From contig NW_004457737.1 in the NCBI RefSeq assembly GCF_000203815.1, positions 2,418,001 to 2,482,000 of the forward strand: a DNA stretch of 64,000 bases, in the 5' to 3' direction. The notes under the pieces were generated by a model. It was not told the origin of the DNA. It was given only the letters and a program-made list of their open reading frames with translations, and did not search any database. Below are positions 1 to 64,000 of this stretch, in pieces. Positions within the stretch are counted from its first letter, which is position 1; each line of letters begins with the position of its first letter. The translations under genes and the position numbers were made by a program. The DNA is from Cavenderia fasciculata (Eukaryota; Evosea; Eumycetozoa; Acytosteliales; Cavenderiaceae).

Positions 1-200
1 CTTGCAACATTAATATTCATTATTACATAATTACATTTATAATTATATTTTTATATACCACCATATTTAATATTCCACCAACAACTAAAATAATAATAAT
101 AATATCAACCAACTCAAACCAACCAATAAATTAATATTAATATTTGTATCAACAACAACAACAAAAAACATCAAGAGACAACAAACTCAACTCTAAAAAA

Positions 201-1532
201 ATGGGAGCCAATCAATCACATCATAGTAGTGATAAGCAATTCACAAGATCACAATCCCAAAACTTCCTTGGTGATAGACCTAGAAAAATAGTTAGATCAC
301 TTTCAAAAACAGTTTTGGGTAGATCAAAATCAACAATGGATAATTTAAATAATCCAGCTGATGGACAGCCTGCTGCACCACCCATTGTTGACAAACCAAC
401 TACTGTAAATAATAATAATAATAATAATAATGATAAAATTGAAAGTTTGGATGAACAAAACAACAATAATAATAATAGTACATCCATATCGGTGGTCAAG
501 TCACCTCCATCTCACCCAGTTGGTGATTCACCAAAACAAGAATCATTGGGTCCAGATACACTATTTATTGAAGAGCATAATGACTTTCATTCCATTGAAT
601 CATTGCCAACTGAACAACCAACTCAACCACCACCACAACCACTTGAAACTCCAAAGCAACAACAAGAAGAAGAGCCATCAGTGAAAAAATCCGAAGAAAG
701 ACCAAAAAGAGTCAAGAGAAATGAAACATTTAGAAAATTGTACAACACCTTTTCAACAAAGAAATCAAAGGCAAAATGGGATGAGTCTACTACTACTACT
801 ACTACTGCTCCATCAGCTGCAGACCCTACCATTCAAGAACCATCAGTCCAACAAGAAGAAGAAGAAGAACCATCTGTGATGGTGATACCATCAGTCGCCG
901 AACCAATACCATCACCCGATCACATCCAAGATGAACAACCAAAAGAAGAAAACGAAATGGACAAGATTGCCAAAAACAAAAGACCAACTAGAAAGAACAA
1001 AGCCAAACATTCCACTTTACAAGCTAAAATGAGTACTCTGAAAATGAAGCTATTCAATCAAAAATTGGACAAAGAGTATGAAGAAGCTAAACGTCAAAAG
1101 GAAATTGAAAAGGTAGCCAAAGAAGCATCAATTGAACAATTTGATGATGAAGATGATGACGATGACTCACAAGATGAAGATGAAGATGAAGAGGAAATGG
1201 AGAATCGTAGATACGATGATGAAATCATATTGGAAGATACATTCTACAATGAAAAGCCAATTCAAGGATTTGGACGTCCACCCTCTCATTCTACGGCATG
1301 TCTTGAAGATGCAGAGACAGCCAATTTTGTCAATGGAACAACACAAGGTGCCGATGGCGGTTCAAACCACTCTAACCATTCACCACAAAAAGGAAAACGA
1401 TCCAATCGTAATGGAAAGAATCAAAAGAAAAAAAAGATCTTTTCAGCAGATCAGTTTTATAATATAGGTACAATGATATCAAAAGAAGTAGGTCATGTAT
1501 TTTTATTATCTTCTGGTCAATACAGATATTAG
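201..1532 (+). CDS. Orphan protein with N-myristoylation motif
   Basis: Single-exon gene of 443 residues. I chose the ATG at 201 because it follows an A-run typical of dictyostelid starts and begins MGANQS, matching the N-myristoylation pattern (Gly2, Ser6). The reading frame also stays open upstream to a TTG at 144, which I treat as leader. The first 60 residues are rich in Ser, Arg and Lys (RSLSKTVLGRSKS), which could add electrostatic membrane binding. The middle is Asn-, Gln- and Pro-rich. Residues of roughly 290-330 form a Lys/Glu-rich, probably coiled stretch, followed by an Asp/Glu block (DDEDDDDDSQDEDEDEEE) and a Lys-rich patch (KKKKIF). I recognise no catalytic domain. Myristoylation and membrane location are inferences from the motif; the function is unknown. 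Confidence 0.75.
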   Translation: MGANQSHHSSDKQFTRSQSQNFLGDRPRKIVRSLSKTVLGRSKSTMDNLNNPADGQPAAPPIVDKPTTVNNNNNNNNDKIESLDEQNNNNNNSTSISVVKSPPSHPVGDSPKQESLGPDTLFIEEHNDFHSIESLPTEQPTQPPPQPLETPKQQQEEEPSVKKSEERPKRVKRNETFRKLYNTFSTKKSKAKWDESTTTTTTAPSAADPTIQEPSVQQEEEEEPSVMVIPSVAEPIPSPDHIQDEQPKEENEMDKIAKNKRPTRKNKAKHSTLQAKMSTLKMKLFNQKLDKEYEEAKRQKEIEKVAKEASIEQFDDEDDDDDSQDEDEDEEEMENRRYDDEIILEDTFYNEKPIQGFGRPPSHSTACLEDAETANFVNGTTQGADGGSNHSNHSPQKGKRSNRNGKNQKKKKIFSADQFYNIGTMISKEVGHVFLLSSGQYRY

Positions 1533-3692
1533 TAATAATAATAATAATAATTATAGTTTTTTATTTAATAAAATTTAATCAAAAAGATTACTTTTTTAAA
1601 AATTAATTAATTAAATGAATGAATGAATACTATTTTAATAAGTAGGATAGCGGTATATAATAATAATGCTTTTTTGGGGTTACGGAGAACAAATGAAAAA
1701 AATGGGTGGCGATTGGTTGGATGGTCGTTCATGAATACTTGAATCCATTTTTATAAATTAGGACAATGTCTTATATCTATTTCATATCAGATAAATAATA
1801 TCGAGGTTATTATGCAATTCAATTCAATTCAAATAATACCTTTTTATCTAAAAAGGAAACTAGATTATTACTTAATTTAATTAGCAGTTGTTGTTGGACA
1901 TAGGCACTAATATATGTGATTTTCACTCATAAACCTATAAATATCATATATCTCTATTTATATTAGGATAAAGAATAGGGTACCTTTATTCTTCATTAGG
2001 GTAAATGGAATTTGTTACTTGAATCATGAGTAATATTAATATTTATTTATCTTTTGGAAAAAATAAATTTAACGAGTATCAAATCTGTATGGGTTGGTTG
2101 CAGGATAAACAAAAACAAGAATTCCTATTATTATTTTTATTATTAATTTATTTTATCGATATAAGTGTAAATATATCCTGTATATTTGGTTACTACTCAT
2201 CCATCCATTTTGATTGAAAATTACCAAAATCTCAAACAGCGTTGTAGAGTAAATAGTAATTAGATTTAATAATTACCAACAAACAAAACATTAATCTCAT
2301 CACATAATTATCATCATCATCATCATCATCATATTCATCATTTTCCTTTCATTTCTCATCATCAATTCCATAATCATTTAATATATCTTTCAAATTGTAT
2401 GTCCTTTCTATCATATCAAATATAATGATATGGTGGTCTATTCAATTTGATTGGCGACCGGACAATCTATCAATCATCTCAAATTTTTACAAAGCATCTT
2501 ATCTTTTGACATCTCTGAGGGATGATATCATATAATAATCTATATTATTACATCCATATATTATACGATTGTACCAACAATTTATCTCTTTAAAAACAAT
2601 GGGAAACGGACCACCTATAATCAATTGATTTTTTTTAAAAGTAATTATTTATCATCATACATCATAATCATAATAATATGTTGTTGTTTTGATGATTGAT
2701 AGTAAGGGTGGTGGTGGTGGTAGTGTTGGTGGTAGTATTGGTGGAGGTCGGTCGGTCGGTCGTCTACTTGTATGTAGTAGTATTGTCACTAAATCATCCA
2801 AAATAAATTGTTGATTCATTTCATAGTCATTCTTTCCTTTTCAGACAAATTAAATTAAACAAATATAATATTTTTCAAATCACTTAATCCAGACATCATT
2901 TATAATCATCACCATCATATATATTTTAATTCCCCTATTTTTAAAACTATAAAAAATTTTTTTTTTTTAGGAAAACCCCAACAAACCTTCCTTGTTTTCT
3001 TGAAATCTCTTGGAACTAGCATCAAAACTTTAGAATATTAAAATAACTATTTAAATGTTTGTATTTATTATCCAATTCATATGGAGGAGGAGGAGGTTAA
3101 AGTACCACTTAACCCAAAACCCAACGTAAATTCCCCTTTATTTAGTCTTTCCCAAAAACTCAACTGGATCATCAGTATATCCATTTCGAGTATTTGGATT
3201 TAAAAAACAATCTATTGTCAACACCAACAACAAAGTTGGTTTATTTTGTTTTTGGTATTTCCCAAACTGTTTTTATCATTTCTCGAATATATTAATCCCA
3301 AGAGGATAGTCGTGGTGGTGGACAATATATATCTATTATTTGAAAAGATCATTATCATCATTTTCATCATCGTGTGTTGATCTACATTGCCGTTTATCGA
3401 CTGATGCCAACTAAGGAACTGTTAACAACCACCCAACCAACAACCAACCTACCAACCAATCTTTTAATCGTCCAACACTCTTTACACATTCAATTCTTTG
3501 ATTCTTGCAGTTTGAACGATTTTAACTATAGTTGTCAATCTGGATTGTATGTCTGTGTGTGGTTGACAATTAAAACAATATGTCAAACCAAGAGGAAGAG
3601 GAGTTGGTGATGATGTAACAATACCTACCTACCTTCTTACATACCTACATGTCCCGCACCCTCCTTCTTACAATATACACATATATTTTTAT

Positions 3693-3723
<31 letters not shown>

Positions 3724-6268
3724 CCAATCAATCAATTCAACACAGTGTGCTCTCTTGAATATTTCACTCCTTAGACTGTTTGCATTTTATCAGTTTAGTT
3801 TTTGGTGATATTTACAAAAGATTCATCGTATCCTGTTGTATGCATTCACCCCCTGATGATTCTTGTAGAATGTTTCTCACACAAACACACACCATTAATT
3901 AAATTAGTCAATTTCAGATTTCAAATCTAAATGTGTCTTTTTGAGTGAGTGGATGGTTCGAACGGAAAACAACCAATCCTTTGTCGGCACCTATGTCGTA
4001 TAGGCAGTAGTACTACTATACTACAACGCGATTATTGCTTTGGCCAATTCAATTGCATTGTCCACCACCACTACCACTCACCCCTCACCACTCACCACTC
4101 TCAATCTAACCCACCACTATATCATCCCACATATATCAGTCAATCTGCTATCCTGTGCTGCTTATCATAATTCACCCCACTTGGTGGACATATCATGTCT
4201 ATCAGGACAACAACTTGATTTACTGACCTACATTGTGCGAGAGAGAGACTGATGATATTTTTGTTTCGTTTCGTTTCTTTTATTAACCTGTTCCATCAAT
4301 CCGGAAGTGAGTAAGTGTGTGAATGTGTGTGTCTGTGTCTGTGTGTGACATGATGATGATTATTATTATTATTATTCTTGATTTCTTATTATATTAACTG
4401 TAGGGATTGTTGTTGTCTATGTCATTCCTTCTACTTTGCCCAGTTGCATACTCCATTCTTTGACCAACAATTTTACTTACCTACTGCTATTTTTAAATTT
4501 AATCTTGTTCATTTGTGATACATTGCAGAATTTGGAATCACCAACAACTACAACTCCAGTCAGCCAGAAAGCAAGCATTTCCAACAACAACTAAAATAGA
4601 AAAAAAGCAAGAAACTATTTAGAGTCAACTTATTGATCAATTATACCAACAACACTACTAGTAGTACATACCAACACGACGACAGCATCACTAGCAGCAG
4701 AAGTAATAGTAGTAGCAGTAGTATTATATTGCAGCACCAGTAGAGGAAACCTGCTAGTATAAGGGTTGCACTAGTTTGTGTTAACTATATTCATTGACCC
4801 AATTAGGAGTTGCAGTCAGCCATCCAGTCTGCCAGTCTGGTGAACCAAAAGTAAGTTTGTTTAATATACCAACAACCCTCTCCTACTCCTAGCACTCTCT
4901 AAATCTATATTTATATATTTAGAACCGTCATTTAATCGCCACATTTTTTATTTAAATTAATCAATTAATCATTCATTCATTCATTCATTATTGCCTATTA
5001 AATCACAATCACATTTCCAGCCAACCAGCTTCTTCTTTTCCAACATCCAAACATTGATCAATTTTTCAAATTAATTATTGTTATTATTGTCAACATACCA
5101 ACAACATCAAGAATAGTAAAGTTAGTTTTTAGAACAAGCTTGGCAGTTTAGTGTAAGTGTCACTGATCATTTTCATCCTCTGTCAGTTCTGCCATTTTTG
5201 TGTGATTTTCTCCATTTCTCCTCGTTCTCTCTTTCACACCCCCCTCTCATCAGTTTTCATGCTCTATTTTGTTTTTTGTTATTTGATTGTCTTGTTTTGG
5301 GGCCCATCAACCAAGATTTATCTTTAGAGTTTTAATAATTTTAAACACACTGCCAACTTTTTCCCAAATATATCGAGATTGGAACTCGTGTGACTTTGGG
5401 AAAAATATATAGACAGATCCAACGTTTCCAACTTTGCTGGAAAACACTAACAACTGCATTGATTTCAGAAATACACCTTTCCCAAACAACCTTTTCCTGC
5501 GACACCTACCCAACCAGATCCAAATGTGATCAATTCATTCTTCCTCCAACTATAGCACCCCCCATCCCATCCTTTCCTCTTACTTTATTATAATGTTCTC
5601 CTCTCACAATGTTATCATCAGCAGAAGAAGAACAAGAAGGAGAAGCAGCTTTACCATCATCCATCGGATAGCTGCATCATCATCATCATCATCATATTCA
5701 TTGATTTCTTTAAACCAAGTCTCTGCATGACGAGTAGGGTTGCCCACTACATTTATTTTTAATACACCACCACCAGTATCCATTGATCAATGGGATCCTC
5801 TAGATATTTAACACTTGGGGTGTATCATCTGCTTCTGATTGAACACTTCCACTCTTATAAAACCGACAGGTCTATTTTATTCTTTTTATTATCTAATTGT
5901 CGAATTTAACTCCCATCCAACAACAAACTAAACACATTTTATATTAAATCCTCACCCATTTTAACCATTATTGCTATTATCTCATACATCAAGTCCCCAT
6001 TTATCATTTAAATTATTTATACTAGACCCACCACCACCACCACAACCTATTCTACTGTTCTACATAAATACCAATCACATTGTTGAATTTAAAATCACTT
6101 AATTCTTATTGTATTTTAAAATTAATTATTATTATTATTTATTTTATTTATTTATTTATTTATTTTTAGATTTAATCAAAATCTTTTAAAAAAAAAACAA
6201 CTCTCAAAAAAAGTAAATTTACTTTTCAATTCCCCCCTACCCTACTCTACACTTTTTTATTCAAACAA
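1533..6268. other. 4.7 kb gene-free region with simple repeats
   Basis: No convincing gene is present on either strand; the short open frames lack family similarity and coding-like composition. The stretch has CAT runs near 2310-2335, a GGT-rich patch near 2705-2755, a TA run near 3702-3724 and CA/CAAC-rich tracts near 3420-3470 and 4540-4740. A good splice donor (GTAAGT) lies at 4851 after a purine- and CAG-rich stretch. A T-rich acceptor-like site lies near 6170, 100 bases before the methyltransferase ATG. A non-coding first exon with a long leader intron for that gene is possible but would be unusually long for this lineage. Confidence 0.5.
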
Positions 6269-7308
6269 ATGGAAATCATAAATGATAATCAATCCACTCT
6301 GGTAGTTGACAACCAATGTAGTTCGACCCAAGTTACTCCAATAGCCATGGATCATGATGATGACAAGGAAACTCGTTGGATGGCCATCGATAAATCCGAA
6401 TGTCCAAATAAATTTATTCAATATGTAGATGAAGCTTCTAAACAAGATCAAGTATGTATTAAACAAAAAAAAGGAACCAAAAAAAGGATATAAATATTTA
6501 ATTAATTTTTCAATTTAGATTATTGCACATACCAGATATTCAACAAGACAATTACAACTTGAACCAGGAATGAAAGTTATTGATGTTGGATGTGGTGCTG
6601 GAAAAGACTTGAGTAGATTAGAATCTATAGTACAAGGTACCGGTGAAGTATATGGTATGGATATTTCAAGGGAAATGGTTGAATGCGCCAAGAGTAGAAT
6701 GTCCCATCTTCCAAATGTCCAAGTTTTCTGTGGAAATGCAAACTCAATTCCATTTGATGCCAATTATTTCGATGCGTATGTATAAATTAAAAATTAACTA
6801 ATCCCAAAAAAAATATTAATTGGTTTTTTTTTTTATTTATAGTGTAAGATGTGAAAGATTACTTCAACATATTCCACAACCAGATGATGTTATTGCTGAA
6901 ATGGTTAGAATTACAAAGAGAGGTGGTAGAATAGTCATTACTGATATTGATTGGACATCTTCAACCATATCAATTCCAAAACATGTTGAACAAATCAACT
7001 CGATCATCATCAAGGATGTTGTATTCAATGCTCATCCAGCTATCGGTCTCCATCTCAAGGGACGCATGAAGAAGAACCCACAAATCACCGATGTCGATAT
7101 TTTTGCTCAATGTCTCTACACTGACTCTTTGTCAGTGGCTGATGATTTCCTCTGGTTGGGAGAGCGTGGAAAGATGGCCGTCACTCAAGGTCTCATCTCG
7201 GAAGACGAATATATGCAATGGCGTGAAGCTGTCGAGCAGATGGAAGAAGAGGGTAGTTTTGTATTCACTATCAATCTCTTTACTGTCAGTGGTAAAATTG
7301 ACAAATAA
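6269..7308 (+). CDS. Class I SAM-dependent methyltransferase
   Basis: Exons read as join(6269..6451, 6519..6775, 6843..7308), giving 301 residues. Exon 2 carries motif I (VIDVGCGAGKDLSRLE, about residues 75-90) that binds S-adenosylmethionine, then the acidic loop (YGMDISREMVECAK) and the SIPFDANYFDAV motif typical of the Methyltransf_11/25 fold. Exon 3 has the GGRIVITDIDW strand. The C-terminal third is an alpha-helical segment of the kind seen in UbiE-like and small-molecule methyltransferases. Both introns are about 67 bases, start GTATGT and end TTTAG or TATAG, and keep the frame. The substrate cannot be read from the sequence. The gene is preceded by the long gene-free region. Confidence 0.85.
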
Positions 7309-8112
7309 TCCTCCTAGGTTAATTGTACATTCAACATATACATATATGTCTTGTTGCGCAACAAGTCAAATTTCCATTTCCTTTTTTTTTTATATATATT
7401 CATCCTTTAAAATGTTAACCTACTCACTTTTGATAATGTACAAATCTAATCGTCATCATCCCCCATCACCACCACCGCCACTACCACTACCATTTATTTA
7501 TTTATTTATTTAATCGATAAATTTGCTTCCCATTGCAAAAATCATCTTCGCCGTAGCTATTTCCTCTCTCTCTCTTTTGGAGTATCCCCCACCTACTACT
7601 GGAAATAACACGCCACCAATCTGTCGACAGATCGATCCACACCATCCATTCTAAATGCCAACCACAACCAAGTATTTGGATTACAGTTTGGTCTTTGAGA
7701 ATCGTCCCCCAACCAAATGAAGAATTCTCTCTTTCCGTCTCTTATCTCTTTGCTTTATATATATATGTAAAACCACCTATTTTCATATTATTACCATTAC
7801 CCAATTTAATAACCATCACCACCTCCTCCTCCTCCTCCCAACAATAATATGCTTAACTTTTTTATCCACCATTTAAAATATCCTCTATTTTGGATTGATG
7901 GGAAAGTAATCTCCTCCTACACCAATATTGCTTGCTTCTATTCCTCTCAAATATCTATTTATACAAAATTATCCATAAAATAAAAGGACCAATTAGAGAA
8001 TCTGATATGTTTTTTCATTGTGTCTATAAAACTTTTTCTTCTTTTTTTGAATTAAAATAGATACTATTACGGTTGGTTTATTAATAGTAGTAGTCGAGAG
8101 GGTTGTTATTGT
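7309..8112. other. Intergenic region, no gene seen
   Basis: This is the 3' space between the methyltransferase (+) and CBP20 (-), which converge here. It contains pyrimidine-rich and CCA/CTC repeats (for example near 7465-7495 and 7815-7840), and open frames are short and compositionally unlike genes. I see no RNA gene. Confidence 0.5.
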
Positions 8113-8844
8113 TTAATCGTCTTCATCTTCATCCCTTTCTCTAAATCTGCTACTTCTACCTCCACCATTCTAAAATGGAAAAAAAGAACCAATTAATAAT
8201 AAGGATCACAACAATATACAATATATAATATAACATACATCTCTTTGTTTTTTCAAATCATTTCCATCTTCATCATCACGACTTCTTTTACCGATATATT
8301 GTGGCTGACTAACATCCATCTCTGAGTGTTGTTCAATTTCAACCATTTTCTGTTGTTTACCATAACCTCCACGTCCTGGATCATAGTCTGTTCTATATTC
8401 ATCACGTACTTGACCACCACTAGCTCCACGACCGTATTGACGTCCCTCTTTGAAACCGTAATCCCAATCACATCTGATCAATCTTTCGTCGAGTTTGGTA
8501 CCATTAATATATTTTATACAATCTGCTGCATCTTCTTTTGCGTAATATCTAGATTATAACATAACAACAAGGTTAATATTGATTCGTTTCTATCCTAAAT
8601 CTACATACTCTACAAAACAAAATCCACAAGGAGTCTTTTGAAGTCTATCTAAACCCATGATGATTCTTTTAATCTCTCCACACTTTGAAAACAATTCATA
8701 GAGTTGTTCTTCGGTTGTGTAAAACGATAGATATCCAACATAGATGGTAGTTGATACTTCTATAGCCTTTTGAAAGTCGTCATATGTGAAACCTGATTTC
8801 TTATCGAAATACAATGGTTGAGGTGTAATGTATAGTTCTGACAT
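8113..8844 (-). CDS. ncbp2: Nuclear cap-binding protein subunit 2 (CBP20)
   Basis: Exons complement(join(8113..8169, 8239..8548, 8609..8844)), 200 residues. The protein is the small subunit of the nuclear cap-binding complex, which with CBP80 binds the m7G cap of pol II transcripts for splicing, export and decay. The N-terminus has the conserved aromatic cap-stacking region ([21 protein letters not shown]). It is followed by an RRM with RNP2 ([20 protein letters not shown]) and RNP1 ([16 protein letters not shown]), the latter interrupted by intron 1. The [19 protein letters not shown] segment is near-diagnostic for CBP20. The C-terminus is Gly/Arg/Asp-rich. Introns have GTATGT donors. Confidence 0.95.
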
Positions 8845-9125
8845 TCTATACTATATCTCTCTTCTTCTCTCTTTTTTCTCCTCTATCTATAGAAGATTAT
8901 GATCGATTGAATACTAAAGAAGATGTTGATATTAACTAACTACAAACTACTAATGATCATATCTTTTTTTAGTCGTTAGGGAAGATCGATCACTTTCAAT
9001 TTAATTTTTGAAAAAAATACAACAAATTTTGGTTACTTTTATCCTTTATTAAATTAATACTAAACATTTATATAATTCTATTTACACATTGATTGATTCA
9101 TTCATTCATTAATTGAATTGTTGAA

Positions 9126-10235
9126 TTATTGTTGTTGATTTTGTTGTTCATTTAAGAAATTGATAATGGCTTGCGTTTGAAGTTTGACCTTTCCTGTGAG
9201 TGTATTGGCAACCCACTTGATGTAATCGATTCCTTTTGGATCTTGGATCACTTCTCTCCATGTCTTTCCGGCATATTTCTTGAGTTGTGGTGGAACTGGT
9301 GAATCAATATCTAATTCTTCGGAATGATCTACTGATGACGATGACGATTGGAATGATTGTTGTGGTTGCTTTGGTTGTGAAATTGATGGAATAACTTCAT
9401 CAAATGATACAGATGAATCAAATTGTGGTTGTTGAATTGGTTGTGTTTGTTGTTGTTGTTGACCATCATTGTATGATGAAGAGGAGGATTCCTTCCAAGG
9501 ATAATTGATTGGAGAATTACCATTCTTGAGAGACCAGAACTTTCTCTTTTCTCCACTCTTTACATTGACGTAGAACTTTTCAGCAGCGTTGGCAGCCTTC
9601 CAATTTCTAATAAATGTTGGGTCCCACAATGAACTACCTATACCGAGATCCTTGCAACAACGTACCAAGGCATTGGACTTGGCAGCTTCATTGGCCGTTG
9701 CAAACGACAAATGTCCTCCCTCGACATATGGCTGTTCTCCAAAACTCTCGCTCACATAACGACCCAAGCAAAACAGAGCGTATGGACGAATCAAGCTACC
9801 ACTGATCACGACGGGACCACCAAAGGGCTTTAATGCCCATCCACCTGGTCCAAATGCCTGATTCAATATTCTGCGATACTTGATCTCTGGCAGATAGATG
9901 ATACCATCTGGTTTGATCTCAATGTCATTGTTGTCAAGTTCACCAAGCAACACATCAGTAATCTCTCTTGCAAATGGTTCCTTTGAGATATCTTTAAACT
10001 TTTCCTCATCATAGAATCTTTCGTTGAGTAATGCTTGTTGTTGTTTGTTTGCACTTTGTTGTGATGATGGTTGTTGATGAGATGCATAGTTGGTGGTAGT
10101 TGTAGATTGTTGTTGTGGTGATGAAGAGGTAGAATAAGAGTATGTTGGTTGAAAGGTCTTATTACTATGACTGCTAGCAGCAGTAAGTGTCGTTACTCTA
10201 AAGCCAATGTTTCTCACAAATAATCTATTTAACAT
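9126..10235 (-). CDS. mgm101: Mitochondrial genome maintenance protein MGM101 with extra C-terminal domain
   Basis: Single exon, 369 residues. MGM101 is a Rad52-type single-strand annealing recombinase needed to keep mitochondrial DNA. The first 40 residues (MLNRLFVRNIGFRV...) are basic, hydroxylated and lack acidic residues, as in a mitochondrial presequence. A Gln/Ser-rich linker follows. The core runs from about residue 73 to 235, including GIIYLPEIKYRRILNQAFG, GGPVVISGSLIRPY and EGGHLSFATANEAAKSNALV, and matches MGM101. The protein is about 100 residues longer than the yeast protein: after a Gln/Ser linker it ends in a compact segment (KKYAGKTWREVIQDPKGIDY, about 316-365) resembling a small domain found at the end of some exonucleases. 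That resemblance is from memory and is uncertain. Confidence 0.93.
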   Translation of the reverse strand: MLNRLFVRNIGFRVTTLTAASSHSNKTFQPTYSYSTSSSPQQQSTTTTNYASHQQPSSQQSANKQQQALLNERFYDEEKFKDISKEPFAREITDVLLGELDNNDIEIKPDGIIYLPEIKYRRILNQAFGPGGWALKPFGGPVVISGSLIRPYALFCLGRYVSESFGEQPYVEGGHLSFATANEAAKSNALVRCCKDLGIGSSLWDPTFIRNWKAANAAEKFYVNVKSGEKRKFWSLKNGNSPINYPWKESSSSSYNDGQQQQQTQPIQQPQFDSSVSFDEVIPSISQPKQPQQSFQSSSSSVDHSEELDIDSPVPPQLKKYAGKTWREVIQDPKGIDYIKWVANTLTGKVKLQTQAIINFLNEQQNQQQ

Positions 10236-10630
10236 CCTTTTATTCTATCTGTGTGAACTAATCAATGAGCACATTTATAGAGCAATAAATTATCTTAATT
10301 ACCTTTTTGACAAAAAAAAAAAAAAAAAAAAAAGGATTACTATACAGAGAAATGAGCGAACTTCCAACAAATACCAAACAATTTTTTTGTATGAGCCTAA
10401 AATATGTCTGTGCATCAAGTATTTTATTAGACTTTTAAAACAAGTAATAAGAAATATCAGAAACTCATTTATAAATTGGAAATGTTCATCCTAGAAAGAA
10501 AATAGTCGTTCATTATTAAATCCAAGCTTGGATGGGGATACAAGACAGACAAAGGAATTCCATTATTTTCCATCATCATCATATCATCTCAGACAGATAG
10601 AATAGTGAGTTGTCATAATATGAAATGTTA

Positions 10631-10701
<71 letters not shown>

Positions 10702-10964
10702 ATTTATTATGGAAATGTATTTGGGGATTTATTATTTTTCCTATTATCTCTACTCTTGCCATGCATGACCAACTACTCGTTCGTTTTAATTAATTTTAAT
10801 TGTCAAAAAAATCGAAAAAATTGAAAAAATGGTTGTGTGAAAAAAACGAAGAGAGAGAAGACGAAACAAACCCCATATCTTTTTTTGATCGTTACTATTA
10901 TTATTACTCCTTTTCTTGTTTTATAGTTTATTTTTGTTATTTATTATTAAAAAGAGTATCAAAG
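10236..10964. other. Divergent intergenic region between MGM101 and Pescadillo
   Basis: This is the shared upstream region of two divergently oriented genes. It contains an A-run at about 10312-10333, a 66 bp AT dinucleotide tract, and an A/T-rich leader just before the Pescadillo ATG. The open frames are low-complexity and not credible genes. Confidence 0.5.
10634..10699. repeat. (AT)n dinucleotide microsatellite
   Basis: An uninterrupted alternating AT tract of about 66 bases lies in the divergent intergenic region. Such tracts are length-variable and can form cruciforms. Confidence 0.95.
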
Positions 10965-13314
10965 ATGGCAATCAAAGTAAAGAAAGGAACAAAGGGTGAT
11001 TCTGTCAACTATATCACCAGAAATGCTGCTTGTAGAAAGTTGGGTCTTTCTTTAAAGATGTTTAGGTATGCAATGCAAACAAACGAGAATAACATAAACA
11101 ACCTAAATAGAAACTTTATATTTACATTTACATTTATTACTCTTTACTTTACATATTATTATTATTATCATTGTCGTCGTTGTTTATAATTATTACAACT
11201 ACACAAACTACCTACAACCACTACAACTATTACATTACACATAATTTATTACTTTCCTTTTTTAAAAGAAAATTATGCATTCTTAAAGGAATTCATCCAC
11301 GTGACCCAAAGAAGAAGTTAAAGGGTAAGAACAAAACATACTACTTTACAAAGGACGTCAAGTTCCTTAGACACGACCCAATCATTTCGACACTTCGTGA
11401 ACGTAAGGCACTCTTTAAAAAGGAGAAAAAGTTACGTGAAAAGAAGCAAACAAAGACTTTGGAGTTACTCATTGCCCGTCGTCCACGTATTTCGATGGAC
11501 CACATTGTCAAGGAGCGTTATCCAACCTTTTCCGACGCCATTCGTGATCTCGACGATTGTCTCACACTCATCCATCTCTTTGCCTCGATGGACTCGTCGC
11601 CCAAGGTTCGTGAGCAACACATCATCACCTGCTCCACCTTGGCTCGTGAGTTCCAAATGTACATTGCCTCGTCCAACTCACTCCGTAAGGTGTTTGTCAC
11701 CGTCAAGGGTATCTACTACCAAGCCGAGATCATGGGCGAGACTGTCACCTGGCTCACTCCGATGAACTACCTCAACAAAAAGGAGAGAGACGTCGACTAT
11801 GGTATTATGATCAATTTCCTCGAGTTTTACGAGTGTCTCCTCAAGTTTGTCAACTACAGACTCTACACTTCCATCGGTCTCAAGTACCCACCCACCATCG
11901 ACCAAGATCAACTCGGCAACGGCAACAACTTGAGTGCCCTCATCACCGAGTCTGTCAACAAGGCCACCCCATCCACCAAGCCAGTCGCTGCCACCAAGAA
12001 AATGACTGCTGTAGAAATGGCTCAACAGGTATGAATATATTGGAAAATATTGATCTATTTTACAACAACTATACTTACTTTTTAATTATTATTTTTATGT
12101 TTTATGTTTATGTTTAGAGAAAAATCAACGCATTAAACAAAAAGGTTGGACAAGAAGAAGAGGAAGAAGAAGTAGAGGAAGAAGTAGAAGAGTTGGAAAT
12201 CAACGCTCAAGGTGTTTCCAAGGACTTTGAAGGTTTGGCAGCAGAGGGAGAAGAGGGAGACGCCACCGTTGCCCAATTACGTGACCCATCAAAGTTGTTC
12301 AAGGGATTAAAGTTCTTTGCCTCGAGAGAGTGTCCCATCGTCGCCTTGGAGTTTGTCATCAAGGCATTTGGTGGTGAGTTCTACTGGAACTTTATCAAGA
12401 ATGAAGAGGTGCCCGAGTTTATTACCCACGTCATCACCGAACGTACCGGTTTTGCCAAAAAGGACCTCTCCAAAGAATATATCCAACCACAATGGGTGTT
12501 TGATAGCATCAACAACAACATCCTCCTCAACTGCCAGGAATACGCTTTGGGTGTCGTCATGCCACCACATCTTTCACCATTTGTCGAATACAACGAAGAC
12601 AGCTACATCCCAGCCCGTAAGGCCATGCTCGACCAATTGATCAACCAAAAGGGCTTCGAGAGCGCCGTCATCAATATGGACGAACAAGACCAAGACATGG
12701 AAGACGACCAAGACGGAAAGAAGAACAACAAGAAGAGAAAATCAATGGACCAAGACGACGAACAAGACAGCGACGCCGAATCAGAAGACAGCGACAATGA
12801 CGAAGATGTCGCCGCCGCCCTCGAATCCAAATACATGAGTGAACTCCAACAAGAAAACCTCCAAATCTCAAGTAGCACCAAACCACAACAACAACAACAA
12901 CAACCAAAGAAGACAAAGAATAATAATACCAACAACAACAACAACACACAACAAACTCAAATCCAAGAATTAAAGGATAAGGTTACCCAAGATGAAAAGA
13001 CTCTTGGTTCAAAGCTTGCCAAGAAGAAGAAGCAAGCAGAACGTGAAGAATTAGAAATGGTCGAAAGAATGATGACCAAGAAGAACAAGGGATTGTATCA
13101 CTCTGTTAAAAATGAAGTTTCCAGACAAACCAACGAAAAGAAACGTCTTGAACACAAGAGAGGTTTGGTCGAGTCTGGTAAGAATGTAGATGGTGTCCAA
13201 AAGAAAAAGGCTGCCTCTGCTGCTGTCACCAAGAAGCCACAACAAAATACTCCAAATACTACCACCAAAAAGTCTGCCCCAGTTTCTCAAACCATAAAGA
13301 AATCTAAAAAATAA
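10965..13314 (+). CDS. pes1: Pescadillo homolog (PES1/Nop7), 60S ribosome biogenesis
   Basis: Exons join(10965..11065, 11269..12028, 12118..13314), 685 residues. Pescadillo is part of the PES1-BOP1-WDR12 complex that matures 27S/32S pre-rRNA in the nucleolus. The N-terminal pescadillo domain is clear: NYITRNAACRKLGLSLKMF, then across intron 1 RKLCILKGIHPRDPKKK, then the long conserved block to about residue 290. A BRCT domain follows at about 348-445 (LFKGLKFFASRECPIVALEF ... QWVFDSINNNILLNCQEY). The tail has Asp/Glu-rich, Asn/Gln-rich and Lys-rich stretches, ending in a basic AT-hook-free nucleolar-type tail. Intron 1 is 203 bases, long for this window. Exon 2 is richer in GC than its surroundings. 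Confidence 0.96.
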
Positions 13315-13419
13315 ATATGATTAATATAAATAATAATTTTTAAATCAATCAACCAAATGTTTTTATGAATAATAATAATAGGATAGATATATCTATTTAT
13401 TTATTTATTTTATAATTAT

Positions 13420-16400
13420 TTAAATAATTTGAACAAAATGACTTTCAGTTCTACCAAAAGTAGATGGAGTGTACATTTCTTCAATCTTTGAAGGTGGACA
13501 AATATAGTTTCCATAACATACTGCAGAGCAATTGTAGGTAAATGCGTATTCACCTGGATAGAGGGTATCGATAAAGATTTCGGCACCCTTGTCTCTGACG
13601 TTGGCATGGTCGTACCAATACTTCTTCCATGGAACTTGGTTGGTTGGCTCCAATCCAGCGGGTAATCTATCAGAGACCACTACAAACGAAGACAATTGGC
13701 GTACTTTGATGGTAAGTTGTACCTTTACCTTGGTACCACTCTTGATTTTGATGTTGTTTTGTGGGTCATAGACAACATCATCCTCTTTACCAAGAGCAAT
13801 GAATTTACGTTCAATGGTGATTCCACGATCGGTAACTGGTTTGTAGATTGGATTGGATGGTCCGTATTGGAAGGCAAGGGTGTGGAACAATGGTCCCTTT
13901 CCTTTCTTTTCGATAATGACATTACCTTGGTTCTTGATAAGAGTCTTCATTGGAATGAATCGACGATAGTTACTTTCGGCAGTCAACTCGGTTGGTGTTG
14001 GATCGGCAGTGCTATCATTGATAAAGATATTGGTCTTGATTTTGGATTCCAACAATTTCGAAGTTTCACAGTATCTATAGATGGCGTACAAACTAAAGGC
14101 ATTGTCTTGAGTATTGTACCATCCTCTTGTTCTTCTCATTGATTCCAATCCACTGATCAACTTTGGTACCAAATGATAGTTTGGATTGATGGCAAGCATC
14201 GACAAGATGAGGAACGCAGTACTTCTGGTTTCAGAATAGAATCTGTTGCAATCAACACTATCCAAATATGCCAAACTACCTGTAATCTTGATATGATCTT
14301 CAATCTCTCTTGTTACTTTACTAGAAGTTAAAATTGGCATCAAGAATACAAACTAAAATGAATGAATCAAAAATAAATAAATATTTTTAGTATAAAGTGT
14401 TCCAAATTTGGAATTGATTTGTGTTGGTTCGGGTTTACTTACGAATGACATGAATTTTGAAGGATCTGGATAAAGGTTCATACCCTTGTTGTAAAGTTGA
14501 TTGGCAAAGACAGTTACATTTTGAGCGCTTTTGTGGGCCAAGTAAGCAGCAAATGACTTGCAAATAAAGTAACTGATTCCTTCCTCTTTCATTTTCTTTT
14601 CATTAAAGGTAAGCAAAGATTTAACATAGGTTGCAAAGTTTTTCAATAAACTGGCAGGTACAGTTGCTCCCATTGATTTAAGTGTTGTCAATACCCAATA
14701 AGCATATAAATTAACATATTCATAGGACCTAAAAAAAAATAATATAAAATAAATTAATAAATAAATAAAACAAAGTTGGTTGATTTTTACTGGTTTTACT
14801 TACTTTGGACCATCCCAATATGAAAATACACCATCGCTCTTTAATCTCTTGTCTAAAAGGATAAACATTTCACGCAAGGATTCATCAATCTTTTCATCTG
14901 ATGGGATTGACTTGTCACCTTTTTGGAAGAGTTGTGGAACCTTTTTCAAGACGTAGAGTGATAACATCTTGCTACATAATTGTTCAGTGCATGCGTATTC
15001 ATAGTTTAATAAATATTCAATAGCTGGGGTGATCTTTGAAAGGTTGTTGGATGACATTTGGATTGTCAAACCTCCACTTTCTTGATCTAATTGTTCCCAA
15101 TTTGGAATATTCAGTGGGTATTGGGCAACATCCTTCTCCTTGGTAAGGATATGAGAGATAAGAGTAGACTCAAGACTGGTAGCAGAGTAGACTGGGAAGT
15201 CAAATTTGACGGCATCAGTAAATTCAGCCTTGACACCATGACTGTTGACTCTGCTACTTAGAATGGCTTGGAAGGAAGAGTTGGTATTTGGTACGATTGA
15301 TTTCACATTGCAAGGTACAACGATTCTTGATTGTGCTGGGATAACAGATTTGAATCCCTTGCTTGCAAGTGAACAGTTGTTTGATCTAAATGCAATACTA
15401 ACCTCGACGTCATAGTCGACAATGTTTTGAACGACAATTGGGAATATCGACTCGTCCATGTAATGGAGGAATCGTGGTGGAGATTGACGGATCATAACTG
15501 GAAGAGTACTGGTAAAGAACTCTTGGGTCTTACCAAACTTGTCGTTTGTCATTGCCAACGCCATCATACGGTACTTGGTCAAATTGTCTGGCAATACGTA
15601 TTTGAATCGTGCCACACCCTTTTCATCGGTATGCACGTTGGTTTCAAAAGTTGCTCTTGGACAGAAATTGTCTCTGACCTTGATCACCTTGGCAGCCAAC
15701 ATAAGATCTTCGCAATCGCTCTTTTCGTCGTCATCAGACCCACCAAACAATCTAAATACGAGGTTGATTGTAGTGTCAGTGGTGATCTTGTTTGACTCGA
15801 GTGTACCAGATTCCATTTGTTTGTTCAAGTGGAACAGACGTTGAGAAGAAGGTGGTAATCCATCACGATCCTGAACGACCTTTTGGATGTGTTCAATGGT
15901 GGTGCTAATTGGAATACCATCAAGACGAATGATACGACCTGAAAAGTAACGAATAGTGAGGTTGATGGATGAAGTAGGAACGGATGATGTTTTAACCACT
16001 TCGGTTGGCATTGAATATTGTGAGCATTCAGTGAGATAGAATGGTTGTAAATATTCATTGTTTCTAGTTGGATAGAAATTGATTGGATTCCAGTCATTGG
16101 CAGTTCTCTTGGACAATTGCAACAATGATTCGTCGGCAACAATCAAAGTGACCTCTGCATTTGGTACTGGCTTGCCATTGTGGTCCTTGACAATGACACC
16201 TACATTGTGGGTCTCTTTGGGAGTGGCAAACTTGGAGAATGGCTCAAATTCCACTGTCAATGTCTTGGTTTTTCTAGACACTGTAATGGTCTTTTCAACA
16301 TAACCATCGGTGAAACGTTGATGAGTTTTGTCCATATACTCAAATGACAGTACACCTTGGACAATACAACCAAACTTGACGGTTGGGAAATCCCTTTCAG

Positions 16401-19400
16401 TGATGGTGTGAGTTGTACGGAATACACCATCGACAATAGTGAATGGATCGGCTGTCAAGACAGTCTCTAGCTTTTGTCTAATCAAATAACCTCTGCCATT
16501 GTTGAGTTTGGTCTTTACCAAGATATCCAAAACATCACCAATTTCATAGTCTTTTGATCCTTCAATGGTCAATGATACCTCGGCCGATTTCTTTGATGCA
16601 AACTGACGACGTTGTTGTTCGGTGGTGATCTTTGGAACAGTATCGACATACTCTTTTTCGGCAGCTGTTTGTTGACCCAACACAAAGACAGTGTAGTTTT
16701 GGGAGGTACTGTGGATACCGAGATCGCTGACATGGTAGACTTCGATGGTATAGTGTCCACGATCATCAAATTTGTGGTTAAAGATGGATGGCACATCAGC
16801 GGTTGGTTGGTAGACTGTATCGAGGATAGTCTTTGATGGCATTTCTTCTTCATCCACTCCATTCATCCATGGGACCATTTTAACGAGGAAATGGATCTTT
16901 CCATCTTGAATTTGTTTGCCAGACGATGACAGTACCATAGCCTTGATCGACAACTCTTCATCGATATTGTAGATCTTTTTGGGAGCAGATACACCAAGGT
17001 AGACAGAGTCGTCGAGCACTGTAAAACTTTGTGAAAATGTCTCTGATCGGTTGGTCATATCCAACATCTCTGCCTTGACATTGACATTGAGACATCTGTT
17101 CATTTGAGAGAATGCAAGACGGAGTTGGTGACGACCAGATGGATTACGACGAGACACGTATTCAAACGACTTAAAGTCTACATTCAACTTGTTTGATGGC
17201 GCTGTTTGAATAGAGTATCCGTCTGGCATGCAGAGTGGACTAGTCTCTGATACATCAACCCTCCAATTGACCATTGTGTTTGCCAAAATCTCAGATGTGA
17301 ATGCTCTGCCAAATGCTTCGACGAAAAAGGCATCACCTCCTTGAACCACCTTTCTGAGTAGACCTTGGTTGGTAGATCCTTGGAAATGACGACTCTTGAC
17401 GTCAAAGTCAACTTCAAACTCTTTACGCTTGCATTCCAAAACACTAATGTTCATTTCATGAGTGTGTAAATCGTCATTGGTCTTCATTGTCAACTTACAG
17501 TCACCCAAGTTAATATCTTCGGGCAACTTGAAAGAGATGTGGAAACTACCCAAATAGTTGAGTTTGACGGTTGTGTTTTTATAGAATTCCTTGCGTCTAG
17601 TGTCTACCAATGTATAGGTTATCGATGAAATAGAGTTGTCACCAAAGTATTCAAGAGGTGTTTCAATTCCATCTTCATTGTAGATACGAATGATACCCTT
17701 GATGTTGACAGTATCGGTTGGACGGTAGACACCGAGATCATTGATGACATTCCAAGCGAGTTTATTTGATGCCGACTTGACAGCATTGTGGTACGACACC
17801 ATACAAGTATACGATCTCTTGTCAGTCTTGGTGGTAGCAGCAACCATGTCAAATGCCTTCTTTCGTTCAATCGATGCGAATCCATCCTTACCAAGACCAC
17901 TGCTAACTGGGACGGCAGATGTCAAGTAGGTTTCAATCAATGGATAGGGGACTGGTGCATTTTTAATGACATCGGTCACTTGAACAAGAACATTGGCACT
18001 AGTGGCTTGGATTGAAATTGACAATGGTGTGTATTGGAGCACTTGTCCGACTCTAACCTCCTTTTCTTGATCGGTAAATGTAAAGAACAAGAGTGATTCG
18101 GTGGCCAAAGTAGGAGTGTTGGCTCCAAAGAACTCGGTCAAATCAATTACAGTCTCCGTTCTTTGTTTGACCTCTCTTTGAACGTTTACAGACTGTGACT
18201 TTAATGGTATCAGACCAAGTGATTGAAAGTCTTCTCCTATAGTTGACTCAAATGAATAGAGTTGTGAAAGGGCAACCTTGATATTCATAAATCTCTTTAA
18301 TTCATGAGGAAGAATTCTATAAGATCTAACAGTTAATTTTGATAATCCTTTTGTAAACAATGTAATCATTGGTCTAAAAGAAAATAAAAGAAAAAAAAAA
18401 AAGAAAATTAATATTAATATTCAACAAATTGAATATATATATATCTTTAACATACGGTACTAAAGGATCAAGATTATAACTATAATGGAAAGATGTTGAT
18501 TGTTGGAAATGGATTTCAGCCTTTTCAGCTGGAGTCTTTAATTCCAAAATGGTGCTTGGAAGGAAATCTCCATCACAACTTTCAATACCATCCAAATATA
18601 ATTTGTATCTAGTTGATGGTACGAAATTTGCTTCGATATTCATACTGGTACCATAGGTTTTGACAGCAGTGATTACAGCTGGAGGAATAAAACGGATCTT
18701 GCTCTCCAACTCTTCAGGTGTAATCTGAGTCACATGGATTGGTTTGGGTGTTCTAGTTAGCACAACAATACAATTGGAAACAGTTGGTTGAGTTTTAGAA
18801 TCAAATCCTGCTGAAAATAATTTTGGTGACTAAAATAATAAAGAAGAAGAAGAAGTGTTAATCGAAATAATTCTTTTGGATTGATTTTTTGTTTCATACT
18901 TGATAAGTTAATTTAGTTTTTGTTAAAGTTGAAAGTGAACCTTCAATACTCTTGAGACCAGGTTTGAAAGAGACAATGTAGGTAGTTTGAAGTTTGAATG
19001 AACCTTTGATCTTGAGATAGACGATTTTAGGATTTGCTTTGATTGGTTCGTCCTTTGGGTTTTCTGGCTTTGGTTTGAATGTGGTACTTAAATCTGGATG
19101 TTCCCATGCAAGAAATTCATAGGAAAACTTTTTGCGATCTTGATCCTTGATGGAGATGAGTTTGGCAAGATCTTGAGTGATTGGGTCGACCGGTTGTGAG
19201 AATTGAATAGAGAATTGTGGTTCCTTGAGTCCATCACATCTCAACTGAACAGGAGTATTGGTGACAGTGTCAAAGACCCAAAACTTGTTCTTGGTCAACT
19301 CCTCGTCAAACTCTACATCGGGATAACCACTTGGATCAAAGGTGACAGTGTAGGGTGTCGAGCCTGGGAACAACCCATATGAACCCTTTTGATAGACACA

Positions 19401-20474
19401 GGTGACACCATCCATCCATTTCCAACTGGCTCCTTCAACCTCTGGTGAGATTTTGAATGGAACCGTCATCTTTGAAATATCGTCAAAAATTGGGATAAAA
19501 GGACGGCTAAAGACAAATTGTACACGAGAGACATTGACATTGGAGCCGACTGGAGTGGCTGTGAGAATGTCGACTGGTGGGAATGAGACTTCTGGTCGCT
19601 TGACCTGTTGCTCGAGTGACATCTTGTCCAATTGAAGTGCCAAGTCTTTGTCAGTAACGGCTGGCTGCTCACCCTTTTTCGGCTTGGCAATCTTGGGTGG
19701 CTTCTCTTTGGTACACTTGTACAACTGAGAGTTGAGTGGCACATTGTTGGGTGTCTTGAGCTCTGTGTCAGACTCTAACGTTGGTACACGCACAAGTAAA
19801 TCAGATACCTCTTGATCGGACAATGGTGCAAGTGGATTGAATGGATTCGAGAATGAATCGTTTGCTTGGTCATTAAGAGACAAGATATAAGATACAATCG
19901 GTGTTGGAGGTTCAACTACCACATCAACATCTGTCTTGTCACTGTGACTTTCAGGTACACGTGAGAATGCACTGTAAAGCTTGTCAGAGTTTGACTCACC
20001 AGCTACGGACTGATAGTGATTTCTAGCTTTACTCTCTTCTTGTTGTAATGGGTCAATAAAGACAGGTGAGACTGTCACCAATAAAGTATGACCATCTTGA
20101 ATACTATTCTCTGCCAACGTTGAATAGTTTTCTAATTGTTTACCACCAAACAATATTCTTATTTGGTATGGATGAATTAATGTATTCTCATGTTGTTGTT
20201 GTTGTTGTTTTTGTTTATTATTATTATTTACACTACTATTATTATTACTACTACAATCAACATCCATCTTATCAGATGAAGATGATGAACATTTACTATT
20301 TACATTTGTTTCTGTGATATAATCTGTATCATCAGCAAACAGTGTCGAAGGTGTTGGGAGATAGTCAGAGTGCTTTCTAAACAACTCGACCTTGATACTA
20401 TCGATTGTAGCATCTTTTGATACTTCATCAAATGAAGTCTTGTAATTGTTTGTGGCTAAAAGATTAATTTTCAT
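13420..20474 (-). CDS. Bacterial-type alpha-2-macroglobulin with two ubiquitin-like domains
   Basis: Exons complement(join(13420..14352, 14443..14728, 14804..18373, 18456..18829, 18900..20474)), about 2245 residues. The start (MKINLLATNN) has no signal peptide. The N-terminus is a ubiquitin-like fold whose two halves are split by about 60 residues of Ser/Asn/Gln repeats (second half: IRILFGGKQLENYSTL). Residues of about 300-520 match the N-terminal domain of bacterial YfaS-type A2M (GASWKWMDGVTCVYQKG). Macroglobulin domains follow. At residues 1453-1528 lies a second ubiquitin-like domain of 76 residues, starting INLTIRYFSG and ending LVFRLFGG. The core resumes at VRDNFCPRATFETNV and LPDNLTKYRMMALAM. 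The thioester motif CTEQ is intact at Cys1778 (preceded by Ala, not the usual Gly). The C-terminus has the family signature (PPSKIEEMYTPSTFGRTES). The likely role is protease trapping or binding to foreign surfaces; the cell location is unclear without a signal peptide. Confidence 0.9.
15739..15966 (-). other. Embedded ubiquitin-like domain in the A2M protein
   Basis: These 228 bases encode exactly 76 residues, the length of ubiquitin. By eye they align to ubiquitin along the whole length with one inserted and one missing residue: QDRDGLPPSSQRLF against QDKEGIPPDQQRLI, NKQMESGTLESNKI against GKQLEDGRTLSDYNI, and NLVFRLFGG against LHLVLRLRGG. A Lys corresponds to ubiquitin Lys48. An acidic run (SDDDEKSDCED) follows the Gly-Gly. 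Confidence 0.9.
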
Positions 20475-20858
20475 TTTTAAAAGAAGAAGTAGAAGATAAT
20501 TGAATAGATGATATGATAAACGATGAGATGATAACAAGTATATAAAGATACACAAACAAACAAATATTTAGTGCACTAAATGCTAACCTTGAATTGACAA
20601 GTTGCAAATATGATGACTTGGCGTGACTGGGTGGCGGTAGACTTGGGAATCAGCCAAGATAAAATAAGAATTTTCCAAGAATCATGATTATTTCATTTTG
20701 ATGGAGATAATTAGAGACCACTCCGTTTGTTTGTTTGCGGATATATTCAATACACTAGGATCCTCTGATTTGAGGTCAAATTTCCTCAATAAATAAATAA
20801 ATAGAATAACAAGTTGTTTTGTTTTGTTGTGAATAAGGTTCATCTCTCCAATTAAGAA
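20475..20858. other. Intergenic region, no gene seen
   Basis: This is the A2M upstream region and the EXO1 3' flank (both genes minus strand). It is AT-rich with no credible open frame or RNA gene. Confidence 0.5.
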
Positions 20859-23800
20859 TTAAGGAGAAGTGTTTGTATTGACAAGTGATTCTTTGTATCT
20901 TTGTGAAAGTATACCTTTCCAACTTGGAGTACCCAATGAAAAACCTGGAATTAAAAATAAATAATTTAAATGGAAGTAGGTGTGAGTAAATGGAAGTAGG
21001 TGGATCAGATGATAATAATGAGAGTATAAAATATAATATATTATAAACACTTACTTGGTGTAACTGGAGACCCCATGACCAATGAACTGGAACCATTACT
21101 AAAATATTTTGAAAAGATTTCCTCTGATGTGCTTCCAACCTTTTTACCACTTGAACCATTGCTGTTGATACTACTATTGTTGGTGCTAGTGTCATCCATG
21201 TTTTTTGTTGGTGTGCTGATATTCGTTGATGATGGTGGCGGTGCTGTTGGTGATAAAAAGGGTGATACCAAGTCTTCTTCTGATAAGAAACTAATATTAC
21301 TATTATTATTATTATTGTTACTAGTATTATTAATATTACTGCCAAAACTACTAAAAAGACTCCCTGAATTATTAATACTATTAAAACTATTATTATTAAT
21401 ATTAATATTACTATTATTGTTATTATTATTTATCTTTGGAATTGGAGTTACTGGGAAGTTAATATTATTATTATCCAATATTTCACTATTATCATTTGAA
21501 TTATCACCAAATAGATTTCCAACTTCCCTCGATGAATTATTACTACTACTATTATTTGATAAATATAATAATGAATTATTATTATTATTATTATTGTTGT
21601 TGTTGTTGTTCATGTTATGTTGAATAGTATGGCTACTATTGAAATAATTGCTGTTTTGATTGTTATTGTTAAAATAGGGAGTAGTTGTAACTGCTGAAGG
21701 AGTACTAGCAGCTTCTGTGGTATTATATCTATTTGGACTTGGTGGAGGTGTTTCTCTGACTTGATCGTCATCATCGTCATATTCATCATCGTCATGTTCT
21801 TGATGTTGTCGTTGTTGTTGTATTATATCTGTTGGTTTAAAATTTAAATTGTTGTTCCTATTATAATTGTTATTATTATTGTTGTTGATTTGGTTGATTT
21901 GATTATTGCTGGTGTTCAGGATGTTATTTTGTTTTGTTTGTGTAAAGAATGGTGATTCTGGTGTTGGTGGAGGTGTCATCAATTCATAATAATCGCTTCG
22001 TGTCTTTTTGATGTTTGGTGATTGGAAAGAAGATCCATTATCTTTTCTTTTGTTGTCCACTAATCCATTCATCATCATTGTATTATTATTAAAGTAATTG
22101 ATACCATTGTTATTATTGTTGTTGATTGGACTTGGTTGACTGTGAAAATTTAATTTTGATTTGCCTCTGTTTAAACCTCCAGGAGTAGTATTGCTGTTGT
22201 TATTATTACTCGATGAGAATTGACTTGATTGATTATTATAAAGTGATGGTTGACTAATTGAATTGGTATGTACAAGGGTGGAGGAGGTCGAAGAAGATGA
22301 GGTCGAAGACAATAATATACTTTGTTTTCTTTGACCTCTATAAAAAAATTGATCAAATTGGTCCATGCTTACACGATCATCTGATACTAAACTTGATTTT
22401 TTAAATATTTTTTGGTTACTATTATTATTTCCAAAACCATTGTTGTTGTTGTTGCTATTATTGCTACTATTACTTAATAATGAGAATTCATCCACTAAAT
22501 CCCCATTATTATAATTATTATTGTTATATTCATCTGACCATTTTGATTCATATGAATTGGTAGGTGAAGGTATAAAATTGCCTCCAGGTGTTGTCGCAGT
22601 TTCTTGTTCATTAAAATCAAATTCAAATGAATTATTTTCTGTATCACTGTCTAGAACAAAAGGATCATCGTTGTTGTCATCATCATCTTGATTGATTGGA
22701 GAATTACTATCTTTTGTTTTTGTGATAATGTCAAAGTATTGATCGATTCTATTTGCTTTGAAAATAAATCCACCTGTTCCACCATCTCCAGATGATTTTG
22801 TTTTGCCATTCGATAAAGAATTCCTATGATTATTATTATTGTAGTTGTTATTATTATTATTTTGATTATTGAATGTTGAAACGACAGAAGTCTTTGGTTG
22901 AGGTTTAAAAGCTGATGAATAGGGAACATTTTTCTGTTGATTTGGTTCAAACACCTGTCTTGTGACAGGACATATGACGCCAGTTGCTATTTTCTCGACA
23001 ATCTCATTTTCAATACATTCTCCTAGGAAATCCATATTGGTTCCTACATTTTCCTCGTCCAATGGGGAAAAGTGAACCATTGTTTTCGAGACTGGATCAT
23101 ATACTCGTGCATGTCGAAATGTTAAATCTGCCTTGTAAAATGAACCAACATATTCTTCTGTTAATCTTTTTGTACCTTTTAAATATTTAAATATCTAAAA
23201 ATAGTTAATATAAATTTGAGTCTCAAAAGAAGTATTCATATATCATATATTTACCTTTTCAATTTCCTTATATTCTTTAAAAAGTTTATAAGATGTTTTA
23301 ATACCCATTCCATGTAGAGAAGGTAAATAATCACATCCAGCCAAGATACACATTTGCCTCAACATGGTAAGATTGAAATTACCAAAATCCAATCCATTAC
23401 TCTTGCACGAACATATATTCTCACTTTTAATCTCTTCACAATATCCTTCTTTATTCATCTTGAATAATACCTAAATAGATAGATAATTATATATAAATAT
23501 TAGTATCTCCCCAATGATTAATCTCCAGTGATATGATGTGTTGAAATGACCATACAGTAGGAGTACCATAAGCAATTAAATCAGAATCTTCTGTAAGAAT
23601 AGCATCGACTTGATTGGTGACAGCCAAGTAAGCCAATTGAGCATCAGCTTCATAAGGTGCAACCACATACTCTATACCTAAACGTCTCAACTCTTTGATC
23701 AAATTGAATGCCATCAATGTTGTGACATCAACCGCCTTTTGGAAACATTTATTTGCTTCTGCTCTATTACCTTCCAACAAGTATGCATTTGCCTTTTCTT

Positions 23801-24178
23801 TATATTGTTGTCTTTTACTACAAGATAGATATCGTTAAGTTAGAGATGATCTGTCGACAGAAGGTATATATCTCTATCATGTCTGTGTTGTACATACGAT
23901 CTTCTATCATCTTCAGTTCCTCTTTTATTTGGTAATGGACCACCATCAAATACAATGACAGGTATGACTTTGTGACTCTTCATCATTGATATTAGATTGA
24001 GACAATACTGCAGATACCTTGTTGTCGGTATACCCTGACACAACTCTTGACTGCATGAATAGACAGCCTTGTGCAACCAGCAGTAGCCATCGACAGCTAC
24101 TCTTTTGTTGGCATAGTCTTTGATATGAATATTTCTCTTTATCGGGGACAACAATGGTAACAGCCCAGTTATCCCCAT
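20859..24178 (-). CDS. exo1: Exonuclease 1 (EXO1), FEN1/XPG-family nuclease
   Basis: Exons complement(join(20859..20944, 21055..23194, 23255..23470, 23556..23817, 23898..24178)), 994 residues. EXO1 is a 5'-3' exonuclease and flap nuclease in mismatch repair, double-strand-break resection and meiosis. The N-terminal nuclease block begins [10 protein letters not shown] and includes [10 protein letters not shown]. The internal nuclease block has [18 protein letters not shown] and [12 protein letters not shown], carrying the metal-binding Asp/Glu residues. The helix-three-turn-helix follows ([19 protein letters not shown]). Past about residue 330 the protein becomes Asn-rich with runs over 10 residues and no recognised domain. 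A final 86-base exon adds [20 protein letters not shown], denser and non-repetitive. Intron donors are GTATGT, GTATGG, GTAAAT and GTAAGT. Confidence 0.95.
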
Positions 24179-24297
24179 TTATGTATGTATGTATGTTTAT
24201 GTTACTACTCGTCTATCGATCGTTTGTCGTCATCCATCTATTATCTCTCTTTACTGTAGTTTATTATATTTCTATTATTCTAATATTTTATTGGTCA

Positions 24298-24338
<41 letters not shown>

Positions 24339-24601
24339 CTTATTCTATATTTGTGATTCTAGTTATTCTTTGTATCTATCTCTACTCAAAATGCATAAGG
24401 TAAGGTTGGCGCCCATTTTTGGTTTTTATGGGCTACCTAGAATTTTTATTTTTTCACCAGTTGTTTGGAAGCAAGAATGAATAGAATACATCAAATAATT
24501 AAATAGAAATAGATATGTATTGGGTTATTGCTTGCGATACATCACAGTTCTATATTATTTATGTTAAAACTCAAATTGAAAGTTTCAATGTTTATTTAAT
24601 T
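24179..24601. other. Intergenic region with CT microsatellite
   Basis: This lies between EXO1 and mucolipin (both minus strand). It holds TATG repeats near 24180-24196 and a CT dinucleotide tract. A short frame from 24391 starts ATGCATAAG directly before GTAAGG, but no second exon is seen. Confidence 0.5.
24301..24334. repeat. (CT)n dinucleotide microsatellite
   Basis: About 34 bases of alternating CT lie upstream of EXO1. On the EXO1 strand this is a GA tract. Confidence 0.9.
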
Positions 24602-27262
24602 TTAGTTTGAATCGTCATCCGAACCGGTATCACTACCAGACGAAGAAGGAGAATCATCATCGGCATGGATGTTTATAACATTTACCTCTCCCCATGAAAC
24701 ATTACTTTGAGTATCATCATCTTGACCAAAAAGATTAAAAGTATTATTTAAATTATTATTATTGTTATTATTATTATTATTATTGTTATTGTTGTTATTG
24801 TTGTTATTATTATCAACAGTTGAAGTTGTTGATGGTTGAGTAGTAGTGGTAGTTGAAGGAGCTGGTTGAGATATTGATATTTTCTTTGATTGAATCATAT
24901 TTTCAATCTTTTGATGAATTGAAGTACGAATAAGAGTTTGTAATTCCTTGTTGAATGCTAATTGTTTCTCCAAGATGGTTTTTGATAATTCATCAACCAT
25001 TGCATCCATGTCTAAAGTTGATAATGCCATATCAGTCTTTAATATTTGTGATTCTGTTAGACTCTTGTTGGTTTTGAACTTTTTCTTTTTCAATTTCTTT
25101 GTTGGGTTTGAACCACCACTGCCATCCTTTTTAGATTGATTACCATTACCACCAATTCCACCACCACTACTTCCACCACTACCATCACCATCGGATGAAT
25201 CACTATCCTTGAGACCCAATAAAGTATCCCAAAGCTGATCGTCCATGTTGAGTTCGTCGGCAGGTGTGTTTTGATTCTTGATCTTTTCCTCCCAGTTTCT
25301 CTCCATCTTGGACTTGATGCCAACCGATGCCGAATAGGATGCCTCCATGATAGCAATGTAGATGTTGGCAATAGCGTACATCGAGATAAAGACAAACACG
25401 AAAAAGTAGACACGCGACACAATCGAGCTCTTTTCGGTGGCTCTAAACGTCGCTTGCACATCATCACCATTTTGTAGACCGAATAGTGTCACGGCAGCCT
25501 CTGTAAACGTGCTGAATCGCGAGCTCGTCTCTGAAAAGTACATGAGACCAAACAAAGCAAATCCAATGAAAATGGGCAAACTGCCAGCCGAGAATCTAAG
25601 AATGTTGGGCAGACCCTTTCCAAGTGCATTAATGACAGCTGTAGACTTGCTGTCAAACTCGAGATATCTAATCATATTGACCCACGACAATAACGTGCCA
25701 AGACCAAGGAACAACTTGCAAGCCGATGCAGCATTGCTTCCAGACGTCTCAAAGAAATCGAGGAATGCTCCAACCAACGTGCAAATGTTGGATACAAAGC
25801 ACATGACAAACCACAAGTTAAAGAATCTCAACTTTGTCTTCCATGGCAACGATCCCCATTCAATCGTCGACGATACGCTAATAGGTATACCACGAACTGA
25901 TCTTCTCATCACAATCTTTTTAGTTCTTTGGAATGTCTTGAATGAAAACATAAATGATCTCCATGCCAAAAATTGTGACAACAATGAAAAGATTATAACT
26001 ACTGTATCTAATACTAATTTTGATGATTGTATCAATTTTGAGTATGGTACTAAAAAAAATAAAAATAATTAATTAATATTCCCATTCTTTCTTTCTTTCT
26101 TTTATATCTATCTTGTCTATCTCTCTCTCTACATACATTCAGAAGTTCTACTTTTATAAGGAGTAAGAGTAACTTTAATTCTACCAGCTTGAATGGTATT
26201 ATCGAAAAATGTTCTAATTCTCCATGAATAAGCTATTGGTCGATCGTATTGTAAATGTACATTGGTAAATGAATAATCAATATACATTGAACTCATACAA
26301 TAGAATAAAGTATGAAGATCATTATCTGGTGATATTGCCAATGGTCCCAAATCAGCTGATGATATTATATATGATGCTAAAGAAAAAACCAAATAGAAAA
26401 CAAATATTAATATTAATATCATATGTAGGTATATATCTATATTTTACACACTTGAAAAAGTATCAGTATTTGCCTTTACGATCGATGTATCAAATACTTG
26501 ATCGCAATCTTTATAAGATGATATTACAAGTGATACACTAAATGGTGGTTCTGAAAGATCATCAACCACTGAAAACTTATTTACAGATGCATTTACCCAT
26601 GAATCATACTAATTAAATAATTAAATAAATAAATAAAATAAATAAATCATTTCTTTCTTTCTTTCTTTCTTTCTTTGTCAAACTTACATTATTTAAATTA
26701 TTTTGAACTAGGTCTATAGATTCTTGAATGGTATAAAGGAATAATATATTTGATCCAAAATCACCTTCATATGCAAAATCATTTGGAAAGAATACTTTGT
26801 ACCAAGTAGCTTCAATACCAACTGAATAATCTGTTAAATCACCAGTTTCAATAAATATCTAATAAAAAATAATTAATTAATTAATAATTGATTATTAATT
26901 TAACCTTATCTTTTAGTTTTACATACAATTGAAGTTAAACAAATAGTTAAAACCAAATGAACCAGTAACTTCCAAGGGAATCTATTATATTTTCTCCATT
27001 TTTGTAACCAATCCATATTGATTCTATCGTCATGTGGCATTTTACCTCTTGGTAGGAATACACGTTTGAGGAATGCTCCAAATCTCTGTAAAAAGGTGTC
27101 ATCGTCGTCGTCATAGTCATCTTTGGGTGCACAACATCTCTTTCGTCTCATCTTGACCGGTGAGAATGATCCAACACTTGAATCTTCGCTACTACCATTC
27201 TTCATCTTGGTTCCAATGAGAAAATCGGTCTCATCCGATTGAATTGATCCAAAATCATTCAT
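24602..27262 (-). CDS. mcln: Mucolipin (TRPML-type endolysosomal cation channel)
   Basis: Exons complement(join(24602..26049, 26137..26376, 26452..26608, 26688..26858, 26927..27262)), 783 residues. TRPML channels release Ca2+ and other cations from endolysosomes. The cytosolic N-terminus is polybasic (KMRRKRCCAPK), as expected for phosphoinositide binding, then TM1 (WKLLVHLVLTICLTSIV). A lumenal domain covers exons 2-4. Exon 5 holds the remaining membrane segments and the pore with the selectivity motif GLQNGDD, matching the NGDD of mucolipins. It is followed by TM6 (YFFVFVFISMYAIANIYIAI). The cytosolic tail is long with Asn and Ser/Asp runs, not conserved. Length exceeds human TRPML1 (580) because of this tail. 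Confidence 0.93.
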
Positions 27263-28177
27263 GGTAAGGATTTGAAAGAATTGGTTCCAACAACAATTTG
27301 TTCTATTATTACTACTTTTTAAATATTATTATTATTATTATTACTATTGTTTTGTATTAAAATCTTGTTATTGAATAAATAAATAAACAAGTAATTAAAC
27401 TACTATTAATTTACTACTACCACAAAGATTGATTATTATTATTATCTATATTACTACTACTACTATGTGTTACTGTACTGTATGTTTTTCTTCTTATTTC
27501 TAACCTCGAGGTACACCTTTCCCTCTAATACTCGAGAGAGATGAACTTTTAAAAAAAGTACACAAAAAATTAAATTAAAAATAAATTAATTTGACCTTTC
27601 GAAGGTGAGGGGTTGGTTGTTGTTGTCTTTGGGAAAGTCCCTATGAAAAAAAATCTGGGTTTTGGGGGGTTGTTTGTTGTGCAAAGAGAGAGAACAACAA
27701 ACAAACAACAAACAAACTGAGGAAGAGGAGGATGGTAGAGGAAATAAATAGTTTTACAAAAATTAAAAAAAAAAGGAAAAGGAAGTTGACAATGAAGGTA
27801 GGAAACCAGCTAGGCTGACTGTGTAAAACAACAAAAAATAATAATAGACTATAGAAGAGGGTAGTCTGAAACTCTTAAATCAACAAAGACATGGTCAAAC
27901 AGCCGCAAAAAGGGCTTAAAATTTCAAAAAATATTTTTCTGTTGAGGCGTCGTTGCATGAATATCCCTGGGGATTTGCGAGGAGGTGGTTATTGGATTCC
28001 CTGGATATTTGGATTTTCGCAGCCAAGATCTGAGGCCAATTCAACCAAGAGCAAAGATTAAAAATAACTCTGTGCCGATGCAACGGTTGTGTAGAATGAC
28101 ACGCCCATGAACATCTATTGTATGCTTGAACCAGAATGTGTTGTGCGTGAAGATCATCTTCATCTTTATTCATTACA
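27263..28177. other. Gene-free region with a GC-richer island
   Basis: The left part is AT-rich with ATT and GTT repeats. From about 27860 to 28175 the sequence is markedly less AT-rich and non-repetitive, unlike the other spacers here. An 85-codon open frame on the minus strand (27916-28173) has no recognisable family and odd codon use. It could be a structured non-coding RNA, the 3' UTR of the deacylase gene, or a gene remnant; I cannot decide. Confidence 0.4.
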
Positions 28178-28903
28178 TTATTTGTTCTTTGAGTCTAGTG
28201 AAATGGTAACTGGCCCGTCATTGACTAAACCGACATCCATCATCGCACCAAATTGTCCATCTAGAAAAAAGATCGGTTGATTAGTTTGGATGGACAAAGA
28301 AATCGGGGTTCGAACGGAAATTGTTGGATGATATTTAATTGATAAGTACCTTTGATTCTTTCAGGATTATAAATCTTTTTGGCATCAACAAGAAATTCTT
28401 CATAGAATGCTTTGGAATATTCAGAACCAGCAGCTAAATGGAAATCTGGTTTCAATCCTTTTGAAGTAGTGGCATAGAGTGTGAATTGACTGACAAACAA
28501 TACCTCATATTGGAGATCTTTTACACTTTTATCCCAACTTTTATCTGACTCTGGATTTGGCCATAACTTTAATCCAAAGATTTTCTTTAACCTATAATAA
28601 TATTAATAATCAATCCAATCGAATATTAGAATCACTATCATACACAGACCATCTTCATCATTATCATGATACATACAAATATTCACAATCTACTTTTGTA
28701 TCTTCTTTGGTAATCCCTATTATTTAAATCAAAAGACAAAGTTAATTATCTGTATACACAAGACAACAACAACAACAACACTTTAATCATTCACAATATC
28801 AATACGAACCAATCAAACACATTAAACCAGGTCCTATTGAAGAGACAACTTGACCATCGACAGTGACAGATGCTTGTTTAACTCGTTGTATTACAGCTCT
28901 CAT
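28178..28903 (-). CDS. dtd1: D-aminoacyl-tRNA deacylase (DTD1)
   Basis: Exons complement(join(28178..28260, 28350..28591, 28677..28716, 28810..28903)), 152 residues, close to the family length of about 150. The enzyme removes D-amino acids (and Gly from tRNA-Ala) mischarged on tRNA. Conserved pieces: [20 protein letters not shown] at the N-terminus, the catalytic [20 protein letters not shown] (SQxT motif), and near the C-terminus the Gly-rich [20 protein letters not shown] that holds the cross-subunit Gly-cisPro-like region (here NDGPV). One exon is only 40 bases. Intron 1 uses a weak donor (GTTCGT) at 28809, chosen because it gives the conserved IGITKEDT junction. Confidence 0.93.
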
Positions 28904-29247
28904 TATAATCTTTGATACTACACTACTATACTAAACTACGCTCTCTTTTACATAGAAGAAGGGATTTAATATATAACAATACTATAGTTTGTGATAAAAA
29001 CTGAGAAATAATGATTAAAGTTTCATTATGTTACTTTTTTACTTTGCTTGGTCGCCGAGTGCAACTTGAAAATCACACTAGTTTACTGATTATTATAATC
29101 TAGACGATTTTTATATATATTTATAAATACATACTACAGTGTGTGTGTTTGTTCTAGTAAAGAGAAAGAGAAAGAGAAAGAGTTATATTTAGAGTCAACG
29201 ACGACGACGACAAAGAAGTTGATTAGATTATAGTAATAATAAGAAGA
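28904..29247. other. Divergent promoter region, DTD1 and eIF2B beta
   Basis: Upstream regions of two divergent genes meet here. A GAAA/GAGAAA purine run (about 29158-29183) and GACGAC repeats precede the eIF2B beta ATG. No gene is seen. Confidence 0.5.
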
Positions 29248-30635
29248 ATGGAGCAACCATCACACTTTCTCAATCAACTAGAAACCTTTATCTTGAGATT
29301 AAAGAGAAAGAGAATTACAGGTTCATTCTCTGTATCACTCTCAACTGCTGAGATTCTCAGACAATATATATCTACCACTAAATGGAGTAATGCAAAGCAT
29401 CTCATTGACAATATCAAACAGATGGGAAAGAGATTAATCGAAACTCAACCATTGGGTATGTAGACAATCATCATCATCATCAAAAGTATCTTTATATTAA
29501 CCATTCATTGATGTATATAGAATTTTGTATTGGTAATATCATCAGAAGAGTATTATTCATCATCAGAGAAGAGTATTTGGCATTAAGAGTCGAAGAAGAA
29601 GAAAGTATGTTGAGTTAGTTTACTATTATCGATCAAAGATGATTAACTAATCAAATATGTCTCTGTTATTTAGATCCAACCATTAAATTAGATTCATCAA
29701 GAAATAACTTATTGACATATGAAGAACCAATGGACGACTATTCAGAGTCATTCCAAGGATTAAAGAGTTCGATTCTAGATACCATGGGTGAAATGATCGA
29801 TGAATTAAAAGGATTATACAAGAGTGTTGCTGGTCAATACAAAGATCATATTCATGCAAAGTATGATCAATCAATCGAAACGAAACGATTCAATTCAATT
29901 AGAGAAACAAACAAGAATATTATATTGATCAATCATTTTTGAATATATTTATAGTGAAGTAATTATGACATTGGGATCATCAAGAACGGTTGAAGAATTC
30001 TTAAAGGAAGCAGGAAAGAAGAGAAAGTTTGGAGTTATTGTTGTCGAGACTGCTCCATCTTTGGAAGGACACCAAACAGCATTGGCATTGTCAAAATGTG
30101 GTATAGATACAACATTGATTCCAGATAGTTCGATTTTTGCTATGATGTCTCGTGTCAACAAAGTGATCATTGGAACACATGCAGTTATGGCCAACGGTGG
30201 TTTGATTGCTGCCTCTGGTACTCACATGTTGGCTGTTGCCGCCAAATACCACTCTGTCCCAGTGATGGTATGCACTGGTCTCTACAAACTCTGTCCACTC
30301 TATGCCTACGATCAAGACACTTACAATGATTTTGGTAGTCCCGCTGCCTACTTGAAATTCAAGGAAGCTGAATTCCTTGAAGATGTTCATAGTTATAATC
30401 CAAACTTTGATTATATTCCACCTGATCTTGTTAGTTTATTTGTTACTAATAGGTATGTAAACTTTTATTATATTATTCTAAACATATGATGATGATTGAA
30501 AATACTAACACAACCCGATTTATTTATTAAACTATTAATATTAATAGTGGAGGACATAACCCATCATATATTTACCGTTTATTACAAGAATATTATCATC
30601 CAGAGGATACATTTGAAGAAGAAAAGGATGATTAA
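29248..30635 (+). CDS. eif2b2: Translation initiation factor eIF2B subunit beta
   Basis: Exons join(29248..29455, 29521..29604, 29674..29860, 29955..30452, 30548..30635), 354 residues. The protein is a regulatory subunit of eIF2B, the GDP-GTP exchange factor for eIF2, and senses phosphorylated eIF2alpha. The N-terminal helical domain spans exons 1-3. The junction HIHANEVIMTLGSS and the Rossmann-like C-terminal domain (ETAPSLEGHQTALALSKCGI, DSSIFAMMSRVNKVIIGTHA, ANGGLIAASGTHMLAVAAKY) are characteristic. The closing NFDYIPPDLVSLFVTN followed by SGGHNPSYIYRLLQEYYHPE separates beta from the alpha and delta subunits. Introns are 65-95 bases. Confidence 0.96.
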
Positions 30636-31335
30636 ATTAATAATCAATAATAATCAATAATAATAATCAATAATAACAATACGATACACCCACCCTAAAA
30701 GATAGATAGATAGATTAGATAGATAGATCATATCGATATTATCATTTCAAAGAGATTCAATATTACTTACTTTCACTCCACATTCCACATTCCAATTCCC
30801 AAAATATAAATCAAAAAAAAGTAATATCTTATATTTAAAAACAATCTAGATTATATATTTATATCTATCTATCTATCTATCTTATTTGTTTGTTTACTAG
30901 TATAACATAGTTTTATTTTGTTTTGTTTTGTTTTGTTTTTTCAAAGGAGAGGATGTTTTTTGATTTAATTTGAATTTACAACTCTTAAGTTGTATTAATT
31001 AATAATTACAAATGGAATGTTTGGTGATGGTGGTGATGTTTGTTGTTTGTTTGGTTGGTTGGTTGGTTTAATATTAACACGCAAGATTAATTAAATGCCA
31101 TCGTCGTATCGTATGTTGATTGGAATTGATTGTTGATTGGTTTGTTGTTGTTGTTGTTGATAAAATTATATAGGTGATAATTAGATTATTATTATTATTA
31201 TTATTATTATTGTATTGTAAAATCAAAGTCTCTTTAAAACTTTAATTATTATTATTTTGTTGTTATATATATGTGTGTGTGAGGTAAAAGTGTTATGTGA
31301 TATCGTTGTTGTATGTTGTTATTTAATAATGATTC
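30636..31335. other. Convergent intergenic region, no gene seen
   Basis: 3' flanks of eIF2B beta (+) and the Spg1 GTPase (-) meet here. Simple repeats dominate: TAGA near 30702-30730, CTAT near 30862-30880, TTTTG near 30913-30938, GGTT near 31048-31066, GTT and ATT runs near 31140-31210. Confidence 0.55.
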
Positions 31336-32140
31336 TTAATATTCTAATAATGGTTCACCAATGTTAATAATCTTTGGAATTGTACAATTCAAATCGAAAG
31401 CTTTACTAATGACAATCTTGAAAATCTTTTGAACATTGATCGAATGTGAAGTCGAACAAAAGATCAATGGTGATTTCATTGCACTAGCAAATTTACGAGC
31501 CTATAATCAATCAATAAAGATATTGTTAGTTTTTATCATTGATCTCTTTTATCTCTTTCTTTCGTCTCTTTCTTACTTGTTTAGTGATTTCTTCTTGATC
31601 TTCAGCAGGTAGAGTAGCAAAAACATCGTATTTGGTACCAATCAAGAATGGAATGGCAGTTTTGTTGAAGCCTCTAGCTTGTCTGTACCATTCCTTGACA
31701 CTATTAAGAGTTGATTTACGAGAAAGATCAAACATGAATAGAATGGCAACGGCATCGTTACAAACCAATGGCAACATATTGACAAACTCACGTTGACCTC
31801 CAAGATCCCAAATAGAGAATGTAATCTCTGTACCTCTAATCGAAATGGTCTTTTCCATAAAGTTTACACCAAGTGTTTGAATGTAATCTTCATCAAATGT
31901 ACCCTCTACATATTTTACCATCAATGATGTTTTACCTGTAATGTATATATATAAATCGATAAGTTTATTGATTGTTGACAAGATTCGTTGTTATTAGTTT
32001 TCATTGCTGTGTGTGGTGACATCTATCTATATGTAGATCTATAACATACCGATTTGAGAATCACCGACCATACCAACTTTAACAACTACGTTGTTCTTTT
32101 TGGAGTCTGATGAAGCTGCTGAAAATTGATCCTCTGACAT
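31336..32140 (-). CDS. spg1: Spg1/Tem1-family small GTPase
   Basis: Exons complement(join(31336..31500, 31577..31935, 32050..32140)), 204 residues. Spg1/Tem1 GTPases sit atop the septation/mitotic exit network that triggers cytokinesis; the amoebal protein presumably acts at spindle poles or centrosomes. The P-loop spans intron 1 ([10 protein letters not shown] then [18 protein letters not shown]). Switch I/II include [14 protein letters not shown] and WDLGGQREF; the WDLGGQ (Gly in place of Ala in the Ras DTAGQ) is typical of this family. The guanine-specificity motif reads IGTKYD in place of NKxD, as in Spg1. No C-terminal prenylation Cys is present, also as in Spg1/Tem1. Confidence 0.93.
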
Positions 32141-33522
32141 TGTTACTATATATGATTATTTGTATTGATATGTTGTTGTTGTTGTTGTTATTATTATTAT
32201 TCTAACTTTGGTTGATGGTTTAAGGTATTGATTAATCAAGATCAACTAATAGGGTGGAGGTGGACGGACAGGTAGTTTGGTAGTATTATAGATAAGAATA
32301 GTAACAGTACTAAACGAGGGCGTAATATTTTACAAAGAATAAATAAGAAAGCTAGAAGAGAAAAGAGGAGAGGAGAGGAGAGGATAAGTACACTGAAATG
32401 AAAGAAAATGATTACTTATGTTTGAGTAGTTTGTGGTCACCACCCTCTCTCTCTTCAAGCCATGAATCTGTGAGTGATGGTTGAAAAAAAAAATAAAATA
32501 AAAAAAGAAGAGAAAAGGAGAAGGATCGAAACGCTTCACAGAAACATATAGTATATATATATATATGAATAATATAACTATACAATGAATGGAAAGAGTA
32601 TATGATTATCTCTTTAGTATATTGTAAATCAAAAGATATGAAGTCAATCAATCAATGGAAAGATGGGAGGTAAAAATGAGGAAAGTCGTTGGGTGGAGTT
32701 CCAACAAACAAACAAGAAACTAATAAGAGCTTGAAACTTTATTAAAGTCTACTAACATCATCATTATTGATCCTTGTTATGTTATCTATCTATCTATCTA
32801 TCTATTAATCCAACAGATAAACTTAGGATCATTCATTCCATCCATCGGTTTTTTGATCGAAAAAACAACTATTTTTTGTTTTTTGTTTTGTGATGATGGG
32901 CACACTGAGGGAGTGAGTGGCGGCCCTCCTCAAAGATCTAGTTACTTTTACTGACAGCTTACTCCTTCACCTTTTTGTAACATTATTCATTCATTCATTG
33001 TTGTATTATAACAAAAGTATCATATATATATATAACTTTATTTATTTGTATCATTAACAAGCTCAGCTACTACTCATTCCCTTTCATATTTTATTGAGAG
33101 ATTTATAACAACACAACAAACAACACAGCTGACACAACAAAAATCAACACAACAACAACAAAGCCATCTCTAAACCAAATATCTGTAAAACACACAACAC
33201 ATATCAACCAACCTTAAAACAAACAAACAACAGCCACAAACTACAACAACCAATTATAAGAATAACCATTCGACAGATTAATTATAATTATTATTTATTA
33301 CTACTTTTGATATATATATAAATATAACTCTTTTTGTTTTATAATATAATATAATCATCTTATCATCTCTCTATCTACTACTATAGCATAGTAGTACTAT
33401 TACATCAACAACACATATAACGCTAAATTTATTTATTATTTATTTATTATAAACATCTCAAAACTCAACAATCAACTCATCCTTTTGTATAATTATAAAA
33501 AGAAAATAGAAATAGTAGTAGG
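32141..33522. other. 1.4 kb upstream region with CAA-rich leader
   Basis: This lies between the divergent Spg1 GTPase and the Ste20 kinase. Purine runs (GAGAGGA near 32360-32382), CTAT repeats near 32787-32806 and, from about 33105 to 33260, a long A/C-rich stretch of CAACA repeats typical of dictyostelid 5' untranslated leaders of the kinase. No credible gene is seen. Confidence 0.5.
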
Positions 33523-35151
33523 ATGGGAGACGTTGAAGAATTCTTTAAATTAAGAATATCAAAAGATGATCCAGAATTGATATTTCAAATTGTAGAGGTA
33601 GTTGGATCGGGATCATTTGGAACTGTGTGTGCGTGTCGGTGGATGAAGAAAAAAGACAGAGATGCACATGGAAACAAGTTGATAGCATGCAAGTTTGTAG
33701 AGGTGACGGCCGAGGACATTGAGACCAACACCAACTTGGTCAAAGAGATTGATATTTTGAAAGAGTCGATCGATTGTCCATACATTGTCGAATACAAGGG
33801 ATGCTACCTCAAGTCAAATATGTTGCTCATCGTCATGGAGTATTGCAAGGGTGGCTCGTTGCTGGATATTATCGAACTGTGCAAAAAGAGTCTCAAAGAG
33901 GAAGAGATTGCTGCCGTGTGCGCTGGTGTCGTCAAGGGACTGGTGTACCTGCACTCTAAGCGTACAACACATCGTGACATTAAAGCAGGTAATGTGTTGC
34001 TCGACGAAGACGGTGTACCTAAATTGGCTGATTTTGGTGTGTCTACCATCGCCGAACAAGGACAAAAGATGAAGACTGTGATTGGGTCACCGTACTGGAT
34101 GGCACCGGAAATCATCATGGGTCAGGGGTACGATCAAAAGGCTGATATCTGGTCGTTGGGTATTACGGCCATCGAGATTGCCGAGGGTGTGCCCCCACGT
34201 TTTGACATACCTCCCAGTCGTGTCATCTTTACTATTCCCCACCAACCCCCTCCCACGCTCAAAATCCAGTCGGACTGGTCGCCCGAGTTCCACGACTTTA
34301 TCAAGATTTGTCTGTCGATGAACCCGTCGTTGCGTCCGTCTGCCCAACAACTGCTCTCTCACCCGTTCATCCTCAAGGGGTCGTCGCAGCAGATCCTGCA
34401 GAGTCTCGTCACCGAGTGCATCCCTCTGCTCAAGATCAAGCGTGAGGAAAAGATCCAGCAAATGGAAGAGTCGGACCAAGCCGCCGAATCCTCGAAAAAG
34501 GCCGAGTCCCTCAAAGGCTCTGTCGTCGTCCTCAACTCCAACACCCGTACCGCCTCCATCATGCGTAACAAGAACGGTACAACCAACCTCAACCCACCCG
34601 CAGGTGCAGGTTCCACAGGCTCGGGTGGCAGTGTCGCCAAACCTCAATCAGGTGGTACAGCCAAAAAACCAGCAGCTCCATCAAACAACAAACCATCTGC
34701 ATCTGCACAAGTACCACCTGCCAAACCAGGTGCTTCTGCATCACCATCACCATCGACGGCCAAAAAACCAGCAGCAGCACAACCAAATACACCGGCCACT
34801 TCGAAAACACCAGGTACACTTCATACACCACCCAACTATAAACCACCACAAGCACCAGCTACCACCACCACCACCGCATCACCTAAATCACCAGCCACTG
34901 CCAAACCACTAGCATCAACCACCAATAAATCACCAGCACATCCAATCTCTCCATCGGTCAAACCAAATAGCTCGACTGGAAGAAGCCAAACCATCAGTAT
35001 TGGACAACAAAAACAAGCAGCCACCGTCAAATCACAAGACGACGAACCAGTTACTTTTATACATCACGACGATCATTCTGGGTTCCAAGCAGGTGGTGAT
35101 GAAGAAGATATAGATTTCCACCCCGATGATTATGAAGAGGTTGATATCTAA
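33523..35151 (+). CDS. Ste20/GCK-family kinase, MST/Krs-like
   Basis: Single exon, 542 residues. The kinase domain covers about residues 22-290: glycine loop VVGSGSFGTVCACRW, VAIK-type Lys in IACKFVEV, catalytic loop HRDIKAGNVLL, DFGVST, and activation segment TVIGSPYWMAPEII, the Ste20-family signature. Closest relatives are MST1/2-Hippo and dictyostelid Krs kinases, which act in stress, adhesion and spreading. The tail is Pro/Ala/Ser/Thr/Lys-rich with many PxxP motifs, then an acidic end (EEDIDFHPDDYEEVDI). I see no clear SARAH coiled coil, so membership of the Hippo branch proper is unproven. The kinase half has unusually GC-rich codons for the window. Confidence 0.9.
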   Translation: MGDVEEFFKLRISKDDPELIFQIVEVVGSGSFGTVCACRWMKKKDRDAHGNKLIACKFVEVTAEDIETNTNLVKEIDILKESIDCPYIVEYKGCYLKSNMLLIVMEYCKGGSLLDIIELCKKSLKEEEIAAVCAGVVKGLVYLHSKRTTHRDIKAGNVLLDEDGVPKLADFGVSTIAEQGQKMKTVIGSPYWMAPEIIMGQGYDQKADIWSLGITAIEIAEGVPPRFDIPPSRVIFTIPHQPPPTLKIQSDWSPEFHDFIKICLSMNPSLRPSAQQLLSHPFILKGSSQQILQSLVTECIPLLKIKREEKIQQMEESDQAAESSKKAESLKGSVVVLNSNTRTASIMRNKNGTTNLNPPAGAGSTGSGGSVAKPQSGGTAKKPAAPSNNKPSASAQVPPAKPGASASPSPSTAKKPAAAQPNTPATSKTPGTLHTPPNYKPPQAPATTTTTASPKSPATAKPLASTTNKSPAHPISPSVKPNSSTGRSQTISIGQQKQAATVKSQDDEPVTFIHHDDHSGFQAGGDEEDIDFHPDDYEEVDI

Positions 35152-35849
35152 ATCCATCTTTAATCATAATAGTAATAAAAAATAATAATATATTAGTAAA
35201 TATAAATATATATCCCTGTCTCAAGAGACACGCGTCCCAAAAAATATTTTCAAAAGTTTTAAAAAACCAACCAACAGGTGTTTTTCAATGAACCAAACAC
35301 GTTTTATTATTGTTGATTAAAACTTAATTTTCATCATCATTGATATTAAAGATGAATAATGAGGGAGGGAGTTTATTATTTTATAAATAAAAAAAGTTTT
35401 ATTTTAGTTAGACTCTTTTCTTTGCTTATATTATTATTCATTGAGTTTATTTGCAAAGCTTTTGTTTTTATAGTAAAAAAAAATTATATAATACATAATT
35501 TCATCGCGACAATTTATTTTATAATAAAAAATTGGCCATCATCACCATCGATCTTCTTCTTGAGAGACACCCCCTTTTTGTATTTGGTTTATTAAATTTT
35601 TTTTACATTCATACTACACCTTAAGACTTTTTAATAATTATATATTTATATATTTCTCTCTAAATATATACAACTACTACTACTACTATTTGTATCTCTT
35701 TTTTTTTATATCTCGAAAATCATTCAGTGAATAGTTTTTTACAAGTTAAAGTTATATTTATATATAGACAAAATAGATATAGATAGATAGATAAAGAGAG
35801 AAGATTTAGATTATATAGATAAATAATAATACATACATAATAATAAGCA
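35152..35849. other. Intergenic region, no gene seen
   Basis: This is the 3' flank of the kinase and 5' flank of the WIP-LIM gene. It is very AT-rich, with TAGA repeats just before the next ATG. No credible gene. Confidence 0.5.
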
Positions 35850-38489
35850 ATGTCAGAAGTAGAAACAGCTCCACCTCCACCACCACCTCCACCAGCTGCT
35901 CCAGCTCCACCACCTCCACCTCCAGTCTCTGCTGCCCCAGCAGACCCTGGCAGATCAGCTTTACTTGGCTCCATTCAAAACTTTAGCTCTGCCAAATTGA
36001 AAAAGGTTAATACCAATGATAGAAAACCAACAGACGGTAAAGTTCAAATCAAGCAACTACAATATCAATCAATCAATCAATCAATCAAATTCACAATAGA
36101 CAATCAAAAGAGGAAGAGGAAGATGAAAAGATGAAAAAAGAAAAGAGAAAGAGAAGAGAGAAAAATGAAAACAAAAGTTATAGCTAAACATATATATATA
36201 TATCAATGAGATAGCTACTGTGCTGTGGTTATCAATTCCCATTCCACATTTAGATTTAAATCAACATAAACCATTCCACCATTGGTGTGAATGATCATTG
36301 GTTGTTGTGTTTTAGTGGTGGTGGATGTGGTAGGGTGATTTATAATATATTATTATTTACCACCACAAACACACAGACACACATATAATTGAAACATTAA
36401 TAGTCAAATCAATATATCCATCAATCAATCAAATATTTCCCCCACCACACGTGATCGATCAATTAAAAGATTTAAATGTATATATATCTAACTTTTTAAA
36501 ATCTTTGTTTTTTGACAATCTTTGCAGCAGGACCAAGTAGAGCTCCATCAAGCTCAGGAGGTAGTGGCGGCGGAGGGTCTCGTCCAGTGCCAGGTGGAGG
36601 CCCATCTGGATTTGGAGATATCTTTGCAGGTGGTATGCCAAAGTTGAGAAGTACCAAGGGTGGTGTAGACACTAAGGATTCTCATACACCAGCACCATCA
36701 TCGTCGGCACCAGCTCCTACTCCAGTTGGATCAAATCCAACTCCCAAGCCAACCTTTGTAAGTGCATCAAAGCCAGGTGCTCCAGTACTCAAACCATCAA
36801 CTGGTGTACTCAGACAAGCACCAGTCCTAGCCAAGCCATTTGCCAAGCCATCACCATCCGTATCACCTGCTGCTCCATCACCAAAACCAGCTGCCTCTCC
36901 AGTCGTCCGTCCAACTCAACCCGTTAAACCAGAACCTGCCAAACCAACTCCAACCCCAACTCCAGTTGCTGCTGCTCCAGCTCCAGCTCCAGTTGAAACA
37001 TTCAAGCCTGCTCCATTACCAGCTCCAGTCCCTGCACCAGTTGCTGCTGCACCAGCACCAGCACCAGTTCACGTTGAAAAGAAACAAGAAGAGAGTCATT
37101 TGGCAACATCATTCAACAAGAATGTTGTAGTCAATGAGAGTAATATTACTCCAAGTGGTGGTGCACCCAAACCAGCCCCAACAGTCACTCATACCAGCAA
37201 GCCAGCTCCAGTTGGCAAGACACCAGCCAATTGGGTCAGTCCTGCAGCCGGGCCAGTCAATCCAATCGGTCGTGTTGTCCAAACCGCCAGTGTACATGTT
37301 GCTCAACCAAAGACCAACGTCACCTCGTCCGCATCGATTGCTCCCAAGGCACCTATTGTACTTCCCAAACAACCATCTCAAACATCACTAAAGACAGCTC
37401 CATCTGTCAGTGCGCCAATTGCCAAACCAGCACCAGTTGCCGCACCAGTTCCAATCGCCAAACCAATTGCTCCAATCTCCAAACCAATCTCCAAACCAAT
37501 TGCTAAACCTGCTCCAGCTCCAACTCCAGTTGCTGCAGCTATCCCAACTCCAGCTCCAACTCCAGTTGTTGCAGCTCCACCACCACCAATTGTTGTAAAA
37601 GAAGAGGAAGAACTCATCCAAGAAAGCAAGCCATTTGTACCACCAGTCACCACTACCACCACCACCCAGCATAACCATCACCACCACAAAGAGATTGAAA
37701 CCAAACCAACAGTTGTTCCAACATCACACCAACACGAATCTCATCATTCCAACTCTCATGTAACATCAACTCGTTCATTCCCACCAGCCGCTGCCACCAA
37801 CACCTCGTCCTCTAATCTATCGGACAACACCTCTCCACGTAAAAAGGATGATGGAGAACTCAGTTGTCACAGATGTAACCAATTTATTGAAGGTAGCCAT
37901 TACAAGGCAATGGATAGAGCATGGCATATTGATCATTTTACCTGTAAATCGTATGTAAACAAATCTTTAGTGATGTACAGCTTTATAATATTAATATTTC
38001 ATTCATTCTACACTTAGATGTAATAAGGGAATTCAAAGTTTTGTTGTTCATGATGATCAACCATATTGTGAGACATGTTATGACAAGTTGTTTGTTGAAC
38101 ACAAGACATGTCATATTTGTAGTGAACCAATTTTCGGAACAGTAGTATCTGCAATGAACAACCATTTCCATCAAGAATGTTTCAAGTGCAATAGTTGTGG
38201 ATCCAACTTCCCAGACAGTGAGTTTTATCAACTCGAAGGTAAACCATGGTGTTATTCATGTGTTCAAAAGGCTACTGCCCCCAAGTTTGAACAATGTGAT
38301 GCTTGTCAACAACCAATCAACTCCAAGACCGAGGGATTGATCAAAGTACTTGGAAACAAATATCACAACAATGAAAGATGTTTCTCTTGTCATGGATGTC
38401 GTAAACCATTCCCTAATTTGAATTTCTATGAAGTTACCAATCAACCATATTGTCATGACTGTGCTTTAAGACTTCACCAACAATCTTAA
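35850..38489 (+). CDS. WIP/verprolin-like WH2 protein with three LIM domains
   Basis: Exons join(35850..36036, 36528..37950, 38018..38489), 693 residues. The N-terminus is a polyproline tract, then a WH2 actin-binding motif (RSALLGSIQNFSSAKLKKV). A NDRKPTD stretch and, after intron 1, a Gly-rich segment with FGDIFAGGMPKLRSTKG match the start of WIP/verprolin proteins, which bind G-actin and WASP. The middle (about 120-500) is Pro/Ala/Lys-rich. From residue 509 three LIM zinc modules follow: CHRCNQF...CETC, CHICSEP...CYSC, CDACQQP...CHDC, with all Cys/His ligands visible. A role linking actin nucleation to adhesion or cytoskeletal scaffolds is inferred. Intron 1 (491 bases) is by far the longest in this gene; the exact acceptor (CAGCAG) is ambiguous by one codon. 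Confidence 0.88.
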
Positions 38490-38750
38490 AAAAAAAAAAC
38501 AAAAAATAATAATCAATCAAATAACAACAACAATGGTATAATAGCAAAATCAAGCAATAACAAACAACTATTTATTAACAAACAATCAAAACAATTAAAT
38601 AAATTTCAATAATAATTAATAATAAATCAAATTAACTGATTTAAATTATCAATATTTTCCTAAAACTAGTTTAATAAAAATAAATTCAAATTTCGAACCA
38701 ATTTATGTTTAACTATCTACCCTCCTCTCAGTTGACAAAGAGAAAGAAAT

Positions 38751-40811
38751 ATGAATATAGATATTAAAATATTTAGATTTGTATTTAATAATGTTGTCAT
38801 TAGATCACGTATATTTAGAAATGTATCGATAATACATCGACAATTGGGATTGGTTGTAATCAAAAGAGGCGATATCATATCATTGTATCAATGTGTAAAG
38901 TTTGGTCAGAATGATCTATTTGTTCAAAACTTTAAACAAGTATTTGATCAGATGTTACAATGTCATGAAATAGCAAGATTCGATCCCTATCTTGTAAGTA
39001 TTTAAAATGGTTTGATATGTTATGTTAGAATGACTAACTTTGAAAATTTGCTTCTTTAGAGATATGTACCAGTACCATTTCAAACTATTATAAATAATCT
39101 ACCTAGATCAAATGAATTTATAATTGGTTATTTATTAGATCAATTGACTATGATTCAAGATGATTATCTACCAAACAGCAGTGGTGGCAGTAATAATAAG
39201 GCAAATCTATCAAAATATAATATGATTCAACTATTGAAAACAGAATCTATTAAAATTATTCAATCAATGTCTATAAGAAGAGATAAAAATAATACCTCTA
39301 CTACTGGAGATGATGAAGATGAATTGACTCTAGAAGATTGTGGTGATAACAATTTAGATCATGCATTGATAAATTGTAATAAGGTGGTGATCGAAGAATA
39401 CCTAGAGGAAATGGGTAAAGCAGCAAACGATGGTAAAAAGATACAATATTTCTTTGATTTGTATCTATTAAACAAATTGTTTAGATTTGGACATGGAGAG
39501 TTTGCATTGACAGTGATTGAAAAGTATGGTTACATCTTTGACAATCTAACAACAACAAAGTGGAATTTGGAAACCATCAAAAACTACCCAATCACTATCG
39601 ATTTGTTGAAACGATTAATGTCATACCGATCGGTTAAATGTAACCTTGGATCTATTCAAGTGGATGCAATTGAATCTGCTGACGACACTGCATACGAGGT
39701 GGTTGAATGGATTGAAGATCAAATCCTATCTGATACGGTTGAACCAGAGGACAAACACATCAAATATGTTGAGGCTTTGAAAGCTGCCATTTCAACAAAC
39801 AAGTATGAATGTGTTCGACTGTTGGTATCACATTATGAAAAGAGATGGAATCGACATCATCATGGTGACGTTCATTTGACGATCAAAGAGTTCCAGACAG
39901 CCAGCGAGGAGATTCAAGAATACCTATTTTCAACGTTTACGCCCGACCAAATATTTGTCGATTTCCACTTGCCATCAACTAGCATCAAACTCAAGCAAGA
40001 GCAAACGACGATAAACATTATGAACAAGTATCGTCATCTTGTTGCTGGTACCACTCCTTTAAGTTTCCGGGATGCTCGAAACCTGTCTCGTATCATAACC
40101 GTTGCCGTTCAAAGCAACGACCTAGAGTTGTGTCAAAAACTACAAGCCCATTCAAACTTTGCAGCACCTTTTCAAACTAGTCGCACCGTCATTGACATTG
40201 AAATTATAAAGTTGGCTGGCACCAAACTATCTCGATACGATTTAAATATGCTTGCTCATGTTGCCATTAGAAATTGTGATAGTTGGTCACACACTACACA
40301 CGCCACTAATTACTCATTGTTTGAGTATCTAGACTTTTTACAAAAAATGGCTATGCCTTCTTCTTCTTCTAATGCCGCAACTATAGTCACAGAACCGACA
40401 CTACAAACTGGATTATTCACGACCAAGTTTTTGGCAAGTGCTCCAAATGAAAAGATTCTAGAGTATATATGGAATGCATGTGGAGATAAAGCATCGTACA
40501 GTACAATAGAGAAAAGCATGACTTTGACACCACAACTTGTCGAACGGTTGATACAACTGCATTACAACTATCATCAAGATGCTGGAAACGACATTTCCAA
40601 ACATCAACTCACAATTGACGCTGAATATTTAAACAATGATCACCAAGACTGGATTCCAAGTATGCTAAAATGGTTATGCTGTACAGCAGGAGCAGATCGT
40701 TACCCTAATATCAAGCCATTGACACAATCTACCCAATTGGCATTACAAAGCTATCTAATACTAAAGTATGGAATATTTTCAAACAAACTAAACTCTCTAT
40801 TCCATACTTGA
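38751..40811 (+). CDS. Orphan 664-residue protein, dictyostelid family
   Basis: Exons join(38751..38993, 39060..40811), 664 residues. The opening (IFRFVFNNVVIRSRIFRNV ... GDIISLYQCVKFGQNDLFVQ) resembles the N-terminus of large dictyostelid families of helical, ankyrin-like repeat proteins that I recall only generically. The body is helical with short recurring units such as LDHALINCNKVVIEEYLEEM, LNKLFRFGHGEFALTVIEKY and ALKAAISTNKYECVRLLVSH, which fit degenerate ankyrin repeats. No catalytic motif is seen. A 90 bp piece of its last third (40552-40641) recurs at 48187-48276. Function unknown. Confidence 0.8.
40552..40641 (+). repeat. Source copy of a dispersed 90 bp duplication
   Basis: This segment of the 664-residue orphan matches 48187-48276 with a single mismatch by direct reading (T at 40573, C at 48208). 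Confidence 0.93.
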
Positions 40812-41109
40812 TCGATAAACTAATAAATAATAATAATGATAACAATATTAATAATAAAGAAGTGTGTGAGTTGTTCATCATTCACCAGCAAATCCACAAC
40901 ATACAATACATATATACCAATCTATTGGAATTGTCAATCTAGTGCATAATGATAACAATTTGGGATTATTCCAACAGAAGAATTTATTGTTTAGTATAAG
41001 ACTTTAAATTGATAGTTTACATATTTTTTTGATTGTTGAAGAGGTGGAAAAAAAAAAACAATTAGAAATAGGATAATTAAAACTGCTCTAAACCCTTTAT
41101 GAATAGCAT

Positions 41110-41470
41110 TCTATTGTGGTTGTTGGGTTTGTTGCTGTTGATGTTGTTGAGATAGTGCAAATTGTTGAAATTGTGCAAATTGTTGTTGAAATTCTAGGCT
41201 TTGTTTTTTGCAAATGTTGTTGAAACTGTTGTTGAAACTGTTGGTCTTGTTGTTGAAACTGTTGCAACAGCCGGTTTTGTTGTTGCAAATATTGTTGCAA
41301 CTGTTGGTCTCTTTGTTGCAACTGTTGTTGCAACAGCTGGTTTTGTTGTTGCAACTCTTGCATTTCTGGTAGCTATTTAAATACCTCTTGTTCCTGTTCT
41401 TCTTGTGTCCGTTGTGGTGGTGGTGATGGTGCGTGATCTGAACCGAAACTCTGATAAGATTCTATAGCAA
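41110..41470 (-). pseudogene. Remnant of a Gln-rich gene
   Basis: On the minus strand, after an acceptor-like TATAG, a coding-like stretch reads SYQSFGSDHAPSPPPQRTQ, meets a stop, continues as a long Leu/Gln heptad-like repeat (QELQQQNQLLQQQLQQRDQQ...), then shifts frame into more Gln-rich sequence (FQQQFAQFQQFALSQQHQQQ). Two breaks and no 5' end suggest a decayed 3' fragment of a Gln-rich coiled-coil gene. It abuts the ubiquilin remnant head to head. Confidence 0.55.
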
Positions 41471-41581
41471 GTGATCAAGTGAAAAGGAATGAATAGAGGA
41501 AGAAGAAAACAAAAATGAATAAAAAAAAAAAGGAAAGAATGAGTTTGTATATATTGGTAATATGTTCATATTGTATATTTA

Positions 41582-43168
41582 GTAAAAGGTGCTCCACCAA
41601 CTCCACCACCACCAACAGAGCAAGCACCAAATGCCAATACTCAACCAGCACCAATGCAAATACCTGGTATGCCATCAAACATGGGTCAAATGCTCCAGAA
41701 TCCAATGATGCAAGAGTTTAGAATCTCCAATGTTTCAAAACATTTTTGACAATCCCGATACCTTTAAGGAAATGATTTTAAATAATCCCGAAATGAGAGA
41801 AATTATGAATAGAAATCCTGAAATGGCTCAAGTTTAAAATGATCCAAGAGTATGTAATATATATATATATAACAACAAATATAAATATTATCTTTCTTCT
41901 TCTTCTTTATATTAATATTTATATTTTGTTTTTATAGGCACTTAGACAATCATTTGAAATGATGCGTAATCCAGAATTGATGCGTGAAATGATGCGTAAT
42001 GCTGATAGAGCTATGATTAACATTGAAAATCACCCAGAAGGTTTTAATCTCCTTCGTAGAATGTATACAAATGTACAAGTATGTAAATTAATTAATTAAT
42101 TAATTCATCAGTAATACAAAACTCTTTTAACCTAAACAAAATTGATCCTTTTAATTTTTTGGTTCCTCCTCTTGGTCTTCCTCCTCCTCTTCTTCTTTTT
42201 AAGAACCATTATATAATGCAGCAAATCAAGCAGCAGCCAATCAACAAATCAACAATCCATTTTCATCTTTATTCCACAATAATACCAACAATGCCAATTC
42301 TGATCAACCATTACCAAATCCATGGGCACCACAACCAAACCCAACTACAACCTGTGCTACGGAACTGGTGCATCATCCAACAATATTACTACTAATGGCG
42401 GCAACACAACTACTAGTCCAAAAAGTAACGCATCAAATCCATATTCCAGTATTTTTGGTGGTATGGGAGGAATGGGAGGAATGGGGGGAATGGGAGAAAT
42501 GGGATGTGACACCACTCCATTTGGATTGTCACCAGAACAAATGTCTCAAATGTTATCATCACCAGAGGTTCAAGGCATGATGCAACAATTAATGTCAAAT
42601 CCACAATTTATGGAACAAACAATCAACTCTAATCCACAACTCCGTCAAATGGTTGATCAGAATCCACAAATGAGAGAGGCACTTTCACGTCCTGAAAGTT
42701 TGGAAATGTTTAGAAACTCTCAAAACCTTCAAGCACCTCTTCAACTTCAGCAATCTTTATCTACTCTTCAAAATAATGGAATGTTTGGGTATGAAACAGT
42801 AAACTTTATACATATTCATTTGATTTGATTTCTAATTTATATTTTATTTTTATTATATTTTAGTGGAGCATCAGGAATGCCACCAGCAGGAATGCCAGCA
42901 GGAATGGAAAATATGTTTAGTGGTAGGAATGGGAGGAATGGGCAATTTTGCCAATATGTTTGGTGGAATGGGTGGAGCTACTGGTCAAAGACAAGGCACA
43001 ACTTCTCCTACACAAGCCGCTGCCAATCTAGAACCACCCGAACAAAGATTCACTGTTCAATTACAACAACTCAGAGATATGGGATTCCTCGATCCAGCCG
43101 AAAATATTCAAGCTCTTATACAAACTGGTGGAAATGTAAATGCTGCTATTAAAAGTTTACTTCGTTAA
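41582..43168 (+). pseudogene. 5'-truncated ubiquilin pseudogene
   Basis: Ubiquilins shuttle ubiquitinated proteins to the proteasome, with an N-terminal UBL, central STI1 repeats and a C-terminal UBA. Here the UBL is absent: similarity begins at an old acceptor (TTTAG, 41581) with PPTPPPPTEQAPNANTQPAP. STI1-like pieces follow ([70 protein letters not shown]). The UBA is recognisable at the end ([20 protein letters not shown]). The frame is interrupted at several points (at least one stop, several shifts and one eroded splice acceptor near 42202). Introns are retained, so the copy arose by DNA duplication, not reverse transcription. A functional parent is expected elsewhere in the genome. Confidence 0.85.
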
Positions 43169-43411
43169 AAAAAAAAAACAACATTTTAATATATATAAAA
43201 AAAGTCTTAAAACTACAAGTCTACCATTCTATTTAAATGGGAAGTAAACAACACTTTTTTATTTAAACAAAAAAAAAAAAGAGAAGATCATATTAATTAT
43301 TTGGTGATCTTCATAACCCTGACTGTCGGGGTCATTTTACTTTCTTATGATGATTCACAACGGTTTTTTCTTGCATTCTCAATTATAGAATGTCTACAAA
43401 TAAAGAACAAT

Positions 43412-44944
43412 ATGAAAAATAATAAAGAAGAAGAAGATTTATTTAGAAAGATCATTGGATCAGCAACACTCAGAACTATAATATTAAATCATGTTAGAGA
43501 GATTAGAATGTTGGATGCACGATTGTACAAGATACCAGGAACAAAGTACACTGTCGAACTTGGTCAACTAAATCAACATCACAGATTCATCGAAAGAAAG
43601 TATGCGTTCTGGTATCCACTTTATTTCGACCGTTATACAAGACCACATACGTTGACGTTGGGTGCATTGGACACAATCAATAGTTTGCTACAAAACACAG
43701 TCACCAAGTTGGTCAAGCGTTCAATAGAACTCATGTCATTGGAGAATGCTGATAATCTGAGATGCAGACACATTGTTTTGTGCGCAATGGAGCTTTATGT
43801 CGATAAAGAAGCAGCCTTCTATTGTGTAGAGCGTGCTTGTGACGCTGTGAACGAATACCACAGTAAAGTACCTGGCACGTTCTATGTGTATAAGCTATCA
43901 GATATTATCGAGATGTTCAAATCTGCTGCGGGTACTGCCAACTTTGGCAATCTATACACAACAACTGTGGTCTTTTTCCAAAAGACCATCGAGTACTTTC
44001 TTAATATGATCGCAGTGATCATTTGCAGGACAAAGAAAGCGAGAGTATGTATAAACATCGTCGTCGTGACGATACCTTTGTAATGACCAACAACAACAAG
44101 TAACTAACTTTAATTCCAAACTCTATAGAATAGCAAGTCAACTAACCCAATCAGCTCTCAAGAGGTCATAGAAATCTTCAAAGCGGATGATGTCACCTCA
44201 AATTTCTTCTTTAGTGATGAATTACAGACTTCAAATACGCAAGCCGCAACTCAACCGGACACTCTTGATCAAGATCCAATCAAGTTGTTGGAAAAAATCA
44301 AAGAGACTGATCTGCTATACACCGAGGATCTCAATGAAGCTTTTGATAAAATTCACTTGAAAGAAGCAAACAAAGACGATGATGACGATGGCGATCAAGT
44401 CGGCCACCAAGCAAACTTTGGACAGTTGGTGAGGGAACTTCCAACCGAGAATCTCAGGACCATCGCTAAAATGTTGGCAATTGATATCCAAGGATGTTTC
44501 GATAAAAAAAATGTAATTCAAAAGAGTAGGTATCGAAATATTTATAGCAATCATAATACTTTGACGAATATTAACAATAACTATTATTATTATTACTATT
44601 ACTATTATTGTTGCTACCCTTATCGCGCAGAGATCACCAATACAATCAAACAATTGAAATCAAAGAATATGATTTTCAAAATGTACAATGATGATGGAGA
44701 TGTCGATGCATCACAATACAGTGAGGCTGATAGAGTTAAAATATCTCGATGGTATCAATGTATGTGCGATAACGACGGGTATCATGATGTTTGGTTCATG
44801 ACTCCATTGCAAGCATTCAAAGAAATGGGTGATCCAAAGGAACTTGAAGAGATGACAGAATCAGACTTGGAGGAAAGTGATGATGGTGACTATGACGATG
44901 ACGAGGAAGATGATAATGATAAAGTTCCATGTCCTATTCAGTGA
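43412..44944 (+). CDS. Orphan protein with H2B-like histone-fold segment
   Basis: Exons join(43412..44044, 44129..44525, 44631..44944), 447 residues. I took the first in-frame ATG after the AT-rich leader (MKNNKEEEDLF). Residues of about 90-160 resemble a histone fold of the H2B type: ALDTINSLLQNTVTKLVKRS aligns with the H2B alpha-2 helix ([20 protein letters not shown]), RCRHIVLCAMELY with the loop-2/alpha-3 segment, and KEAAFYCVERACDAVNEYHS with the H2B alpha-C helix (ELAKHAVSEGTKAVTKYTS). The rest has no recognised domain: an acidic linker, a helical LVRELPTENLRTIAKML block, and an Asp/Glu-rich tail. The frame is intact despite decayed neighbours. The histone assignment is my inference by eye. 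Confidence 0.6.
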
Positions 44945-45190
44945 TAAAACATTCACCATTATGGCTATTCATATTTTATACAAATAAAAGCACAGAACAT
45001 CGATTTAAATCCGTACAGTGCCACAATTCAGGAGCAAGGGTTGGCTCTCATACTAATCCTCTGACTTGAACCATACTAATATATTTATTCCTTTTCTTTT
45101 TTTGTTTGTTTATATATCTATCGACAATCCTACTAGCTGTAACAATTATTATTATAAATTAATATCTTTTTAAAAACAATGGAAATGTGT

Positions 45191-47868
45191 TTATGAATTT
45201 GTACGTGTAACTATTTGTTGTTGGTGTTGTTGTTGGTTTAGTTGTTGATTCAATGTTATGATATTAGATAATAATGATTCCAAAGTTCCAACTTGAGTAC
45301 CGAGAGAATTAATCTTCAAGTACATATAAAAGAATAGAGACAAGAGCATAATGATAACAGAAAACATTGGATAACCAGTGATGATCAAATCTCCATAATC
45401 AGAGGTAACTTGTAATCGGAATGGTGAAGAAGAGGTTGTTCTCTTTTTCTTGGATTCTACCAAGGTAACATCCTCATTTTCTTTAATCGATGTCAATGGT
45501 GAAGTATTATTATTATTATTTTGATTCTGATTGAATCCTAAATTAATTGGTGAAGGGGTGGACGCTGGTGGTGGTTGTAAACTATTATTATTATTATTGT
45601 GAGTTGGTTGAGTATGAAGTGGAATGGATGAATAGGGAGAAGATTCATTACTTAGATTTGAAACTTGAAGATGATACCAAATGTTGTCTACTACGTGATC
45701 TACTATGATGTGGTTTGGGTGAATCGATTCTTCCCTCGCCACCACCAACACCACTTCCAACACCTTCATCTCCTCTAATCTTTTCAATCGATCTATTCAA
45801 AGAGGTAATATTAATCGATGGTAAAGCAGCACCACCAACAGTACTTGGTGCAGCTAGCTAGATGGTCCGCCGGCGTTTGGACGCTTGAATTGAATAGCCT
45901 TTTGAACCTCTTGTTTGGCCAATTGCACCCACGTTTGGAATGAACCTTTGGATTCTTTGATGGTGCTCGTTTCAATCTTGCTCTTGAACCAAGTCTTTTT
46001 GATTCACATATTTGAATAGTCAATCGACAAGTATCTGGTGAAGTCTCCACAACCTCCCAGATTGCTTCAATTCTGAAATGATCACCATATGGAATATCGA
46101 GCATAATAGTATCAGTTTCAATGACCAACTTTTTAAGTGTTAGATGATATCTCTGTGTCTCTTGAATTCTAGTTATATCTGGTCCAATTGGTGAATTTAC
46201 TGGTGCTACATATTCCAGTTCTCTAACAGTTCCAAATCTTTCTCTTGTTGTCCAATTTTTTACACTTATATCTAGAAAATAAATAAATTAAATTAAATAA
46301 ATAAATAGATAGAATTAGAAAAAGATAATTATAATATAATTTGCGCGTTTGTACATACTTTTATCACCACGTTTGGTATGATAATAAATGTAAATATCTG
46401 AACAGAGAGCTCTGAAAAAGTTGGTAGTGCTGCAATTGAAATTGTCGGTAAGGAGTTCTTCAAAATCTGATGATTGACTTTCCAATATTGAAGATTGTTC
46501 ATTAACTGATAGAAATTGATCAATTCCTCCATACAATTCATCAAAAACACTTTTTTCTGAAACTACTACTGCTGCCGCTGCGGTTGGTGGTGCATGTTGT
46601 TGTGGTTTTTCTATTTGTATATTATTATTAAGAACAACTCCATTTATATTATTATTATTACATTCTGTTGTTGGTTGTTGATTTGTTTGTTCAGGATTAT
46701 TTGTTATTGTTGTATTTGTAGGAGTTGTTTCTGTATTACTATTACTATTATTATTATTATTATTATTTACATGGTCAAGACTATTATTGACAGTTTGTTG
46801 AAATCCACTACTTTGAGATGATTGTTCAGATTGATTACCATTACCATTGACCAGATTGGTATTCATGGTACCACTACCATTACTATTATTATTAAATGAT
46901 TGACTCTCGGCTTCAAAGACACTATTTGATGATTCATCTTCATCATCATCAATACTATGAGATGAAACTTCATCATGAGATTCACCAGTTACTTCTTTCC
47001 ATTGTACCATTAATTCATTAAATGTTTTATCTCTTGATACAAATGATGCAATTGATAACTATATAGGTAGTAAAATATTAATTAATTAATTAATAAATAA
47101 ATAAATAGTTCTATTCTTTTTTTTTTGATTCACATTGATGAATTATATTTACCTTGTTTCCATTTGCAATGATTTCAATGCCAACTGGGAATTGGAACTT
47201 TTTACTCTTTTTTTTAATACTTGTAACTTGATTAAATAGAATGATTTCTGTTGTCTTTAGACCAAAAATCTTTGATTCAAAACATATATAATTTTTAGAA
47301 CTTCAAATTGAACTCCTGATGTATACGATAGATATATACATATTTATACTAATTTCACTCAAATTAAAACTTAAAAGTACAATTTTCTTAGATAAAACCA
47401 TCAAGAGTTACGACTGTCTCATGGTGACTTTTGGCCTCCAAGGTCAGGCCAAAGGCCGGCACGGTCCATAGTAAAAAAAATTATGCCTCGGCACCAATTT
47501 TTTAGTATGAGAGACTTTGAATCCACCGGTGAAGGACCAGACTTGGCACTAGTCCCAACCAAGTTTGGCCGTAAAAAGATATAATCTATGATGTAAAATT
47601 TGTCTATGTAATGCAGCAGAATAATCTAATAAATAATAAATAAATAAATAAATAAATAGATATTAATATTAATGTCAATATTGATGATTCTGATTTGATT
47701 GATTGATTTGATTTTCATTTCCATACCATTAATTAATAACTCGGTTGAAGGTAATTTAAATTTTTTAATATATGGATTACTTTTCATTCTACTATCCAAA
47801 GTCTTTGAAATGGGAGGCTCCTCACCTCCGATTGTATTCTTTTTGGAGGGTTGATGATACGACATCAT
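45191..47868 (-). pseudogene. GRAM-VASt domain protein, disrupted copy
   Basis: Exon pieces on the minus strand lie at 47868-47727, 47625-about 47578, about 47306-47153, 47058-46359 and 46271-45191. Exon 1 encodes IKKFKLPSTELLIN, the start of a GRAM domain, continuing DYSAALHRQILHHRLYL and, after an insertion of about 270 bases, KNYICFESKIFGLKTTEIIL. The Asn/Gln-rich linker leads to a VASt domain (NWTTRERFGTVRELEYVAP ... ETDTIMLDIPYGDHFRIEAI). Near the end of VASt and in the tail the frame changes at least three times (around 45996, 45857 and 45690), then a C-terminal membrane segment follows (MFSVIIMLLSLFFYMYL). GRAM-VASt-TM proteins (Lam/GRAMD1/Aster) transfer sterol at membrane contact sites. 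Sequencing error is possible for the frame changes but does not explain the insertion. Confidence 0.75.
47306..47577. mobile_element. Unclassified ~270 bp insertion within the GRAM domain
   Basis: The GRAM coding sequence breaks off after the RLYL motif and resumes at KNYICF. The intervening sequence has no GT donor at its start and reads through stops, so it is not a plausible intron. It is GC-richer than its surroundings, with GGCC-rich stretches (AGGCCAAAGGCCGGCACGG). Ends, inverted repeats and target duplication could not be defined by eye. It could be a short non-autonomous element or other inserted DNA. Confidence 0.45.
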
Positions 47869-48091
47869 GAGGAGAAAGCAAAGAAAGTGGTGGACACATT
47901 TAAATTTAGTCTAAAACCGACGAATGGTAATTGGCTAACCTTGTAAAGGAGATGAGGGATTTTAGTAATGAACTCGTTGAGTGATTACCAGTATCTCCAT
48001 ATTGTTGTTGTTGTTGTTGTTGTTGTGATCTATGTCTTATGTGGTGATGGAAAAAGAGCTCCACTCTGGTCCAGAGGTGTTGATCACTATT

Positions 48092-48093
<2 letters not shown>

Positions 48094-48169
<76 letters not shown>
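48094..48169. repeat. (ATT)n trinucleotide microsatellite
   Basis: About 25 copies of ATT, trailing into TTG/ATT variants up to 48186, directly next to the duplicated gene fragment. Confidence 0.95.
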
Positions 48170-48186
48170 GTTATTGTTATTGTTGG

Positions 48187-48276
48187 TACAACTGCATTAC
48201 AACTATCACCAAGATGCTGGAAACGACATTTCCAAACATCAACTCACAATTGACGCTGAATATTTAAACAATGATC
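48187..48276 (+). pseudogene. Stray 90 bp copy of the 664-residue orphan gene
   Basis: This matches 40552-40641 with one mismatch and keeps the same strand. It encodes the same internal peptide (LHYNYHQDAGNDISKHQLTI) but has no gene context. Its left end abuts the ATT microsatellite; the right end stops abruptly at AATGATC. Confidence 0.93.
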
Positions 48277-49579
48277 CATGGGAGAACAATCAATCAATTC
48301 ACATGGACAGCAGTTTGATAATGGACGGTCGTGTGATCATCAATATATTCATCCTTATACATCCATCTAACCAATACTAACATTCATTCATTCCAGGTGT
48401 TTCCAGTTGCACTTGTATAATCTTTTGGGTGTGGATATCAACTAATAGTTGACAGAGATAAAAATAGCTGACGGGAATGAATCTACCATTGTAGTGGGTG
48501 GGTAACACCATTCATTCATTCATTCACACAGTTTTCATCGTTTTCAACTCACCCAACCCCACCCAACAACAACAGAACCGATCTGTATACCAAGCATTTT
48601 ACTTTACTGGTTGGCTGTAACCGTTAGTAGTAGTAGTGTTGGGGGAGGGAAAGAAAGAACAGTAGTGTTGTAGTATTGAAAAAAAACACATGTATTGATT
48701 TATCTCTCTCCACATGTGACACTTGTTGTTGTGCTGCTGCTGTTGTAGTTGTTGAACCATTACTATAGAAGAAAAACAACAACTAAGGAATTTATCTCTA
48801 AGTGCATTATTATTATTATTATAGAACACCCTGCTTGCTTTGCTTGTTGTTAATTGATGTTTGTTTTTATAATTTTAAATTATTATTAATTTTCTTTGTC
48901 AAGCAAACCAAATCCAAACACACAGACACTGTTTTCACACCCTCGAGATTCGCATTTAGCAAAGAGATTTATATCAATATTGTTGTTTTAAAAGAATACA
49001 CGGCTTCCTTCAAAGACACCACTCTTATTCTCGTCGGCATATCATACCAACCATTCAACTTTTATTCAACTTTAATATTTGTTTAATTATATATATATAT
49101 AATATTGTACAATACATTCATATTCATTTAAAATAATAATCAAACAAACAAACAAACAACAGATCGCAAACCCACCCACCCCAATTAAAAGAGACAACGA
49201 GACGATAATAACAACATCACTCACACCACTCACTCCTTCCTTCATCCTCTTGTTTCTTATTTAGTCGAGTAGCGCAGACTATCAAATAATAGAAGGAATA
49301 ATCTTATTCTAGCATAGAGATAATAACAACACCAACAACAACAACAACAATCAAACACTCTCTACTACTACTACATAGTGTGTTGTTCAACTTCACAACA
49401 AACAATCAAAAACAAATAACAGAGGAGGAGTGTAAAAGCATATAATCCCCAGTGTACATTAATTATTATTATTATTATTATTTAAATAATCACGACTGTC
49501 CATTTATTGATAAAAGGACAAATAGACAGATAATTATAAATATTATTATTATTATTATTATTAAACATATATAATAATC

Positions 49580-51234
49580 ATGGCAATTGTTGGTTTAATA
49601 GTTCAAAATCACAATGGAAATGTATTGTTTCAAAATGTGTAAGTAGTAGATAACAGATATAGATATAGATATGATCAATTGAAACAGGTGCTTGTTTACT
49701 TATTCCACACTTTTTTTTCTACCCCTTAATCATTTTATAGACGAGAATATCTTTCACACGAGAAAGCCAATATAGCTTCCAAAGCATTTATAGATCAGAT
49801 AACAAGTTATGACGATGCTTTTATGTAAGACATATATATATATATATATAAATGATTTGATTGATCATTTGTGATATTAATGATTAATGTTAATTTTTGA
49901 TTCACATTTTTAGATCAAGAGGAACGACAAGTCATTTAACAGGATCAATTGTAGTATTGAATATGTATAGAATATATTATATGATATTGAACGAGATTTA
50001 TATTTTGGCGATATCACAGGCCAACGATAACCCATACGAAGGTGCATTGTATCTTGCAAGAGCCAAACGGGTGTTGTTGGCCGTGTCCAAAGAGTTGACA
50101 GAGGTGCAGATTCAACGAAAATACAGCGAAGTCTACTTTGCATTGGAACGTGTGTTGTTTGGCGAGGACGGTGTCGAGGTTTTGACGCAGCGACTCTCTG
50201 ACGTCCAACCACACAGCATATCAAATAGAATCGACGGCCACCAAGACGAGTTGTCGCCGCATCAAGGCTCGTTGACGCAGTCTGGTGGCGCCGTCTCGGG
50301 TGGTGGTTTGGCTAGTGGAGGATTGGTGCACGGCTTGATTGGCAGCAGCAATGCTAGTACCGGTGGGTTGACCCCGGGCAGTGGTGTGTCGGTGGGCGGA
50401 CGTTTGTTGGACAACCCACTCAACGTGGTGTCGCTCGGAAGCGCACCCACGCTCTCTCGACGAACCACCCACCACCATCACGAGCACTCGCAATTCGACA
50501 GCCTCTGCAAGCTCGACGGCATATCTCTTGGCGACCGCATCCTCACGCAGAGCGATGCATTACCCAAGACCGACAAAAATATCTACGACCCACCTCCCCA
50601 AGTCAAGTGGGGCGGCACCAGTGCGCCCGCCGGCTACCCATCGTCGTCGACCAGTCGTGTCGGCACCAACCGCATCATGTTTACCCTGCGTCACCCCACC
50701 ACTCACTCGTCGGCCAATGCATCGACCTCGCCCACCGACGGCAGCTCCAACGCCGACGACGAGCTCATGAGCCTCACCTCTTCGACCGGCTCCTCTCCCC
50801 TCTCGGGCAGCGTTGGCGCCCAATCCCCCAGCCTCACGGGCAGCCCTGACCATACCAGCGGCGGCGGACAAGTCGCCATCGACGGTTCTGGTTCCTCGTC
50901 ACCCTCTGAACAACTACCAGAAACCACTGGTAGAAAATACTCCATCTCTCACGTCACTACCAAACGATCTACTCCAGTCACCAACACAAACACACCCAAT
51001 TCCAATTCCGACGATGCTGCCTCTTCCACTTCTCCTCTTGTCTCTTCACCCAAAACTTCTTCCTTTATCGATCCAATGAAACCAGATACTTCAGCCAATC
51101 AATCTTCTCCAAGTGGTGGTGGTGGTAGTGGTGGCGATGACAGCAACAGTGCCAAAGATTCATCATCCACTACAACTAGAAGAGATCATCATAGTTCTGT
51201 TTCCATTCCAATTAAATCTAAAATTATTATCTAA
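49580..51234 (+). CDS. Longin-domain protein, possible TSET subunit TCUP
   Basis: Exons join(49580..49638, 49741..49824, 49914..51234), 487 residues. The first about 150 residues look like a longin fold of adaptor mu/sigma or zeta-COP type: MAIVGLIVQNHNGNVLFQNV, a central LTGSIVVLNMYRIYYMILNE, and a closing VYFALERVLFGEDGVEVLTQ like the mu-chain YELLDEVLDYG region. The remaining about 330 residues are Ser/Gly/Thr-rich and low complexity, with no mu homology domain. I recall that TSET TCUP in Dictyostelium is a mu-type longin that may lack that domain, so TCUP is a candidate; this is inference. Codons between about 50020 and 50950 are strikingly GC-rich for this window. Confidence 0.7.
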
Positions 51235-51441
51235 ACAACAAACAATAACAACAATAACAATAACAAATAGTATAGTATTCATTTTGGATTATGAAAATAA
51301 ATCAAATCTCTCCCTCCCCCCCCTGTACAATCTATATTTATGATTTAAAGTTAATTATTATTATTTATTATTTACAAAAAAGTTGGTTATTTTTAACAAT
51401 ACTATAAAAGTATTGATGTGTATATATATATAATGGATTGA

Positions 51442-52312
51442 TTATTTTCTTTTTTTCTTGTTTGCACCAGGTGTTGGGAATTCCAATTCATCAACAAAAC
51501 TATTGGTAATACCAAAGTTTCGATTAAAATCCTCTTTTGGCATATTATATTTAGTGTCACAGAATCTTTGTAATATAGTTATATTATCACCATAACGATT
51601 GGCTGCAGCTACACCAATATTAAATTCTTGTTTTAATAATTCCACTTCCTCAACATTGGAAAAACTTGATAATTCCTCTTTGAATTGTTTGTTCTTTGTT
51701 TTTAATGATTCTAATAATTCTAATCTCTTTGTTCTTGCATCCTAAAAGTAAAGAGTATCAGTTTACTTAATTCATGATAATAAGGATATTATTTGTTTGT
51801 TTTTGTTTTACTTACAGATTCTGGTCTTTCTTTTAATAATCTTTCAATCTTTTCAGATTCATCTACTATTTTATCATTGTATGATTCAATCCTTTCAACT
51901 TCTGTATCCAATTGTGTTTGCTTTTGATCCAAATCAAAACTAGCAAATGACCAACAAAAGGCAGTATTTGACATCTTATCATTCTTGATCAAACCATCAT
52001 TGATTAATTCTTGTACTCCTTCATTTACTTCTTTTACCACTACAAATTTTTAACAAACACAACCTATTAGTTAGATTATGATAAACCCATCAATTTGAAT
52101 GAATATATGATACATACTCATACCAGTGGCACTTGCTATTTCTGATCCTGCTTCTTGAACTTTGAATACATCATTCTATTAATGACAAACAAGTTAGTTA
52201 ACGAATCAATGAATGATCAGTCAATCTTTGGTAATCTACTTACAGTCGTATGAAAGAACTTTATTATTTTCTCATTTCTGTCTTCTTTTGATATCTTTTT
52301 TCTTGATGACAT
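51442..52312 (-). CDS. mnd1: MND1, meiotic recombination cofactor
   Basis: Exons complement(join(51442..51741, 51816..52039, 52124..52175, 52244..52312)), 214 residues, near the family size of about 205. MND1 pairs with HOP2 to stimulate DMC1/RAD51 strand exchange. The N-terminal winged helix is recognisable (SSRKKISKEDRNEKIIKFF, NDVFKVQEAG, VQELINDGLIKNDKMSNTAF). It is followed by a coiled coil (DLDQKQTQLDTEVERIESYN ... ARTKRLELLESLKTKNKQFK) and the conserved C-terminal block (AAANRYGDNITILQRFC ... NFGITNSFVDELEFP). A very short 52-base exon is present. All four introns' junctions keep frame. Confidence 0.92.
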
Positions 52313-52460
52313 TATTATCTATTTATCTTTTATATGTTTACAAAGTTTGAAATAATGAAAAAGAGATACAAATAAAGTCATATGATGGAGGTTTTTTGAA
52401 CTTCTTCTTAGAATTTTTTTTCCAAATACTTTACACAATTAATTAATTTAATTTATTTAA

Positions 52461-53354
52461 TTATTTTGGAGGTTGAGAAGATTTATTATTATTGTTATTA
52501 TTATCTTTCTTTGGATATTGTTGTTTTGGTTCTTTTGGAGGTTTAGGTTTATGTGTGGTTGTTATTTCAAAGAGACAACCTTTCTTTAACATTGCGATGA
52601 CTATACTAGAGATGTTTCGACAATCATCGATACCGGAATGATGACGTCCAACTAGAGGTATAGATAGCTGGCGGAGCATATTGGCCATTCCATAGGCAGA
52701 CATATTATAATTCTTTTCAAATATCTTTTTAACGTTGATCCATTCGGTAAAGTAGTTGGGTGGTGGCAGATAATGTAATTCTCCCGATTCATTCTTATTG
52801 ATCCTACATTGAGCAGGAAGCATTTGAAGTAGGTCCCAATCACCACAACACAATACTGCAAATGGATTCTCTTCGTTTCTGGCTCCATTCTCTTGTAGCA
52901 GTTTATTGTCAACCAAGAATTTAAAGTGTCTCTTGAATACATTTTCAAAGATGTCTGCACTGTCGACAGTAGCCTGTTGTATGCCAGTCAATTGCGTGCA
53001 AAATGCCGACAAGGTTGGGTTGTAGACCGGTCGGACATACTCTGCAAATTGAGCTACAACCTGTTGCTTTTCAACATCGACAATGACCGATGGAAATTCA
53101 ATCACCTCTTGATTCTTTATTTTGGTTCCATCATCACATGTTGCTTCAAAGTCTAATACTACTATATATTTAAATGGTTGTTTGACTATTTTTGGTAATA
53201 ATAATGTTTCTTCTTGTATTGATACTGTAGATGTTGATGATGGTACTGTAGATGTAGTTGAAGTTGATGATGTAGATGAAGAAGGAGAAGGAGAGGAAGA
53301 AGAATCAGCACTAGATACTTTCTTTTCTCTCTTTACATATTTGAATTGATCCAT
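52461..53354 (-). CDS. ERI-1-type DEDDh 3'-5' exonuclease
   Basis: Single exon, 297 residues. DEDDh exonucleases of the ERI1/ERI3 group trim small RNAs, histone mRNA ends or 5.8S rRNA. Motif I is VVLDFEATCDDG (Asp, Glu). Motif II lies near LCCGDWDLLQML and motif III is HHSGIDDCRNISSIV, giving the four acidic residues and the catalytic His. FTEWINVKKIFEKNYN and LRQLSIPLVG are characteristic of the ERI-1 subgroup. No SAP domain is present, which fits ERI2/ERI3-like or KapD-like proteins more than human ERI1. The N-terminus is a Ser/Thr linker and the C-terminus Lys/Asn-rich. Confidence 0.9.
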   Translation of the reverse strand: MDQFKYVKREKKVSSADSSSSPSPSSSTSSTSTTSTVPSSTSTVSIQEETLLLPKIVKQPFKYIVVLDFEATCDDGTKIKNQEVIEFPSVIVDVEKQQVVAQFAEYVRPVYNPTLSAFCTQLTGIQQATVDSADIFENVFKRHFKFLVDNKLLQENGARNEENPFAVLCCGDWDLLQMLPAQCRINKNESGELHYLPPPNYFTEWINVKKIFEKNYNMSAYGMANMLRQLSIPLVGRHHSGIDDCRNISSIVIAMLKKGCLFEITTTHKPKPPKEPKQQYPKKDNNNNNNKSSQPPK

Positions 53355-53544
53355 TGTATTATTATTATTATTATTATTTATGTGTTTGATATTTTATGAT
53401 TAAATGAGATTCTCGAAAGTGAGAGAGTGGTATATTATTAAGGTATGAGCTAGTACCCTCAAATTCATTTTTGTTTTAAATATATAGAGAAAAATCATAG
53501 AAATAATAATTAGTTTTGTCGTAGTCATTAGAATAGATTCAACG

Positions 53545-53841
53545 ATGCAAATTCATTATCATTGTCATCTGATAAGATTACTATTCGTCGTGCTTTGTAC
53601 TTGTATACTTTTACTATCATCATCATCATCATCATCATCAATAGGAGTATTAGGAATGTCACAACACTCACATAGCCACCATTATAATAATAATCCAACA
53701 AATACACAACAACAACAACAACAGGATCAAGTACCTCCAATGATCATAACTGACCAAAAGTTATTTGATATTCAAGAACCTCCTGTATGTGTTCTATTAC
53801 CATATGAACCAGATATAAATAATGTTGACAATAGTAAATAA
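53545..53841 (+). CDS. Possible small secreted protein
   Basis: 98 residues with a plausible signal peptide (LIRLLFVVLCTCILLL, residues 9-24), followed by a Ser run, a His-rich stretch (SQHSHSHHYNNN) and a Gln run. No domain is recognised. The C-terminal PPVCVLLPYEPDINN is non-repetitive, which supports a real protein. It could still be a chance frame. Confidence 0.4.
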   Translation: MQIHYHCHLIRLLFVVLCTCILLLSSSSSSSSIGVLGMSQHSHSHHYNNNPTNTQQQQQQDQVPPMIITDQKLFDIQEPPVCVLLPYEPDINNVDNSK

Positions 53842-53914
53842 TAATAATGACAATAATAATAATAATAATAATAACAACATGTAAATAAAATAAAACTTTG
53901 TACATAATAATACT

Positions 53915-56900
53915 TTATTCTTCATCATCTGTTACTTCAACCTCTACTTCTTCATATTCATCTTCATCTTCATCTGTTACTTCTACTTCTTCATATTCGT
54001 CATCTGTTACTTCGATAACCTCTACTTCCTCTTCCTCTTCTTCTTCTTCGTCATCTGTTACTTCTACTTCTTCATATTCATCATCTGTTACTTCTATAAC
54101 TTCTACTTCTACTTCCTCTTCCTCTTCCTCTTCCTCTTCCTCTTCTACTTCTACTTCTTCATACTCATCATCTGTTACTTCAATAACTTGTTCTTCTTCT
54201 TCTACTTCTTCTTCATCTGTTTCCTCTACCTCTATTTCTTCATATTCCTCTTCTTCTTCTTCTTCCTCTTCTTGATCTGATTCCTCTTGACTTTCTTGTT
54301 CATCATCATCATCTTCTTCCTCGTCGCTAGTATCAAAGATACCATCAGAGTCATCTGAATCTGGGTCTGGCATATCATCTGTGGATGGAAGAGGATTGGT
54401 AATGTCTGGAGACTGAATTGGATCTTTGTTGTCACCCATTGAACTTTTCATATTATTTGTTAACCATCTAGAGATGGTTCCTTTTTTAGCGATTGGAGGA
54501 CTCGATTGAGATGGAGACAGTGTTGATGGAGATGGAATACCATCCGATGAACTTTTAATTTCATCATTTTCTGCAATGTCTGATGGTTTTGGTTCCTTTT
54601 CTTTCTTTTCCGTCTTTTTAAATCCAAGGAATGATGGGAAGTTCTTTGTTGAAATCTTGAGAGCTCCTGATGACTCTGCAGAGTCACCTCCTCCTCCTCC
54701 TACATTTTCATCTTCTACTTTCTTTTCCTTGATTGGTTTTGGTTCCTTTTCTTTCTTTTCTTTTACTGGTTTGACTTCCTTTGGTTCCTTTGGTTCCTTT
54801 TTCTCTTTTGGTTCTTTTGATGATTCATTTCCACCACGAGGTAACCATTTTTTAATATTTGGAAAGTTTGCTCCTTTGCTAGAGGTAGAAGGAGACCCGA
54901 CAACGGCAACTTCATCCTTCTTGTCTTGAATGGTGGTGGCGGTGGTGGTGATATTTGTTGTTTTGGGTGACTCTGATGTTACTTGAGTTTTGGGGTGTTC
55001 CTTTGGTTTGGCAGGAATATCTTTTGGTTTGGTTGGGGAGGAAGAAGGTTGATTATTCTTTTCAATTTGAGTGATTCTATTTAATACAGATCCAGCAGGT
55101 TTGGAAGTAGGTGATGATTTTACAGTATTGGTATTGGTTTCCTTTTTTGTGGTGGTTGTTGTTGTTGTTGTTGCTGTTGTTGTTTTTAACTGTGATACTG
55201 CTGGGGCACGTTTCAAAACACCTTTTGTTGGTGTTGCAGAAGAGGTAGTTGTAGTAGTTGTAGTAGTAGTAGTTGGTTTTGTTGATGTTGCAGAGTTATT
55301 ATTATTATTAGTATTTTCATTTAAAGATTTAATCTTGTTTGCAACTACACCTGATTTTGGTTTAATGGATGGTGATGGACCACTATTGGCAGCTTCAAAT
55401 AATCTTGCTTTTGTCACCTCTATCTTGGAGACCTCTCTTGGTTTGTCTGCAACAACAACGGTAGCAGGTGATGATGATAATGATGATGGTTCTTTTGAGA
55501 CATCCTTCTTTTCCTTTTTATCAAATACACTTGAAATGAATTTAGTAGAGAATTTGGAGGAAGAAGTAGTAGATGTATCCTTTTCCTTGGGAGGATTCTT
55601 TTCCAACTCTGCAGCCAATGCCTTTGCCTTTTCAGCCTTTTCAGCCTTTTTTGTCTTTTTCATTTCATCTTGTGCCTTTTTCTTTTCTAGTTCCATCTTT
55701 TTCTCTTCTTCTTCCAATTGTTTCTTCATTGCCTTCATTTCCTCTAGTTTCTTTTCCATTTTTTTAACTTCTTCTGCTTGCTTTTTGACCTCTTCTGATT
55801 CTTCTTCAACTGGTGCTGCGCGGCTAGCTCCTACCACCACTTTTTTGTTGGTGGTTCCAAGAAAGCTATCTTCCTTTTTTGGTTTTTTAATAAGACCTTT
55901 GACTCGTTTGATTGTTGATGGCGAGCCAGTCGTTGTTGGCTTGGTAGACTTTGACTTTTTCCAACCTTGGTTGTCCCCTGTTTCTTTGACGATTTTCTGG
56001 ATGATCCGACTGGCTGCCAAGTCGATCTTTTCGAGTTCCTTTTCAGCATTGATCTTTTCTTCTTCGGTCATTGCATTGTCTTTTTGGGTCGAGTCGTCTC
56101 CAATGGTAAGGTTCTTGAGCTTGTTCAACAGTCCCTTTTTCTTGATCATGACCGGACGCAGCTGTTCGTACATCTCTCGCATGGCAGTTGGGTAGAACGT
56201 CTCTTGACAGTTATCAATCAGATGGTTGAGGACGATTTCACGAGACCGCTTCGAGTCGACCGATCTCTTGTTATCACTCGTCATTGAGTTGTCGACATAG
56301 AGCACACCATTGCAAGCATCGATAATGTCACCGACCATGGGATCGATCTTTTTGAGTTTCTCTAGATCACTGTCACACTTTTGTTTGTTTTGGTAAAAGT
56401 CTGAATGTGTTCTGACAATAGTAGTGTACTTTAAATAGTCCATATCACCACCAAACAGAGCGTCGATCATCGTTACCAAGACATCGATCTCGTTTTGATC
56501 GAATCTACCACGTGTGACAAAAATGATTTGGTTGATCCCCGTTCCTCTGAGTGCATAACATGTCTCGGCGATATTGTTAAAGATAGAGTCGTGTGATATG
56601 TTTGGGTCGTGTAATCCCGGTGAATCGAGTAGTGTCAGATGCAAGTTCTCAAAGCCTTTAATCTTTTTAAACAACTTTTTCTTGCATTCCTTGGTCACTC
56701 CAACAGACGCATCCTTTGATTTAAATTCATGTGACGTTGAACTAATCACAGATGCCAATGTACTTTTCCCTTTACCTGTCGACCCTTATAAAATAGAAAA
56801 TAGAAATATAAAATACAAAAAGCAAGAGCATACTGTAAGTCCAAAGTGTGATGATGATGACAGTGAGACTATTTATTGTGAATAAATATTATTTTTACAC

Positions 56901-56995
56901 ATACCTATTAACAAGACAGTCCTTTTGACAGTTGTATCTGCTGCTGTTGCTGTAGACTTTGTTGTAGTATTATTTATTTCTTCAGTCTCCATCAT
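53915..56995 (-). CDS. AIG1/GIMAP-like GTPase with acidic repeat tail (gene 1 of 3)
   Basis: Exons complement(join(53915..56784, 56905..56995)), 986 residues. The G domain occupies about residues 24-235: P-loop GSTGKGKST formed across the intron, G3 as LTLLDSPGLHD, the GTGINQIIFVTRGRFD strand shared with its two neighbours, and a guanine-specificity position in IVRTHSD. This is the AIG1/GIMAP (IAN) class. After it come a Lys/Glu coiled coil (about 330-385), Lys/Ser/Thr/Pro-rich linkers, and about 180 residues of nearly pure Glu/Asp with repeats such as VIEVTDDEYEEVEVTDEE. GIMAPs act on organelle membranes in animals and defence in plants; the amoebal role is unknown. Confidence 0.82.
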
Positions 56996-57390
56996 TGATG
57001 ATAATTATGATCAAACTTTAAAGGTTTGATCAGTTCGAGCATTTTGATGGACGCAAACCTCAATGTCTACCGATGATAAAAAAAAAGAGATGATATCTAT
57101 TTTGGGTGTTGGAAGTCGCCCTTATGGTTTTCAAAAATATCCCTTTGAGTCAAAGGGCGCATCCCTGCTTTTTGCAACAACCCACAACACACCCAAATTT
57201 ATTGTATCGGATTTCAATCAGCATTGTTGGATTTAAAGGAATTGGTTCACGAACGAGTTGCATTTAAGTAATGGATAATTAATTTATTTACTTTTAATAT
57301 TGATTGTATTTATTGTTGTTTATTTTTCAGGATTGAAATAAATATACATTTTGGTTTTGAGTGAAAGGGTGGGTGAGTGGGGTCGTCTTT
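56996..57390. other. Spacer between AIG1-like genes 1 and 2
   Basis: Both flanking genes are on the minus strand. It contains a less AT-rich patch near 57100-57190 and a polyA-signal-like AT-rich end. No gene is seen. Confidence 0.45.
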
Positions 57391-59647
57391 TTAGTCGTCA
57401 TCATCATCGTCATCTTCTTCGTATTCCTCTTCATCGTATTCATCTTCTTCCTCGTATTCTTCTTCATCATCTTCTTCGTATTCTTCTTCATATTCTTCTT
57501 CATCCTCCACTTCTTCTTCTTCTTCATCATCTTCTTCGTATTCTTCATCATCTTCCACTTCTTCTTCTTCATATTCCTCTTCATCATCCTCCACTTCTTC
57601 TTCTTCTTCTTCATATTCTTCTTCATCTTCATCTTCCACTTCCTCTGATTGCACATCTTGACATGATTGGGCATCATCTTGGACATCGTCGTCGTCATCA
57701 CAGTATTGGACATCGTCATCGTCTTGGACATCGTCATCGTCTTGGACATCGTCATCGTCTTGGACATCGTCGTCGTCTTGGACATCGTCGTCGTCATCAC
57801 AGTATTGGACATCGTCATCGTCTTGGACATCGTCATCGTATTGGACATCGTCATCGTATTGGACATCGTCATCGTATTGGACATCGTCATCGTCTTGGAC
57901 GTCATCATCTTGGACATCGTCTTGATCATCATCTTGGTCACATGATTGGACATCTTGAACATCGTCTTGCGCATCATCACAGCATTGGTTATCGTCTTGA
58001 AAATCGTCTTGGGCAACATCACAGTTTTGGAGATTGTCTTGATCATGGTCTTGATCATCATCTTGATGACCCCAAGATTGGCCGTCATAATAATTTTGGC
58101 CATAAAGATCGTCATCATCATAACCCAAATCATTTAAAAAGGTCCCATCACCATCACACATGTCATCCAATCGGTGATCACGATCTGAATCATCTGAATT
58201 ATAATCTAGAGATGAACGAGAATTTGATCTTCTTCCAGATGATCGAGGGCGTTGACCTCCTATGAGGCCTCCTACTCCTCCTACTCCTCCACGTGATGGT
58301 CTCAAAGGAGGACGTTTTGCTGGTGCACTGGAAGGAGGACGTTTTGCTGGTGCACTGGAAGGAGGACGTTTAGCTGGTGCACTGGAAGGAGGACGTTTAG
58401 CTGGTGCACTTGAAGGAGGACGTTTAGCTGGTGCACTGGAAGGAGGACGTTTAGCTGTGGCACTTGGTTTAGTGTCTGGCTTTGTGGGTCTCTTCTTTTC
58501 AGCAACAGGGGTTTCTTTGACAGGTGGTTTGGAACTAGGTTTGGTAGCAGCTGTAGGTTTGGTGGCAGCTTTCTTGGCTGGTTCTTTGTCAGACACACTG
58601 GCAGCTTTCTTGGCAGGCTTTTTGTCAGAGATTAAATTGGCAGCCTTCTTGGCAATACCCTTGGTCAAGGGGACAATACCGTCCAAGTCCAAATCTGGTG
58701 ATTTCTTTTTAACAATACCACCAGTTTTTTTCTTTGGTACCTCATCCTCCTCTGATGATTCTACAACCACTTTCTTTTTCTTTGGTACCTCCTTTTTCTT
58801 TGGTGCTTCATCTTCCTCGGATGATTCTACAACCACTTTCTTTTTCTTTAGAGTAGATGACGAGGAAACCACTTTCTTTGGAGCAACTGGCTTTGAAACA
58901 ATCTTTTTTTTCTTTGGTACCTCTTCTTCTTCTTCCTCTTCTTCATCAGATGACGGCAAGACCTGTTTCTTTTTCTTTGGGGCAGCTGGCTTGGAGATTG
59001 TCTTTTTTTTCTTTGGTACTTCTTCCTCTTCCTCTTCTTCCTCTGACAAGACCACTTTCTTCTTTTTCTTTGGAGCAGATGACGAGACCACTTTCTTTAC
59101 TATCTTCTTTTTCTTTGGTAGCTCTTCCTCTTCCTCTTCCTCTTCTTCTTCCTCTTCTTCATCAGATGACGGCAAGACTTGTTTCTTTTTCTTTTGGGCA
59201 GCTGGTTTTGAGACTATCTTTTTTTTCTTTGGTACCTCTTCTTCTTCATCTTCTTCCTCTGACAAGACAACTTTCTTCTTTTTTTGGGCGGCTGGCTTTG
59301 GGATTGTCTTTTTCTTTGGAACCACTTCTTCTTCTTCTTCTTCTTCTTCTTCATCATCATATGACTTTACAATCTTTTTCTTTGTAGATGTAGAGGTTGT
59401 CTTTTTTTCTTTTTTGGTGGTACCAGAGTCACCTGAATCCTTTTGACCTTTTTTCAATTCGATGACCAAGTTTCTTTGCATCTCTCCTAGTTTGGCAACA
59501 ATATCCTTTTGGAGTTCAGTTTTAATTTGTTTGTCGAGACGTTCATCATTCCTTTTCAATTTCTCTGCTTCTTTGGTTGAGTTTTTTTGATTGGTATTTA
59601 TTCCTTTATAAATAGCAACTATATGTAAAAATGGAATGAATGATTAG

Positions 59648-59694
<47 letters not shown>

Positions 59695-60873
59695 ATTAAT
59701 AAATTAATAAATTGCATACCTCCAACTTTAGCAGTAGTACCAATAAATGGAATAACTTTTAATTCATTAACTAACACACTTCCAATATTGAGACCGACCT
59801 CTACAATTGTAGGACGAACCTTTCCAAGTTTACAATCTTTGAGAATGTCTTGAGTCTTGGAAAGAGTCATTCCATTTTCATATCCAGGGACTGCATAGGT
59901 AAGGTATTTTGACATAATTTTACAAATACCATCTTTACATTTTTGAATGGTTTCTAAAAGAGATTGGCGTTGCTCTTGTGTTGCCCCTTGAAGTTGACTC
60001 TCTTTTTCTTCTTTGATGGCAAATATCTTGAAAAGACATTTTTGAAGTTGAACCATGATGGTTGATTGATAGGGAGGGAAATCCTTTGACAAATATTTGT
60101 AGAGTTGTTTTTGTGATCTTTCTCTTGACACCATGTAGTCGAATTTCTCCTCCTTTAGAGGGATGTCAATGTGGATCATATCAGTTACATCGACCATGGT
60201 TTTGATTCTTTCATTTGATTTACGTAACGACTTGATATCCTTTTCAGTTGCACTTGAGTTTTGGAATGATTGAAATCCAGTTCTAACAATGGTAGTTCTA
60301 GAAGTAACTCTTTCATCAAATAATATTTGTACCAACATTTGAAAATATGATCTAAATTTAAATATTGAAATAAATAATTAATTAATTAAATAAAGATTAT
60401 TATAATTTGTTTTTTTTATCAACTTACACTTCAGCAACACCAAAACGATCACGAGTTACCCAAAATATATTAGTAACACCTTGATCATAGATTAACATAC
60501 AAATCTCGGCCAATGAATATAAAAAGTCATTGTCTGAGATTCTAATGTCACCAAAGCCCATCGTATCGATGACAGTGAGGTTCATGTTGAGCTTCTTGTC
60601 GATGGGTATTTTGGTGACCGAGTGAGTTTTGAGTTCTGTCAAGTCTCCATAAGAAGAATCATTGACCTTGAATGGGGATACAAGATTGCTGTTTTCCTTT
60701 AATTGATCTGCATCTGACACCAACACATTACCAAGTGTTGATTTACCAGAGCCACACAGACCAATTAATAATACAGTTCTATCAATCTCCTCTGCCCCCT
60801 TTACCTTTTTAGGCTCTTCTTTTGATGCATTGATACCAATCTGTGCAAATTTCTTTGTTATAGTTGATGTCAT
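57391..60873 (-). CDS. AIG1/GIMAP-like GTPase with charged tandem-repeat tail (gene 2 of 3)
   Basis: Exons complement(join(57391..59618, 59720..60351, 60428..60873)), 1101 residues. The G domain has P-loop GLCGSGKSTLGN, G3 LTVIDTMGFGD and the GVTNIFWVTRDRFGVAEV strand, diverged from its neighbours. Exon 2 is a helical domain with a final segment LVNELKVIPFIGTTAKVGG. Exon 3 is low complexity: alternating Lys blocks (PKKKKIVSKPA) and Glu blocks (SSDEEEEEEE) over about 250 residues, six copies of a 9-residue RPPSSAPAK unit, an Arg/Ser/Asp patch, a DDDVQY array and a pure Glu/Asp/Tyr tail. Such alternating charge blocks suggest intrinsically disordered, condensate-prone sequence. The tail sets it apart from ordinary GIMAPs of about 300 residues. 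Confidence 0.8.
57700..57900 (-). repeat. 18-base tandem repeat encoding DDDVQY-type units
   Basis: The plus strand shows ATCGTCATCG-TCTTGGAC units every 18 bases (some 21-33 base variants). They encode (D)DDDVQY/D on the coding strand of AIG1-like gene 2. Confidence 0.85.
58307..58465 (-). repeat. 27-base tandem repeat, six copies
   Basis: Units start at 58307, 58334, 58361, 58388, 58415 and 58442 with near-identical sequence. Each encodes nine residues (RPPSSAPAK) in AIG1-like gene 2. High identity suggests recent expansion. Confidence 0.93.
59648..59693. repeat. (TAAA)n tetranucleotide tract in an intron
   Basis: About 11 copies of AAAT/TAAA lie in the intron between exons 2 and 3 of AIG1-like gene 2. 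Confidence 0.9.
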
Positions 60874-61553
60874 GACTAATTATTACTAATATAATTACAA
60901 TAGACTCTTTAAAATAAATTATAGTGAAAAGAGTATTTTGATGTTTCTTTCTTTCTTTCTTTCGTTGAGGGTTGATGTTGTTGTTGTTGTTGTTGTTGTT
61001 GTGTTGAAATAATAATAAACACAACACAATAGTCGCACTTCAAAGCAACAGATGTAAATCCCATCCAACCTGGAGAACAATGATCATGTGATCCCAAAAA
61101 TAAAATCTACAATAAAAATAGAGAAGGGAACAGGCCTACAAATATCATTCTCATCAATAGGTCGCATCCCAACTAATTTTCCACCAAAACCGTTTAGTGT
61201 GCGTGGTCATCAGTTTTTTTGGGGATGACAGAGAGAAACATCGATGTCACCAAACCCTCAAAAATAAGCCAACGCGATCCTAATTTTGCCACAAATCGAC
61301 CCTCACGGATGAACTATGAGTTTGAAAAAGAACTAAAATAGTATCTGATCGGGTTCTGTGAATTGAACGGTTTCTTTTGTATTTTGAAAGCATTAACAAC
61401 TCTTTAGCAGCAAGTCCGCATCATTATCATCATATTATTTATTACCTTCTAAAAAACAAAATCGATACATCATTCATTTATTCATTCATTCATTCATTCA
61501 TTCATTCCATCATTCCTTCATTCAAACATATAGTTATTAATAGTTTTTGAAAA
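60874..61553. other. Divergent region between AIG1-like genes 2 and 3
   Basis: The upstream regions of two related, divergent genes. TTTC repeats near 60945-60963, GTT repeats near 60975-61000 and ATTC repeats near 61465-61508. The middle (about 61130-61330) is less AT-rich and non-repetitive; I see no gene or structured RNA there. Confidence 0.45.
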
Positions 61554-63310
61554 ATGGATCAGCCAAAGAGAACAATATTATTTGTTGGTATGTGTGATCA
61601 CATGATTTTTTTGATAATCACATCGATGATGATGATGATGATGATACTAACAAAGTGTACAACGTTGAATATATCAAGGCCGTACTGGGAATGGTAAATC
61701 CACACTATGTAATGTAGTTTCACATTCAAACGAGTTTCATGAGATGAACAGCAGTACTGGTTGTACGCAAAAACCAAAGAAGAAGATCTTTAAAGCGATC
61801 AAAGGCTTTAAAAGACCACTAGAATTGTCTGTTGTAGATACTGTTGGTTTAGCTGACCCCCAACAAGAAAATGAAAAGATCTTTAGAAATATTGGTGAGG
61901 TATGATGTCAATACTTTGATCATATGTATAGTGTAGTAAAAGTCGCTAATAATCCATATTATTATTATTCATTAATAGACATGTCATTCATTAAGAACAA
62001 CTGGTATCAATCAAATTATATTTGTGACAAAGGATAGATTTGATACTTGTGAATTGGCATGCTTCCAATTAGTTATCAAGACTTTGTTTGCAGGTGATGG
62101 TGATGACAAGGAGGAGCTTGACAAGTGTCTCAAACATACCACCATCATTAGAACTGGAACAACCTTTTTCAAGGACGAAGCCAAATGTAAAAAGGATCTA
62201 GAGGGTCTTAAAAACTCTGATCCTTTTATGAAAGAGATGATTGAAAAGTGTAACGCCTTTATATATGTAAACAATCCACCAGACAATGCTGCAACCAGAG
62301 AGGAATCGAGAACTAAAATATTGAACCATCTCATTGACAATTGTTCAAATTGCTTCTTCCCCAGTCAACTCAAGCAGCTTGCCGGAGAGCTCAAGCCATC
62401 GATGTCCTTGAAAAAGACAATTCTCACCAAATTAAAACTAGCTAAAAAGGAACCAAACTCTGAGGTCAAGACCAAGGAACTCGAAAAAGAATTGGAAAAG
62501 GTTGAAAAGAAATCAAATAACATTCTAAAGAAAATCATGGAGTTAAAGAACCCTGGAATGTTTGAATTCACAGGCAATCTATTCACACAAGCACTCCGCC
62601 ACTTTGTGGCAAGAGCTAATTTGGCAAAGACAATGAATGGTAGTACACAATTAGACAACAAACCTGCCAACCCTCCAACATTAGCAATAGCACCAACAAC
62701 AACAACAACTACAACTACAACTACAACACCAGCAGCAGCTTCAGTTATCATTGCAACTGCTCCTCCTCCAAAGAAAGAAGAAGAAAAAGAAGAAAAAGAA
62801 GTAAAACAATTAAAGAAAATAGTTAAAAAGGTAGAGGTTGCTCCTGCTGTTCAGGAAGAAGAATCGGATCAAGACTCGTCTGAACAAGAAGAGGAAGAGG
62901 AGGAGGAAAAAGTTCCAGAAAAAAAAATAGTAAAGAAAATAATCAAAAAAAAGATAGTAGCAGCTGCTCCACTCGAGGATATAAGCGATACTCAATCAGT
63001 TGACTCTGATTTGTCTGGGTCAACTTCATCGACCACCACACCAACCAAAAAGAAAACAATCATTGTCAAAAAGAAAAAATCAACCACACCAACAACTGCT
63101 GTTGAAAACAGCGGTTCTGATGACTCTAGTATTGGAAGTGCAGGAGGAGAATCACCAGTCATTCTCAGAAGAAAAGAGGCTGCTGACCCAGATGAAGCAG
63201 AAGCCAAACCAAAAAGAATCGTTAAAAAAAAAGTACTTAAAAAAGTTGTAAAGAATGTATCAGTATCAAATCTAAATGAATCATTAGAAAATTGTCAAGT
63301 AACAGAATAA
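61554..63310 (+). CDS. AIG1/GIMAP-like GTPase with Lys/Glu tail (gene 3 of 3)
   Basis: Exons join(61554..61587, 61679..61899, 61979..63310), 528 residues. P-loop GRTGNGKSTLCN spans the first intron exactly as in gene 1. G3 is LSVVDTVGLAD; the shared strand is TTGINQIIFVTKDRFD; the region IIRTGTTFF corresponds to IVRTHSDFY of gene 1. ILNHLIDNCSNCFFPSQLKQ matches VLNHLIDNCQETFYPTAMRE of gene 1, so genes 1 and 3 are close paralogs despite opposite strands. The tail is shorter, with Thr run, Glu blocks and Lys blocks (VPEKKIVKKIIKKKIV), ending in mixed Ser/Lys sequence. Function as for gene 1, unknown in amoebae. Confidence 0.85.
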
Positions 63311-63360
63311 ATTAAATTAAATTATTAATTAAATTAAAGGTTCTTATTTTATTAGATAGA

Positions 63361-64000
63361 TTATAAATCATCATTTGCTTTTTGTAGTTTGTTTTTCATA
63401 TTTCTGTTAAAACTGTTTTTTTTCTTGTTCTTTTTAATGACCATGAATGTTGCAATCGCAGCGGCAATTAAACCAATACCACCAACCACGCAACCAACGA
63501 TAATTCTCCAATTGTTTGACTTTTCACAATCACTATTATCAAACTCTTTATCAATCAACAGGGGTGTAAAGTCTGGATCGAGTTGGCATTGAGAACATTG
63601 AGGTAGATTGATTCCAATCAATGCAATTGATTCATCTGAATTGTCATCATCAACTGGGGTTATTGACATTAATTCTGTTTTTGAATAGGTCTTTCTACCA
63701 TTAGACAATACAAAATCAATGAATCTACCACTAAATTGAATGTTGTCTTTGACAACACGGAGATATTGAATCGATTCTGACAATTGATCCTTGGTAAAAC
63801 TGTCAATTGATTGTTTCTCACAATCAAATGTCACCGATTGATCATTATTGATGGTAGATTTGAATACAGCTCTGAGTGTTGCCAAATTGGATGCAAATGG
63901 CCAATATGAAATGGTGAATCCAACCTTGATTGAATTGGGTAAAAGAATCAATTCCATGTCGCCAAATGTAACATTTCTTGTGATCGATGAGAATGATATG
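63361..64000 (-). CDS. C-terminal part of a ComC/LagC-like transmembrane protein (cut by window edge)
   Basis: The frame stays open to the right edge, so the 5' part is missing; the last 213 residues are seen. The extracellular portion has the pattern ITRNVTFGDMELILLPNSIK, GFTISYWPFASNLATLRAVF and SITPVDDDNSDESIALIGIN, typical of the membrane-proximal segment of dictyostelid cell-surface proteins with IPT/TIG or EGF repeats (ComC/LagC/Tgr type). It is followed by a single membrane segment (IIVGCVVGGIGLIAAAIATF) and a short Lys/Asn-rich cytosolic tail. Family placement is by remembered similarity. A role in cell-cell contact or recognition is inferred. Confidence 0.7.
   Translation of the reverse strand, partial: ISFSSITRNVTFGDMELILLPNSIKVGFTISYWPFASNLATLRAVFKSTINNDQSVTFDCEKQSIDSFTKDQLSESIQYLRVVKDNIQFSGRFIDFVLSNGRKTYSKTELMSITPVDDDNSDESIALIGINLPQCSQCQLDPDFTPLLIDKEFDNSDCEKSNNWRIIVGCVVGGIGLIAAAIATFMVIKKNKKKNSFNRNMKNKLQKANDDL

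What the first reader, a model, noticed from the sequence alone, without database searches (positions are those of the whole stretch)
15739..15966. Complete ubiquitin-like domain buried inside an alpha-2-macroglobulin
Seen: a 76-residue segment aligned along its whole length to ubiquitin, ending LVFRLFGG, sits between the upper macroglobulin domains and the VRDNF...LPDNLT block, with the thioester CTEQ intact downstream. Known: in A2M relatives a protease-sensitive bait region lies roughly in this part of the chain, and cleavage there triggers the thioester trap. Inference: the domain may serve as bait, be exposed or released by cleavage, or couple trapping to ubiquitin-binding or autophagy receptors. 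I know of no described A2M with this arrangement.
Basis: partly seen in the sequence, partly recalled or inferred. Interest (0 to 1): 0.88.

Follow-up and report, generated by a model that had tools for sequence, protein, structure and literature searches.

The report
Ubiquitin-like bait in slime-mould macroglobulin
A social amoeba carries a protease-trap protein that appears to sit inside the cell and holds a ubiquitin-like domain exactly where such traps keep their protease bait, which suggests a trap sprung by ubiquitin-cutting enzymes.

Summary
The gene (minus strand, 20474-13420, 5 exons, 2245 aa) equals the database "ubiquitin domain-containing protein" of Cavenderia fasciculata. Residues 1453-1528 are a full-length ubiquitin-like domain (Pfam 3.6e-8; family profile matches ubiquitin at about 1e-19). 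It fills the A2M bait slot, just before the conserved plug R..F. All 10 orthologs found (6 named, all dictyostelid) keep it, with an R-L-x-G-G end and a C-[ST]-E-Q thioester motif, while neither flanking linker has an invariant residue. None has a signal-like N-terminus. A paralog carries a permuted Ras in the same slot; a third has a signal-like N-terminus and an ordinary slot. The best-known parallel is the anaphylatoxin domain of complement. Best reading: a cytosolic thioester trap triggered by a cut after the Ubl's LxGG by a ubiquitin-type protease, perhaps a decoy for pathogen effectors. Against: a GG before the plug is common in other A2Ms (115 of 175 slots; L-x-G-G 10, R-L-x-G-G 0). Architecture is firm; function, location and fold are untested (structure server always full).

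The parts
13420..20474 (-). whole gene, ATG to stop, 5 exons, 2245-aa bacterial-type alpha-2-macroglobulin
   Evidence: splice model; identical to P0001; Pfam
20064..20474 (-). N-terminal ubiquitin-like domain (res 1-137) with Asn/Gln-rich insert, no diglycine; no hydrophobic signal segment
   Evidence: PF00240 1.6e-10; hydropathy; alignments
15679..16068 (-). bait slot, residues 1419-1548 (130 aa), between the two halves of the MG domain that aligns to ECAM MG8
   Evidence: alignment to ECAM; slot lengths
15739..15966 (-). internal ubiquitin-like domain, residues 1453-1528
15739..15750 (-). L-F-G-G end of the Ubl (L-x-G-G in 10 of 10 orthologs), proposed scissile site just after it
   Evidence: cleavage itself is inference
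15679..15738 (-). linker between Ubl and plug, acidic here; 17-22 residues in 10 orthologs, no invariant residue
15664..15678 (-). V-R-D-N-F (res 1549-1553), counterpart of the A2M/C3 alpha'NT plug R..F
   Evidence: R, N and F invariant in 10 of 10; plug described in PMC9352918 and PMC9156758 (passages)
15391..15648 (-). Pfam A2M domain (PF00207, res 1559-1644)
   Evidence: E=4.6e-10
14980..14991 (-). thioester motif C-T-E-Q (res 1778-1781)
13465..13824 (-). bacterial A2M C-terminal MG10 domain (PF17973, res 2112-2231), with EEMY motif

Best explanation
It is an alpha-2-macroglobulin of the bacterial type, probably cytosolic, whose protease-sensitive bait has been replaced by a folded ubiquitin-like domain. 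Proposed mechanism: the plug V-R-x-N-F behind the domain is held in a channel of the MG ring, as in human A2M and C3. The Ubl is too bulky to follow it, so cuts before the Ubl should not release it. Only a cut between Ubl and plug, best placed right after the invariant L-x-G-G, lets the plug retract. The molecule then changes shape and the CTEQ thioester bonds to the protease that made the cut. The natural trigger would thus be a ubiquitin-type protease (deubiquitinase or Ubl protease), of the cell itself or, as an integrated decoy, of an intracellular pathogen. SHOWN by sequence: architecture, slot, conservation of GG, plug and thioester motif. INFERRED: cytosolic location, fold, stopper role, protease class, trapping.
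For: (1) Slot: flanks align collinearly to E. coli A2M (HHalign probability 99.1, E 4.7e-19, 1162 columns); per-column confidence is mostly high up to about ECAM 919 and again from about 976, and near zero between, where the bait R923-L942 lies (PMC4498604 passages). (2) In 10 of 10 orthologs: Ubl at the same place, R-L-[FSHY]-G-G, C-[ST]-E-Q, plug R..F. (3) Ubl 53% mean pairwise identity and 18/76 invariant against 36% and 214/2245 for the whole protein, 21% (1/34) and 24% (0/19) for its linkers (8 orthologs). (4) The tail 72-76 has 4 of 5 invariant residues against 13 of 71 in the rest of the Ubl (one-sided Fisher p=0.008, 10 orthologs); position 74 inside it varies, which reads as L-x-G-G; the next residue is S, G, A or T in 10 of 10, and acidic residues there are poorly tolerated by a known LXGG protease (PMC10126577 passages). 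R-L-x-G-G is in 0 and L-x-G-G in the last 30 residues of 10 of 175 other slots. (5) The N-terminal Ubl of the same proteins lacks GG in 10 of 10. (6) GG-to-plug distance 18-23 residues although the linker sequence is unconserved. (7) No N-terminal hydrophobic segment: maximum 12-residue Kyte-Doolittle 0.42-1.21 in 10 of 10 Ubl-A2Ms (P0005 has an odd kinase N-terminus) against 3.26 in the third paralog and 2.39 in ECAM. (8) E. coli A2M with its bait swapped captures the cognate protease (PMC9918453 passages).
Against: No functional, localisation, transcript or structure data. A GG in the last 30 residues of the slot is common in other A2Ms: 115 of 175, but 7 of 20 in the near relatives; in the wider set it is mostly a Gly run 8-11 residues before the plug. 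GG near the plug may thus serve the A2M machine rather than a ubiquitin protease. The C-terminal motif that receives the freed bait in ECAM (RDDR) has its last Arg replaced by Gly in 10 of 10, and EXMY is present in 7 of 10, so the release step must differ from E. coli's. R74 of ubiquitin is never kept (10 of 10) and I44 is Phe or Leu (8 of 8), which may weaken host deubiquitinase recognition. Bait lengthening lowers native human A2M (PMC9352918 passages). The cpRAS paralogs lost the thioester in 4 of 4 and in L003, so covalent trapping is not shared. GG is not unique among Ubls: 2 of 9 other integral Ubls of this genome with a readable end have it (L031, L034). Some bacterial slots also seem to hold domains (P0063, P0072), so a domain there need not be a decoy.
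Confidence: 0.36

Rival explanations
1. The Ubl is a sensor output rather than a bait: as with C3a, cleavage by any protease exposes or frees a ubiquitin-like module with a free -GG end, which is recognised by ubiquitin-binding, autophagy or proteasome factors and marks the complex for disposal.
For: Ubiquitin patch partly kept (R42, K48, L69, R72, L73 invariant in 8); a second, N-terminal Ubl is conserved, the kind of position used for proteasome docking (recalled); complement puts a folded domain in this slot (PMC9156758 passages).
Against: I44 changed; a single cut leaves the Ubl joined to the N-terminal half; I saw no evidence for a second processing site like complement's furin site, and did not search for one.
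Confidence: 0.25
2. A general cytosolic protease trap in which the Ubl is only a stopper or spacer and the linker behind it is the real bait, cut by any protease; the GG is kept as a feature of A2M slots.
For: Linker length is held (17-22 aa) without sequence; other slots look mostly unstructured, median 78 aa of 90. GG in the last 30 slot residues in 115 of 175 others. A GG followed by acidic residues also occurs behind the ECAM bait, in the segment that binds the C-terminal domain.
Against: A mere spacer need not keep a ubiquitin-like surface and an R-L-x-G-G tail (0 of 175 other slots) in 10 of 10 orthologs; near relatives have a GG there in only 7 of 20, and the usual distance to the plug is shorter (8-11 against 17-22 residues).
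Confidence: 0.24
3. Not a trap: an intracellular scaffold or signalling protein built on an A2M frame, with Ubl and cpRAS as ordinary interaction modules.
For: cpRAS paralogs lost the thioester yet keep GTPase motifs in 3 of 4 listed plus the own-genome copy; a hollow cytosolic cage protein with A2M-like domains exists in Dictyostelium, function unknown (CAGE, PMC12485934 passages).
Against: Thioester motif and plug kept in 10 of 10 Ubl-A2Ms, hard to explain without the A2M reaction.
Confidence: 0.12
4. Artefact: chance similarity, mis-splicing or assembly error.
For: None beyond lack of RNA data.
Against: Shuffle test, identical public record, same arrangement in 10 protein records, domain inside one exon.
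Confidence: 0.01

Closest known systems
Complement C3/C4/C5 (anaphylatoxin domain in the bait slot)
   Same: A folded domain replaces the bait just before the plug (PMC9156758 passages); a specific cut between domain and plug is the trigger.
   Different: Secreted, vertebrate; anaphylatoxin is a disulphide-rich helical domain (recalled), here a Cys-free ubiquitin-like domain; no furin site known here; flanks are of bacterial A2M type.
Bacterial A2M (E. coli YfhM/ECAM; COG2373)
   Same: Collinear MG domains, CXEQ thioester, C-terminal MG10 domain.
   Different: Periplasmic lipoprotein with disordered bait (PMC4498604 passages); last Arg of RDDR lost here in 10 of 10.
DdiCPRas2-type cpRAS A2M (Elias and Novotny 2008, PMC2430557)
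   Same: Dictyostelid COG2373-like protein with a eukaryotic signalling domain inserted; my alignment of four relatives puts it in the same bait slot. DdiCPRas2 itself was not in my alignment.
   Different: Domain is a circularly permuted Ras; thioester lost in the 4 relatives and L003; not described as bait in parts 1-3 of 4 read.
Ubiquitin fusions (poly-ubiquitin, Ub-S27a, Ub-L40)
   Same: Ubiquitin fold by sequence, ending -GG before an in-frame extension that a ubiquitin protease cuts (recalled).
   Different: Ubl in the middle of a chain; 30-40% identical to ubiquitin in 8 orthologs; R74 lost; cleavage untested.
Plant NLR integrated decoys
   Same: Idea: a copy of a pathogen target built into an immune protein (PMC4759884, listing and start of abstract only).
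   Different: Different protein family and mechanism; decoy role here is only proposed.
CAGE complex (AbpF) of Dictyostelium
   Same: Cytosolic, A2M-like beta domains, proposed as possible protease trap (PMC12485934 passages).
   Different: Different protein; the words ubiquitin and thioester do not occur in its text.

Membership tests
alpha-2-macroglobulin superfamily | array of MG domains with A2M core domain | tested here: met
   PF01835, PF00207, PF17973 over cut-off; HHalign to ECAM 1162 columns
alpha-2-macroglobulin superfamily | CXEQ thioester motif | tested here: met
   CTEQ here; C[ST]EQ in 10 of 10 orthologs; bond formation untested
alpha-2-macroglobulin superfamily | bait slot followed by plug R..F | tested here: met
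   slot; R and F 10 of 10
alpha-2-macroglobulin superfamily | protease cleavage, conformational change, covalent capture | not testable with these tools
   needs protein
alpha-2-macroglobulin superfamily | secreted or periplasmic | tested here: inconclusive
   hydropathy shows no signal segment in 10 of 10; no signal-peptide predictor or localisation data
bacterial-type A2M (COG2373/YfhM) | C-terminal RDDR motif that binds the freed bait | tested here: not met
   last Arg is Gly in 10 of 10
bacterial-type A2M (COG2373/YfhM) | EXMY motif | tested here: met
   EEMY in the window protein; E-x-M-Y in 7 of 10 orthologs, not in P0002, P0006, P0104
ubiquitin superfamily | full-length ubiquitin profile match | tested here: met
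   positions 1-71 of 72; PDB ubiquitin about 1e-19
ubiquitin superfamily | beta-grasp fold in a model | not tested
   structure server full in all 24 attempts (first 32, last 96)
conjugatable (type I) ubiquitin-like modifiers | diglycine end, released by a protease and conjugated by an E1 | tested here: inconclusive
   GG present 10 of 10 but internal; release and conjugation untested
complement C3/C4/C5 | anaphylatoxin domain with its cysteines | tested here: not met
   slot domain is ubiquitin-like and has no Cys in 1453-1528
cpRAS-A2M (DdiCPRas2) | permuted Ras in the slot | tested here: not met
   only ubiquitin matches in the slot; Ras is in the paralog L003

The most novel reading that the evidence does not exclude
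Dictyostelids evolved an intracellular branch of the complement/A2M superfamily in which the bait is a folded copy of a host signalling protein. One version presents a ubiquitin tail (L-x-G-G), the other a Ras domain whose switch I (DEYDPTIEDSY, the site at which known bacterial Ras endopeptidases cut) lies at the exposed C-terminal end of the domain. Both would be integrated decoys that bait site-specific effector proteases of intracellular bacteria; the folded bait doubles as a stopper so that only a cut at the right place springs the trap.
Probability: 0.2. Interest if true: 0.94.

Novelty: new variant of a known kind. Interest (0 to 1): 0.8.

Why it matters
A2M and complement proteins are textbook extracellular defences. 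A signal-less A2M with an intact thioester motif and a ubiquitin-like bait would move the trap into the cytosol and give it a specific trigger, deubiquitination-type cleavage, much as C3 is triggered by its convertase. It would be a further natural case, besides the anaphylatoxin, of a folded domain replacing the bait, would explain the unexplained cpRAS-A2M as a sister design, and would offer a genetically tractable test in D. discoideum of whether an ancient cell uses decoy baits against protease effectors.

Tried and rejected
Chance similarity and gene-model error: rejected. GG as a unique mark: rejected twice on checking. Among other integral Ubls of this genome with a readable end, 2 of 9 have it (L031, L034). 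And GG in the last 30 slot residues occurs in 115 of 175 other A2M slots, mostly as Gly runs 8-11 residues before the plug, though in 7 of 20 near relatives. I therefore rest on R-L-x-G-G (0 of 175) and on the contrast with the N-terminal Ubl, and lowered the main confidence from 0.40 to 0.36, the bold case from 0.22 to 0.20, and raised the spacer rival from 0.20 to 0.24. One origin or two for Ubl-A2M and cpRAS-A2M: not resolved (each clade at 100; joint clade neither supported nor rejected, p-AU 0.347 on 23 of 53 rows; the first AU test, did not finish). Lysine depletion of the Ubl as protection from self-capture: not convincing by eye, dropped. Relatives outside dictyostelids with the Ubl: none recognised among 96 hits (8 with PF00240) and 94 (9 with PF00240), within the tool's length and word limits; 4 of 10 orthologs (P0002, P0005, P0006, P0007) carry no species name. 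Structure prediction: 24 attempts met a full queue.

Full report
WHAT IS THERE. The feature is on the minus strand. A five-exon model gives a 2245-aa protein identical to P0001, recorded as [quoted passage not shown]. Pfam finds MG2, A2M, bacterial MG10, ubiquitin and Rad60-SLD above their cut-offs, and the A2M_BRD model just above its own (22.9 against 22.7). Residues 1453-1528 (15966-15739) match ubiquitin over its whole length, score 137 against at most 42 in 2000 shuffles, and as an 8-sequence profile match PDB ubiquitin at about 1e-19. There is a second, N-terminal Ubl interrupted by an Asn/Gln-rich stretch.

WHERE IT SITS. E. coli A2M aligns collinearly to the window protein (HHalign probability 99.1, E 4.7e-19, 1162 columns, 8-ortholog profile). 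Per-column confidence is mostly high over ECAM about 860-919 and again from about 976, and near zero between; it is also low over much of the MG region further upstream (ECAM about 470-750). The gap between 919 and 976 holds the ECAM bait R923-L942 and the segment F947-N963 that binds the C-terminal domain once cut (PMC4498604, passages). The Ubl lies in the corresponding gap here, residues 1419-1548; residue-to-residue matching inside the gap is not possible. Directly behind it comes V-R-D-N-F. In human A2M R732 and F735, and in A2ML1 R730 and F733, belong to the plug that threads a channel of the MG ring; bait cleavage lets it retract, and this is the proposed trigger (PMC9352918 and PMC9156758, passages). 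R and F are invariant in 10 of 10 orthologs, and bacterial relatives show the same R-x-x-F. The match of the human plug to V-R-D-N-F is by motif and position, not by a computed alignment to human A2M. In complement proteins the bait is replaced by the folded anaphylatoxin domain at this place (PMC9156758 passage), so the present arrangement is to be compared first with C3, C4 and C5.

CONSERVATION. Two searches give 10 Ubl-A2Ms: C. fasciculata, Heterostelium album, Acytostelium subglobosum, Dictyostelium citrinum, D. purpureum, Polysphondylium violaceum, and four without species name (P0002, P0005, P0006, P0007). In 10 of 10 the internal Ubl ends R-L-[FSHY]-G-G and the thioester reads C-[ST]-E-Q. 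In the first eight the Ubl has 53% mean pairwise identity and 18/76 invariant residues, the N-side linker 21% and 1/34, the C-side linker 24% and 0/19, the whole protein 36% and 214/2245. With ten sequences: 17/76, 0/34, 0/19 and 178/2245. The tail 72-76, which in ubiquitin is a flexible arm (recalled), has 4 of 5 residues invariant against 13 of 71 elsewhere in the domain (one-sided p=0.008), although residue 74 in its middle varies. The pattern L-x-G-G is the recognition motif of coronavirus PLpro, which also cuts ubiquitin conjugates and tolerates acidic residues poorly right after the second Gly (PMC10126577, passages); here that residue is S, G, A or T in 10 of 10. The N-terminal Ubl of the same proteins lacks GG in 10 of 10.

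CONTROLS ON THE GG. In this genome I read 18 of 37 PF00240 matches. Among the 9 that are not ubiquitin and have a readable end (one of them this protein's own N-terminal Ubl), 2 have GG (L031, L034) and 7 do not. Among 175 slots of other A2M hits, 115 have a GG somewhere in the last 30 residues, 10 have L-x-G-G there and 0 have R-L-x-G-G anywhere in the slot. These GGs peak 8-11 residues before the plug, as Gly-rich runs, against 17-22 in the Ubl-A2Ms; in 20 near relatives 7 have one. So GG near the plug is not special by itself; the whole ubiquitin-type tail is.

THE PARALOGS. The genome has three loci with an A2M core domain. The one on C21 (L003) carries a Ras domain in the same slot, in permuted order G3-G4-G5-G1-G2 (Pfam Ras 3.9e-51); its own N-terminus was not examined. 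This is the cpRAS-A2M type first described from D. discoideum in 2008 (PMC2430557, parts 1-3 of 4 read), where it was reported as an insertion into a COG2373/A2M-like protein; bait is not mentioned in those parts, and the authors say they deleted a speculation on pathogen defence. Four more come from the protein searches: P0024, P0028, P0097, P0098. Their slots measure 340-449 aa, the ten Ubl slots 129-142, and the 90 other proteins have a median of 78, range 26-713. Some long bacterial slots look by eye like Plug or carboxypeptidase-regulatory domains, and the proteins carry those Pfam hits (P0063, P0072; not located by a scan), so folded inserts seem to occur elsewhere. The cpRAS-A2Ms lack the thioester Cys in 4 of 4, and so does L003. 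The third paralog (C12, L006) begins with a strong hydrophobic signal-like segment, shows no Pfam domain in its slot, and has no C-x-E-Q in its 1265-aa ORF.

LOCATION. The maximum mean hydropathy over 12 residues in the first 45 is 0.42-1.21 in the ten Ubl-A2Ms (P0005 begins with a kinase-like region) and 0.01-0.34 in the four cpRAS-A2Ms, against 2.39 for ECAM and 3.26 for the L006 paralog. This suggests a cytosolic protein but is not a signal-peptide prediction or a localisation.

MECHANISM. From the plug-in-channel trigger it follows (inference) that a folded domain in the bait acts as a stopper: a cut on its N-side leaves a bulky domain on the plug strand, whereas a cut on its C-side frees the plug. 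The only stretch where a cut would work is the linker of 17-22 residues that follows L-x-G-G. The trap would then answer best to ubiquitin-type proteases. That bacterial A2M accepts new bait sites and captures the matching protease is shown by engineering (PMC9918453, passages). Against it: the ECAM RDDR motif is altered to R-[DE]-x-G in 10 of 10, EXMY is kept in 7 of 10, ubiquitin's R74 and I44 are not kept, longer baits reduced native human A2M, and GG near the plug has a second possible reason.

DECOY IDEA. Bacterial effectors with deubiquitinase activity are known from Legionella (31 papers found, five listed; titles and abstract starts only; that it infects amoebae is recalled), and a family of bacterial endopeptidases cuts Ras between Y32 and D33 in switch I (PMC4468845, passages). 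The own-genome cpRAS slot keeps DEYDPTIEDSY at the end of the Ras domain; so do P0028, P0097 and P0098, but not P0024. Two intracellular A2Ms with baits made of two known protease targets is suggestive, no more. The permuted Ras also exists outside A2M (PMC2430557), so permutation did not arise for this purpose.

LITERATURE. Searches for Dictyostelium with alpha-2-macroglobulin (12 papers) or macroglobulin (33, 25 listed), for macroglobulin with ubiquitin-like domain and Dictyostelium (0) and for alpha-2-macroglobulin with bait region and ubiquitin-like (0) showed no description of the Ubl bait in what I saw (listings, plus the two papers opened, PMC2430557 and PMC12485934). The library holds open-licence papers only.

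Noticed in passing
L003 (G000:C21:1268601-1271855), locus positions 1-2637: A2M paralog with a circularly permuted Ras domain in the bait slot and a lost thioester (RTEN), in the same genome as the window.
   Followed up: yes
L006 (G000:C12:342000-351900), 2240-8794 minus: Third A2M-like gene, with a signal-like N-terminus, ordinary slot and no C-x-E-Q in its long ORF; a likely secreted relative.
   Followed up: partly
20064-20474: N-terminal Ubl without GG, conserved in the orthologs (first half missing in P0002); possible docking module.
   Followed up: partly
slots of 175 other A2M hits: A Gly-rich run with GG, most often 8-11 residues before the plug, is common in distant bacterial A2Ms; reason unknown to me.
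   Followed up: partly
P0005 (EukProt gene679-840_t): Ubl-A2M ortholog with a protein kinase domain at its N-terminus; may be a fused gene model.
   Followed up: no
P0153, P0168, P0188: A2Ms of about 2535 aa from metagenome-type sources with protein-kinase Pfam hits.
   Followed up: no
P0063, P0072: Bacterial-type A2Ms whose bait slot is long and looks by eye like TonB-plug or carboxypeptidase-regulatory sequence.
   Followed up: no
P0024 (Tieghemostelium lacteum): cpRAS-A2M paralog with a decayed GTPase: G3 and switch I motifs not seen in its slot.
   Followed up: no
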